Virus record (IMG/VR): IMGVR_UViG_3300030019_000075
Span: 1-40,895 of that record
Reading direction: 5' to 3' (one strand)
Source: a virus
Length of the DNA: 40,895 nucleotides
The notes beneath the pieces are model-generated. The model saw nothing but the letters and a program-made list of their open reading frames with translations, ran no database searches and was not told where the DNA came from. Position numbers and translations under genes: made by a program. Each line of letters begins with the position of its first letter. Position 1 is the first letter of the stretch. Below, one piece after another: positions 1-40,895 of the stretch.

Positions 1-2
1 TA

Positions 3-1733
3 GCTAAACAATCTAATATTCTAAGCTGGGTAGAGGAGCACGTTAAAAATATTGAAACCCGAGATTATCAGATTGAAGCTTGGAATAGACTTCAACAACA
101 CCGCGCCGATGGTCGAAAGCGTGCTCTAATCCACCTAGCTACTGGACTTGGTAAGACGTCAGTAGCTGCAGTTGATGCTTTTCACTATTTATCAGTTGAA
201 AAACAACGCAGTCGCGTCCTCTTTGTCTCCCATATGAATGATATTTCTCGGCAGGCCAAGGCAACCTTCTTATTTGTGAACCCAGGATTCACAACGCATA
301 CTTTCCGTGGCTACGTTGAAGATGTTGACGTTACCTTTGCAACTTTCCAGGGACTCTATAAACAGCTTGGGACAATTGATCCGCAGTATTATTCCTACAT
401 TATTTGGGATGAAGCCCATCATATTGAAGCAGAAACCTTTAGTGCTGTCCGTAAGCACTTTGACCCTGAGTTCGAGCTTGCCCTTACGGCTACGCCAGAG
501 CGTGCTGATGGCCGCGATATCTTTAACTACTTCGGTAATCCACTTTATACTAAAAGCCTCGCAGACGGCATCAATGATGGCTGGTTAAGCGCTATCGACT
601 ACCATATCGTATTTGATGAAGCGATTAAGCTGGCAATGACTGAAAAGTTTGAGATTAAGACACTTAAAGAAATCAGAGAGTTGTTTGCGATACGTAGCCG
701 TAACGAAGTTATTGGGCAAGAAGTACTCGCTCGCCGCAAAGAAATTGGCCTTGATAAAGCAAAGACAATCGTCTTCTGCCGAAATATTTCAGCAGCGAGT
801 GAGATGGCAGAGCTACTGCACGGGGAGGTCTACCACTCGGACGTTCCCGCTGATCAGCGCCAAGCCATCATGCGACGCTTCAAGAGTGGATCACTACAGG
901 TTATCTGCACAGTCGATATGTTCAATGAAGGGATTGATATTCCCGATGCCCGCCTCGTTGTCTTCCTTCGTAGTACCTCGAGTCGAACAATCTTTGAACA
1001 GCAACTTGGCCGCGGCCTGCGCCGCGCCCCTGGTAAGGATCAGGTAACGGTGCTTGACTTTGTAGCCAACGTCGAGCGTATTAACTTCGTTCGTGAACTT
1101 GGCCGCCACGTTCAACCAAGCCGCTATACGCACCGCAGCAGTGTCGGCGGAGAAAACGGTAAGAGTGAGCAGGCCTTTAGCGAAACATTCCTCGTCAATA
1201 ACTTTGAGTTTGAGGATCAAGTTATTGACCTAATGTCCCGCTATGATGCTCTACATCGTATAGAGTACTTAACAACTGCAGAAGTTATCGCTGCCTTTAA
1301 CAAAACCCACAGCATCCAGCAGACTGCCGACCATTTCCGAGTATCTTGGCAGGCGATTAAAAAGCACTTATCTAAGTCTGGTGTCCCTACCTCTGACCAC
1401 TTGCAAGCTGCGCGTCACCTTGTTATCGAGGATGTAGTTGAAAAATACCATGAACTCGGCTCACTGAATCAAGTTGCTGCATACTTTGGGGTAGGAAGCT
1501 ATGTGATTAAAAATCGACTTATGAGTGCTGGCATCAAGATTAACCAACCCAACAGAATAAAGTTTGCTAGTCCAGAGCTAATTGAGGCATTTGAGCGAAC
1601 AGGCAGTATTCGCCAAGCAGCTATTGAACTAGGAGTCGGTAGACACTCAGCGCGTAAGAACTTGCTAAATTCTGGTATTTATACAATCAGGAAGGAAAAT
1701 AGAAATGACAATCAAACGCGTTCAAATAAATAA
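3..1733 (+). CDS. SF2 DEAH-type helicase with three C-terminal HTH repeats (5' end outside window)
   Basis: The frame is open from base 3 with no ATG, GTG or TTG start ahead of the Walker A motif, so the gene begins outside the window; the first ATG (234) lies after motif I and cannot be the true start. Visible motifs: RDYQ near base 60, Walker A TGLGKT at 141-158, DEAH at 408-419, the motif III region LTATPERADG, and motif VI QLGRGLRRAPG near 1000-1035. This is the Type III restriction/UvrB-like branch of SF2 helicases, which unwind or translocate on DNA or RNA using ATP. The last 140 residues (about 1270-1690) carry three similar helix-turn-helix units, each shaped like S(I/L)xQxAxxxxV followed by K(K/N)xLxxSG, suggesting specific nucleic-acid binding. 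It probably continues from the J-domain frame at the right end of the window. No nuclease or methylase domain is seen, so a restriction role is not supported. Confidence 0.9.
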   Translation, partial: AKQSNILSWVEEHVKNIETRDYQIEAWNRLQQHRADGRKRALIHLATGLGKTSVAAVDAFHYLSVEKQRSRVLFVSHMNDISRQAKATFLFVNPGFTTHTFRGYVEDVDVTFATFQGLYKQLGTIDPQYYSYIIWDEAHHIEAETFSAVRKHFDPEFELALTATPERADGRDIFNYFGNPLYTKSLADGINDGWLSAIDYHIVFDEAIKLAMTEKFEIKTLKEIRELFAIRSRNEVIGQEVLARRKEIGLDKAKTIVFCRNISAASEMAELLHGEVYHSDVPADQRQAIMRRFKSGSLQVICTVDMFNEGIDIPDARLVVFLRSTSSRTIFEQQLGRGLRRAPGKDQVTVLDFVANVERINFVRELGRHVQPSRYTHRSSVGGENGKSEQAFSETFLVNNFEFEDQVIDLMSRYDALHRIEYLTTAEVIAAFNKTHSIQQTADHFRVSWQAIKKHLSKSGVPTSDHLQAARHLVIEDVVEKYHELGSLNQVAAYFGVGSYVIKNRLMSAGIKINQPNRIKFASPELIEAFERTGSIRQAAIELGVGRHSARKNLLNSGIYTIRKENRNDNQTRSNK

Positions 1734-1902
1734 AGTCGTCCAGCTTAATGAGAGCAACATTAAAAAGCTTGCCCTTCTTGCTAAAGCCGACGGTAAGAAG
1801 ACAGATCAACAGATCGCTATCTGGGTTATTGCCCGATCAATCTACTGGAAGCGGGAAGGGTATGAGAGTATCATTAAAGAGATAAACACGACCATGATAT
1901 AA
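1705..1902 (+). CDS. Small basic hypothetical protein (65 aa)
   Basis: The start overlaps the helicase 3' end by 29 bases and is preceded by an AGGAAGG-type ribosome binding site at about 1689-1696. The product is basic and predicted helical, with Lys-rich N-terminal residues followed by a two-helix region (NESNIKKLALLAKADGKKT, then QQIAIWVIARSIYW). The shape resembles a small DNA-binding or ribbon-helix-helix protein, but I recognise no family. Translational coupling to the helicase suggests co-expression. Confidence 0.6.
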   Translation: MTIKRVQINKVVQLNESNIKKLALLAKADGKKTDQQIAIWVIARSIYWKREGYESIIKEINTTMI

Positions 1903-1903
1903 T
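1895..1903 (+). promoter_or_regulatory. Extended -10 promoter
   Basis: TG-a-TATAAT, a perfect extended -10 element. No good -35 hexamer is present, which is usual for extended -10 promoters. The start point is expected near 1910, at the ATG at 1911, so the transcript could be leaderless from 1911 or have an 88-base leader ahead of 1998. Confidence 0.5.
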
Positions 1904-1997
1904 CAACATTATGTCGGACATACTTAACGAAAATTTAACCGATAAAGTAATAATCAAAAGCCTTTTAAGGCATATAAGGAAATCACAGGAACTCACC

Positions 1998-2408
1998 ATG
2001 TCAAAACTACTCTTCGACGCAGAAGGAAATAAGTACCAGGTCACTCACTATGAACTCATTACCAACGATGATCTCGATGAAAAAATTCGTGAAAATCAAG
2101 AAAACATTGATGATATTAAAGCTATTAAGGAAGCAGCTGATAAACTTACAAGCCCCAGTCTCCCTGTCGCTGAAGCACCGGCAGCCAGTCCTGAAATCAC
2201 TCCGCCAGCCCCTGAGCCAACACCAGCCCCTGAAGTACCTGAAACACCAGTTGAACAACCTATTGCTGACGTTCCAACACCTGAAAGTGTTGCACAAGCT
2301 TTTGCGGCGATAGAACAACAACCAACAGAACAGGCACAAGCTCCTGCAGTTGAGCAACCCATTGCGCCAGAGCAAGTTGTTGCCCCTGCTGTCGTCGTCC
2401 TCTCATAA
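1998..2408 (+). CDS. Small acidic protein with Pro/Ala/Glu/Gln-rich tail
   Basis: I chose ATG 1998 because AAGGAAATCACAGGAA lies just upstream; ATG 1911 in the same frame would add 29 residues and sits at the predicted transcription start (leaderless option). The N-terminal 45 residues form a compact unit (MSKLLFDAEGNKYQV and on), residues about 30-50 look like a short coiled coil (IRENQENIDDIKAIKEAADKL), and the remaining two thirds is low-complexity P/A/E/Q/V. The tail resembles that of the gene at 12762-13079 (shared EQPIAP-type units), so the two may be paralogous tails or convergent linkers. No function recognised. Confidence 0.65.
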   Translation: MSKLLFDAEGNKYQVTHYELITNDDLDEKIRENQENIDDIKAIKEAADKLTSPSLPVAEAPAASPEITPPAPEPTPAPEVPETPVEQPIADVPTPESVAQAFAAIEQQPTEQAQAPAVEQPIAPEQVVAPAVVVLS

Positions 2409-2439
2409 CAATCTAACAAAAGAAAAATAAAAATCAGCC

Positions 2440-2682
2440 ATGGACTTTTGGGATCTTACATATCGCTTTTTGACAGAGTTCCTGATCGGGACGGTTATCA
2501 TTAAGCTTATAATTGCCCATAGCATGGCTGATTTAATTTTGAAATTATTAAAGTGGATGCTTATTCGCACCAAGCAACAGGCAATTCTATGGATCCACTA
2601 CAGAGATAGAGCAATGAATAGAGGTCACGCCCTAGAGCATGCCGTTTGTATTGATGGCTTATGCCACTTTATAAATAAATAG
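2440..2682 (+). CDS. Small hypothetical protein with hydrophobic N-terminal half (80 aa)
   Basis: The last plus-strand gene before the strand switch. Residues about 10-40 are strongly hydrophobic with interspersed charges, consistent with one or two membrane helices; the C-terminal half holds His and Cys residues (GHALEHAVCIDGLCHF). The ribosome binding site is poor. It ends at the base of a terminator hairpin and converges with the VRR-NUC gene. No family recognised. Confidence 0.5.
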   Translation: MDFWDLTYRFLTEFLIGTVIIKLIIAHSMADLILKLLKWMLIRTKQQAILWIHYRDRAMNRGHALEHAVCIDGLCHFINK

Positions 2683-2720
2683 CTCCTGCTAGAAGTCTTC
2701 ATCTAGGGGGAGCATTTTTT
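2682..2720 (+). terminator. Intrinsic terminator between convergent operons
   Basis: GCTCC (2682-2686) pairs with GGAGC (2709-2713), an inner CTAG/CTAG pair extends the stem, and six T follow at 2715-2720. It ends the plus-strand transcript and overlaps the last codons of the minus-strand VRR-NUC gene. On the minus strand the tail is T-rich too, so it may act both ways. Confidence 0.7.
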
Positions 2721-3195
2721 GTTGGGGGCGGTTAAAATACCAATCAATGATACGGATTGATGAAGAGTAGCCAACTGCAAAATTTGCATACCAGTTGGCA
2801 TCATTAAATTTTGTCAGGATACGCGCCTGATGCTGGATATGTGGATCACTTGTCAGGCGGCCTTTATTTGCACCAACTTTAATAATGACGGGGGTACCGT
2901 CCTTTTTTAATTCAAGGGCTAGACCAACATATGGTTGATCTGTTTTTGGGCTAACTCGTCCAGGCTTAATAATGAGAAGATCCGGGAAGCCATTATCTGA
3001 TTGTAGGGATCGGTTCAGTGTTGCTTGGTGTTGAGTCAGGCCAAGACCAGCTGCAAAGTCTGAGTGGAAGATAACATCAGGATAGTTATCACGCAAATAT
3101 TTACAGACTCTTTTCTGCAGATCAAGTTCAGTCGATTTCCTCTTTGGGATATAAGGCCCAGGGCCGTATTTTCGCAGTGTCTTCGGTAGGGGCAT
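2689..3195 (-). CDS. VRR-NUC domain nuclease (PD-(D/E)XK fold)
   Basis: 168 aa, close to a single-domain phage VRR-NUC protein. Catalytic pattern: Glu23 in the first helix, GFPDLL (Asp72), LALELKK (Glu95, Lys97) and QHQARIL (Gln123) downstream. VRR-NUC enzymes cut branched DNA such as flaps or Holliday junctions; in phages they are thought to resolve replication or recombination intermediates before packaging. It is the last gene of the long minus-strand structural operon, converging with the plus-strand genes. The fold call is firm; the exact substrate is inferred from the family. Confidence 0.85.
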   Translation of the reverse strand: MPLPKTLRKYGPGPYIPKRKSTELDLQKRVCKYLRDNYPDVIFHSDFAAGLGLTQHQATLNRSLQSDNGFPDLLIIKPGRVSPKTDQPYVGLALELKKDGTPVIIKVGANKGRLTSDPHIQHQARILTKFNDANWYANFAVGYSSSIRIIDWYFNRPQQKMLPLDEDF

Positions 3196-3210
3196 GACCC
3201 TATAATATCA

Positions 3211-3738
3211 TTAGAAATCGGCAATCAACTCTTTTTCTGCTTGTGTTTGTACTAGTGTTGTTGATGAGTCGACTGGTACAGTGGTTAGAATAGGGGCCAC
3301 ATTCAGTGCAGCTGCTTCACTCACAATATGCTGAGGTATCACGGTGTCTTCAATTGCTTGTATCTTTTCATCAATCTGAGGTTTATAAGTTTTGTAAAAT
3401 GCAAGGATATTACTGATTGGCTTAATAACAAAGCGGTAGATTGGCGTAGCTAGTCCCATCAATGTTATCGTGCTAAATCCAAGAATCTCAGGTGGTAGAT
3501 TGGGATTCGTAACGATATAGACAATGCCGCTTGAGATAAATGATACGACAGCAAATAGGGTAACAATTACCTTATCATTTTTAAGCTTTAAGGCCTTCTT
3601 AATAATCTGTGTAATACCAGATATACCGGCAGCACCACCAAGAAATACCGCGTAGACAGTTGGATCAACTGCAAGTAGTTGGCTGAATAGGTGAGTCAGC
3701 TGGGCCATATCAAGGCTATAGGCAAGATATTGAATCAT
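3211..3738 (-). CDS. Small membrane protein, holin-like
   Basis: The start codon overlaps the upstream stop as TAATG. Three hydrophobic segments are visible at about residues 28-45 (VYAVFLGGAAGISGIT), 57-76 (VIVTLFAVVSFISSGIVYIV) and 86-105, followed by a charged helix and a Thr/Ser-rich tail ending in a Glu-rich stretch. A small multi-pass protein between virion genes and the end of a late operon is a common position for a holin. The endolysin lies elsewhere (28680-29555), next to another small membrane protein, so which one is the holin is undecided. Confidence 0.55.
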   Translation of the reverse strand: MIQYLAYSLDMAQLTHLFSQLLAVDPTVYAVFLGGAAGISGITQIIKKALKLKNDKVIVTLFAVVSFISSGIVYIVTNPNLPPEILGFSTITLMGLATPIYRFVIKPISNILAFYKTYKPQIDEKIQAIEDTVIPQHIVSEAAALNVAPILTTVPVDSSTTLVQTQAEKELIADF

Positions 3739-4916
3739 TATTTTTTCTTTCCAAAGTTATTAAATATATTCTTTACTTTGCCCTCAGCTGTTGCTGCGGC
3801 TTTAATCGCCTTGTCGCGGCTAGTTGGTTCAGCGCGGTTATAGATGCTATCAATATCATCCTCTTCCTCGATGACGCGGGCAGTATTATCAGGGATACCA
3901 TACCAGTGCCCATCCTGGACACTCTTTGCAGTGCGGAGGTAGGTAATGCCATCCTTTTCGAACTTACCAGCAACAGGAAGGGTCGTGCCAACCTTAATGG
4001 CCTTATTAGGCTGTTCATTTGCAAGATCTGTGATAATTGTATCAACAGCTGCTTTATAATTTACGACGTTCAAGAACTTGATCCAACTGCTTTGCCATTT
4101 ATCTGGGTCAGCCGGCACGATACGCACAGGAACGCTGACAGACGTATCTTTTGGCTCTTCAACATCAAGTGCAACGATATCTTTAATTTCTGTCGGAGTA
4201 AGTGGAATAACCGGATCAGGATCATCATTACCGATATGAATAATTGGTTCAGGCTCAATAATGCTAGTCTCTGCAATTGGTTTAATATTATCAAGTATAT
4301 TGATCCACCAGCCCGGGCCAGCAAGGTCATTAGTCAGGTTAATAGCACTCTCTAGTTGATCAAACACATAGAAGCCACCAAGTGGCATTTCACCAAGTGG
4401 GTTAATATGCTGCATAGCGTCCGTAGATGAGCCGTAGCCATTGAGTACAGTAATTACCTCATAAGTATTAGGCGTTACGTCAATAGGCGCTACGAGGGGC
4501 TTTGAATAGCTTGAGGGAAGGACGGGATATTTCTCATATGTTGTTGAGGCTACAATCTCACCATAGATAGCTGCATCTTTACTAAGGCCATCATAGCTAT
4601 CAATAATTTTTGTGAAGTCTTCAGGGTCAGTGATAGCATAGGTTGTTTTGCTTTGGCCATCAACACCCTTATAAAGGAACTGATGAATAGTACACTCATT
4701 TGGCTGCTGTATTTTTGAGATGCCAATTGCCGGTTCAAGATATGAAACACTTGACCAGCTTAAAGACTCTTGTAATTCAGAGATATCAGTTGGCTCGATT
4801 GTATAGCCAAATCGTTCAATTAGATTAGTAAAGGCAATGATTAGTGCGCCACCTTCGGCAATAGTAATGTCAGTGTTTCCAATTGTCTGAGAAAAGTCTT
4901 TTTGGCAGTATGTCAT
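3738..4916 (-). CDS. Probable virion-associated protein, unknown family
   Basis: 392 aa with ribosome binding site AAGGAC just upstream (the same leader motif as the fibre gene before it). The N-terminal third is globular and acidic; residues about 210-245 form a Pro/Glu/Asp-rich linker (EPEPIIHIGNDDPDPVIP); a second globular segment includes GKFEKDGITYLRTAKSVQDGHWYGIP, which resembles a small beta domain; the C-terminus is a basic helix ending GKKK. Position between the tail fibre and the holin-like gene suggests a tail or host-contact protein. I recognise no family. Confidence 0.6.
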   Translation of the reverse strand: MTYCQKDFSQTIGNTDITIAEGGALIIAFTNLIERFGYTIEPTDISELQESLSWSSVSYLEPAIGISKIQQPNECTIHQFLYKGVDGQSKTTYAITDPEDFTKIIDSYDGLSKDAAIYGEIVASTTYEKYPVLPSSYSKPLVAPIDVTPNTYEVITVLNGYGSSTDAMQHINPLGEMPLGGFYVFDQLESAINLTNDLAGPGWWINILDNIKPIAETSIIEPEPIIHIGNDDPDPVIPLTPTEIKDIVALDVEEPKDTSVSVPVRIVPADPDKWQSSWIKFLNVVNYKAAVDTIITDLANEQPNKAIKVGTTLPVAGKFEKDGITYLRTAKSVQDGHWYGIPDNTARVIEEEDDIDSIYNRAEPTSRDKAIKAAATAEGKVKNIFNNFGKKK

Positions 4917-4958
4917 GATGATTGTCCTTATGTTATCACTTTTTATGAATTTATTGAC

Positions 4959-6419
4959 CTATTTTACGTAGTAGAGAGTAAGGTATATAGTTCCATTTGC
5001 ACCAGCAAATAAAGCAACCTGCCAAACACCACCAGAGATACGGATTTTTGCTTGAGCATTTTGGGCAGTTGGTGCCGCAGCATTAACATATTGGAATGGG
5101 AATAGGTCAGTACCAACCAATACACCACCCTCTGCTTTTACAACCATAGATACTGATGGTGCAATATTAAGGTTAAATGCCTGCTCTGACCCACTACCCG
5201 TAACAGATTGAACAAAGGTAGTCTTATATATTGGCCTACCATCAATCCAAGTTGTTCCAGTATTTACCTCGGCCCGGCTAAAACTGTTATTTGCAACTGT
5301 AAGGTCTATCTTACTAAAAGGAAAATTATATGGAATAGCAACCGTAGAATAGCTTATCGCACTCAATCCACCACTTGTTGGGATAGTACATCCTTCTGGT
5401 ACTTGAACAGTCATTGTTGAATTAGTTGAGAATATTATTGATTTAATAACACCAAAATCAAGTGTTGGGCTGATAATACCAGAAGCTTGATTTCCAAATG
5501 GCGACCCTGCTGTATAACCAGCAGAACCCTGGGCTGTCAGATTATTTGGTGTTGTAGTCATGAGGTCAGTTGCAACTCCATTGAATGAGTATGCGGATAG
5601 TAGTGTTGGTTCAGATCCTGTGAGTCCCTGCGAAAATAACGAAAGGATAGTAGCTGCCGAAAGTACAGATGAAAATACCCCAGTATAGCTAATTAAGCCA
5701 GTAAATGGTTCATTTCCACCAGTAAAAGCTCCGACCGTTAGATCGCCAGCTTGAATAAGTGAAGTACTACCTGTACCAATATTTGATGTTATAGATGGCA
5801 TTAAGTCACCATCAACGTATAAACTTATTGTCCCGGCCATATCAACAGATGCAGCACAAAAACTCGTCTTATTAATAGGCACCGTCTGATAGGTAGTTGC
5901 TGTTTTACCAACAGCTCCACTTGCACCATTAAAGGCTTGCACAAATAGTCTACCACTTGAATCAAGACCCATCTGCCACCCAGCAACACTCGTAGTAGTA
6001 CCTCGACGGGCAATAATTGTCTGGTTCCCGCCCGTATAGGCTGTGGGCTTAACCCATCCAATAATAGTAAATAGGTTAGTAAATACTAGCTTATTTGGCG
6101 CTGTATTATTCCACCACTGAGTACCACTTAGTATTGTTGACTGTGTTGATGAAGAAACATTTCTCTTTGTCATCAATCTCATTTCAGGACTTAATATTCC
6201 AGTATAGTCAACTGATGGAAAAATTAGTTGATAAAGCCTTTTTCCTAGGTATGTAATTGAGTTTGGTAATACCGATAGACCTTTCCAGTCAGTCAACAGT
6301 GATGCTGGTGTTGCACGATCTGTGACACCAGCTGATACGATTGGAATTTGATCAGTAGGGGTCGGCGCTGCTAGTGAAGGCAGTTGTGAGATTTTTATTC
6401 CGTCTGTAGGCATTACCAT
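4959..6419 (-). CDS. Tail fibre / receptor-binding protein with LamG-like domain
   Basis: 486 aa. The N-terminus (DGIKISQLPSLAAPTPTDQIP) is the short repeat-like anchor seen at the start of many phage fibres. Residues about 110-275 match a concanavalin A-like/LamG jelly roll: FTIIGWVKP, a GWQMGLDSSGRL strand, SLYVDGDL and the closing VGAFTGGNEPFTGLISYTGVFSSVLS. That fold binds glycans or proteins. The C-terminal 130 residues are beta-rich and may trimerise. Position after the tail-tip gene supports a host-binding fibre. The start could also be the ATG two codons later. Ligand unknown. Confidence 0.8.
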   Translation of the reverse strand: MVMPTDGIKISQLPSLAAPTPTDQIPIVSAGVTDRATPASLLTDWKGLSVLPNSITYLGKRLYQLIFPSVDYTGILSPEMRLMTKRNVSSSTQSTILSGTQWWNNTAPNKLVFTNLFTIIGWVKPTAYTGGNQTIIARRGTTTSVAGWQMGLDSSGRLFVQAFNGASGAVGKTATTYQTVPINKTSFCAASVDMAGTISLYVDGDLMPSITSNIGTGSTSLIQAGDLTVGAFTGGNEPFTGLISYTGVFSSVLSAATILSLFSQGLTGSEPTLLSAYSFNGVATDLMTTTPNNLTAQGSAGYTAGSPFGNQASGIISPTLDFGVIKSIIFSTNSTMTVQVPEGCTIPTSGGLSAISYSTVAIPYNFPFSKIDLTVANNSFSRAEVNTGTTWIDGRPIYKTTFVQSVTGSGSEQAFNLNIAPSVSMVVKAEGGVLVGTDLFPFQYVNAAAPTAQNAQAKIRISGGVWQVALFAGANGTIYLTLYYVK

Positions 6420-6430
6420 AATTGTTGTCC

Positions 6431-6862
6431 TTATATTAACTTATTTTTTATTAATTTCACACGCCAATAATGTTCTCGGTATCGTCTACGCGTACAAGTT
6501 CTGCACGAACGATGTCTTTCATTTCTCCATATAGTATTTTCTTTGGTGAACTCATGACCGTGTTTGCAATGAGTTAGACCTAAAGAATGCTCAAGCACCG
6601 AACTTCGCTTCATATTTTCTTGTTGGGTCACTTGTTCTAAGTGGTCTGGGTTTACGCAGTTACGAACCTTACATAAATGATCTATTTGCATTCCGTCTTT
6701 TATTTCACCAATATGATATCTATATGAGATACGGTGAACTAATTGTGCATTTGGATACGTGCCGTGTTGGGCGTATCCGTTCCCTATTAAAGCACCAGTC
6801 CAAAGCCAACAATTTTCGGTTATATCTACTTTATTCCAAAATAATTTCATACTTGCATCCAT
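6431..6862 (-). CDS. HNH homing-type endonuclease
   Basis: The HNH_3-like core reads ITENCWLWTGA, QLVHRISYRYHIGEI, IDHLCKVRNCVNPDHLE (the catalytic His-Asn-His region with C-x-C-type zinc ligands), followed by a C-terminal CKHGHEF/CRTCTRRR zinc element. I chose ATG 6862, 8 bases after the tail-tip stop; an upstream ATG at 6910 would overlap the tail gene by 41 bases. No good ribosome binding site. Free-standing HNH genes inserted between virion genes are typical homing endonucleases that spread their own gene; it is probably not part of the tail. Confidence 0.85.
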   Translation of the reverse strand: MDASMKLFWNKVDITENCWLWTGALIGNGYAQHGTYPNAQLVHRISYRYHIGEIKDGMQIDHLCKVRNCVNPDHLEQVTQQENMKRSSVLEHSLGLTHCKHGHEFTKENTIWRNERHRSCRTCTRRRYREHYWRVKLIKNKLI

Positions 6863-6869
6863 ATATTTA

Positions 6870-8621
6870 TCAGCTTGGTTGGGTTGGGTTCGCAACTGTT
6901 TGGATTGCAAGAATATCTTCTTGTGAGCTTTGAATTAAATCTGACTGACGAACTGGAAGCGCGCCGAGATTAAAATCAGCGATATCCATGTCGCGCGCAA
7001 TGCGTACGATAGGGATAATCACACTATCTGCAAAGTTTGAGAAACCGGCAAATCCAATTGTCTCACCAAGTTGGTATGTTGTAATATCTGTCATTCCATC
7101 AACTATTGAGACAATCGTTTCATATACCTCATCATCTACCTTATCAAGGTAGTTGCTTGCAATTGCGCCACCAACTGCTGCGTTTAATACCTTAACGTCT
7201 GAGATACGATCAATCTGCGTATCAAATTGGCCAACAGATATTGCATTCTTTTTCTCAATGAATAGGTTTGTGGCTCCACTGAGTCCACCCGTAAAGAAGA
7301 TATCATTCTTGAGTCCTTCAATGCTCGCAGATAGGTCAAGGTTTTGGATATGCTTTTTAAAAATAAGTATGTGGTCAGCTACTGCATGGACTCGCTTAAA
7401 GCTGATAATATTTGTGCCTGGGTCAATTGCATAGTAGAACCCCGCTGGTGAAAGTCCTAGTAATATATCAAGAAGCTCTGCAATAGTATTTGTCTGGAAT
7501 GTATACGTTGCAACATTAATACCAGTTGATTCAATACTTCCTGCTGTATATTTGACGACTCCACCCTCTGAATTATAAATATCAAGAGCGCTTTTTAGAA
7601 AAGCACCCGGCTCAAAGTCTGTTATAACGGCTTTTGTAAATGGTGGAATATATGAAAACCTAAAATATATATCAGAGGGAACGTATGTGACACCACTAGA
7701 AAATGTTCCTGCATGCCAACCTGATCCATCAGTACCAACAACATACTGCGTACCTAGTGATGTCTGGTCTGATGATGAGTAGTAAACATATGGACTATTA
7801 CCGAGCACAGTATTTGTTGTAAATATTGAAAATCCATAGTAGTGTCCAGGTATAAAATTATAGATAAGGGGGAATATATATTCAGTCGCCGCTGTGCTTG
7901 TTGTTACAGTTACAGTGCTTGATATTAGCGGAGTACCATCAAAATTATTTGGATCTATAGAGGAAGATGTTCCAAGGTCAACAAGGCTTATAGTCACGGG
8001 AACTGGGTTAGAAGTAAAAGCACCTAATAAAAGTGTAATACTCGATATATTTGACATTCCAGCAGCTGCAAAATTATAGAAATAGGCTGTTCGTGATCGA
8101 ACTGGGCCATTACCATCAAGAATTAGCCCATTATTCTGTACAAGTTGGGTAGGCCCTGCAACAATACCACTCTTAACTAGCTTGTTATTCATATCAAAAC
8201 TACTTGGCGTCAGATAGAGCTTTGCGTCATCGCTTGTTCCAAAGTTGACTTTCCATTTTCGAACCTTGCCAGTAAAGACAGTAATACCATTTGGGTGATA
8301 ATCAGATACTTCAATAATCTTCACAATATTTCCATTACGAATTTTTGACTTGTCGACACCATAATTTGGGACTTCACCCTCTGTTGTTAGTCCAACACCA
8401 GATTCAGTGGTAATCCACTTATTATCCTCTGTTAGGATCGCCTTAACGGGCTGACTTGCATTATCGAGGGCCATACTAACACGTACCTCAACTGCTGATG
8501 GGCCAATTGTATTGATGTCCTGGATGCGCTTAAAGATGCTTTGAACACCACGAAGAACACCAAGATAGGTGCCATCTGATGCCCACATCTGATAGATTTG
8601 TTGTTTAGGGATGACAGACAT
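6870..8621 (-). CDS. Tail-tip / baseplate protein (Tal-like)
   Basis: I chose ATG 8621, which overlaps the Dit stop as TAATG; 583 aa. The N-terminal section (about 1-110: WASDGTYLGVLRGVQSIFKR, DNKWITTESGV, VDKSKIRNGNIVKIIEVSDYHPNGI) is the pattern of tail-hub proteins following Dit. An inserted beta-rich module at about residues 145-310 looks like a carbohydrate-binding jelly roll (SGWHAGTFSSGVTYVPSDIYFRFSY). The hub-like fold resumes from about 315 to the end. The order tape measure, Dit, Tal is the standard siphovirus one. No peptidase motif seen. Confidence 0.75.
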   Translation of the reverse strand: MSVIPKQQIYQMWASDGTYLGVLRGVQSIFKRIQDINTIGPSAVEVRVSMALDNASQPVKAILTEDNKWITTESGVGLTTEGEVPNYGVDKSKIRNGNIVKIIEVSDYHPNGITVFTGKVRKWKVNFGTSDDAKLYLTPSSFDMNNKLVKSGIVAGPTQLVQNNGLILDGNGPVRSRTAYFYNFAAAGMSNISSITLLLGAFTSNPVPVTISLVDLGTSSSIDPNNFDGTPLISSTVTVTTSTAATEYIFPLIYNFIPGHYYGFSIFTTNTVLGNSPYVYYSSSDQTSLGTQYVVGTDGSGWHAGTFSSGVTYVPSDIYFRFSYIPPFTKAVITDFEPGAFLKSALDIYNSEGGVVKYTAGSIESTGINVATYTFQTNTIAELLDILLGLSPAGFYYAIDPGTNIISFKRVHAVADHILIFKKHIQNLDLSASIEGLKNDIFFTGGLSGATNLFIEKKNAISVGQFDTQIDRISDVKVLNAAVGGAIASNYLDKVDDEVYETIVSIVDGMTDITTYQLGETIGFAGFSNFADSVIIPIVRIARDMDIADFNLGALPVRQSDLIQSSQEDILAIQTVANPTQPS

Positions 8622-9412
8622 TAGTTCCAATACCCATACTGTGATATATCAAAGTTTACGCTGCGAGTTAAGAAGGTATCGGTATAGGTCATGAACTGTG
8701 TGCCAGATTTAAAGCTTGGGAAGGCACCAGTGAATGGCACTTCAACGCTATTAATCTTAACTATAGATTCATATGGGTCAATTTCAAGAACATCACCAGC
8801 GGCCCATGTTGGGCTTGTAATGTTCAAAGTTTGCCCATTAGCATTGTTACCGATCGAGATTGTTCCATTAGTAAGCTGGGTACCACTGACGAGCGTTATC
8901 TTTACGAGCGGGAATTGATACTCAGCACTTCCTACAATGGCAATAGGGATAAGCCTCGTTGCTGCAGTGTGCCCAGTTGTTAGGTCAAGCTGCGTTGCAG
9001 TTAAATCAATACCAAAAGGCCGGGAACAGGTGAAGGTTACTTCAAAAGTTCCAAAGGCAAGCCCACCATTCCGATCAATTTTAACGACCTCAGGAGTTGC
9101 TAGGTAGCGTCGAGTTGATGAACCGTGTTCTATATCAAGATTCCCGTCAGTACCTACTAGGTAGCTCTTAAACGTGTCCTCAAGGGCATCCATTGTTATA
9201 ATGCTGCCATTTGTCGCAGCAAGCGTACCGGATATAGTAATTTGCTTATCTACGTAATTACTATTTGTGATTTTACTTCGGTTGCCATAGGCCAATGCTG
9301 CCATACTGATATTCTTCTTAGGCATTGAATGGTGGTCGATATTGCTCGTAATAATCTGGGATATGCCAGTTGTTTGAAGGGAGTTTCCATTGAGTGCGAT
9401 TCCGCCTGGCAT
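8621..9412 (-). CDS. Distal tail protein (Dit-like, siphovirus tail component)
   Basis: 263 aa starting one base after the tape measure stop. The N-terminal region (SMPKKNISMAALAYGNRSKI, ISGTLAATNGSIITMDALED) and the ATPEVVKIDRNGGLAFGTFEVTFTCSRPFG segment match the Dit/Sipho_tail family N-terminal ring domain, and the second half is a galectin-like beta region ending in FDISQYGYWN. Dit forms the hexameric hub joining tail tube to tail tip. Gene order supports the call. Confidence 0.75.
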   Translation of the reverse strand: MPGGIALNGNSLQTTGISQIITSNIDHHSMPKKNISMAALAYGNRSKITNSNYVDKQITISGTLAATNGSIITMDALEDTFKSYLVGTDGNLDIEHGSSTRRYLATPEVVKIDRNGGLAFGTFEVTFTCSRPFGIDLTATQLDLTTGHTAATRLIPIAIVGSAEYQFPLVKITLVSGTQLTNGTISIGNNANGQTLNITSPTWAAGDVLEIDPYESIVKINSVEVPFTGAFPSFKSGTQFMTYTDTFLTRSVNFDISQYGYWN

Positions 9413-9413
9413 A

Positions 9414-11012
9414 TTATTGACCCCTGCTTGGTGTTAAGTTCATTGATACCATCTGTGAATCACGGTCACTAAGACCAAGAAACTCACGAACGGCATCTGC
9501 TGTGCTTAGTATAACCTGGCCAATTGTAATTGAGGTAGTATTTCCGCCAGTTGCCATGCGATTGCTCTCCTGAGTATTATGAACTTTAGATCCACGGGGC
9601 ATATCAACAAGCTCTGGTCCATTCTCTCCCACTATTGCTATACCGCCTGGGGCATAGTTTGTACCTGTTGCATAGTGCGAAACTGTATAGAGGCGATCTT
9701 TTTCCTTCTGGTCAATTGCACCTGCAGCAAACTTCTTATCAGCTACAGTACGAAGGTCAGCTCCAGCTTTATCATTGTTTGCAGTTGCAGCACGTGCATT
9801 ATTTAGTGCATCGTTAGCCCGCTGGACAGAATTAATCGCCTCAAGTACAAGTGCAATTGCAGCAAGCGCTGCGGCAATTGTAAGTGCCGGCATAATCATT
9901 GGAACTGAAACCATTGCTGCAAGACCTCCGAATGCTAGCTTAGCCGCGCCTATGACACCCGTAAAGGCCTCGATTGCACCAGCTAGGAACATAGCTGTTT
10001 TAATAGCTCCAAAAGCACCAGCGATGCCGACAAGTATCCACGTATTATCTGAGAAGAACTGGAATAGTCCTTGGAACATTGTCCAGAGTGTTTGTACAAC
10101 TGGCCATGAATCTTGAAGTACTTTTTGAAGTTGTGGCCAGAGGACATCGGTCAGATAGGTGATAGCAAGGGGAAGGTTAATATTAAGCCAGTCAGTTAGC
10201 TTTGTCACCCATGCTTGGAACTGATCAGTTGATACAAAGTCACTTAATTTTGTAACTAATGGGGTAATAGCATTTGCAATAACTCCACCAATAGCCTCTT
10301 GGACATTGCCAAAACTTACCTTCATCTTGGCAAGCTTACCTTCAGTTGTTGTCAGGGCAACATCATTGGTATACTTTAGGTTTTGTGCAAATCCTTCGTT
10401 GATAGCATCAACCTTTTGCATCTCTGTACCAAACTGAATGGCGTTTTTCTGTGCATTACTAAAGCGAATGCCCGACTTCTCAAGTACACCAAATTGACCA
10501 TTTAAAGCCTTTGCGATCATGTTAGCAGAGTCACTCAGTTGTTCGCCACTAGCTGACGCACCAAATTGGTTAACTGCGAGGTCTGCCAATGACCCACCAA
10601 GTCCCTGTACGGCTTTATTACTGAGTCCAAAAGTAGATAATTGGGCAAGTCCAACCTTAATATTATCACCGTCAAGAACACCCTTCTTTTCAAGGGCATC
10701 AGCTAGGGCTTGAGTTTGCACTAGCTGCTCCTGTGTTGCATGGCTCACACCGATAACAGCGTGCTCAAGTTGTGCCTGTGACTTCTCAGCATCAGCATAC
10801 GCATTTACTGCACTCACGCCGAAGGAGACAACAGCAACAGCAGTCGCGGCCAAAGCAACAGCAGCAACTTTACCAAATTGAAAAGCCTTATCCGATACAT
10901 TGTTAAATGTACCTCCAAGGCTTTTCATTCCTTTATCTACATCATCAATACCCTTACCATCAGCAGTGGTTGAGAACTTGATCTTTACATCGTTATCGCT
11001 GAGGCTTGGCAT
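9414..11012 (-). CDS. Tail tape measure protein
   Basis: 532 aa. N-terminal helical region with a hydrophobic segment at about 48-70 (VAAVALAATAVAVVSFGVSA), a central region with Trp-rich stretches and membrane-like helices at about 325-390, then the recognisable C-terminal signature ATGTNYAPGGIAIVGENGPE, typical of siphophage tape measures. It is short, and by the usual rule of about 1.5 angstrom per residue predicts a tail near 80 nm. The start overlaps the end of the frameshifted chaperone gpGT by 20 bases. Confidence 0.92.
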   Translation of the reverse strand: MPSLSDNDVKIKFSTTADGKGIDDVDKGMKSLGGTFNNVSDKAFQFGKVAAVALAATAVAVVSFGVSAVNAYADAEKSQAQLEHAVIGVSHATQEQLVQTQALADALEKKGVLDGDNIKVGLAQLSTFGLSNKAVQGLGGSLADLAVNQFGASASGEQLSDSANMIAKALNGQFGVLEKSGIRFSNAQKNAIQFGTEMQKVDAINEGFAQNLKYTNDVALTTTEGKLAKMKVSFGNVQEAIGGVIANAITPLVTKLSDFVSTDQFQAWVTKLTDWLNINLPLAITYLTDVLWPQLQKVLQDSWPVVQTLWTMFQGLFQFFSDNTWILVGIAGAFGAIKTAMFLAGAIEAFTGVIGAAKLAFGGLAAMVSVPMIMPALTIAAALAAIALVLEAINSVQRANDALNNARAATANNDKAGADLRTVADKKFAAGAIDQKEKDRLYTVSHYATGTNYAPGGIAIVGENGPELVDMPRGSKVHNTQESNRMATGGNTTSITIGQVILSTADAVREFLGLSDRDSQMVSMNLTPSRGQ

Positions 11013-11567
11013 TTTGTTTACTTTGGTTCTCTTTTACGTTGTTTATAACGGCCTGTCGTATCCTACTATAAGCTAAGTGACGATTTATCTTAGCCATATC
11101 CGTTGCTTCGAACTCAGACTGACTGGCACCAGTAAGCTTGCGATAACTGATCATCTTATCAAATAAGATATATTCTTCTGAAGGAACTATTGAGGTAGCG
11201 ACACCGGCGTAGGCGGCACTAAGCCAGAGTTCGATGTTTTTTTTTCACCTGCGTCAACCGGGCTATCAGCACCAGTCATGATTGCAGTCAGTTTTTCTGA
11301 TATGAAGGTAAAATCTTCAAGGCCAAGTTGTTGGATAGAATTTGCGTTGATTGGTGTAGGTGTACCATCCTCTTCGGTATAATTCCAGGCAGTAATCATT
11401 GCACAGATACCGATAAATGTCTTATCTGCATCGGTTGTTCCTTTATTTATCTTAATGAAGTCACCGGCTGTTAGGCCTAGCTTAATTTCAACATAGGCCT
11501 TATCTTCATCTTCTGCAGTAGAGGGAAGGTCAAATCGTTGGGTGGCTACTTTCTTTATTTGTGGCAT
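10993..11567 (-). CDS. Tail assembly chaperone, -1 frameshift product (GT-like)
   Basis: A run of nine A on the coding strand (11237-11245) falls as gaA-AAA-AAA-Aca in the zero frame, a canonical A_AAA_AAA slippery site. A shift of -1 there avoids the stop at 11187 and reads on for about 80 residues to TAA at 10993-10995, giving a 191-aa protein. The extension begins NIELWLSAAYAGVATSIVPS and ends overlapping the tape measure start. Position before the tape measure and a downstream helical, charged extension are hallmarks of lambda G/GT-type chaperones, which escort the tape measure during tail assembly and do not enter the virion. Confidence 0.88.
11187..11567 (-). CDS. Tail assembly chaperone (G-like, zero-frame product)
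   Basis: 126 aa, translated without frameshifting. It begins MPQIKKVATQRFDLPSTAED and contains LTAGDFIKINKGTTDADKTF and LGLEDFTFISEKLTAIM. The last 16 residues after the A9 run are only made in the unshifted product. Lies directly after the tail tube gene and before the tape measure, as gpG does. The ratio to the longer product is set by slippage at 11237-11245. Confidence 0.85.
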   Translation of the reverse strand: MPQIKKVATQRFDLPSTAEDEDKAYVEIKLGLTAGDFIKINKGTTDADKTFIGICAMITAWNYTEEDGTPTPINANSIQQLGLEDFTFISEKLTAIMTGADSPVDAGEKKTSNSGLVPPTPVSLPQ

Positions 11568-11580
11568 TTTACTTAATTCC

Positions 11581-12762
11581 TTAAATCGTCGCTAGGGCGT
11601 TAATGACAGTGGTGCTCATAGCAGCCCCATCAGTTTGGTTATATGAAGGCCAGTAGGTGATGGTCGCATAGTTTACTGATTGTGCTGAGATCGTCGCAAC
11701 TGGCGTATCTGTTGTAACTGCATTGAAAGTAATGCGATATTCATATTGGTTAGTTGATCCCGCAAAGTGACGGAAAACAATGGCGCTCTTTGTAAGGTCG
11801 TTGAATGCCTGCAATCGCTCTGGTGTATCGAAGTAAACCTTCACTGTAATTGAGCCATCACCTTGCATACGAATTAATGCGGCTGGGTCAAATCCGCCAG
11901 ATCGCTTTGATCCAGCATCATCTTCAAATGGGTGCATTAGTTCATATGTTGATCCGTCTTCAACACGGGTTTGGGTAGCAGCAAGGGCAGCTGAAGCAGT
12001 TGCACCAAAGCGAACTTCTGTACGTGCCCATAGGAAGGTATCAAGGAGGTTAAATGTGACATTTGTCACAGGGCGAAGGTTGATTGTATCACCAGCTGCA
12101 AAGGCAGCCGCGCTTAGTGCAAGTGTTACTGTAATGCCATCAGCATTAACTGTTGCAATAGTTGTATCAAGAACAGTTTGAGTCGACGCCTTAAAGATGC
12201 GAACTAAGTCACCAACGACAAGGCCTTTATTTGGTGCTGGATCGTACTTTGTATCAAGAGTCAGGGTTGTCGTTGTAACTGTTGCAATAGTACGACCTTG
12301 GAATGATCCTAGTGCAGAGGCTTTGATCTTGTGGCGAAGTTCATTCGTTGACCAATCAGGACTGAATGAGCTGATCTGAAAGCCCCAGTAGCGGCGAACA
12401 ATGTTACCCGTTGAAACATCAACTGTAGCGCTTTGTGGGTCTGCGGTAGCAGATAGACCGAAGGTGTGAGTATATGGCCCGGCACCAGTAGTCGTGCTTT
12501 TTGTAAGGAAGAAGTCTTGTAATTGGGCCGTCGTATTTGCTTCAGCAAGTGTTGTGACATCGCCCTGGTGGTCGCGTTGGCCGCGAAGCATATCAAAGGT
12601 AGCAAACTTATTGCCATAAATTGGTTGCTGAGTTTGAAGGTTACCGTTTGTTGACATCGTTTCCTCATAAATCGGAAGATATGTGGTTGGTGTAAGAGGC
12701 GTACCCTTTACAGCTTCTTTAATAAATGCAAAATAACCAAGATTACTAAGACGCTCTGCCAT
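11581..12762 (-). CDS. Major tail tube protein
   Basis: 393 aa. Opens with LSNLGYFAFIKEAVKGTPLTP and continues with alternating beta strands typical of tail tube proteins (LRGQRDHQGDVTTLAE, RRYWGFQISSFSPDWSTNELRHKI). Residues about 155-225 (TIATVTTTTLTLDTKYDP to FAAGDTINLRPV) look like an inserted small beta domain, probably exposed on the tail surface. The C-terminal part (KVYFDTPERLQAFNDL to YEYRITFNAV) closes the tube fold. Gene order before the tail chaperone supports the call. Confidence 0.85.
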   Translation of the reverse strand: MAERLSNLGYFAFIKEAVKGTPLTPTTYLPIYEETMSTNGNLQTQQPIYGNKFATFDMLRGQRDHQGDVTTLAEANTTAQLQDFFLTKSTTTGAGPYTHTFGLSATADPQSATVDVSTGNIVRRYWGFQISSFSPDWSTNELRHKIKASALGSFQGRTIATVTTTTLTLDTKYDPAPNKGLVVGDLVRIFKASTQTVLDTTIATVNADGITVTLALSAAAFAAGDTINLRPVTNVTFNLLDTFLWARTEVRFGATASAALAATQTRVEDGSTYELMHPFEDDAGSKRSGGFDPAALIRMQGDGSITVKVYFDTPERLQAFNDLTKSAIVFRHFAGSTNQYEYRITFNAVTTDTPVATISAQSVNYATITYWPSYNQTDGAAMSTTVINALATI

Positions 12763-13079
12763 TATATTTGTTCACTTTCTAGTTGTACGGCTGGGGCTTG
12801 AACTGGCGCGATTGGTTGAGCGATTGGCGCAACAATAGGCTGTTCAATAGCAGGCGCAGGGGTTGGTTGAATGTTTTGTGGAACGACACCAGCAACGTAG
12901 CCTGGCGCTTCAGGTTGAACAACTGCTTGCACATTTGCTTGAGCAGGTGCTTCGGGCGCACTTACTAGCTCAAGGTTAGGATTTTCAATTGGAAATGGTG
13001 ACACAATATGACCATTAATTGTCCTTCCAACCCCTATAATGGTAAGTTCTTGATCGTCCTTAGTTTTGTAGTCGTACAT
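12762..13079 (-). CDS. Small protein with Pro/Ala/Gln-rich tail, tail module
   Basis: I chose ATG 13079 because GGGAGATAAT lies directly upstream; an in-frame ATG at 13121 overlaps the preceding stop as TAATG and remains possible. The N-terminal 38 residues (MYDYKTKDDQELTIIGVGR and on) form a compact domain; the rest is rich in Pro, Ala, Val and Gln (AIEQPIVAPIAQPIAP). The tail is similar in composition and short motifs to that of the gene at 1998-2408. It sits between the tail terminator-like protein and tail tube. Function unknown. Confidence 0.65.
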   Translation of the reverse strand: MYDYKTKDDQELTIIGVGRTINGHIVSPFPIENPNLELVSAPEAPAQANVQAVVQPEAPGYVAGVVPQNIQPTPAPAIEQPIVAPIAQPIAPVQAPAVQLESEQI

Positions 13080-13120
13080 ATTATCTCCCATTGTAACGTA
13101 ATTGTTATGCTTTTCAATCA

Positions 13121-13609
13121 TTATGTGCGGTTTGGAACCATGATGCGCTCCCTTGAAACAAGTTGAACGGTCGCTTCACTAGTCAGCATGCTATCAACAC
13201 GCTCAACATAACTATATTCCCAGTCAGCGCTCATACTAAGTTTAGTTTGTCCTAGCGTGATATTTGTACGAAGAACGTGCATGACCGTATCAGGTGCGAA
13301 CTGTCCTGTTATAGCATTACGCCCCTCCACCTTCTCGCGGAGTATCTGTTCGGTTAGCTTCACATTACTCTGTGCCCCAAAATCATCAGCCTTATTATAG
13401 ACAATGCTGATTGTGACCTCTGATTCAAGGAGGTCAGTTTGGGTTGCATCGAGGCTAACACGCGCCCGGGTCTTTTGAACAATCATACATGGAAAAGCAG
13501 CCACTGGTATCTGTAGTGGATCACCTTCGTAGTACTCTTTAAAAAAGCCACCAAATTCCTTTTTAAATATCGCGATAAGCTGTGTCACTACATCTGCATT
13601 TTTATTCAT
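13121..13609 (-). CDS. Tail terminator / neck protein
   Basis: 162 aa. An N-terminal helix (VVTQLIAIFKKEFGGFFKEYY) followed by a beta-rich core (AAFPCMIVQKTRARVSLDAT, ESEVTISIVYNKADDF) and a C-terminal beta strand pair matches the shape of minor tail/neck proteins such as gpU or HK97 gp10-neighbour proteins. The four-base overlap with the gpG-like gene upstream and position before the tail tube gene support a head-tail joining role. Family assignment is by context and fold pattern. Confidence 0.65.
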   Translation of the reverse strand: MNKNADVVTQLIAIFKKEFGGFFKEYYEGDPLQIPVAAFPCMIVQKTRARVSLDATQTDLLESEVTISIVYNKADDFGAQSNVKLTEQILREKVEGRNAITGQFAPDTVMHVLRTNITLGQTKLSMSADWEYSYVERVDSMLTSEATVQLVSRERIMVPNRT

Positions 13610-14130
13610 GCGAGTCCCGCTTCCTTAATTTTCTTTTTAACGCCCTCTTCTAATATGTTACCAACAATATCGCGCACTGATTGGCTTGACTTCATCATAA
13701 CCCGGCGGGGCAGGGCACTCTTTCGTGCCTGACTCGATTGGTGGTAGGCAAAGTATTCAGCTGAGTTTGTAATCGTAACAGATGTTTCATCGGCATCAGA
13801 GGTAAAGCTTTTTTTCATAGCGCCAGTTGCAATTAAGGGGCCAGCACCTGGATAGGCCTTTGCCTTAGTAACTTGCTTGCGCCATTTGGATCGGTCTAAA
13901 CTTGCATGCCCAGTGGCTTTTACGTTTCTTCGTGCTTCACTTAGTTTTGGCCACCTCTCACCAATTGCGCCACCTTGTGAGTTCATAACATCATTTGCAA
14001 AGTAGTGAGTGACCTCTGTACCTATCAGTCGCATTTCGCGGTTCCATAGATAGAGTGATTTTCCCATTTTACTGAGGCCATCAATAACCTTCTTGTCACC
14101 GGTGATCGTCATCCTTACAGAGAGAGGCAT
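13606..14130 (-). CDS. Virion morphogenesis protein (Mu gpG / HK97 gp10-like)
   Basis: 174 aa. Recognisable features: MTITGDKKVIDGLSKMG at the start, a RWPKLSEARRN segment, LIATGAMKKSF, then a beta strand and YFAYHQSSQARKSALPRRVM, all of which occur in the phage virion morphogenesis (Mu gpG tail-completion) family. It acts at the head-tail joint. The downstream gene overlaps by four bases. Confidence 0.82.
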   Translation of the reverse strand: MPLSVRMTITGDKKVIDGLSKMGKSLYLWNREMRLIGTEVTHYFANDVMNSQGGAIGERWPKLSEARRNVKATGHASLDRSKWRKQVTKAKAYPGAGPLIATGAMKKSFTSDADETSVTITNSAEYFAYHQSSQARKSALPRRVMMKSSQSVRDIVGNILEEGVKKKIKEAGLA

Positions 14131-14133
14131 AGT

Positions 14134-15087
14134 TTACCAGTGTCTTTCGCCGTCTTCTATAAATGACCGATCAAACATAAACCCAGGAGTTGATCCAGTT
14201 GTTGGGTAGCCAGAAGCTGCACCGCTACCGGCACCACTGCCATCAGGGGAATGTTCAACTGGGATTCCATCAACACCGACTAGTATCAGTTGACCCGATT
14301 TAATCTTCTCAACTTGTTTTTCTGCCCAGTCGATACGAGACTGACCATTATTAGTATTGGTTGTACCATAACGACCATACTGGCTAATCTGCAAAAGACC
14401 AGTAGCGTACTGCAGTGTTATCTCGCGGATTGTATCATCAATAGGGGTATCAAAGGGTACTTTGTACTGCCCTGATAGCCCACCATCAATATATCCCTGT
14501 GCAGTCTTTCGCTTCTGATCTATAAGGCCATCAGTAATATAGCTAGCCCCATCAAAGCCCGCCTCTTTACGAATATCTGCAAGTGAGACATATCCGCCGC
14601 CACTTCGCGATGCAACAGCATCACCTATGCTTGTCTCGGTAAGGCTGGTGAGGTTGTAATAGGTAAACTTATACCAATAGGCACTTGATCCAGCTGCATC
14701 GGTATACGTTGTCTCAAGCTGGTCAGCGTCAATGTCAATTGTAGCAATCAGGGTGAACGTAGCATCATCTGGTGGGAGATTATTAATATTTGGTGCGCGG
14801 TAGATGCGAAGCTTTGATCCTAGAATAGATATGACCGGCTCATCTTTATAGTGGTTAAGCTTTGTGGGCGCGGTCAAAACAATTGTTGAACCAGTTACAG
14901 AGTTTATGGCGACTAATTCACCTGTTTCTGATCCTACCTGGCCTATCATAATAGTCGCACCAGATGTTATATTTTGATTATTCAATAGGGTTAATGTTGT
15001 AGCACCAGCTACAGCATCAGCGCCCAGATCAGTTTTTTCAAGGATATTTCCGTCGTTGAAGTTGGCGATTCGTATAGAAGCTGTCAT
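14134..15087 (-). CDS. Head-tail connector fused to N-terminal beta/FN3-like domains
   Basis: 317 aa. Residues about 165-280 (YVSLADIRKEAGF, LIDQKRKTAQGYIDGGLSG, REITLQYATGLL, EKQVEKIKSGQLIL) match the small helical gp6/Gp36-type connector family, normally a stand-alone protein of 100-150 aa. Before it lie about 90 residues of beta-rich sequence and a fibronectin type III-like segment (about 95-160: SKLRIYRAPNI to YWYKFTYYN). The fusion could place an adhesive module at the neck. A flexible Gly/Ser tail ends the protein. Confidence 0.7.
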   Translation of the reverse strand: MTASIRIANFNDGNILEKTDLGADAVAGATTLTLLNNQNITSGATIMIGQVGSETGELVAINSVTGSTIVLTAPTKLNHYKDEPVISILGSKLRIYRAPNINNLPPDDATFTLIATIDIDADQLETTYTDAAGSSAYWYKFTYYNLTSLTETSIGDAVASRSGGGYVSLADIRKEAGFDGASYITDGLIDQKRKTAQGYIDGGLSGQYKVPFDTPIDDTIREITLQYATGLLQISQYGRYGTTNTNNGQSRIDWAEKQVEKIKSGQLILVGVDGIPVEHSPDGSGAGSGAASGYPTTGSTPGFMFDRSFIEDGERHW

Positions 15088-15090
15088 ATA

Positions 15091-15336
15091 TTACCCCAGT
15101 ATAGCCTTATCACTGTTACTCGACAATGATATTGATTGTGCTTCATTTCTGAGGCCAGAAATATTACCATTATATCCAGCCGGGCTAGTGCTAGCCATAT
15201 TATTATCAGGGGTTGCTACTTGTTGGTTTGTATACATTGGGATTGACCTTGTTACTATTTGTATTACTGCTGCACCTATGACTGAAGGAAGTACTGTATT
15301 ATATTTGGCGACATTGAACATAACAGTGCTAAACAT
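15091..15336 (-). CDS. Small hypothetical virion-module protein (81 aa)
   Basis: Located between the head-fibre-like gene and the connector with three- and six-base gaps. The N-terminal 30 residues are hydrophobic with a possible membrane or coat-binding helix (PSVIGAAVIQIVTRSIPM), the rest polar and Asn/Ser-rich. No family recognised. Close packing within the operon is the main support. Confidence 0.55.
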   Translation of the reverse strand: MFSTVMFNVAKYNTVLPSVIGAAVIQIVTRSIPMYTNQQVATPDNNMASTSPAGYNGNISGLRNEAQSISLSSNSDKAILG

Positions 15337-15342
15337 TATGAA

Positions 15343-16335
15343 TTAACCCGCCGCAATCAGATACCATACACCAGATGTCGTTGTGCTAATAACTGTAACG
15401 TACTTATTTTGTGTCGATAGTACATAATTGGTTGCGCCGTCAATAGTTCCTATAACTGTAATAGCATTAGCCGTTGCATCAATCTTCTTGATTGTATAGC
15501 GGTATCCAGCAGTAACAACAGCCGGAAGAGTTACGTTAAAAGCAGCAGTTGTTGCATCACAAATCTGAACCTCTGGGGTTGTAATTGCTAATGTGATTGC
15601 TGATGACCTTACGGTTGTGGTTGTTCGTATATTTCCTGATAATACAACGCTCCCTGATGTTGCAAGTGTATATGTTGTACTGACTGCACGCAGACCAAGA
15701 TTTGATAATACGGCCCCAAGATCAGTAGTTGCAGCTTGTTGAACAACAGGAGTAGCGCCAAAGAAAGCTAACTTCTCCGTTGTACTGAGGCCAATCTTCG
15801 TGCCGGTTGTTATGCCAAGGTCAATATTCACACCATCAGTCATGATAATATTTCCAGTAATTGTATCGCCAGCCTTAGATACTTTTAGCGCATCAGCTGC
15901 AGCTTGAGCCGTTGAGACGGGTTTATTTATATCACTCGTATTATCAACATTTCCTTGGTTGATAACATGACTATTAAGTGTGATCTCATTTGCGTTGATT
16001 GTTGTAGTAATGTCATTTATATGCTGAGACATCATGAGAAGCGCCATAAGGGGCGTTCCAGCATGAATGTTGGGAAGTGGTCGTGATAGCGTTAGCGTAC
16101 CTGTAGCAGCCGATCCGATGACGGCAGCTGTGACCATAACCTTCTCCATATTTGGATCAGTGCCTGGGTTAGGATATGTAACATCATCCCAAATAGTAAG
16201 GATATAACCATAAGTAAAAGCGGGTAGCTTGGTTGTATCAATGCCTATTAGGGTGATGGGTGAGGTTATATTATTAAGAGTATCAAGGTTGGTACGCGCA
16301 CTAGCATTATCTTTTATTTGAAGAAAGTTGCTCAT
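15343..16335 (-). CDS. Head-fibre / fibre-like protein
   Basis: 330 aa, beta-rich. Residues about 130-150 (DNTSDINKPVSTAQAAADAL) are a fibre repeat seen in tail and head fibres, followed by SKAGDTITGNIIMTDG, a collar-like repeat unit, and a C-terminal domain (VTLPAVVTAGYRYTIKKI, ending TSGVWYLIA) common at fibre tips. It is encoded between the major capsid and the connector genes rather than with the tail fibres, which suggests a capsid-borne fibre as in phi29-like or other decorated heads. Tail attachment is not excluded. Confidence 0.65.
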   Translation of the reverse strand: MSNFLQIKDNASARTNLDTLNNITSPITLIGIDTTKLPAFTYGYILTIWDDVTYPNPGTDPNMEKVMVTAAVIGSAATGTLTLSRPLPNIHAGTPLMALLMMSQHINDITTTINANEITLNSHVINQGNVDNTSDINKPVSTAQAAADALKVSKAGDTITGNIIMTDGVNIDLGITTGTKIGLSTTEKLAFFGATPVVQQAATTDLGAVLSNLGLRAVSTTYTLATSGSVVLSGNIRTTTTVRSSAITLAITTPEVQICDATTAAFNVTLPAVVTAGYRYTIKKIDATANAITVIGTIDGATNYVLSTQNKYVTVISTTTSGVWYLIAAG

Positions 16336-16359
16336 TATGCGTTGATGTCCAATCGTTGA

Positions 16360-16387
16360 GGGAGTAGGCTTTTAACGGCCTACTCCC
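16360..16387 (-). terminator. Strong hairpin between capsid genes and downstream operon
   Basis: GGGAGTAGGC pairs perfectly with GCCTACTCCC (10 bp, 8-base loop). On the minus strand no T tract follows, so it is more likely a transcript-stabilising or partial-termination element that sets capsid expression above the connector and tail genes; on the plus strand a CTTTT tail follows. Confidence 0.5.
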
Positions 16388-16407
16388 CTTTTAAATATAT
16401 GAAGGGT

Positions 16408-16575
16408 CTATTCTGTAGGTTGTGTATCTTGGACAGCAGAACTATCTGCTTCTTCAACAGCACCAATTTCAATCAGGTGATCGACAATAGTCTGATCAGA
16501 GATATCAATTTTTGCACCTTCAGTGAAGACTTTTTCGTTGTACTTTAATTCTGATAGTGTTTTAACAACAGTCAT
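16408..16575 (-). CDS. Small head-module protein (55 aa)
   Basis: Encodes MTVVKTLSELKYNEKVFTEG at its start and IVDHLIEIGAVEEADSS later. The pattern of a short beta hairpin, acidic motif and LIELGAVE-like helix is the small KVTALV-type protein often found beside phage major capsid genes; its role is not established. It lies 22 bases after the capsid gene stop, within the same transcript. Confidence 0.7.
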   Translation of the reverse strand: MTVVKTLSELKYNEKVFTEGAKIDISDQTIVDHLIEIGAVEEADSSAVQDTQPTE

Positions 16576-16596
16576 GATTTAATCTTTCCCTAACCC

Positions 16597-17568
16597 TTAG
16601 GCTAGAACATCCTTAAGTAAGTATCCGGCAGTACCAGCAACTTGCCATGGTAGGTAGAAGTCGTTTCCACGGATGAAGGTTGCTTTCTTTGCTTGTTCGT
16701 ACCACTTGTCAACACCAACGAATGATCCGTTGTCGTTGAATGAGTGTTCAGGGTTCAAGCGAAGTAGGTAACCAAGTGACAGTTGTTCAAGGGCTGGAAC
16801 ATCAGCAACATAGGCGAAGACAACATCGTCAGCCCAGATGAATGACTTTGTACCATCAGTAACAGATTCTTCAGCTTGGTTACTGATAACAGCTGATCCA
16901 ATCAGAATACGTTCGACACCAAGTAGGTCAGCAATTTGAGCATCCATTTCAGCAGTTGTCAGCTTAGTCGAATACTGGATTCGGAGCTTAACAACTGGGT
17001 GGTTACGGAGGCGATCACGGACATCTGGGTTCATGATAACGACGTTTGCATCGTGACCACAGCCAAGTTTGACAGCTTTACGAGCAATGATCGAGTCAGC
17101 AACTGGGTCAGATACGGTGTCTGAACTCCACTGTGCTGTACCAACAAGAGTTGTCTTGTTTCCGGCTGGGTAGTTAGCGAGTGTTGTAACAAGGTCACGA
17201 ACAGCGATTTCTTTTTCGTTCATTAGCTGACCTGTTACGACGTTTGTAGCGTTTGTTTCAGGTTGCAATGGTGCTTTGTATAGACGCATAATTTGGTCGG
17301 TAATACCAGCTTCAAGTGAGTGCTCAACAAGTGGGCCATAGCTAACAGATGTTAGGTTGAAGTTGACACGAGTTGCGCGGGCAAAGGCAGCACGTTTGCT
17401 GTTACCAGGTACTTTGAGGTGGCTCTCATCGAGCTTGAACGCGATACCAGTCAGGTCAGGAACATTCAGCGTTGGAAGAACTTCCTCAGCGATATAGCCT
17501 TGTTGTGGGTAAGCCAAGAACAGATTGGTGAGGATCTGGTCGCGGTATACTTGTGAATTATCTTGCAT
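16597..17568 (-). CDS. Major capsid protein
   Basis: 323 aa. It follows the protease/scaffold and decoration genes in the standard head order. Features include the N-arm and E-loop region (YIAEEVLPTLNVPDLTG, RATRVNFNLTSVSYGPLVEH), an A-domain-like stretch (GHDANVVIMNPDVRDRLRNH) and GVERILIGSAVISNQAEE, as seen in Mu T-like and related HK97-fold capsids. A long N-terminal arm without a delta domain agrees with a separate scaffold upstream. The strong hairpin downstream fits high expression. Confidence 0.88.
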   Translation of the reverse strand: MQDNSQVYRDQILTNLFLAYPQQGYIAEEVLPTLNVPDLTGIAFKLDESHLKVPGNSKRAAFARATRVNFNLTSVSYGPLVEHSLEAGITDQIMRLYKAPLQPETNATNVVTGQLMNEKEIAVRDLVTTLANYPAGNKTTLVGTAQWSSDTVSDPVADSIIARKAVKLGCGHDANVVIMNPDVRDRLRNHPVVKLRIQYSTKLTTAEMDAQIADLLGVERILIGSAVISNQAEESVTDGTKSFIWADDVVFAYVADVPALEQLSLGYLLRLNPEHSFNDNGSFVGVDKWYEQAKKATFIRGNDFYLPWQVAGTAGYLLKDVLA

Positions 17569-17603
17569 GATGTTTTCTTAGTTTCCTTTTCTTTTAGTTT
17601 CGT

Positions 17604-17969
17604 TTAGAACTTAGCGGTTGATGGTAACAGTTCGATGATCGCACCAGCAATACCAGCTTCTTGCGCATAGCCAAGGATTTGGTTTCCAGCAGTCGTTGTT
17701 GCGATACCAAGTCCAGCAGCATTTGAAGTAACTGCATCGTTTACGGCGACAGTACCACCAAGCAATACTGCTAGTGTACCAGAGGCGCTGCGAAGTCGGA
17801 CATCAATGTCGAAGCCAGACTTTGCGCTCGCGTTAATAGTACCAATTAGGATGTCAGTTGCAGCAGCTGCAGCGACGATCTGACCCTTAACAACACTCTT
17901 AACGATAGTACCGGCAGCAATGTTAGCTGTTGGTGTATATGTTTTGTGACTCTCTTCTACGTAGTGCAT
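17604..17969 (-). CDS. Head decoration protein (DUF2190-like)
   Basis: 121 aa of almost pure short beta strands and Ala/Gly/Thr: TANIAAGTIVKSVVKGQIVA, LIGTINASAKSGFDIDVRL, GGTVAVNDAVTSNAAGLG. This is the DUF2190/capsid-stabilising family pattern. Lies between scaffold and major capsid genes, as do other decoration proteins. Likely binds the capsid exterior as trimers. Confidence 0.75.
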   Translation of the reverse strand: MHYVEESHKTYTPTANIAAGTIVKSVVKGQIVAAAAATDILIGTINASAKSGFDIDVRLRSASGTLAVLLGGTVAVNDAVTSNAAGLGIATTTAGNQILGYAQEAGIAGAIIELLPSTAKF

Positions 17970-17980
17970 TGTATGACTCC

Positions 17981-19225
17981 CTAGCCCTTAAATTCTTTAT
18001 TACGTTCGACAGCAAGGTCGGTGTTGCTAGCAATGACCTGAGTCAGTGCTTGGCCATATGCCAGTGGTTTACCTGCTTCAATTGATGCTTTGATTGCAGC
18101 TTGAATCTTTACTTCAAGTTGGTCAGTTGCGCTTGTTTCACTAGCACCTTTGTCGCTTCCTAGTTCAGAGGCAAGGACAAGGTTTGATGGAAGAGTTGTA
18201 AGAAGCGCTTCGATGCTACGATCAGCTTCGATCTTATCAGCCCAGTCTTTTAGTTGGTCTGATTTTACAGCACCCCGCTTGATAGCTTCATTAACGCTTG
18301 CTTCAATCTTTTCACGCTCATAGCGTTTAACAGTTGCGGCAGTTGCCTCAATCTGTGACTTCATTGAGTTGAAGGTTGCAGCTTCAACAAGTACAGTTGC
18401 GCCTGATTTAATGCTAGCTTGAATAGCCTGCGCATCTTGATCAGTGATAACAACTGGTGTTGCTGGTGCAGGTGTAGCAGGAGCGTCAGCGGCAGGAACT
18501 ACAGGAGCAACTGGGGCTGGTACTTCAGTGAGGCCAAAGGCTTCAATCTGATCACCGGTTAGTTTATTACGATTCTCTGACAAAAAGGCTTTTTCTTCTG
18601 TTGATACAGTTGTTGGGTCTTTTTCTAGGATAGTTGTGACATCCATGTGGTTTTCTTCTCCTTTGTTAATATCTGCACTGACATAAATGACGTTCTTGCT
18701 CTCACCCTGATCATGCCGCGAAGCAGTGATCGGAGTAAGCCCTTTGAAGAATGGAATGTTTGTCAATCCACCTCCACTAAGGACATTGCGTGCGCTTATG
18801 CTTGGATCTTCATAATCATACCACGTGCCAAGACACGATGGATAGAATGAAGGGCTAAACATCTTGTACATACCGCCCTGAAGTGCTTCAAGGCCCTTTG
18901 CTGTCCATTCGACATCTGCATAGAGCACATCACCTTCAACTGTAAGCGTCTTCATCCAGCCTGCTGCTTCTTGGTAGTCTGCATGACCGAAGTCAATTGG
19001 AAGACCAAAGCCGGCAGACGGCTGGGCGACACCAGCATCAAAGTTATGTTTCATTTCATCTAGGTCTGCAACGGTAATTGCTAGAAGACCTTTTGATGAG
19101 TCGGCTGGCCAGCTTCCAGCCCGTAAAACTTCAATACGGGTAGGGATTGAGTTGTTTGAATCAGCAATGATCTGGTTCATTCGTCGGGCAACATTACGCT
19201 CAGCTTTTACAAGGGTTGGGTTCAT
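17981..19225 (-). CDS. Capsid maturation protease with C-terminal scaffold (Mu I-like)
   Basis: 414 aa. Residues about 25-150 match the Mu gpI protease family (IEVLRAGSWPADSSKGLLAI, LPIDFGHADYQEAAGWMKTL, LYADVEWTAKGLEAL, YKMFSPSFYP), with GHAD around the likely active site and the ISARNVLSGGGLTNIPFF region downstream. From about residue 195 it becomes a charged, Ala/Glu-rich helical scaffold with a Pro/Ala linker (about 235-255). In Mu the protease and scaffold are encoded as nested genes, so an internal start may give scaffold alone here (MDVTTILEKDPTTVSTEEKA is a candidate). Confidence 0.82.
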   Translation of the reverse strand: MNPTLVKAERNVARRMNQIIADSNNSIPTRIEVLRAGSWPADSSKGLLAITVADLDEMKHNFDAGVAQPSAGFGLPIDFGHADYQEAAGWMKTLTVEGDVLYADVEWTAKGLEALQGGMYKMFSPSFYPSCLGTWYDYEDPSISARNVLSGGGLTNIPFFKGLTPITASRHDQGESKNVIYVSADINKGEENHMDVTTILEKDPTTVSTEEKAFLSENRNKLTGDQIEAFGLTEVPAPVAPVVPAADAPATPAPATPVVITDQDAQAIQASIKSGATVLVEAATFNSMKSQIEATAATVKRYEREKIEASVNEAIKRGAVKSDQLKDWADKIEADRSIEALLTTLPSNLVLASELGSDKGASETSATDQLEVKIQAAIKASIEAGKPLAYGQALTQVIASNTDLAVERNKEFKG

Positions 19226-19267
19226 AGTCTTAATAATCCTTTAAATGATTATGCTTGTCAATCATGA

Positions 19268-20134
19268 TTATGATCCATCTGGGTTAAATTCATTGGCATA
19301 GACAATACGAAGATTGCAGCGACAGCCGCTATGAGCTGCTGGCGCGGCATCACCGCTTATAAAATCATCGTTAATTCCGATGATACCTTGATCTGCATTA
19401 TCTCTACACTCATCTGTCGCTGCAACATCTTCCCACTCTTTGCCGGTTGCGTTTGACTCACTTCCAAACTGAAGCATCCCTTGACCATAGGCATTGACTG
19501 TCTCTGTTTGGGCAATGAGTTCAGCCCTTGCGGGATTATCAATTACTGTCCTAAGGCGACTAATAGCAGCCCGTTTATCTTCACCTAGTGAAATAGATGT
19601 TTGAATTGACTTAGCAACATCGGCCCGTGTCTTATCAGATAATTTATACTCAGCCTTTGGATTGTCAATAATTTTACCGTCTTTATCTATTTTCTTACCA
19701 GCAAGAAAGGCCAGACGCTCTGTTGTAAGGTCTTGTATGATGGCATCACTAGAACGGATACCGAGTGGTCGTTTATAGATAGCTTCGCCTGCCTGTGCGC
19801 CTGTAGCGATGGATAGAGCTACTGTATCGAAGGCAATAGCAATGAAGTCAGAGTCAAATCCGTCAAAAAAGTCACCAGATACAATGGCCTTAACGTCAAA
19901 GTCGGCGGTTATCTGACCAAAATAAGCAGGCCAACTGACAAATGAATCAATAATTTCAGCCTTATCGCGAAAGTATTTACGCAGTATGCGGGTCATGCGT
20001 GCTTCATTCTTAATCAATTGGGCGTGTGAATTAGGATCTTTTGAATAGCTTTTGCTCCATTTTTCAGCTGCGATGATTAAGCGATCAGTCTTTTCGACCT
20101 CATCTTCAACGATCCCTTTTAAGGATTCAATCAT
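19268..20134 (-). CDS. Head morphogenesis protein (MuF / SPP1 gp7-like)
   Basis: 288 aa. The C-terminal domain (about 205-280) has the MuF signature: IAQTETVNAYGQGML, KEWEDVAATDECRDNADQG, and a terminal HSGCRCNLRI with paired Cys. The N-terminal part is helical. MuF proteins bind the portal and enter the head in small copy number, sometimes carrying toxins; no C-terminal toxin is fused here. Starts two bases from the portal stop. Confidence 0.85.
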   Translation of the reverse strand: MIESLKGIVEDEVEKTDRLIIAAEKWSKSYSKDPNSHAQLIKNEARMTRILRKYFRDKAEIIDSFVSWPAYFGQITADFDVKAIVSGDFFDGFDSDFIAIAFDTVALSIATGAQAGEAIYKRPLGIRSSDAIIQDLTTERLAFLAGKKIDKDGKIIDNPKAEYKLSDKTRADVAKSIQTSISLGEDKRAAISRLRTVIDNPARAELIAQTETVNAYGQGMLQFGSESNATGKEWEDVAATDECRDNADQGIIGINDDFISGDAAPAAHSGCRCNLRIVYANEFNPDGS

Positions 20135-20135
20135 A

Positions 20136-21569
20136 TTACCCCTGGCTTAGTGAAGCAATGAGTCGATTCCGGTTGCTTCTCATCTCGTTAATAGCTGCCT
20201 GGACGTCATCTTCATTTTTAAGACCAGCAGCGTCTTCTGCTGCCTTAGCAATAGGTGCATCTTTTGGCGGTGTCTTTTTAGGTGGCAGATCATCGGAAGC
20301 TTCTTCAGCCACCGTATCACCAAGCGCATCGTAATAGTGTTCACGCACTTCTTCGCTCATCATTGGGACTCGGAAGCGTTCACGAAGGTTATTATCAAGA
20401 TCAATATCAGGCTTCATGGCACCGGATGTAACAAGTGCAGCAATAGATGTCGCAAGAGCTGCGTTGTCATCATCAGCAATAGCGCCGTAGGTTAATGTTG
20501 GGTAGCCCTCTGACATATCTGAGTAATTGAGGTCACAGAGTTCTTTAATAAGATCATTAACGATCGAAACAATTTCATCAGCCATTGCCTCTTCAGCTTT
20601 CATAAAGATGCTTGAGAGGTCAGTTGCAAGGCCCTGTGATCCAGTACCTGATGCGCCACCAATTTCCATAAAGCGAGCAAGAACACCAGTCATGATACGG
20701 CCATCGTGGTAGTTAATTGATGGGAGGATCTCTTTGACTGTGCCTGATTTCATATCAAGCATCTCAACGCCGAGGGTTTGTGGAAGTTCCAAATAAGCTT
20801 TGTTATTCGCACGCATGTTGCTCAGTGCCGCGATTGCATTTTGACGGTCAATTGGGGTTGCAGTTAAGCCTTCCTTCTCGGTAATTACAGGTGTTCCCAT
20901 GCCATGCTTTTCAAGGCTCATGGCATTAATAAGGACTAGTTTATCCTTAATATCCCAATCTTTATAGATATAACGAAGTAGCGATGTACCCTCATAGTTC
21001 TCCCCTTCGCGGTCATAGCTAAAAACAAGTAGTTTATCCATTGGGATTGATGCGTTTTGTGTGCCAGTCATCTGGTAGATACCGGGTTCACCATCCTCTG
21101 TTTCCCATTGGAAGATTGAGCGCTGTTTGCGGTGAGCAAGCTTTGCAAGACCAATCATCCATTGACCTTCATACTGTTGGGCCTCAAGAACCTTCTCAAA
21201 TACTGAGAATCCAAAGTCAAAACAGCCAAGTGATGACTTAATAAAGTTCTTAAAGTTTACCTTGCCGTTAAATAGCTGATCATAAATGAACTTCTGTTTT
21301 TCCTCAGCAACCTCTTCAATTTTGTCATCGAAAGTTTTAGCAGGTGCAACATTCCACTTTGTTGAGAGTAGGGGAAGCTTCACGATCTGTAAGGCTTGAC
21401 GAACAGTTGAATCAGATCGGCGCATAGTCTCATAGATGCGATTAGCCCTGATACCAGTCAGGTCGTTGTTATATTCTTCACCGGTAATCATACCGCCAAA
21501 GATCAGAGTACCGCTATACCCTAGTTCTTTTGAGGCGTCCTTTGGAAGTTTTGCTTTGTTTTCAGCCAT
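20136..21569 (-). CDS. Portal protein (DUF935 / Mu gp29-like)
   Basis: I chose ATG 21569; the frame is open to a TTG at 21590 overlapping the terminase stop. 477 aa. Family features: YETMRRSDSTVRQALQIVKL near the N-terminus, SLGCFDFGFSVFEKV, the clip/stem region, and YKDWDIKDKLVLINAMSLEKHGM. Portals form the 12-mer DNA gate at the head vertex. A Pro/Lys/Ala linker near the C-terminus (PPKKTPPKDAPIAKAAEDAA) precedes a helical tail. Order terminase, portal, MuF matches Mu-like head modules. Confidence 0.88.
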   Translation of the reverse strand: MAENKAKLPKDASKELGYSGTLIFGGMITGEEYNNDLTGIRANRIYETMRRSDSTVRQALQIVKLPLLSTKWNVAPAKTFDDKIEEVAEEKQKFIYDQLFNGKVNFKNFIKSSLGCFDFGFSVFEKVLEAQQYEGQWMIGLAKLAHRKQRSIFQWETEDGEPGIYQMTGTQNASIPMDKLLVFSYDREGENYEGTSLLRYIYKDWDIKDKLVLINAMSLEKHGMGTPVITEKEGLTATPIDRQNAIAALSNMRANNKAYLELPQTLGVEMLDMKSGTVKEILPSINYHDGRIMTGVLARFMEIGGASGTGSQGLATDLSSIFMKAEEAMADEIVSIVNDLIKELCDLNYSDMSEGYPTLTYGAIADDDNAALATSIAALVTSGAMKPDIDLDNNLRERFRVPMMSEEVREHYYDALGDTVAEEASDDLPPKKTPPKDAPIAKAAEDAAGLKNEDDVQAAINEMRSNRNRLIASLSQG

Positions 21570-21586
21570 ATTTACCGTAAGTATAA

Positions 21587-23278
21587 TCAATAACGATTCG
21601 ATAGTCCACCAGTTACTGGTGCAATCTCAATGATGTCAGGGAAATCATCAAACTCATCGCGCTTGCGGTTTCGTTCTGGCTCGCGCTGCACATTGATGCC
21701 ACCATCTGGTTTTTTGTTCGCATACGATAGTGTTAGGGAGTCAGATTTGTCTGGTGACTTACCGCCGGTACGCTTCTTATATTCATCCTTTGACTCGACC
21801 TTAATGCGGCCCTGCTTATCAAGCCCCCACCGGCGAGATACTAGCTCATCATAAAGTTGCTGATCAAAGTAAAGCGCAATCGCCTTTTGATAAAACCATT
21901 GACGTAGATTCCAGTAAACCTTTGATGTAATATCAGCAAATTGCCGCTTATCCTTCTCACTCATCATCTCTTTTGAAGACATGACGTAAGGACGAAGCGT
22001 ATATTGGTGAGCTGGATTACCACCAGATAGTGAGTCACGTGATGCCTCGCGCAAACGATCAGTCGTACCACCACCATTACCTGTATCATCAATGTTTACT
22101 TGTACGTTAGTGTCAAGCGGATCAATAACGCGAAGGATCGTCATTGCAGACTCCACAAGGTCTTGCTTCGCATCACCCTTCTTATTCCAAACAATCTGCT
22201 TTTCAGTATAGCCACCATGTGACGGCGTATTGACGTTTAGGTCATTACCGAATCGGGCCATATCCTGTCCATAGTGCAAGAATCCATCAGGAATTTGCCA
22301 GCCATAGACTTCTTCATAGCTCATGTGGGATTCTGGATCAATATCATACATCTTCATTGCCATACGGACTAGGTTTGCCGGGATCAGTGACTGTTCAGCT
22401 TGATCTGGGAACTCACCCATGATAAGCGATTGCCAGGCAGCTGAGTCAGTACCCCATTCATGATAGCGACCATAAACAACTGATGGGGCAATGAGTCCCG
22501 CATAGGTCTGATCCATCATTGCTTCTAGCTCTTGGTTTACTTGGTTCGTCCAGTCAGCCTGCGATGTGCCTGCTGGTGGGGAGAACTTTGCAATTAAGTC
22601 TTCAATGGTACGGATGCCGGTACTCGTAAAGTTTGGTGTGTCAAAAGCCGAGACAGTAATGCAGTTAGCGCCTAGTTCAGGCTTTGTAAAGTAATCATAG
22701 AATGTTCCGCTTGGGCTTGTTGGGTTCCCAATCAGTAGCACGTGCGCATTAGCATTTGGGGTAATAGCGGCAACACCGCGGTATATAGCCTCATCGACAC
22801 CACCAGCCTCGTCGACAACAACTAAAATATGATCAGCGTGATAGCCAAAGAAGTTCTCAGGCTTTGATGTTGATAGGCCAACAGCAAACCAATCAGTCCC
22901 AATATTAAGCCCTGCCTGATTAACCTGATTATCAGTGAGCTTAAAGCCATGCATCTCTGCCTGTTTTATTGCTGTGCCGATCTCACGCCATAGGACATCT
23001 GTCACCTGACGCCATGTTGGGGCGGTTGTTACGACAATAGAATTAGGGTGAAGCATAAGGTAGGTAATAACGATACGTGCAGCAATATAGCTTTTTCCGA
23101 TTGCGTTGCAGGTCTTCACAGCTGTTACCTTATATTTAAAGGTCGACTGGATAATCTCAACCTGTTTTTCCCATGGCTTTGAGTTGATAATATCAGTCAC
23201 AAAACACTCAGGGTTTTTATAATAAAACCGGTAGAGTTTATCGAAATCCTCAGAACTAATTTTGTTGTTCGGTTGCAT
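21587..23278 (-). CDS. terL: Terminase large subunit
   Basis: 563 aa from ATG 23278 (a TTG six bases upstream is less likely). ATPase: Walker A TCNAIGKS (Lys62), adenine-region WRQVTDVLWREI, Walker B ILVVVDEAG (Asp156-Glu157), and a coupling motif near GNPTS. RNase H-like nuclease: GQDMARFGND (Asp339), NIDDTGNG (Asp397-398) and SPDKSDS (Asp513). The enzyme cuts and pumps DNA into the head through the portal. All catalytic acids are present, so it is expected to be active. Confidence 0.95.
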   Translation of the reverse strand: MQPNNKISSEDFDKLYRFYYKNPECFVTDIINSKPWEKQVEIIQSTFKYKVTAVKTCNAIGKSYIAARIVITYLMLHPNSIVVTTAPTWRQVTDVLWREIGTAIKQAEMHGFKLTDNQVNQAGLNIGTDWFAVGLSTSKPENFFGYHADHILVVVDEAGGVDEAIYRGVAAITPNANAHVLLIGNPTSPSGTFYDYFTKPELGANCITVSAFDTPNFTSTGIRTIEDLIAKFSPPAGTSQADWTNQVNQELEAMMDQTYAGLIAPSVVYGRYHEWGTDSAAWQSLIMGEFPDQAEQSLIPANLVRMAMKMYDIDPESHMSYEEVYGWQIPDGFLHYGQDMARFGNDLNVNTPSHGGYTEKQIVWNKKGDAKQDLVESAMTILRVIDPLDTNVQVNIDDTGNGGGTTDRLREASRDSLSGGNPAHQYTLRPYVMSSKEMMSEKDKRQFADITSKVYWNLRQWFYQKAIALYFDQQLYDELVSRRWGLDKQGRIKVESKDEYKKRTGGKSPDKSDSLTLSYANKKPDGGINVQREPERNRKRDEFDDFPDIIEIAPVTGGLSNRY

Positions 23279-23759
23279 CAACAATCACTTCAGCTTCAGG
23301 TACGTCTGGTAATTCAATAATGTCATTCTTCCGTTTATCAATCAGTGCGGCCCATGAGTTTCCTGCTTCAACTTTCACTTCTTGAGTTGGCATGCGGAAG
23401 TTAGGATCAAAGTTAGCGAGCCATAATTGTAGGAATTGGAACTCACCTTTAACTGCTTTGAGATACCAGGTATTGTGCACTGCGGCAAGTCTTCCTTTTG
23501 GTGAAATCTCCCGGCGACGTTCGTTTACTAAGTTCCAAAAGTTAGGAATTTTCATCCAATTATAGAGCGTCTGACGATCAACACTCAAGAGGTCGGCGAG
23601 CCATTGCATTGACTGTTTTTGCATGCCTCCCTCTTCGTCTGTAATCAATCCACCAAGGGCTTTAAAGTCTACGAGTACAGCATACCGTGGGTCATTAATA
23701 ATAGCCGAAGTTACCAAAGTTACGGATTTATCATTTGTCGAACTTTGTATAGCTTCCAT
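23256..23759 (-). CDS. terS: Terminase small subunit
   Basis: 167 aa, overlapping the terL start by 23 bases. A DNA-binding helix-turn-helix (MQWLADLLSVDRQTLYNWMK) is followed by a helical oligomerisation region (RLAAVHNTWYLKAVKGEFQF) and an acidic C-terminal tail (ELPDVPEAEVIVDATE) that would contact TerL. This subunit recognises the packaging site. Adjacent to terL in the normal order. Confidence 0.85.
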   Translation of the reverse strand: MEAIQSSTNDKSVTLVTSAIINDPRYAVLVDFKALGGLITDEEGGMQKQSMQWLADLLSVDRQTLYNWMKIPNFWNLVNERRREISPKGRLAAVHNTWYLKAVKGEFQFLQLWLANFDPNFRMPTQEVKVEAGNSWAALIDKRKNDIIELPDVPEAEVIVDATEQQN

Positions 23760-23777
23760 ATCTAAAAATAATAACGC

Positions 23778-24080
23778 TTAAATCACCTGATGTACAGGGC
23801 AATTAAAGCGAACTGATCCGGGTGGGCAGATACAACCCGTATCTCTTTCGGCTGCAATTTTGAAATCTGGGGCACCCATTTTATTCTGCTGTTCAATCTC
23901 TTTTGAGCCATCGTAATCACCTGCAAGCTTCTTCGAATTATCATTCGGATATATTTCCAACTCCATCATCGTAAGGCTTGCAAACAACTCATGCGCTTGG
24001 CTCATGGATTTATTTCGATATATACCATTGGGCTTTTCTTTGAGTTGAACAATTATTTGTTCAACTTGGGTGCTGATCAT
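23778..24080 (-). CDS. Small hypothetical protein with C-terminal Cys motif (100 aa)
   Basis: The N-terminal region is helical (VEQIIVQLKEKPNG, HELFASLTMMELEIYP). The C-terminus reads GCICPPGSVRFNCPVHQ, three Cys and one His in a short span, a possible zinc-binding knuckle. It is the last of the small-gene cluster before TerS and overlaps the gene upstream by four bases. No family recognised. Confidence 0.6.
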   Translation of the reverse strand: MISTQVEQIIVQLKEKPNGIYRNKSMSQAHELFASLTMMELEIYPNDNSKKLAGDYDGSKEIEQQNKMGAPDFKIAAERDTGCICPPGSVRFNCPVHQVI

Positions 24081-24265
24081 ACTCGTAATCCTCCCGGTAC
24101 CTGATTTGCAATCTCTTCAGGTGTTTGCTCTGCTTCATACATCACCATTGCCTGGTAAATATGGTGCTCATCATTCAATGGTCCTCCATAAGGCTGCCAG
24201 CCATTATCAACAAGCTCCTGGACTTCTTTAGATTCCACGACTACATAGTGTTCAATCCGTCTCAT
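24077..24265 (-). CDS. Small DUF1737-like protein (62 aa)
   Basis: I chose ATG 24265, coupled as ATGA to the stop of the gene upstream; the frame extends to 24328 but those 21 residues overlap a better gene. The core IEHYVVVESKEVQELVDNGW followed by QPYGGP is the DUF1737 pattern (VxxxSxxEVxxLxxxGWxPxGG), found in many phages with unknown function. The tail EEIANQVPGG is variable. Confidence 0.7.
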   Translation of the reverse strand: MRRIEHYVVVESKEVQELVDNGWQPYGGPLNDEHHIYQAMVMYEAEQTPEEIANQVPGGLRV

Positions 24266-24438
24266 TTCGAATACTTCCCGATTGAATCTTCCCAACGAAC
24301 ATAAAATCGCCAGAATATATTTTTCCATTCAAACTCCCCATCATCAAAATCTTTTGGATAATAGAAATCACCATGGTCATCAATTAATTTCACATATGCA
24401 AAATATATCAAGAATGGTTTTATAACTTCACTTTTCAT
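24262..24438 (-). CDS. Small hypothetical protein (58 aa)
   Basis: A short gene with a good GGAGG ribosome binding site 8 bases upstream of ATG 24438, coupled by ATGA overlaps to both neighbours. The product is aromatic-rich and acidic (FLIYFAYVKLIDDHGDFYYP, then WKNIFWRFYVRWEDS). The tight coupling on both sides is the main evidence. No family recognised. Confidence 0.65.
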   Translation of the reverse strand: MKSEVIKPFLIYFAYVKLIDDHGDFYYPKDFDDGEFEWKNIFWRFYVRWEDSIGKYSK

Positions 24439-24644
24439 TTTGTTTCCCTCCGCGTTACTTCAATAAATCCTTCCTCAAGTAGAATGGCATCAACCATCTG
24501 ATCTGAGATACTTTGCAAATCTTCTGGAAGCAGGCCATCGGGTGTACCGGATGCTTGCTCTGCACTAACCTTTTTATACGCATTTTCCTGATCATCAGGA
24601 TCATGAATTGTCATGTGGATCTCAATACGAACAACTTTTTTCAC
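24435..24644 (-). CDS. Small hypothetical protein, GTG start (69 aa)
   Basis: The start is GTG 24644, supported by AGGGAG seven bases upstream. Begins KKVVRIEIHMTIHDPDDQEN and contains a helical segment (LPEDLQSISDQMVDAILLEE) then a beta strand (FIEVTRRETK); the beta-helix-beta outline suggests a small alpha/beta fold. Part of the operon between the replication and packaging genes. No family recognised. Confidence 0.6.
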   Translation of the reverse strand: MKKVVRIEIHMTIHDPDDQENAYKKVSAEQASGTPDGLLPEDLQSISDQMVDAILLEEGFIEVTRRETK

Positions 24645-24786
24645 GACTCTTCTCCCTCTGTGTTATGAGGGAGTTGATAGCTTGAATAGCCTTTTGTAGA
24701 CGTTCTAAGCGCATTTCAGATAGATGCATTCCGTTAAGGGCATTATCTAGTATTTCTTCACTCGTATTATCTGGTAGGTTACTCAT
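24622..24786 (-). CDS. Small helical hypothetical protein (54 aa)
   Basis: Begins MSNLPDNTSEEILDNALNGM and continues with a predicted helix (EMRLERLQKAIQAINSLIT). Ribosome binding site AGAGGAAG lies just upstream of ATG 24786, and the start is coupled to the preceding stop by ATGA. It overlaps the next gene by 23 bases in another frame. No family recognised. Confidence 0.6.
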   Translation of the reverse strand: MSNLPDNTSEEILDNALNGMHLSEMRLERLQKAIQAINSLITQREKSREKSCSY

Positions 24787-25112
24787 ACTTCCTCTTTCCC
24801 ATTAAGGGTGTTAAGTTGTTCGGTAAGCCTCAAAACTTCATCTTCTAGGCCTTGGCAAATAGTAACTTCATCGTGGCCATATTCTCCACGCATGATCGCA
24901 TAGCGAAGGTTCTGGGTTACATCTATCCGCTCTTGTATGCCGTATCGCTCTATCAGATGCTTGGTTTTTAAGTCAGAGTGATGCCATTCTTTGTCACGCT
25001 CTTCCTCCGTAATTTCGCCAGTGATGAATTGCATTGTCGTTCTTGCATACAGTTCTGCGTGATTATCTAAAATAGAATCTAGGCCATCATCCTTGCTAGT
25101 AGTATTAGACAT
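24783..25112 (-). CDS. Small acidic hypothetical protein (109 aa)
   Basis: ATG 25112 is chosen because AAAGGAG lies seven bases upstream; an in-frame ATG 21 bases earlier has no site. The protein is charged and helical (YARTTMQFITGEITEEERDK, VLRLTEQLNTLNGK), with a likely coiled coil at the C-terminus. No family recognised. Confidence 0.6.
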   Translation of the reverse strand: MSNTTSKDDGLDSILDNHAELYARTTMQFITGEITEEERDKEWHHSDLKTKHLIERYGIQERIDVTQNLRYAIMRGEYGHDEVTICQGLEDEVLRLTEQLNTLNGKEEV

Positions 25113-25410
25113 TACGACTCCTTTGCTCATCAATTAACTCATTTTGCGCTATGTGGTCATAGCTGTGTTCAGTAATCTCAAAAGATTTAGGGCTGAGTAG
25201 TTTGATTTTCTTTCCTATAACCATATCGGCGTGGGCTTTCTTTTGGTCTTGGATAAGAGGCAACACAAACTCGTCAATATACTCTTTTACCTCTGAGGCA
25301 TTCATTGTCGTCGCCTTCCACTCTTCGGGTTTATCGCCGTCAAGAAAGTTTTGTCCGAATAGGTCATAGAGTCGTTGCTTTAGCTCTTCATCATTCAATA
25401 GGGCACTCAT
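25105..25410 (-). CDS. Small hypothetical protein (101 aa)
   Basis: Begins MSALLNDEELKQRLYDLFGQ and includes EVKEYIDEFVLPLIQDQKKA; predicted mostly helical. Coupled by a four-base overlap to the gene upstream and an eight-base overlap to the chosen start downstream. The pattern of a short alternating helix protein in an early phage operon is common but has no assigned role. Confidence 0.6.
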   Translation of the reverse strand: MSALLNDEELKQRLYDLFGQNFLDGDKPEEWKATTMNASEVKEYIDEFVLPLIQDQKKAHADMVIGKKIKLLSPKSFEITEHSYDHIAQNELIDEQRSRNV

Positions 25411-25676
25411 CCAACTAATCCTTCGCGTTCAAAATGATAATTAAAAGCTGCCTGATAATGTCGATCTAAAATCAAACCATCTGGATTTTTCGTGTCGCTG
25501 ATTGCGTAATTATTGGCCGTTGCATAGACGTCTTGTAAGGCCTTCTGACGCGATTGTTTTTTAAAGACGGTAAGTTTGTCACGTAATTCTTTAACGAACG
25601 TCTCAGGGCTTCCTGAAGCGGCTGAGCCTATGCCAAAGCCAGCCAGGTACGTTACTAAAGTTTCAAAGTCGTTCAT
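25407..25676 (-). CDS. Small hypothetical protein (89 aa)
   Basis: Contains a glycine-rich hydrophobic patch (LVTYLAGFGIGSAASGSPET) followed by a basic helix (KELRDKLTVFKKQSRQKALQ) and a C-terminal aromatic segment (HYQAAFNYHFERE). Four-base overlaps with both neighbours show tight translational coupling. No family recognised. Confidence 0.6.
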   Translation of the reverse strand: MNDFETLVTYLAGFGIGSAASGSPETFVKELRDKLTVFKKQSRQKALQDVYATANNYAISDTKNPDGLILDRHYQAAFNYHFEREGLVG

Positions 25677-25924
25677 TTGATGTTTTCCAAATCTTTGGCT
25701 AGCATGTCATCGTCGTTCGTTCCAAATCGTCCGTTTTTTGCTCGCTTCTGGCTAGGAACTGGAAGTGGGTGATCTTTGCGGTAAGAAAAAAGTTGCAGGG
25801 CGTATGTGGCGATTTTCATGGCGTCTGTTGGCAAGAACAGAAGGTCGATATTGATTGATTCATCTTGACCATTTTCTGATTTTGCATTTGCTTTGATCGT
25901 GATTCGTGATTTCTGTGGGTTCAT
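25673..25924 (-). CDS. Small hypothetical protein (83 aa)
   Basis: The N-terminal half is beta-like (SRITIKANAKSENGQDESIN), then a helix (LPTDAMKIATYALQLFSYRK) and a basic, disordered C-terminus (SQKRAKNGRFGTNDDDM). It starts one base after the replisome organizer stop. No family recognised; the basic tail could contact nucleic acid. Confidence 0.6.
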   Translation of the reverse strand: MNPQKSRITIKANAKSENGQDESINIDLLFLPTDAMKIATYALQLFSYRKDHPLPVPSQKRAKNGRFGTNDDDMLAKDLENIK

Positions 25925-25925
25925 G

Positions 25926-26660
25926 TTATTTTCTCCAAACTCTTTCCGTTATGGTTTCGTTGCTGACCGGATTCTTCAAAGTTGATTTCGGTCGTAGCTT
26001 TGCGGCTTCGGCATGTTGTTTTGATTCACGCTCTTTTTCCATGGCAATGGCATATGCCTTTTTTTGCGCTGGCGTTTGAGCGGCTGGATCAAATTCTTTT
26101 GATTCCTGAGTTTGCGATTGTGTTGGTTTCTTTAGATTTAATTTATTTAAATTAGTTTTAATTAGATTATATTGGGGGGTGACTGTGGACAGACTGTCTA
26201 TAGTCTGTATATTACCTCTGTTAATTTCGTCCTCCTGTGGAAAACTATTATTTAAGCTCGCGCCAGACATAAAAATTGATAATTGATTGCCTTCGGACTT
26301 TTTTACGTTAATTTTTTGCTGCAACCATGTAGGTAATTCGTCAACTGCTTTTTCAATTCCGCGTATAATACTTGGATTCAATCGTTGATGTTTTATGAAA
26401 TTACTTAAAATTAGCCAGTTGTTTTCATAGAACATTTTATTGGCATTTTGAAATTTAATGAGTGCTTTTGCTATTAATATTGCGTCTATTCCCGTATCAA
26501 ATTCAACCTCGCGGAGACTTATTTCATAAATTCCAGCTAGCGTTGTTCTCGAATTTGTCAAGAAATATATGAACAGAAGTTTTTCGCAGGCATCAAGTTC
26601 AATAATATAGGAATCTTTCCAGAAGCCAGTGCTAATGATGCGACTAGTTGCCATAAACAA
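25926..26660 (-). CDS. Phage replisome organizer (replication initiation protein)
   Basis: 244 aa; ATG 26654 is an equal alternative start. Residues 8-105 match the phage replisome organizer N-terminal winged-helix domain: SRIISTGFWKDSYIIELDAC, EKLLFIYFLTN, TTLAGIYEISLREVEFDTGI, ILSNFIKHQRLNPSIIRGIE. The C-terminal half is a low-complexity Gln/Thr/Lys linker and a basic tail (PKSTLKNPVSNETITERVW). These proteins bind the phage origin and recruit host helicase loaders. The gene itself holds an AT-rich, inverted-repeat segment (26131-26244) that may be the origin. Overlaps the HNH gene by 17 bases. Confidence 0.85.
   Translation of the reverse strand: MFMATSRIISTGFWKDSYIIELDACEKLLFIYFLTNSRTTLAGIYEISLREVEFDTGIDAILIAKALIKFQNANKMFYENNWLILSNFIKHQRLNPSIIRGIEKAVDELPTWLQQKINVKKSEGNQLSIFMSGASLNNSFPQEDEINRGNIQTIDSLSTVTPQYNLIKTNLNKLNLKKPTQSQTQESKEFDPAAQTPAQKKAYAIAMEKERESKQHAEAAKLRPKSTLKNPVSNETITERVWRK
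26131..26244. other. Candidate replication origin inside the replisome organizer gene
   Basis: Within the linker-coding part lie an AT-only-like stretch (26131-26173), a perfect inverted repeat ACAGACT (26189-26195) / AGTCTGT (26202-26208), and TGTGGAAAA at 26236-26244, which fits the DnaA-box consensus TGTGNAWAA. Origins inside initiator genes are known in lambdoid and lactococcal phages. Initiator binding is inferred only. Confidence 0.4.
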
Positions 26661-26925
26661 ACTCGCTGAATAACTGACTTCCCTTTACTTGATTGCAATG
26701 TTGGCAGGCTAGTACAAAATTGCTATATTCATTTTTTCCTCCACGAGATAGTGGTGTTAAGTGATCAACTTCACAGGAATATTTTCCATATAAGAAGTCG
26801 AACGATACATGACAGTAAAAACATGAATAGTTTTGCTTAATTAATGTCTCTTGCTTAAAAACCTTGAACGCAAGTGTTCGGGTCATATTTGTAAACTTCC
26901 ACCGAAGTTCCGGAATGACTACCAT
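26644..26925 (-). CDS. HNH endonuclease (93 aa)
   Basis: A compact Cys4-type HNH: NYSCFYCHVSF (first CxxC), CEVDHLTPLSRGGKNEYSN (catalytic DH and Asn), LACQHCNQVKGS (second CxxC and final helix). First in the long minus-strand operon, which also encodes the terminase. HNH proteins encoded near terminase genes can be packaging cofactors that stimulate TerL cleavage, while free-standing ones are mobile; here the terminase is 3 kb downstream. The start could also be the ATG at 26886 (MTRTLAF), since 26925 lies immediately after the leader hairpin and lacks a ribosome binding site. Confidence 0.85.
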   Translation of the reverse strand: MVVIPELRWKFTNMTRTLAFKVFKQETLIKQNYSCFYCHVSFDFLYGKYSCEVDHLTPLSRGGKNEYSNFVLACQHCNQVKGSQLFSEFVYGN

Positions 26926-26928
26926 TAA

Positions 26929-26957
26929 AATAACCCCCTATGAGCCGGGGGCTATTG
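26929..26957 (-). terminator. Attenuator-like intrinsic terminator in operon leader
   Basis: On the minus strand AATAGCCCCC pairs with GGGGGTTATT (10 bp with one G-U pair) and is followed by TTAAT. On the plus strand one pair becomes an A/C mismatch, so the structure favours the minus transcript. It sits between a predicted promoter and the first gene of the structural operon. Confidence 0.6.
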
Positions 26958-26981
26958 AGTATACTCGTTGTCGCTATTAAT

Positions 26982-27010
26982 ATAATAGCAAACAGAGTAA
27001 CGGTTGTCTA
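26982..27010 (-). promoter_or_regulatory. Predicted promoter for the long minus-strand operon
   Basis: TAGACA (27005-27010) and TATTAT (26982-26987) with 17-base spacing. An inverted repeat CGTTGTCGC (26966-26974) / GCGACAACG (27048-27056) flanks it and may bind a regulator. Start expected near 26975. Confidence 0.5.
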
Positions 27011-27196
27011 GCCACCGACATAATTTTATTTAGTTTTAGGCTAGTTGGCGACAACGAACCTATTGCGTCTATAGTACACCAGTCTGTCTCAGTTTGTAAA
27101 CAATATCACAGACAAAACCCCACTGCCGATATAGACAATGGGGATAAATAGTGGAAAAGCATTATGATAGATACATAACATTTGAAGGAGTACACC

Positions 27197-27367
27197 ATGA
27201 CACGTTTACAGAAAATATTATTCATGATCTTCGTTTTTCTTATTTCAGCCGGCTACCTTGGATGGTTTGGCACAAATCCATTTTGGATCGGACTCTTTGG
27301 TATGGGACTGGTGATCGTTATCTTCGTTGAGGATTTTCTCAGCGAAGTCCCAACACGCCAACAATAA
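27197..27367 (+). CDS. Small two-helix membrane protein, lone plus-strand gene
   Basis: ATG 27197 follows a strong AAGGAG site (27185-27190); 56 aa. Two hydrophobic helices (KILFMIFVFLISAGYLGWFG and FWIGLFGMGLVIVIFVEDFL) with a short polar C-terminus. It is the only plus-strand gene in a long minus-strand region and is expressed separately. A membrane role such as superinfection exclusion is possible by size and position, but no family is recognised. Confidence 0.6.
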   Translation: MTRLQKILFMIFVFLISAGYLGWFGTNPFWIGLFGMGLVIVIFVEDFLSEVPTRQQ

Positions 27368-27377
27368 TGTCGGTATG

Positions 27378-27500
27378 TTAATGATGTTCAAAAAAGTTGT
27401 TGATTGACTGTTCAATGATAGGTAATTTGTTTCGGATCTTCATGGCAATATTAGCCATGTGATCATATTTTCCGTCGCGAGTAATTTTGAAGTTTTCCAT
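27378..27500 (-). CDS. Small hypothetical protein (40 aa) with its own promoter
   Basis: ATG 27500 has AAGGAA nine bases upstream and lies 21 bases downstream of a predicted start point. The product is MENFKITRDGKYDHMANIAM followed by a basic helix (KIRNKLPIIEQSINNFFEHH). It converges with the membrane-protein gene, 10 bases apart. No family recognised; promoter and ribosome binding site make it more credible than its length would. Confidence 0.55.
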   Translation of the reverse strand: MENFKITRDGKYDHMANIAMKIRNKLPIIEQSINNFFEHH

Positions 27501-27527
27501 GCTGTTTGTTTCCTTAGTTATGTATAT

Positions 27528-27556
27528 ATAATAGCATATGCTTGATAATAAGTCAA
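27528..27556 (-). promoter_or_regulatory. Strong predicted promoter
   Basis: TTGACT (27551-27556) and TATTAT (27528-27533) separated by exactly 17 bases, read leftward into the 40-aa gene. Start expected near 27521. Confidence 0.65.
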
Positions 27557-27960
27557 TACATTAAGACACTTTTATATGATATTACAATACTTTTTGCGGA
27601 CTAACGCAAAAAGGTCTAAACCCGTATAACAATTAATATACTGTAGACTACTAATTACAAAAGTGTAACATATCACCTCTGTTGATAATGTCTAAAATTA
27701 GATTCAACATGTAACATTTAGACATTTATGATGTAACAAAATAAGCTCTTTCTGTTACGAAAGTTAATCAATGTATCGCTACTGATACACAAACTTTTAT
27801 ATATTTTTGTATATATACAGTTATTAACAAAAACTTATATATATCCAATAATTTAGCCCATCGACTAAATTTGCTTGGGACATCAATGTCCCTACCAAAA
27901 CAAATATATTGATTCGAGAGTTTTAAAGTACACGAAATCGTGTACTTTCTTGCCATTAGT
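27557..27960. other. Gene-free AT-rich region with palindromes and TGTAACA repeats
   Basis: No convincing gene. It holds a hairpin CTTTTTGCG/CGCAAAAAG (27590-27613), an inverted repeat AATGTCTAAA/TTTAGACATT (27687-27726), three TGTAACA copies (27664, 27710, 27732), GGGACA/TGTCCC (about 27878), and a perfect AAAGTACACGA/TCGTGTACTTT palindrome (27925-27948). This is the profile of a control region or origin; no single function is proven. Confidence 0.5.
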
Positions 27961-27975
27961 AAAAAGAAGTCAACA

Positions 27976-28012
27976 AAATAGACCCGCTGGGCTTAATCAG
28001 GAGGGTCTATTT
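27976..28012 (-). terminator. Bidirectional terminator after the tRNA cluster
   Basis: AAATAGACCC pairs with GGGTCTATTT; the minus strand ends TATTTTG, the plus strand TATTTTATG. It lies 94 bases beyond the last tRNA and is the likely end of the tRNA transcript. Confidence 0.65.
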
Positions 28013-28033
28013 TATGCTATGAAAGCCTTTTAA

Positions 28034-28090
28034 TTATACAATCTTTTTAGGCTTTTTCTTCTCTTTGCGTGTATCGCGGGATTTACTCAT
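28034..28090 (-). CDS. Possible micro-protein (18 aa)
   Basis: ATG 28090 to TAA 28034 encodes MSKSRDTRKEKKKPKKIV, extremely basic. The sequence resembles the start of a family of tiny Lys-rich proteins (SRDxKKExKKKPxK), but there is no visible ribosome binding site, and the segment may simply be transcribed tRNA spacer. Kept at low confidence. Confidence 0.25.
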   Translation of the reverse strand: MSKSRDTRKEKKKPKKIV

Positions 28091-28105
28091 AAATTAATAA
28101 TATCA

Positions 28106-28182
28106 TGGCACGCTCGGAAGGCTTCGAACCCTCAAATTCCAGATCCAAAATCTGGTGACTTTGCCAGTTTGTCTACAAGCGT
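28106..28182 (-). tRNA. tRNA-Gln (anticodon TTG)
   Basis: 77 bases including an encoded CCA. Acceptor ACGCTTG / CGAGCGT, discriminator G, anticodon stem CCAGA/TCTGG around loop TTTTGGA, T arm GAGGG-TTCGAAG-CCTTC. All arms pair. Reads CAA codons. Confidence 0.93.
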
Positions 28183-28185
28183 ATA

Positions 28186-28259
28186 TGGCTCCAACGGAAG
28201 GACTCGAACCTTCGTCTACCGGTTAACAGCCGGCTGTTCTACCATTGAACTACATTGAA
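28186..28259 (-). tRNA. tRNA-Asn (anticodon GTT)
   Basis: 74 bases with encoded CCA. Acceptor TTCAATG / CGTTGGA, discriminator G, anticodon stem GCCGG/CCGGT around loop CTGTTAA, T arm with GGTTCGAGTCC. Three bases separate it from tRNA-Gln. Confidence 0.95.
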
Positions 28260-28262
28260 ATA

Positions 28263-28337
28263 TGGTCAAGGCGAAAGGATTTAAACCTTCGATCTCACGT
28301 TCCCAAAACGTGCGTGATACCACTTCACTACACCCTG
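28263..28337 (-). tRNA. tRNA-Pro (anticodon TGG)
   Basis: 75 bases with encoded CCA. Acceptor CAGGGTG / CGCCTTG, discriminator A, anticodon stem CACGT/ACGTG around loop TTTGGGA, T arm GAAGG-TTTAAAT-CCTTT, which has TTTAAAT in place of the usual TTCRANT. Three bases separate it from tRNA-Asn. Confidence 0.92.
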
Positions 28338-28679
28338 ATATTAAAAATAGACCTTACGGCCTTAGATCTTTTGGTTGGTTATCTTACTAGAAAATCAAAG
28401 ACCGCTGCCGTAGACGTCAGTTGTATTCGGTTGATTCTGTTGGATTAAAACCATACATACACTATAGCATAGATAGGGCAAAGGCCCCGCTTTATACGAG
28501 GCCTTTAAGGTTGTTATGATTGAGCGGGAGCTAAATCAATAGTAGAGTAGGACAGGTGCGACGCTGAAATCATAAGCGTTACGGTCATTATACACCAAAA
28601 ACACCCCAGATATACTAGGGTGTTTCATCGAAGAAGTATTTTGCCATAATCGTCCGCGAGGACTATCTAAGATTATACC
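28338..28679. other. Intergenic region between tRNAs and endolysin with two hairpins
   Basis: No gene is supported. AAAGGCC (28480-28486) / GGCCTTT (28500-28506) forms a hairpin, AAACACCC/GGGTGTTT (28599-28625) is a terminator, and ACGCT/AGCGT lies near 28561-28580. A TATAAT on the minus strand at 28587-28592 might start the tRNA transcript but lacks a clear -35. Confidence 0.5.
28599..28625 (-). terminator. Intrinsic terminator after the endolysin gene
   Basis: AAACACCC pairs with GGGTGTTT; on the minus strand the stem is followed by TTTTTGG (T tract at about 28595-28601). It ends the small-gene/lysis operon 55 bases past the endolysin stop. Confidence 0.75.
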
Positions 28680-29555
28680 TTAAACTTTATGAATATTTGC
28701 AACATTTATTGATGACCAGACAGCGTCACGGGCGTTCAAGACAGCACGGTCATTGATTAACTCGGTGATCGTATAGCTTGCGTCCCAGGCATGGATTGCA
28801 ACGCCCTCGTAGCTTGTTGTGTCTATGCTGTTCGGCGCAACTGTATCACCAACACTGAAGGCTGGTGCAGCAGGCGCTGGGGCGGGCTGAGGCGCTGCAG
28901 GAGCGACGTTATCGCTTGGGTTGATCCAGTAGCCAGGTTGTTTGACATCACTCGTGACGTTGACCATACCATTGGCTTCATTAAAGATCTTGTAGTCACC
29001 AGCATTTGCTGTTGAGTTACTATTCTGGTGCGCTGCAGCATCGCTGGCATTAACGAAGCCAGGAACATTCACGCTTAGGTGATAATCACCGCCCTGACCA
29101 GTAGTAACTGGGGCAGCAACTTCAGCTGGTGCGGCGTCAGGAACATATTCAGCAAGCATTTTGCCGTTTAAGTCCTGTGTCCAACCAACGAAAGTACAAC
29201 GGAAGTAGTTTTCAATTTCAACAATGCTACCAAACCATTTATTTCCAAATCCAGATCCTGGTGAACTAATAAAGCCGCGTCCTGGAATCCAACCAACGAT
29301 GTGGCCTTGATTTTCTCCGTAGTGTTTATCTCCGATAATACGGTTGATCCATGAGAAGAATACTGGTACTGGAACATCTGGTAGGTCACGTGATTCGTGA
29401 CGGAACTTAGCCATGTTCCATGCTGCGGTTGCGTTTGGTACGGGTGTACCATTATTGGTAGTTGGAACACCAAAGACTTTTTGCTGTTCAGATAAACACC
29501 ATCCGGCGTTCTCTTGTGCATCTTGGTTTGTTCCGGTAACTGATTTATATGACAT
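28680..29555 (-). CDS. Endolysin with CHAP-like peptidase and C-terminal wall-binding domains
   Basis: 291 aa, no signal peptide. The catalytic part (1-130) resembles CHAP/NlpC cysteine peptidases: NAGWCLSEQQKVFG (Cys20), VPVFFSWINRIIGDKHYGEN, GHIVGWIPGRGFISSPG (His85), ending NYFRCTFVGWTQDLNG. A second module (about 155-215: YHLSVNVPGFVNASDAA to PGYWINP) and a C-terminal SH3-like module (FSVGDTVAPNSID to the end) are joined by a Pro/Ala linker (APAAPQPAPAPAAPA) and probably bind the wall. It is the last gene of the operon and is followed by a terminator. Peptidoglycan hydrolase for host lysis; bond specificity unknown. Confidence 0.88.
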   Translation of the reverse strand: MSYKSVTGTNQDAQENAGWCLSEQQKVFGVPTTNNGTPVPNATAAWNMAKFRHESRDLPDVPVPVFFSWINRIIGDKHYGENQGHIVGWIPGRGFISSPGSGFGNKWFGSIVEIENYFRCTFVGWTQDLNGKMLAEYVPDAAPAEVAAPVTTGQGGDYHLSVNVPGFVNASDAAAHQNSNSTANAGDYKIFNEANGMVNVTSDVKQPGYWINPSDNVAPAAPQPAPAPAAPAFSVGDTVAPNSIDTTSYEGVAIHAWDASYTITELINDRAVLNARDAVWSSINVANIHKV

Positions 29556-29600
29556 ATAGACCCCTATTTAAGAAATTAAAACTCTGCTTGCTATTATATA

Positions 29601-29783
29601 CTATTGGCCGTTACTACGATGCTCGATTCGGATGACATAGATTGATATAACTATTCCAATAAAACCGAGTCCGATGGCAATAGCATTAACAATCGCAAGC
29701 ATTGTATTTCCTAGAATCACATTTGTGATATAAAGCACTGCATTAAAAGCTATCATTGCTATATTTAAAAGTAGGGTTAGCAT
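29601..29783 (-). CDS. Small two-helix membrane protein, candidate holin
   Basis: 60 aa: two hydrophobic helices (MLTLLLNIAMIAFNAVLYIT and ILGNTMLAIVNAIAIGLGFI, running on into GIVISIYVI) and a short charged C-terminus (RIEHRSNGQ). It lies 45 bases before the endolysin gene. Class II-type holin size, topology and position match, so it is the better holin candidate; the protein at 3211-3738 is the alternative. Confidence 0.6.
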   Translation of the reverse strand: MLTLLLNIAMIAFNAVLYITNVILGNTMLAIVNAIAIGLGFIGIVISIYVIRIEHRSNGQ

Positions 29784-29974
29784 TATACCGCCTCGACCTG
29801 TTTCTTTGGTCGACCACCTTTTATGCCTGTCAGTTTTGGATCAAGCTTGCCGTGAGCGAAAGCATAGCCGCGACTCCCCCGTCCGCCTTTACCTCCCATT
29901 TTTCTGTAGTAATCAGGATCTTTTTCTATATTCTTCGCAGCTACTTTTTTCGCTGCGGTGCTTGTTCCAGCCAT
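29783..29974 (-). CDS. Small basic Gly/Arg-rich protein (KGGRGSRG type)
   Basis: 63 aa. The pattern TAAKKVAAKNIEKDPDYYRK, MGGKGGRGSRGYAFAHGKLD, and KGGRPKK is a small protein found in many phages with unknown role; the GGRGG part resembles stress-induced KGG proteins. Stop/start overlaps with neighbours on both sides show coupling. Confidence 0.65.
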   Translation of the reverse strand: MAGTSTAAKKVAAKNIEKDPDYYRKMGGKGGRGSRGYAFAHGKLDPKLTGIKGGRPKKQVEAV

Positions 29975-30138
29975 TATGAAGTCTTACCTTCTTTGTATAT
30001 TTTAATAAGCATGCTGATCACATCATCGCGTGATGGCATCTTCTTTGTTCCTCGGTCATCAGCAAGCTGCGCAGCGATTGCCATTAGTTCGACATCGTTC
30101 ACGACTCTTATGCTGATTGATTTAAATTCCTGATCCAT
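29974..30138 (-). CDS. Small hypothetical protein (54 aa)
   Basis: ATG 30138, stop overlapping the next start as TAATG. MDQEFKSISIRVVNDVELMA then IAAQLADDRGTKKMPSRDDV; a beta strand followed by two helices suggests a ribbon-helix-helix-like or small DNA-binding protein. The length and order of elements resemble RHH regulators, but the family match is not certain. Confidence 0.55.
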   Translation of the reverse strand: MDQEFKSISIRVVNDVELMAIAAQLADDRGTKKMPSRDDVISMLIKIYKEGKTS

Positions 30139-30145
30139 TATTTTC

Positions 30146-30424
30146 CTACTTATCTGTGCTAATTATTGGTAATGATACGCTCTCGTAAACAAATCTGATG
30201 GGATTATCTTGTCCTGCACCAACTGTATATGCTTCACTTGGAAGTTCTGGGTGTGAGTGTTCTATGAAAAAGTTCTCAATCGTTTTAGTAGGGGGAAAGT
30301 TATAATAAGATCCACCAGATGGATACCACTTCGCCATACCCATTACCCCCCTATCCCCAAAGTTCCACCCCTCATCATCTGGCTGGCAGACGTTACATAA
30401 AGCGATAAGTCGATTATTTGCCAT
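30146..30424 (-). CDS. Small hypothetical protein with CxxC (92 aa)
   Basis: An N-terminal LCNVCQPDDEGWNFGD motif has a single CxxC pair, followed by aromatic- and Gly-rich sequence (WYPSGGSYYNFPP). One CxxC is insufficient for a zinc ribbon by itself, but dimerisation could supply the rest. Starts by a one-base overlap with the gene upstream. No family recognised. Confidence 0.6.
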   Translation of the reverse strand: MANNRLIALCNVCQPDDEGWNFGDRGVMGMAKWYPSGGSYYNFPPTKTIENFFIEHSHPELPSEAYTVGAGQDNPIRFVYESVSLPIISTDK

Positions 30425-30741
30425 TATTTTGCCTCTTTAATTTTTTTGTTGATGAGTGGAAGTCCAACATATCCGAAATGCTTAACTGTTGCGAAAAACA
30501 TGTCTCTTGGGTCACCACATAGTTCGACCTTAGTCACGATATATCGAGATTTTACAACCCCACTAGTTGGATTCATCATTTCAATTTGAATCTCATCACC
30601 CTCCATCGGTTTTGCTGAAAGCCAACCGACTAGGCGCATACGACTATAGTCTGACCATTGAATGCTATTACCCCAACTCTGATGCTCCCATGCTCTAATG
30701 ATTCGCCCACTTAGCTGTGGCTCTCTATTTAAAATACTCAC
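30424..30741 (-). CDS. Small hypothetical protein, GTG start (105 aa)
   Basis: GTG 30741 overlaps the upstream stop by four bases (GTGA). The central segment (MRLVGWLSAKPMEGDEIQIE, SGVVKSRYIVTKVELCGDPR) is beta-rich with a KPMEGDEI-like turn, reminiscent of small OB or SH3-type folds. No family recognised. Confidence 0.6.
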   Translation of the reverse strand: MSILNREPQLSGRIIRAWEHQSWGNSIQWSDYSRMRLVGWLSAKPMEGDEIQIEMMNPTSGVVKSRYIVTKVELCGDPRDMFFATVKHFGYVGLPLINKKIKEAK

Positions 30742-30902
30742 TCACAATCCTCCTCAGCCCGTCGACTGTCTTCGTCCATTGCCTGATCTGTCTGATCATC
30801 ACAGTCACAGTTTACTTTTCCACAAGCCCAGTGTGGTGCCCCCTGGTATGGCTCTGGGGTTATGGTTGAGGAGTCATCTATAAATACGGTAATCTTTACC
30901 AT
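30738..30902 (-). CDS. Small Cys-rich hypothetical protein (54 aa)
   Basis: ATG 30902. MVKITVFIDDSSTITPEPYQ, then ACGKVNCDCDDQTDQAMDED and a Cys near the end. Four Cys, three of them in CGKVNCDC, plus acidic residues suggest metal binding. Adjacent genes overlap by four bases or are separated by two. No family recognised. Confidence 0.6.
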   Translation of the reverse strand: MVKITVFIDDSSTITPEPYQGAPHWACGKVNCDCDDQTDQAMDEDSRRAEEDCE

Positions 30903-30904
30903 GA

Positions 30905-31123
30905 TTATTTACCTAACTTTTCAACTATTTTTGGTTTACACATGTAGCCGCGCATAAATGACTCGACTTCTGCCTCTGTCTTCATTTGATCGACAGTATA
31001 CTTCACGACTCGCCTAGCAACAGTTGGCTCAGCTTGTGCCTGCGGAAGATGCTTGATCTCCTGAGTTAAAAACTTCTTGAGGTCGGCTTTTGTTTTTACC
31101 TGGTAATCTAGTATTTTAGTCAT
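30905..31123 (-). CDS. Small helical hypothetical protein (72 aa)
   Basis: Lys-rich and helical: VKTKADLKKFLTQEIKHLPQ, VVKYTVDQMKTEAEVESFMR, then CKPKIVEKLGK. Its two halves look like related helix units (KADLKKFL / EAEVESFM), possibly a small internal duplication. Four-base overlap with the upstream gene. No family recognised. Confidence 0.6.
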   Translation of the reverse strand: MTKILDYQVKTKADLKKFLTQEIKHLPQAQAEPTVARRVVKYTVDQMKTEAEVESFMRGYMCKPKIVEKLGK

Positions 31124-31329
31124 GATATTACTTCCTCGATCTGATCGTCGATTAATTCTTTTATATCTTTAGCGAGTGCATTGATTGAGGCATAAACTTG
31201 GCCAAAATTTTCAGCCATTGTTTTACCATTGAATGGTTCACCGTCTAATTGTTTAGCGTCTGACTCTGCGTCATCTGCAATCATGTCTAATTGGTGGCTC
31301 ATCTTTTCGAGTCGTTGAAGTGAAATCAT
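31120..31329 (-). CDS. Small acidic coiled-coil-like protein (69 aa)
   Basis: MISLQRLEKMSHQLDMIADD then QVYASINALAKDIKELIDDQ: two amphipathic helices with heptad-like leucines and an acidic linker. One-base coupling to the gene upstream. No family recognised. Confidence 0.6.
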   Translation of the reverse strand: MISLQRLEKMSHQLDMIADDAESDAKQLDGEPFNGKTMAENFGQVYASINALAKDIKELIDDQIEEVIS

Positions 31330-31577
31330 TATCTGCCACCTGTCGTTGCAACAATGTAGATGAATACAATTGCCATTGCAGTAAGTGCAATGCTGTATAT
31401 GATGGCTAACTGTTTCATATCTGACATTTTCTTTTTTGCCGGAGTATAGCTCGGTGGGACTGATACTGTTATATCGCGGACATTATGCAGCTTAGACAAG
31501 TGAGTGATGACATCATCTTGATCATCTGTTGTATAAAACTGAATGTGACGCCATCCCCTATTGTTAGAAGCTAGCAT
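31329..31577 (-). CDS. Small membrane-anchored protein (82 aa)
   Basis: ATG 31577 is chosen because it overlaps the upstream stop as TAATG; an in-frame ATG at 31598 is possible. The N-terminal 50 residues are soluble (NNRGWRHIQFYTTDDQDDVI), followed by a single C-terminal membrane helix (MKQLAIIYSIALTAMAIVFI). A tail-anchored cytoplasmic protein. Next to another membrane protein. No family recognised. Confidence 0.6.
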   Translation of the reverse strand: MLASNNRGWRHIQFYTTDDQDDVITHLSKLHNVRDITVSVPPSYTPAKKKMSDMKQLAIIYSIALTAMAIVFIYIVATTGGR

Positions 31578-31777
31578 TATCGTATGTCTCGAGGACATTC
31601 CCAGACACGGGTACCATTATCAAATGTATTTACAACGTGGCAACCTTGGCGAACCATAGTATGGTTATAGTCATCATGGCTTAATACTGACCAGACAGTT
31701 AATGGAATAATAATGAGTGCGGCAATTGATATCGCCATCCATCGTTTGCTCATACGTCGTTCATTGTTGTGTTTCAT
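31577..31777 (-). CDS. Small signal-anchor membrane protein (66 aa)
   Basis: A basic N-terminus (MKHNNERRMSKRW) followed by one membrane helix (MAISIAALIIIPLTVWSVLS) and a short outside segment with two Cys (GCHVVNTFDNGTRVWECP) that could form a disulfide. Resembles spanin-like or Imm-type small membrane proteins in layout only. Confidence 0.6.
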   Translation of the reverse strand: MKHNNERRMSKRWMAISIAALIIIPLTVWSVLSHDDYNHTMVRQGCHVVNTFDNGTRVWECPRDIR

Positions 31778-32046
31778 AATTTTCCCGTTTCTAGCAGCTT
31801 CTTAACCTGCTGTTTATTAAATTCTTGATCAAGTAAATGGTGGTATTTTTCTTCTGCACTGATTACTTCGCCGCTGACTCTGTGATATACCATGCGGCTC
31901 GGCCATATATCAAATACGTGTGTTGCGCCTAATACTCTTACCTGGTACTGGCTTCGATCAACAAAGGCCCATTCCATGTGAAGCTCTTTGCAAAGCTTTT
32001 CCAGCTTTTTAAGATTTTCATCGTACCAGGTTGGCTTCTTGCTCAT
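31774..32046 (-). CDS. Small hypothetical phage protein (90 aa)
   Basis: ATG 32046 is coupled to the YopX stop as ATGA; upstream in-frame residues are spurious. MSKKPTWYDENLKKLEKLCK, VFDIWPSRMVYHRVSGEVIS and EEKYHHLLDQEFNKQQVKKL form a small alpha/beta protein pattern I recognise as common in phages, without a known role. Confidence 0.65.
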   Translation of the reverse strand: MSKKPTWYDENLKKLEKLCKELHMEWAFVDRSQYQVRVLGATHVFDIWPSRMVYHRVSGEVISAEEKYHHLLDQEFNKQQVKKLLETGKL

Positions 32047-32417
32047 TTGAGTAGCTCTGGTGACTCGTGGATGTTTCCAATAATTTCCATATCTTCTTCC
32101 GTATCCAAAAGACAATTTTCAGGATATTGATTCCATCCTTTCTTGGCCTGTAACCATTTAGCTGTAAATCCGTGACCAATCCACTCGACTTGATATGTTT
32201 CGTCTGTATCACCAAGTTCAGGAGTAGGAGAAACGTATTTGAGAATGTCGCCCGCATAAATCTTGATGCCGTTTTTGTCTTTGACTCCAATATATTGCTC
32301 ACTTGGCTTACGGTGATCTATTGGGTGGACGAATGTATTATCTCCAGGTATAACCCCATATCCCCAGTACCAAAACTCACCATCAAGGAATTGTCGGAAC
32401 TTTAATTCTTTCATCAT
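32043..32417 (-). CDS. YopX-family protein
   Basis: 124 aa. Signature elements in order: KFRQFLDGEFWYWGYG, QYIGVKDKNGIKIYAGDILK, TYQVEWIGHGFT, and the closing EDMEIIGNIHESPELL. YopX proteins are widespread in phages and prophages of Gram-positive bacteria; function is unknown. Start ATG 32417 or 32414 (adjacent). Confidence 0.88.
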   Translation of the reverse strand: MMKELKFRQFLDGEFWYWGYGVIPGDNTFVHPIDHRKPSEQYIGVKDKNGIKIYAGDILKYVSPTPELGDTDETYQVEWIGHGFTAKWLQAKKGWNQYPENCLLDTEEDMEIIGNIHESPELLK

Positions 32418-32566
32418 GCAATCACCTCATATCCATTCTTCTTAACCAGCGCCTTCCAGCGTTCGGCCTGATCCTGACTTGTTAATACTTGCTTGACGAC
32501 CATGCCGGCCTTTTTTGCTTTGACGACGAAGAGTCGTGGTTTTGGTGCAGTTGTTTTTGTTTTCAT
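32414..32566 (-). CDS. Small basic hypothetical protein (50 aa)
   Basis: ATG 32566, stop overlapping the YopX start. MKTKTTAPKPRLFVVKAKKA then VLTSQDQAERWKALVKKNGY: a strongly basic N-terminus and a short helix followed by YEVI. Coupling to both neighbours supports it. Probably nucleic-acid binding by charge only. Confidence 0.6.
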   Translation of the reverse strand: MKTKTTAPKPRLFVVKAKKAGMVVKQVLTSQDQAERWKALVKKNGYEVIA

Positions 32567-32568
32567 GA

Positions 32569-32763
32569 TTATGCCTTTCCTCCTAGCTCATCAGTCAGTT
32601 GTTCATATTCTTCACGAAGTTCATTTATAAGCTGGCGAAGTTCTTGGCGTAGTGTTAGCTTTGCGGCATGAACTGTCTTAAAGTCGCTGTATAGTGCTCT
32701 AACAGCATGTAGCTCTTGGTCAACAACAATAAGGCGAAGTAGCTTTTCTTTATTGGTTGCCAT
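32569..32763 (-). CDS. Small coiled-coil protein (64 aa)
   Basis: Helical throughout: EKLLRLIVVDQELHAVRALY and LRQELRQLINELREEYEQLT, with a clear heptad pattern. Two bases separate it from each neighbour. No family recognised. Confidence 0.62.
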   Translation of the reverse strand: MATNKEKLLRLIVVDQELHAVRALYSDFKTVHAAKLTLRQELRQLINELREEYEQLTDELGGKA

Positions 32764-32765
32764 GA

Positions 32766-32957
32766 TTATAGCTCCTCTGCTTCTTGTAATTTGATAAGTT
32801 TTTGGCGGCGTTCAAGGCGCTCAGTAATGTTGGCGTCGCTCTCCATCATAGTGACATCATCACGATCGCCCATTAGGTATCGGCCGGCGTAGAAATCTAA
32901 ATTGTTTTTGATAACCTTGCCTGTATTTACGTTGACAACTTTATATGTAGTAGTCAC
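32766..32957 (-). CDS. Small hypothetical protein (63 aa)
   Basis: TTTYKVVNVNTGKVIKNNLD looks like a beta hairpin, followed by YAGRYLMGDRDDVTMMESD and a charged helix (RLERRQKLIKLQEAEE). Packed two bases from its neighbours. No family recognised. Confidence 0.62.
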   Translation of the reverse strand: MTTTYKVVNVNTGKVIKNNLDFYAGRYLMGDRDDVTMMESDANITERLERRQKLIKLQEAEEL

Positions 32958-32959
32958 AA

Positions 32960-33115
32960 TTATGCCCCGATCATGAAATTAATGTTTGCAATGATAAGAT
33001 CTGAGATATGTGATGGGTATTGAAGACGAATAGATACTTCAATCTCGTGTGCACTATAGTTGTTATCTGCTGCATCTTTAATGAAGAACTTTGTAATTGT
33101 GTTCAATTTGTCCAT
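32960..33115 (-). CDS. Small hypothetical protein, first gene of the operon (51 aa)
   Basis: ATG 33115 with AAAGGG about ten bases upstream (part of a 13-base motif repeated at 33348 and 35182). MDKLNTITKFFIKDAADNNY followed by EIEVSIRLQYPSHISDLIIA. Two bases before the next gene. It is the first gene of the train leading to the endolysin. No family recognised. Confidence 0.62.
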   Translation of the reverse strand: MDKLNTITKFFIKDAADNNYSAHEIEVSIRLQYPSHISDLIIANINFMIGA

Positions 33116-33205
33116 GAAGTTTTGACCCTTTCATATTTGCTGATGTCCTTATAGTACTCCCTAATTATCATAATGTCTATAGTTTTTATCATAATCTTTT
33201 TGGGA

Positions 33206-33248
33206 AAGAAAAAGCCCTCAACAATTTTCGCAGATATCGTTGAAGGCT
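33206..33248 (-). terminator. Intrinsic terminator after the ParB-like gene
   Basis: On the minus strand AGCCTTCAAC pairs with GTTGAGGGCT (10 bp with one G-U) and is followed by TTTTTC. On the plus strand the G-U becomes an A/C mismatch and no T tract follows, so it works on the minus strand, separating the ParB-like transcript from the small-gene operon. Confidence 0.8.
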
Positions 33249-33329
33249 CACATAAAACTCTCAGTGGTGATCAGGTAGATCACTGCCGTCTATTATAGCG
33301 GAAGTATGTATTTTGTCTATAATAAACAT

Positions 33330-33392
33330 CCCCCTGTGGAAAGATCATTGAAAGGGTCAAAACAATCATAATCAATTCGTAGTCACAGGGGG
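33330..33392. repeat. Inverted repeat enclosing a shared 13-base leader motif
   Basis: CCCCCTGTG (33330-33338) and CACAGGGGG (33384-33392) are perfect partners around a 45-base loop that contains TGAAAGGGTCAAA (33349-33361). The same 13 bases occur at 33133-33121 (minus) and 35182-35194 (plus), each in a leader. A structured RNA or regulator site is likely. Confidence 0.5.
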
Positions 33393-33435
33393 ACTGTATA
33401 TATAGTATATCTGTCAGCTTGACGTTAGCGCAAGC

Positions 33436-34155
33436 CTATAGTGTAGGAATTTCTGGTGGGGTGAATACATCGTCCTGCAGTGGATGAATACTTAAATAAC
33501 TTTCCATAAACATAATAAGCACCTTGCCATTAATCATTTCCTCGTCTTTGCCTGAAATCGCGTGATCGGCTTTGACGTGCGCAATAGTCCGTTCAATAAA
33601 GTCCTTCTGTTCGGCTGTAATTTTGAACGAAAGGCGCGGCTCTTTTTCTTCCAAATCTTCGCCGGGAACATCATCACCAGAAACTGATTTTAGAAGCTTG
33701 TTGATTTCATCTTCGTCGAAACCAGTGAGCTGCAAAAGACCCTCATCTTGTTCTTTGAGGTTGTATAAAGCTTCAGCTAGAAGTTGATTGTCGAACTCGC
33801 CGCCAATTTTATTAGACGCAATGTTAGCCGCCATTTCACGGTCAAGATCCCAATTTACTTGGCGGTATGGGAATTGCTTTCCGGCAAAAACAACGTAGCC
33901 AATTGCTGTCGTTCCGTCTTCAGTTGCTGGATTAAATACCTGCGTGATTTGGACGTTGCTTGCGACATTCATAGACTTCATTGTAGCGATGCGTTGGTGC
34001 CCGCCGACTAGCTGCCCGGTATTTGTATTGAAGACGATTGATGATAAATCACCAAACTCGTTCATGCTGGCTTTCAGTGCAGCCGCTTGATCACGCGAAA
34101 GTGTCCGTGGATTCTGCGGGTTTGATTTGAGATCGTCGATTGATTTTGATTCCAT
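33436..34155 (-). CDS. ParB/Srx-like nuclease-domain protein
   Basis: 239 aa. The N-terminal fold has the ParB/sulfiredoxin pattern: MESKSIDDLKSNPQNPRTLS, then QAAALKASMNEFG and the nucleotide-binding TGQLVGGHQRIATMK (GGHQR at 51-55). The middle (DREMAANIASNKIGGEFDNQ, LLQLTGFDEDEI) is as in phage ParB-like proteins that in other phages are fused to DNA methylases; no methylase is present here. ParB-like domains bind CTP or act as nucleases. Chromosome or plasmid partition is not supported by any ParA neighbour. Confidence 0.8.
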   Translation of the reverse strand: MESKSIDDLKSNPQNPRTLSRDQAAALKASMNEFGDLSSIVFNTNTGQLVGGHQRIATMKSMNVASNVQITQVFNPATEDGTTAIGYVVFAGKQFPYRQVNWDLDREMAANIASNKIGGEFDNQLLAEALYNLKEQDEGLLQLTGFDEDEINKLLKSVSGDDVPGEDLEEKEPRLSFKITAEQKDFIERTIAHVKADHAISGKDEEMINGKVLIMFMESYLSIHPLQDDVFTPPEIPTL

Positions 34156-34287
34156 AATTGATAAGTTCCTTGTTAGCTATTTACTACCATGAATATATCA
34201 CACCCCACACGACTCCCCCACTTGCGTGTGTTTCGCCTAGTATCTGCCTGACCCCTAATGAGAGGGTGATCCACGACAAATAGGGGA

Positions 34288-34325
34288 GTGATAAAATATA
34301 TTTGCGAGAGTGTCAAATATATCAC
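34288..34325 (-). promoter_or_regulatory. Promoter embedded in an operator-like dyad
   Basis: On the minus strand TTGACA (34311-34316) is followed after 17 bases by TATCAC (34288-34293). The two lie in a dyad with arms GTGATATATTTG (minus strand) and CAAATATAT..ATCAC (three extra bases). A dimeric repressor covering this promoter would control the ParB-like gene. Confidence 0.5.
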
Positions 34326-34383
34326 AGATAGTATATAAATATAGTGTTGTACAGATCAACACACCCCCTTAAAGACTATTAAA

Positions 34384-34414
34384 ATAGCCCGCAACTGCGA
34401 AGTTTGCGGGCTAT
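34384..34414 (-). terminator. Intrinsic terminator after the DUF559 gene
   Basis: ATAGCCCGCAA pairs with TTGCGGGCTAT (11 bp). On the minus strand it is followed by TTTAAT. It is nested in a longer pair ATCAACACACC (34355-34365) / GGTGTGTTGAT (34433-34443) whose plus-strand 3' side ends in TTTTT. Confidence 0.65.
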
Positions 34415-34541
34415 GTGGAGGATGTTTGTTGTGGTGTGTTGATTTTTGGTGAATGGCTTTGTGTCGTTCACTGTTCATAGCTTATTACATAGTTAACAGT
34501 AGTGCAAGCATTTCGTTAAACGAAGTTATTCGCAGTCAGAT

Positions 34542-34587
34542 TGTGTTCAAACCTTTTAGAAAAATCTGTCTGAACACATATTTTTTT
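34542..34587 (+). terminator. T-tailed hairpin, possible terminator of a small RNA
   Basis: TGTGTTCA pairs with TGAACACA and is followed by TATTTTTTT on the plus strand. No plus-strand gene precedes it within 400 bases, so it may end a non-coding transcript. Loop size (21 bases) is large. Confidence 0.4.
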
Positions 34588-34638
34588 GATAAAAAATGTA
34601 TTCACCGTGTCATGCAACTTTTTCAATCACTCCGCAAC

Positions 34639-35088
34639 CTACTTTGCGAGAAATTGCACTACCCGTTGCTGCACTTTGCCTGGCTGTCGATACAGGTCTG
34701 CCGCATTAATGTGAAATACAAACCACCCACGATCATTTAAATATGCATCCCGTTCACGTTCGCGCACTTGGTCGATATGCCATTCTTCGCCGTCAATTTC
34801 GATCAGCTTTTTTGAGTAGGAATCGACGAACGTAAAATCGGCATAGAAACCACCGATCCTAACTTCGCGCTGCATGTAGTTACCAGCCAAAAACTTGCCG
34901 CGTCGATAAATGATGGTCAATGGAAATCTATTTTTGTTTGGATATTTGATGCCATCAAACGTCAGCGCCTTTCCGCCCATGAGCCGCACGAAATGAACTT
35001 CCGCAGGCGACGGAAATAGTATGCGGGCATTGCGCCAGAATTGTTTTCGCTTGTACCATATTTTTTGTTTAAGTGTCAGAGTTGCCAT
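34639..35088 (-). CDS. DUF559 / Vsr-like endonuclease
   Basis: 149 aa. The C-terminal half carries the PD-(D/E)XK motif set of the DUF559/very-short-patch repair-like family: FYADFTFVDSYSKKLIEIDG (Asp84, Glu97, Asp99), EEWHID (His104), then RERDAYLNDRGWFVFHINA. The N-terminus is basic (KQKIWYKRKQFWRN). Single-gene transcript with a TATAAT only a few bases from the ATG, suggesting leaderless translation. Likely cuts DNA; target unknown. It could be a homing or defence nuclease. Confidence 0.85.
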   Translation of the reverse strand: MATLTLKQKIWYKRKQFWRNARILFPSPAEVHFVRLMGGKALTFDGIKYPNKNRFPLTIIYRRGKFLAGNYMQREVRIGGFYADFTFVDSYSKKLIEIDGEEWHIDQVRERERDAYLNDRGWFVFHINAADLYRQPGKVQQRVVQFLAK

Positions 35089-35098
35089 GTTGCTGCTT

Positions 35099-35104
35099 AT
35101 TATA
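35099..35104 (-). promoter_or_regulatory. -10 element of the DUF559 gene
   Basis: A perfect TATAAT on the minus strand, with expected start at about 35091-35092, only 3-4 bases before the ATG at 35088. The transcript would be practically leaderless. The -35 is weak. Confidence 0.5.
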
Positions 35105-35132
35105 GCTGTTAGTCCTGTGGAAAAGAATATAC

Positions 35133-35161
35133 TTGCACATCGTTGTCCTGGGACATATAAT
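35133..35161 (+). promoter_or_regulatory. Strong promoter of the recombination / RNA operon
   Basis: TTGCAC (35133-35138), 17-base spacing, TATAAT (35156-35161). This is the best promoter on the right side of the window. It reads into a 215-base leader, the structured RNA and recT. It is divergent from the DUF559 promoter. Confidence 0.75.
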
Positions 35162-35201
35162 GAAGCTACAACTCAAACACATGAAAGGGTCAAAGAAAAT
35201 C

Positions 35202-35369
35202 ATGAAAAAATCCCCCCGGGGGCATAGCGACTTGTCGTTAAGAAATCTATTAAGTATCATCGTGATACCAAAAGAGAGCACGACAATTTTTATCACTAAG
35301 ATCCATACCAGAAGCAAAAAGATTGAAGTCGATCAATTTGTGACCTGGCGACAATTTATCAAAGCATAA
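35202..35369 (+). CDS. Possible small leader protein (55 aa)
   Basis: ATG 35202 with AAAGGG upstream (12 bases). MKKSPRGHSDLSLRNLLSII, later KKIEVDQFVTWRQF. The frame overlaps a stem TTGTCGT (35233) / ACGACAA with an inner GTATCA/TGATAC hairpin and TTTTTA tail, so the segment may be an attenuator rather than a gene. Equal evidence both ways. Confidence 0.3.
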   Translation: MKKSPRGHSDLSLRNLLSIIVIPKESTTIFITKIHTRSKKIEVDQFVTWRQFIKA

Positions 35370-35383
35370 TAAGAACATTAAAA

Positions 35384-35739
35384 ATTCAGTCAGTACATGG
35401 ACATATAGGCAGCAGCTCGAGATGTGTTGCGGAGATAATTTCGGTAATAGACACATGTCACTAAGTGAGTTCGAATCTCACTACGTAACCGCCTATATGT
35501 TCAACATGGCTATATAAGTAATCGCAATGAGTTAATTGCTGAAAGAGTCAAACCGATTTATATAGTCAAGGTAATGGATACCCCCAGTGCAACTTTAGGG
35601 GGTCAGGTGTTGCGCTAACTTCATTACCGAAGCTAGTAGTGGAAGGGCAGCTAAAAGAGTAATCTGCGGCAGCTAAGGACTTTCGAGTCTAAATCCGACT
35701 AAGGCCAGGTTCACTACTAGCACCATGTACTGACTGAAT
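35384..35739 (+). ncRNA. Large structured RNA element, 356 nt, unidentified
   Basis: Perfect 17-bp terminal helix: ATTCAGTCAGTACATGG (35384-35400) with CCATGTACTGACTGAAT (35723-35739). Inside are four more long helices in series: P2 ACATATAGGC/GCCTATATGT (35401-35410/35491-35500), P3 GGCTATATAA/TTATATAGTC (35508-35517/35558-35567), P4 GGTAATGGA/TTCATTACC (35570-35578/35620-35628), P5 GCTAGTAGTG/CACTACTAGC (35632-35641/35712-35721). P2 contains ATGTGT/ACACAT and a T-arm-like GTGAG-TTCGAAT-CTCAC (35465-35481). P4 encloses two interleaved pairings, CCCCC/GGGGG and AGTGCAAC/GTTGCGCT, a possible pseudoknot or switch. P5 contains a TTCG tetraloop hairpin. It is not a tRNA, tmRNA or group I/II intron by recognisable motifs. 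It ends five bases before the recT ribosome binding site. Confidence 0.85.
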
Positions 35740-35744
35740 TAATC

Positions 35745-35751
35745 GAAGGAG
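35745..35751 (+). promoter_or_regulatory. recT ribosome binding site next to the RNA helix
   Basis: GAAGGAG lies five bases after the terminal helix of the structured RNA and four bases before the ATG. A ribosome bound here would contact or compete with the helix foot, so RNA folding could affect recT translation. Confidence 0.7.
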
Positions 35752-35755
35752 TAAC

Positions 35756-36745
35756 ATGTCAGAACAAAACAATAAACCAGCAATCACCCATGATTCTACT
35801 GTCGCGGCCCGCACAGACGTAAAGGCAGCCCCACCACAAACTGGCATGATGAAGCTTGAGCAAGTCCAGTCGGATGTTATCAAATACGTCTCTAATATGC
35901 TTGGCAACGATCGTGCGGCAGAGTTCGCAACAAATGCTGCACTTATCTCGCAGGGCAATCAGGCTCTCAAGAAGGCCATTGAAGCTAACCCAGATTCATT
36001 CCTAACTGCATACCTCGCATCGGCATCACTCGACCTCATGCCAAATACACCACAACAACTTGCCTACCTGATCCCTTACGGAAACAGTGTGCAATTTCAG
36101 ATCGGTTATAAAGGACTTATCAAACTTGCTCGTCGATCAGGTGAAGTACTAACAATCAGTGCCGAACTTGTTTTTGCCGGTGATGACTTTGATGTGCAAT
36201 TTGGTAGCGAACGATCAATCAAGCACATACCTGACTTCGATGTCGATCGTACCGACTATAGTAAAGTCACCCATGCCTACGCCACAGCTAAGCTGACAAA
36301 TGGCGAGGTTCAATTTGCCGTCATGACTCGTAAAGAGCTTGATAAGATCCAGAGCACCGTTAAGTCATCAAGCACTGATTCACCATGGAAGCAGTGGCCA
36401 GAACGCCAGGCAATTAAAACTGTCCTAAAGCGTCTAACTCAATTACTCCCATCAAGCACTGATGATGTCCTACAACGTGCTGTGCAGCTTGATAGCCTTG
36501 CCGAGGCCGGTAAATTGAAGCTTGACCGATCGGGCAATATCATTGAAGGCGACGTCGTTGCTGAGGTATCACAGAAGACAAAGAGTGAAATTGCTGCAGC
36601 AACTAATCGAAGTGAGTTGATGGGTATTCTATCCGCACTACCGATTAAAGACCGCAAGGCCGCAACAAGCCTAGTCAATGACCGGGTTGCTGAACTTGCC
36701 GCTGCAAAGAAAACCGCAGCTACCGAAACACCTACTGAGGAATAA
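35756..36745 (+). CDS. recT: RecT single-strand annealing protein
   Basis: 329 aa. The RecT core spans about 35-245: ANPDSFLTAYLASASLDLMP, AYLIPYGNSVQFQIGYKGLI, KLARRSGEVLTISAELVFAG, and the C-terminal core ESRY-like region SSTDSPWKQWPERQAIKTVL (KRL). The protein anneals single strands for recombination-dependent replication and end-to-end joining. The long acidic N-terminal extension and a C-terminal helical tail (ELAAAKKTAATETPTEE) are typical variation. Followed by the YqaJ exonuclease, its usual partner. Confidence 0.93.
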   Translation: MSEQNNKPAITHDSTVAARTDVKAAPPQTGMMKLEQVQSDVIKYVSNMLGNDRAAEFATNAALISQGNQALKKAIEANPDSFLTAYLASASLDLMPNTPQQLAYLIPYGNSVQFQIGYKGLIKLARRSGEVLTISAELVFAGDDFDVQFGSERSIKHIPDFDVDRTDYSKVTHAYATAKLTNGEVQFAVMTRKELDKIQSTVKSSSTDSPWKQWPERQAIKTVLKRLTQLLPSSTDDVLQRAVQLDSLAEAGKLKLDRSGNIIEGDVVAEVSQKTKSEIAAATNRSELMGILSALPIKDRKAATSLVNDRVAELAAAKKTAATETPTEE

Positions 36746-36747
36746 TC

Positions 36748-37404
36748 ATGATCGCCATTGCCGAAGAAGTAATTGTCGAACAAAACACCGATGAATGGTT
36801 CGATATACGCCGACCCCTCGTTACATCAAGCGAATTAAATAATGTACTGATGGATGAGGGTAAGGCTGGGTATAGGAACTATCATGCACAAAAAGTCCTT
36901 GAAATCATGACCGGGACAACACCAGAGCGATTCAAGGGTAATAAATATACAGACTGGGGTCATGACACTGAGGATCTCGCCGCGACGATGTATAGCCTTG
37001 AAACAGGTAATCAAGTCCGAAAGTGTGGCATCTTCGTTCATAAATGGATGGCCCTTGGCGACTCGCCAGATTTGATCGTTATTGATCAACCAGGCTGCGT
37101 TGAGATTAAGGCAAAGAATAGCGCCAACCACCTCATCATCCTAAAGAGTCATAAGTTGCCGAATGAATACAAGGCACAGGTACAGAATCACATTCAGATG
37201 ACCGGTAGCGAATGGTGTGACTTTGTGTCATTCGATCCAGACTTTCCGCTTAATGCGCAGCTGGTGATCATCCGTATCTATAAAGATGAGGATTATTGTA
37301 AGAAAATACTGATTGAAGTGTCACTATTCATGGATTCAGTTGAAGCCGATATTAAATTTTTAAATGAGTATAAGGGAGAAGTTTATGGAATTAGAGAAGT
37401 TTGA
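36748..37404 (+). CDS. YqaJ-family viral recombinase exonuclease
   Basis: 218 aa, lambda-exonuclease fold. Motifs: WFDIRRPLVTSSEL (Arg21-Arg22), GHDTEDLA (Glu75), SPDLIV (Asp108), and VEIKAKN (Glu119, Lys121), followed by EYKAQVQNHIQMTG with the conserved Gln. It resects 5' strands of duplex ends to expose single strands for RecT. Two bases after recT. Confidence 0.93.
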   Translation: MIAIAEEVIVEQNTDEWFDIRRPLVTSSELNNVLMDEGKAGYRNYHAQKVLEIMTGTTPERFKGNKYTDWGHDTEDLAATMYSLETGNQVRKCGIFVHKWMALGDSPDLIVIDQPGCVEIKAKNSANHLIILKSHKLPNEYKAQVQNHIQMTGSEWCDFVSFDPDFPLNAQLVIIRIYKDEDYCKKILIEVSLFMDSVEADIKFLNEYKGEVYGIREV

Positions 37405-38362
37405 ACAGAAGCAGGTCGCAGCAATATCAGAACTGCAAAGGGCATCAGATCTATTGTATTCTGATGCACAAGGTATTATTGTCATAGATAATGACAGCCT
37501 AAAAATTGCTAACGAAAAAGTTAAACAAATCAACGCCCACAAAAAGCTGGTACAGACCAAGCGCCTTGATCTGACCCAGCCCCTCAATAATGTCATCAAG
37601 CAATTAATCGCTAAGGAAAAAGAGGTTTTGCTTCCGCTCGATGAGGGTAAAACAAACCTAAGTGAGAAGATCTTGACCTACTCGGAAGATGTTGAACGTA
37701 AACGGCAGGAAGAAATTACTCGAGTTAATCTAATCATTGAAGACATCGAAACAGGTGGATATCTAAACCTAATTGAAACCGTCGAAGATGCTGACATTCG
37801 GGGTGCTGATCTAAAAGAACACTACTCGACATTACCAGAATCAGACCAAAGTAATCCTCTTGTTAAAGTCGCTTTTATGACAACTATCGGTAAAATATCT
37901 GATCGCAAGAATCAAATCATTGAAGAGGCCCGGGCCGAAGCTGAATGTCAACGCCAGGCTGAAGAGCAAAATAAACTTGATGCTGAACGTGCCAAACAGT
38001 CTGAAGAGGAAGCCCGCCTTGCTGCAGAGCGCCGAGAACACGAAGCTGCAAAACGTCAGATCGAAGAAGACAAGCTACAGATCGAACGTGACAAAGCTGA
38101 AATGATTCGCCAAAAAGAATTGCAAGAAGCCGAGAAGGAAGCCTTTAAACTTGAAAAAGAAGCAGCCAAAAATGCAAAGGCCGCGCCAAAAAGTAATATC
38201 GTTACGACAATGAACTACGAAATATATAATGATTCCATTGTTCCTCGTGAATATTGCACACCTGATATGACAAAGATTCGCGCTGCAATCAAAGCAGCAC
38301 CTAAAGATACATTCTTTTCGATTCCAGGCGTCCGTATAAGTGAAGAGAAAAAGGTTCGATAA
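37385..38362 (+). CDS. Coiled-coil protein of the recombination operon (DUF1351-like)
   Basis: ATG 37385 is chosen because AAGGGAGAAG lies just upstream; an in-frame ATG at 37364 overlaps the exonuclease more. 325 aa. Residues 1-120 are helical (KFEQKQVAAISELQRASDLL, NEKVKQINAHKKLVQTKRLD); about 180-290 form a long charged coiled coil of Glu, Ala, Arg and Lys; the end (DSIVPREYCTPDMTKIRAAI, then FSIPGVRISEE) is a short conserved domain found in many phage proteins beside RecT or Erf. Probably a recombination accessory; exact role unknown. Confidence 0.72.
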   Translation: MELEKFEQKQVAAISELQRASDLLYSDAQGIIVIDNDSLKIANEKVKQINAHKKLVQTKRLDLTQPLNNVIKQLIAKEKEVLLPLDEGKTNLSEKILTYSEDVERKRQEEITRVNLIIEDIETGGYLNLIETVEDADIRGADLKEHYSTLPESDQSNPLVKVAFMTTIGKISDRKNQIIEEARAEAECQRQAEEQNKLDAERAKQSEEEARLAAERREHEAAKRQIEEDKLQIERDKAEMIRQKELQEAEKEAFKLEKEAAKNAKAAPKSNIVTTMNYEIYNDSIVPREYCTPDMTKIRAAIKAAPKDTFFSIPGVRISEEKKVR

Positions 38363-38574
38363 TGCCACAGTATACACCACCGTCAATCAAGGGTATCGGG
38401 CTTAAAAAGTACCTCGATGAAACAGCTGCACAGCATGGCGATAACGATTATGAGTCGTTTAGAGAAGCCCTTCGAAAAGATTCAAAGCTATCCATTGCCA
38501 AAAAATTTAAAGTAAACCGTAAGACAATCGACCGATGGGTTATCGTCTACCTCGAAGAAAAGAGTCAATCATGA
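38362..38574 (+). CDS. Small HTH protein (70 aa)
   Basis: Starts within the TAATG stop of the gene before it. The C-terminal half has a clear helix-turn-helix: ALRKDSKLSIAKKFKVNRKT followed by IDRWVIVYLEE. Similar to single-HTH phage regulators or Hin-like DNA-binding domains. Could control the operon. Target unknown. Confidence 0.7.
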   Translation: MPQYTPPSIKGIGLKKYLDETAAQHGDNDYESFREALRKDSKLSIAKKFKVNRKTIDRWVIVYLEEKSQS

Positions 38575-38729
38575 GTGATGTTGCACAAACTGCTATTGAT
38601 AAGCTTGATATTCTCAAGCAAATCGCTGAATCTGGTGAGATACGCGTGCTCGCCAAGATCATGATCGAATACATCCATAATAAAGAAAATACCGAAGCCG
38701 GATTTACCGCGAAGAAAGATCAAAAATAA
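38571..38729 (+). CDS. Small hypothetical protein (52 aa)
   Basis: ATG 38571 overlaps the preceding stop as ATGA (an upstream in-frame ATG is inside the HTH gene). MSDVAQTAIDKLDILKQIAE followed by RVLAKIMIEYIHNKENT; helical. No family recognised. Confidence 0.58.
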   Translation: MSDVAQTAIDKLDILKQIAESGEIRVLAKIMIEYIHNKENTEAGFTAKKDQK

Positions 38730-39142
38730 TGTCAGACCGATTAGAACAAGCAAACACTATCTTGACCCAGACCTATGCTATCGACTCAACAAAGCTAGCC
38801 ATTAAGACTCGCAAGGAGATGATCGCTGACCGCGTACAAGAGCGTCAGGCATGGCTAGATCTCGAGTCAGCAAAAGGTGAGGCTGCACGCCTGAAGACTA
38901 TCCTCGATCAGCAGCTCGCGAATGACGGGGCATATAATAATGACCTTGAAGAACTCGGTCAGTTGAAAGATAAATTAAAGTCATTAAACGAAACACTGAG
39001 TGATTTAATTGTTGGCTACCGCATCGAAACCGGTGAACACCAACTTGAGACTAGCCCCGTTGGCGATGCTGTTGAGCTTGTGTTAAAGGGTAAGCTAGGC
39101 AAAAAAGGTAAATATCAAACTAATATGTTCGCAGAGGCATAA
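38729..39142 (+). CDS. Coiled-coil hypothetical protein (137 aa)
   Basis: Starts on the stop of the gene before it. Residues about 40-95 are a charged coiled coil (QERQAWLDLESAKGEAARLK, LGQLKDKLKSLNETLSDLIV), flanked by a basic C-terminal end (LKGKLGKKGKYQTNMFAEA). No family recognised. Its position before rtcB suggests co-expression only. Confidence 0.65.
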   Translation: MSDRLEQANTILTQTYAIDSTKLAIKTRKEMIADRVQERQAWLDLESAKGEAARLKTILDQQLANDGAYNNDLEELGQLKDKLKSLNETLSDLIVGYRIETGEHQLETSPVGDAVELVLKGKLGKKGKYQTNMFAEA

Positions 39143-40317
39143 TGATGAAAAAAATTAGTAAAAAATTACTAAACTGGGCTTCTATTATTGAAGATAATAC
39201 ACAGGCACAAGCAGAACTCACTGCTTCGATGCCGTTTGTTCAACCACACCTGGCCTTAATGCCAGATGCTCACCTCGGTAAGGGTGCAACAGTTGGATCA
39301 GTCATCCCTACAGTTGGGGCTATTATGCCTGCAGCTGTCGGTGTTGATATTGGTTGCGGCATGATTGCAGTGCGAACCCAGTTTGTTAAAAGTGACATTG
39401 AAGGCAAAGACTTGGGCGTACTTCGTCACTCAATTGAACGATCTATCCCACTATCTGCCGGATCATATAATCATAATATTAGTGACTCAGCTGCGGCGCG
39501 TATTGTCGAGTTGTCAGAAATGGCCGGTGATCGCCTACCCTTCTATAATCAACTGACAAAAACAAACTGGACTCACCACCTTGGTACTCTTGGATCAGGT
39601 AATCACTTTGTTGAGGTAACAGTTGATGAAGAGGATCGTGTTTGGCTGTTTCTGCACTCAGGTAGTCGTGGAATTGGTAACTCAATTGCGATGCACCATA
39701 TTAAAGTTGCGATGAATCAGATGGAACGGTATTATATTACCCTTCCAGATAATGACCTTGCCTATTTGGTCGAGGGTACACCCGAGTTTGATCTCTATAT
39801 CCGTGATTTAAACTGGGCACAACACTTTGCTCTTCTTAACCGTGAGGAGATGATGGATCGAGTCGTCCATGACTTTGAACATTTTATGGGTAAAAAGATT
39901 GAAGAATCCGGACGCATTAACTGCCACCACAACTTCACACAAAAGGAACATCACATGGGTCGTGACTTATGGCTTAGCCGTAAGGGTGCAATCCAAGCTG
40001 ATGCCGGTCAACCTGGTTTGATTCCTGGATCAATGGGTACGGCCAGCTACGTTGTGGAAGGCCTTGGTAACAAAGCGGCCTTTGATTCAAGTCCTCACGG
40101 CGCAGGCCGTGTATGGGCGCGTAAAGCTGCCACGCGACACTTTACAATGGAAGATATGGACAAAGAGATGAAGGGAATTGAGTATCGTCGATCTGAAGCC
40201 TTCCTTGATGAGATTCCGAGTGCCTACAAAGATATTGATATTGTTATGGATGATGCCTCTGACCTCGTAAAAATTGTGCATACGTTCCACCAAATTGTGA
40301 ATGTGAAGGGTGAATGA
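39142..40317 (+). CDS. rtcB: RtcB RNA ligase
   Basis: 391 aa; full-length bacterial-type RtcB. Mn-binding and active-site motifs in order: MPDAHLGKGATVG, GVDIGCGM (Cys ligand), LGTLGSGNHFVEV, LHSGSRGIGN, NCHHNF, PGSMGTASYV, and SSPHGAGR (His319, equivalent of the guanylylated histidine). RtcB joins 2',3'-cyclic-phosphate or 3'-phosphate RNA ends to 5'-hydroxyl ends, with GTP. It is a tRNA-repair/splicing enzyme; in phages it can restore tRNAs cut by host anticodon nucleases. All catalytic residues present. Start overlaps the upstream stop (TAATG). Confidence 0.95.
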   Translation: MMKKISKKLLNWASIIEDNTQAQAELTASMPFVQPHLALMPDAHLGKGATVGSVIPTVGAIMPAAVGVDIGCGMIAVRTQFVKSDIEGKDLGVLRHSIERSIPLSAGSYNHNISDSAAARIVELSEMAGDRLPFYNQLTKTNWTHHLGTLGSGNHFVEVTVDEEDRVWLFLHSGSRGIGNSIAMHHIKVAMNQMERYYITLPDNDLAYLVEGTPEFDLYIRDLNWAQHFALLNREEMMDRVVHDFEHFMGKKIEESGRINCHHNFTQKEHHMGRDLWLSRKGAIQADAGQPGLIPGSMGTASYVVEGLGNKAAFDSSPHGAGRVWARKAATRHFTMEDMDKEMKGIEYRRSEAFLDEIPSAYKDIDIVMDDASDLVKIVHTFHQIVNVKGE

Positions 40318-40318
40318 C

Positions 40319-40895
40319 ATGGCTGAAGCATTTCCGCTACAGTGGCCAATGGGGCGAGGTCGCACCGCATATCGTGATAAGAAATATGGTCAATTCAAGG
40401 TAGGCCCCGAAAAAATTAAACGTGACCTATTAAAAGAACTCAGCATGATGAGTGTTACTAATTACGTTATCAATAGCAACTCGAGGTTGAAAGCTGATGG
40501 TATGCCATATGTAAATCAACAAATTGAAGATACAGGCGTTGTACTTTACTTCACCCGTAAGGGACAAGAGATTGCAATTGCTTGTGATAAATACTACCAG
40601 GTGAATGATAACTTGCGCGCAATTGGATTGAGCCTTGGCGCTATCCGTGGCATGGAACGATGGGGCACAGAGGAGATGGTTGATCGCGCGTTTACTGGTT
40701 TTGCAGCACTGCCTGCTAGTTTTGAGATGCCAGCGGGACGAACTCACCGGGAATGGTGGGATGTTCTTGGTGTTGACAGGGGTGCGAATGCCCTGGAAGT
40801 TAAGGCAGCATATAGAGAAGCCCTAAAACTACATCACCCCGACTTTGGTGGCGATGAGGCTGATCTGAAAGATGTGCAACGTGCATATGAAGAGT
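40319..40895 (+). CDS. J-domain protein (3' end outside window; likely fused to the helicase)
   Basis: Starts one base after the rtcB stop. 192 residues are visible. Residues 1-130 match an N-terminal domain found in phage J-domain proteins: AEAFPLQWPMGRGRTAYRDK, YVINSNSRLKADGMPYVNQQ, GVVLYFTRKGQEIAIACDKY, LGAIRGMERWGTEEMVDRAF. Residues about 145-192 are a J-domain (WWDVLGVDRGANALEVKAAY, LHHPDFGG with HPD at 173-175), which stimulates Hsp70 ATPase. No stop before the window end. In the circular reading the next codon completes AYEEL and the frame runs into the helicase at base 3. Confidence 0.9.
   Translation, partial: MAEAFPLQWPMGRGRTAYRDKKYGQFKVGPEKIKRDLLKELSMMSVTNYVINSNSRLKADGMPYVNQQIEDTGVVLYFTRKGQEIAIACDKYYQVNDNLRAIGLSLGAIRGMERWGTEEMVDRAFTGFAALPASFEMPAGRTHREWWDVLGVDRGANALEVKAAYREALKLHHPDFGGDEADLKDVQRAYEE

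Follow-up and report, generated by a model that had tools for sequence, protein, structure and literature searches.

A 358-nt element lying upstream of recT in a viral genome is almost certainly a real folded RNA, and it appears to belong, with a related RNA in a second phage as the only other known member, to an undescribed family of phage structured RNAs. The genome, IMG/VR virus record IMGVR_UViG_3300030019_000075 (40,895 bases), is referred to here in its full length as the window. A preliminary description had proposed the element as a new class of phage-encoded RNA with a structural or regulatory role; this proposal fits the results, and is supported by the lack of an Rfam match and by the homologue. 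The family is recognised from sequence alone and its function is inferred; with only two members, both on metagenome contigs and without expression data, its basis is thin.

Genomic setting of the element

The element (35383-35740, plus strand) occurs once in the record, where the gene direction changes from leftward to rightward. The leftward genes are structural, while the rightward ones comprise recT (PF03837; 35756-36745, plus strand), a gene with a YqaJ-like recombinase domain (starting at 36748), the RNA ligase gene rtcB (PF01139; 39142-40317, plus strand), also present in the phage carrying the homologue, and a DnaJ-domain gene that begins at 40310 and is cut by the end of the window. 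On its 5' side the element adjoins an ORF of 62 codons (35181-35369, plus strand), a mechanical translation not shown to be coding, which ends 13 nt before the closing helix, P1. Further upstream is a candidate sigma-70-like promoter (35134-35161, plus strand, with TATAAT at 35156-35161), a pattern match only, which scored 10/12 in the scan. On the 3' side P1 ends 4 nt before the Shine-Dalgarno sequence of recT (GAAGGAG, 35745-35751, plus strand; read from the sequence), and no terminator-like site was found by scanning between the element and recT. Neither the ORF nor the Shine-Dalgarno sequence directly flanking the element had been mentioned before. It had been stated that no reading frame of note crosses the region; no listed plus-strand ORF of at least 60 aa does so, but two listed minus-strand frames (68 and 89 aa) overlap the two ends. 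The window contains three ordinary tRNA genes, a minus-strand cluster called by ARAGORN at 28106-28337, outside the element.

A second closed stretch was observed at window positions 33119-33363, bounded by a 15-bp inverted repeat (GTTTTGACCCTTTC/GAAAGGGTCAAAAC), with fold z-scores of -4.3 (plus strand) and -6.1 (minus strand). The GAAAGGGTCAAA motif in it is seen again near 35184, and CCCCTGTGG/CACAGGGGG repeats are found near 33340 and 33385, so that a role as operator or promoter is possible for the stretch.

The element folds around a closed five-way junction

P1 is a perfect inverted repeat (35383-35400/35723-35740, plus strand) for which the chance expectation, allowing a loop of up to 600 nt and given the composition of the window, is 0.0005. 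It had been described as perfect and of 17 bp; the perfection stands, the length is 18 bp. The plus strand has a predicted minimum free energy of -128.4 kcal/mol (z = -8.05), and none of 100 shuffled sequences was equally stable, which bears out the claim that the paired arms are far beyond chance; the minus strand of the element gave z = -5.79. Within P1, four arms (P2-P5) meet at the junction. This number agrees with the four further helices first reported, but their base stems span 9-13 bp rather than 9-10 bp. All secondary structures are predictions of energy models, in which P1 and the base stems can be trusted more than the interior of P2, P4 and P5.

The P2 arm (35401-35500, plus strand; z = -3.92) starts from a base stem of 10 bp and contains, besides an inner hairpin, the T-arm-like hairpin GTGAG-TTCGAAT-CTCAC (35465-35481, plus strand), which had been recognised previously; the counterpart assigned to P2 in the homologue is the tRNA-like arm. 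A T-arm scan of the window returned this hairpin as the single plus-strand match, the other match falling in the minus-strand tRNA cluster. The junction strand that follows, together with the 5' strand of P3 (CAACATGG-CTATATAAGT, 35502-35519, plus strand), is conserved, the homologue having CAACATGGGCTATGTAAGT. P3 (35507-35568, plus strand; z = -3.32) has a 13-bp stem with two G-U pairs and an inner hairpin, GCAAT-GAGTTA-ATTGC. P4 (35570-35628, plus strand), with a 9-bp stem including one wobble pair and an ACCCCC/GGGGGT hairpin, is not exceptionally stable when taken alone (z = -1.24; 25 of 200 shuffles). The possible pseudoknot proposed earlier can be drawn in this arm, the hairpin loop at 35586-35593 pairing with 35609-35616 over 8 bp, one of them a wobble. 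P5 (35632-35721, plus strand) combines a 12-bp stem (one wobble), two GGCAGC segments, the conserved CCGACNAAGGCC (35695-35706) and a UUCG hairpin, GACT-TTCG-AGTC (35678-35689, plus strand), which is the TTCG tetraloop already noted. The sequence GCTRAAAGAGT occurs in both P3 and P5, a recurrence judged to be within chance. Wobble pairs occur in the pseudoknot as well as in the stems of P3, P4 and P5. Read from the opposite strand, each of these G-U pairs would turn into an A-C mismatch, which marks the plus strand as that of the RNA.

A homologue in a second phage keeps the fold through compensatory changes

A covariance model built from the window sequence alone was run against the whole records of 42 RtcB-encoding viruses. 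A match was obtained in one of them, IMGVR_UViG_3300011390_000033 (G004; 55,357 bp), with E = 1.7e-10. The match itself covers the P5 arm (G004:50521-50608); the surrounding sequence (L261) extends it to an RNA of 407 nt (G004:50220-50626), and P1-P3 were identified as common by alignment and inspection. The homologue is closed by an 18-bp P1 of different sequence with one mismatch (G004:50220-50237/50609-50626), which encloses an extra arm (P2a), a tRNA-like arm (P2b), P3 and P5. Arm content thus varies, P4 being absent and P2a being present at another place. Folded alone, the homologue reaches -156.7 kcal/mol (z = -7.75) as a closed, four-armed junction.

When the two P1 helices are compared without gaps from the inner end, eight pairs are the same, eight have changed on both sides and still pair, and one is broken. 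In the MAFFT register of P5, none of the 24 predicted pairs is broken, five are double-changed and two show single-side changes; an alternative register of the P5 stem gave more double changes and was not relied on. Since only two sequences are involved, these counts show kept pairing and are no statistical test of the family as a whole. Conserved sequence is concentrated at the P2/P3 junction (CAACAUGG(G)CUAURUAAG) and in P5 (GGGCAGC, GGCAGC, CUUUCGAG and CCGACNAAGGCC). Absence of covariation would have counted against the original proposal; the single homologue found keeps its helices by compensatory change. The two RNAs thus meet the tests for a new family, a significant covariance-model match and compensatory changes (in two sequences), and the RNA in G004 is very probably a true relative of the window element.

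The same data bear on whether the element might act as DNA, either as a miniature inverted-repeat transposable element or as a palindromic site for replication or packaging. Its perfect terminal inverted repeats, the lack of a plus-strand ORF of note between them and its single location at the change of gene direction would suit such a role. This is nonetheless highly improbable: the plus-strand wobble bias, nested arms, pseudoknot and T-arm are not accounted for, the homologous P1 retains pairing without retaining sequence, no second copy exists in the record and no target-site duplication can be read at the ends.

Other closed elements were seen in these records. Just upstream of the homologue, L261:4110-4222 forms another closed hairpin. 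Its 3' side (GCTGCTAGCACCATGCGCTC) is similar to that of P5/P1 in the window (CTACTAGCACCATGTAC), and the hairpin is possibly a partial copy of the RNA. Three other records of RtcB-encoding phages (L038, L039 and L042) contain elements of about 190-200 nt with closing helices of 21-25 bp; an Rfam scan of those in L038 and L042, which did not include L039, gave no match.

The position before recT is not shared by the homologue

The preliminary description placed the element upstream of recT. This is correct for the window but does not hold as a family trait: in G004 the RNA is not beside recT but is preceded by a gene that weakly matches ArdA and followed by a 107-aa frame without annotation. 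(A weak P5-like match of 9.5 bits at L261:4713-4786 was dropped, as it falls inside this frame, 4656-4979.) The location in the window, with P1 ending at 35740, the Shine-Dalgarno sequence starting at 35745 and no terminator in between, invites the idea of a cis-acting leader, in which a change of fold caused by a ligand, a protein or RNase III cutting would set translation of the recombination genes. A constant position before recT, which such a leader should have, is not seen, albeit with one homologue only, and no such RNA was found upstream of the two closest phage relatives of recT or at a Saccharibacteria recT locus; in our judgement, the size and closure of the element also exceed what most leaders need. 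The distance of the homologue from recT makes a switch dedicated to this gene less likely, and the differing downstream genes in the two phages point away from cis control of any one gene. A recT leader is thus unlikely as the general explanation, while a local effect on recT in the window phage remains possible, given that P1 ends 4 nt before its Shine-Dalgarno sequence.

tRNA-like arms

In the homologue, P2b carries a T-arm (GCAGG-TTCGATT-CCTGC) abutting a long acceptor-like stem, and this arm scored 22.6 bits against the Rfam tRNA model, under the cut-off of 29 bits. A second T-arm (AGTGG-TTCGAAT-CCACT) was read as a motif in P3; it is not formed in the minimum-energy fold. The T-arm consensus (G-UUCRANY-C on a paired stem) is therefore met once in the window element and twice in the homologue, the tRNA-like theme being weaker in the former. 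A paired T-arm scan of the whole G004 genome returned exactly two matches, both in the RNA, and ARAGORN called no tRNA genes in that genome, the RNA included. Only one T-arm-like hairpin had been seen initially; judging from the homologue, such tRNA-like arms would seem to be a feature of the family. Neither RNA qualifies as a tRNA or tmRNA: despite the T-arm consensus, no tRNA was called in the window element by Rfam (at least 29 bits) or ARAGORN, the score of the homologous arm is below the cut-off, no anticodon loop is visible and the arms are embedded in a junction.

Arms of this kind might work as tRNA mimics or decoys that bind tRNA-cutting defence nucleases of the host, RNase P/Z or modification enzymes. 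Consensus T-arms in both RNAs, the sub-threshold tRNA match, an RtcB repair ligase in both phages and the three tRNA genes of the window are compatible with this. We regard it as quite improbable. The base stems measure 10-13 bp rather than 7, the RNA is absent from most RtcB phages (one match in the 42 records), and the lack of any visible 7-nt anticodon loop makes a decoy for anticodon nucleases doubtful. T-loops are, moreover, widespread as structural glue; they can provide tertiary contacts or act as recognition sites for tRNA-handling proteins.

Comparison with known RNA families

No Rfam 15 family matched the element at its gathering score, a result that would have refuted novelty had it been otherwise; the best chance match had E = 2.8 and 21.6 bits against a cut-off of 90, and only chance matches appeared up to E = 10. 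The Rfam covariance models of GOLLD and ROOL matched neither the window element nor the homologue. GOLLD RNAs are phage- or prophage-encoded and elaborate, often lie near tRNA islands and have no known function; many are longer than 800 nt, and they have a conserved 3' region in common (PMC12286853). The element is likewise phage-encoded and elaborate but is only 358 nt long and has no Rfam match even at E values up to 10. ROOL RNAs, of which the one studied is 659 nt, are also encoded by phages or prophages, are ornate, contain pseudoknots and form RNA-only assemblies (PMC12286853); the element shares the phage origin, the ornate fold and a possible pseudoknot, and differs in its 358-nt length and in matching no Rfam family. 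Structured RNAs carried by some phages also include the manA and wcaG motifs of cyanophages and marine samples, manA being common in potential 5' UTRs of metabolic genes (PMC2864571). The element resembles these in being a phage-carried structured RNA; it differs in having no Rfam match.

Relatives of the phage, likely host and distribution of the RNA

The portal, capsid, head and tail proteins of the window phage and G004 are about 28-38% identical, the RtcB proteins 72% and the DnaJ-domain proteins 40%. RtcB and a DnaJ-domain protein (PF00226) are encoded by both (window 39142-40895; G004:33100-34278 and 47190-47759), the G004 DnaJ copy matching phrog_9210. A third relative, IMGVR_UViG_3300033181_000085 (G001), has RecT and RtcB proteins 54% and 78% identical to those of the window; the RNA was not found in it with either the single-sequence model or the P5 model. 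G001, which has no ARAGORN tRNA genes, does contain a paired T-arm motif on the minus strand at 16046, in a stretch with CACATGGGCT; this could be a remnant of the family RNA or chance. Following the terminase led only to a 4.5-kb fragment in another metagenome record (L083, IMGVR_UViG_3300030294_000607), whose terminase is 100% identical to that of the window, so that the same virus was seen twice.

Among genomes, the window RtcB was most similar to that of a Saccharibacteria MAG (74%), with a Pseudonocardia MAG and Rhodococcus next; a RecT at 53% was found in another genome of the class of that Saccharibacteria MAG, and portal relatives in INPHARED were mostly phages of Gordonia, Mycobacterium and Arthrobacter. 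These sequence similarities are suggestive, though no proof, of a host among the Saccharibacteria or actinobacteria.

A sample of about 1,150 whole genomes was searched with the P5 model (R2) without a match: 393 and 395 from the classes of the Saccharibacteria MAG and of a Rhodococcus, and 380 drawn evenly phylum-wide, with some overlap; the filters were stricter and no positive control was included, and divergent members are not excluded. About 160 further virus and phage records yielded no member beyond the two described, and the same model applied to selected sets of 65, 50 and 50 records recovered only these two. BLASTN of the window element against INPHARED and PLSDB, and BLAST of the homologue against INPHARED, gave nothing convincing. 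When IMG/VR was scanned with a pattern from the P5 core, the known homologue was the sole result among the matches listed. Matches to loop-sequence patterns in IMG/VR look like chance; the five to the P3 pattern were read individually, and the others were checked only by BLAST or nhmmer against the element.

A possible mode of action and its implications

A perfect helix around a compact body is the arrangement by which RNase III frees rRNA from its precursor. From its position between the ORF and recT, with no terminator-like site before the latter, the element would be part of one early transcript that also includes its neighbours, in the order ORF, RNA, recT. Release through a cut within the 18-bp P1 or next to it is then the simplest inference, with RNase III as the obvious candidate, by comparison with the processing stems of rRNA precursors. 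Being paired over most of its length, the freed RNA would be expected to survive as a stable molecule. It could then act in trans, serving as a scaffold or binding some factor of the host or the phage, its T-loop and tRNA-like arms providing tertiary contacts or recognition by tRNA-handling proteins. In the absence of transcript data, the RNase III cutting, the stability and the trans action are all inferred, and we would give this excised, trans-acting RNA about an even chance of being correct. Bolder, and improbable on present evidence, is the idea of a family in which several tRNA-like modules surround a sealed junction, are excised early and imitate tRNAs, thereby occupying or misleading the tRNA-handling or tRNA-cutting defence proteins of the host, in phages that carry an RNA-repair ligase.

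The fast change of sequence around a stable fold would explain how such RNAs can escape family libraries. Compared with GOLLD and ROOL, large RNAs whose function is unknown, a smaller closed RNA of this kind would be easier to handle: at 358 nt it can be made by in vitro transcription, its ends are sharply defined, and its tRNA-like arms point to specific binding partners.
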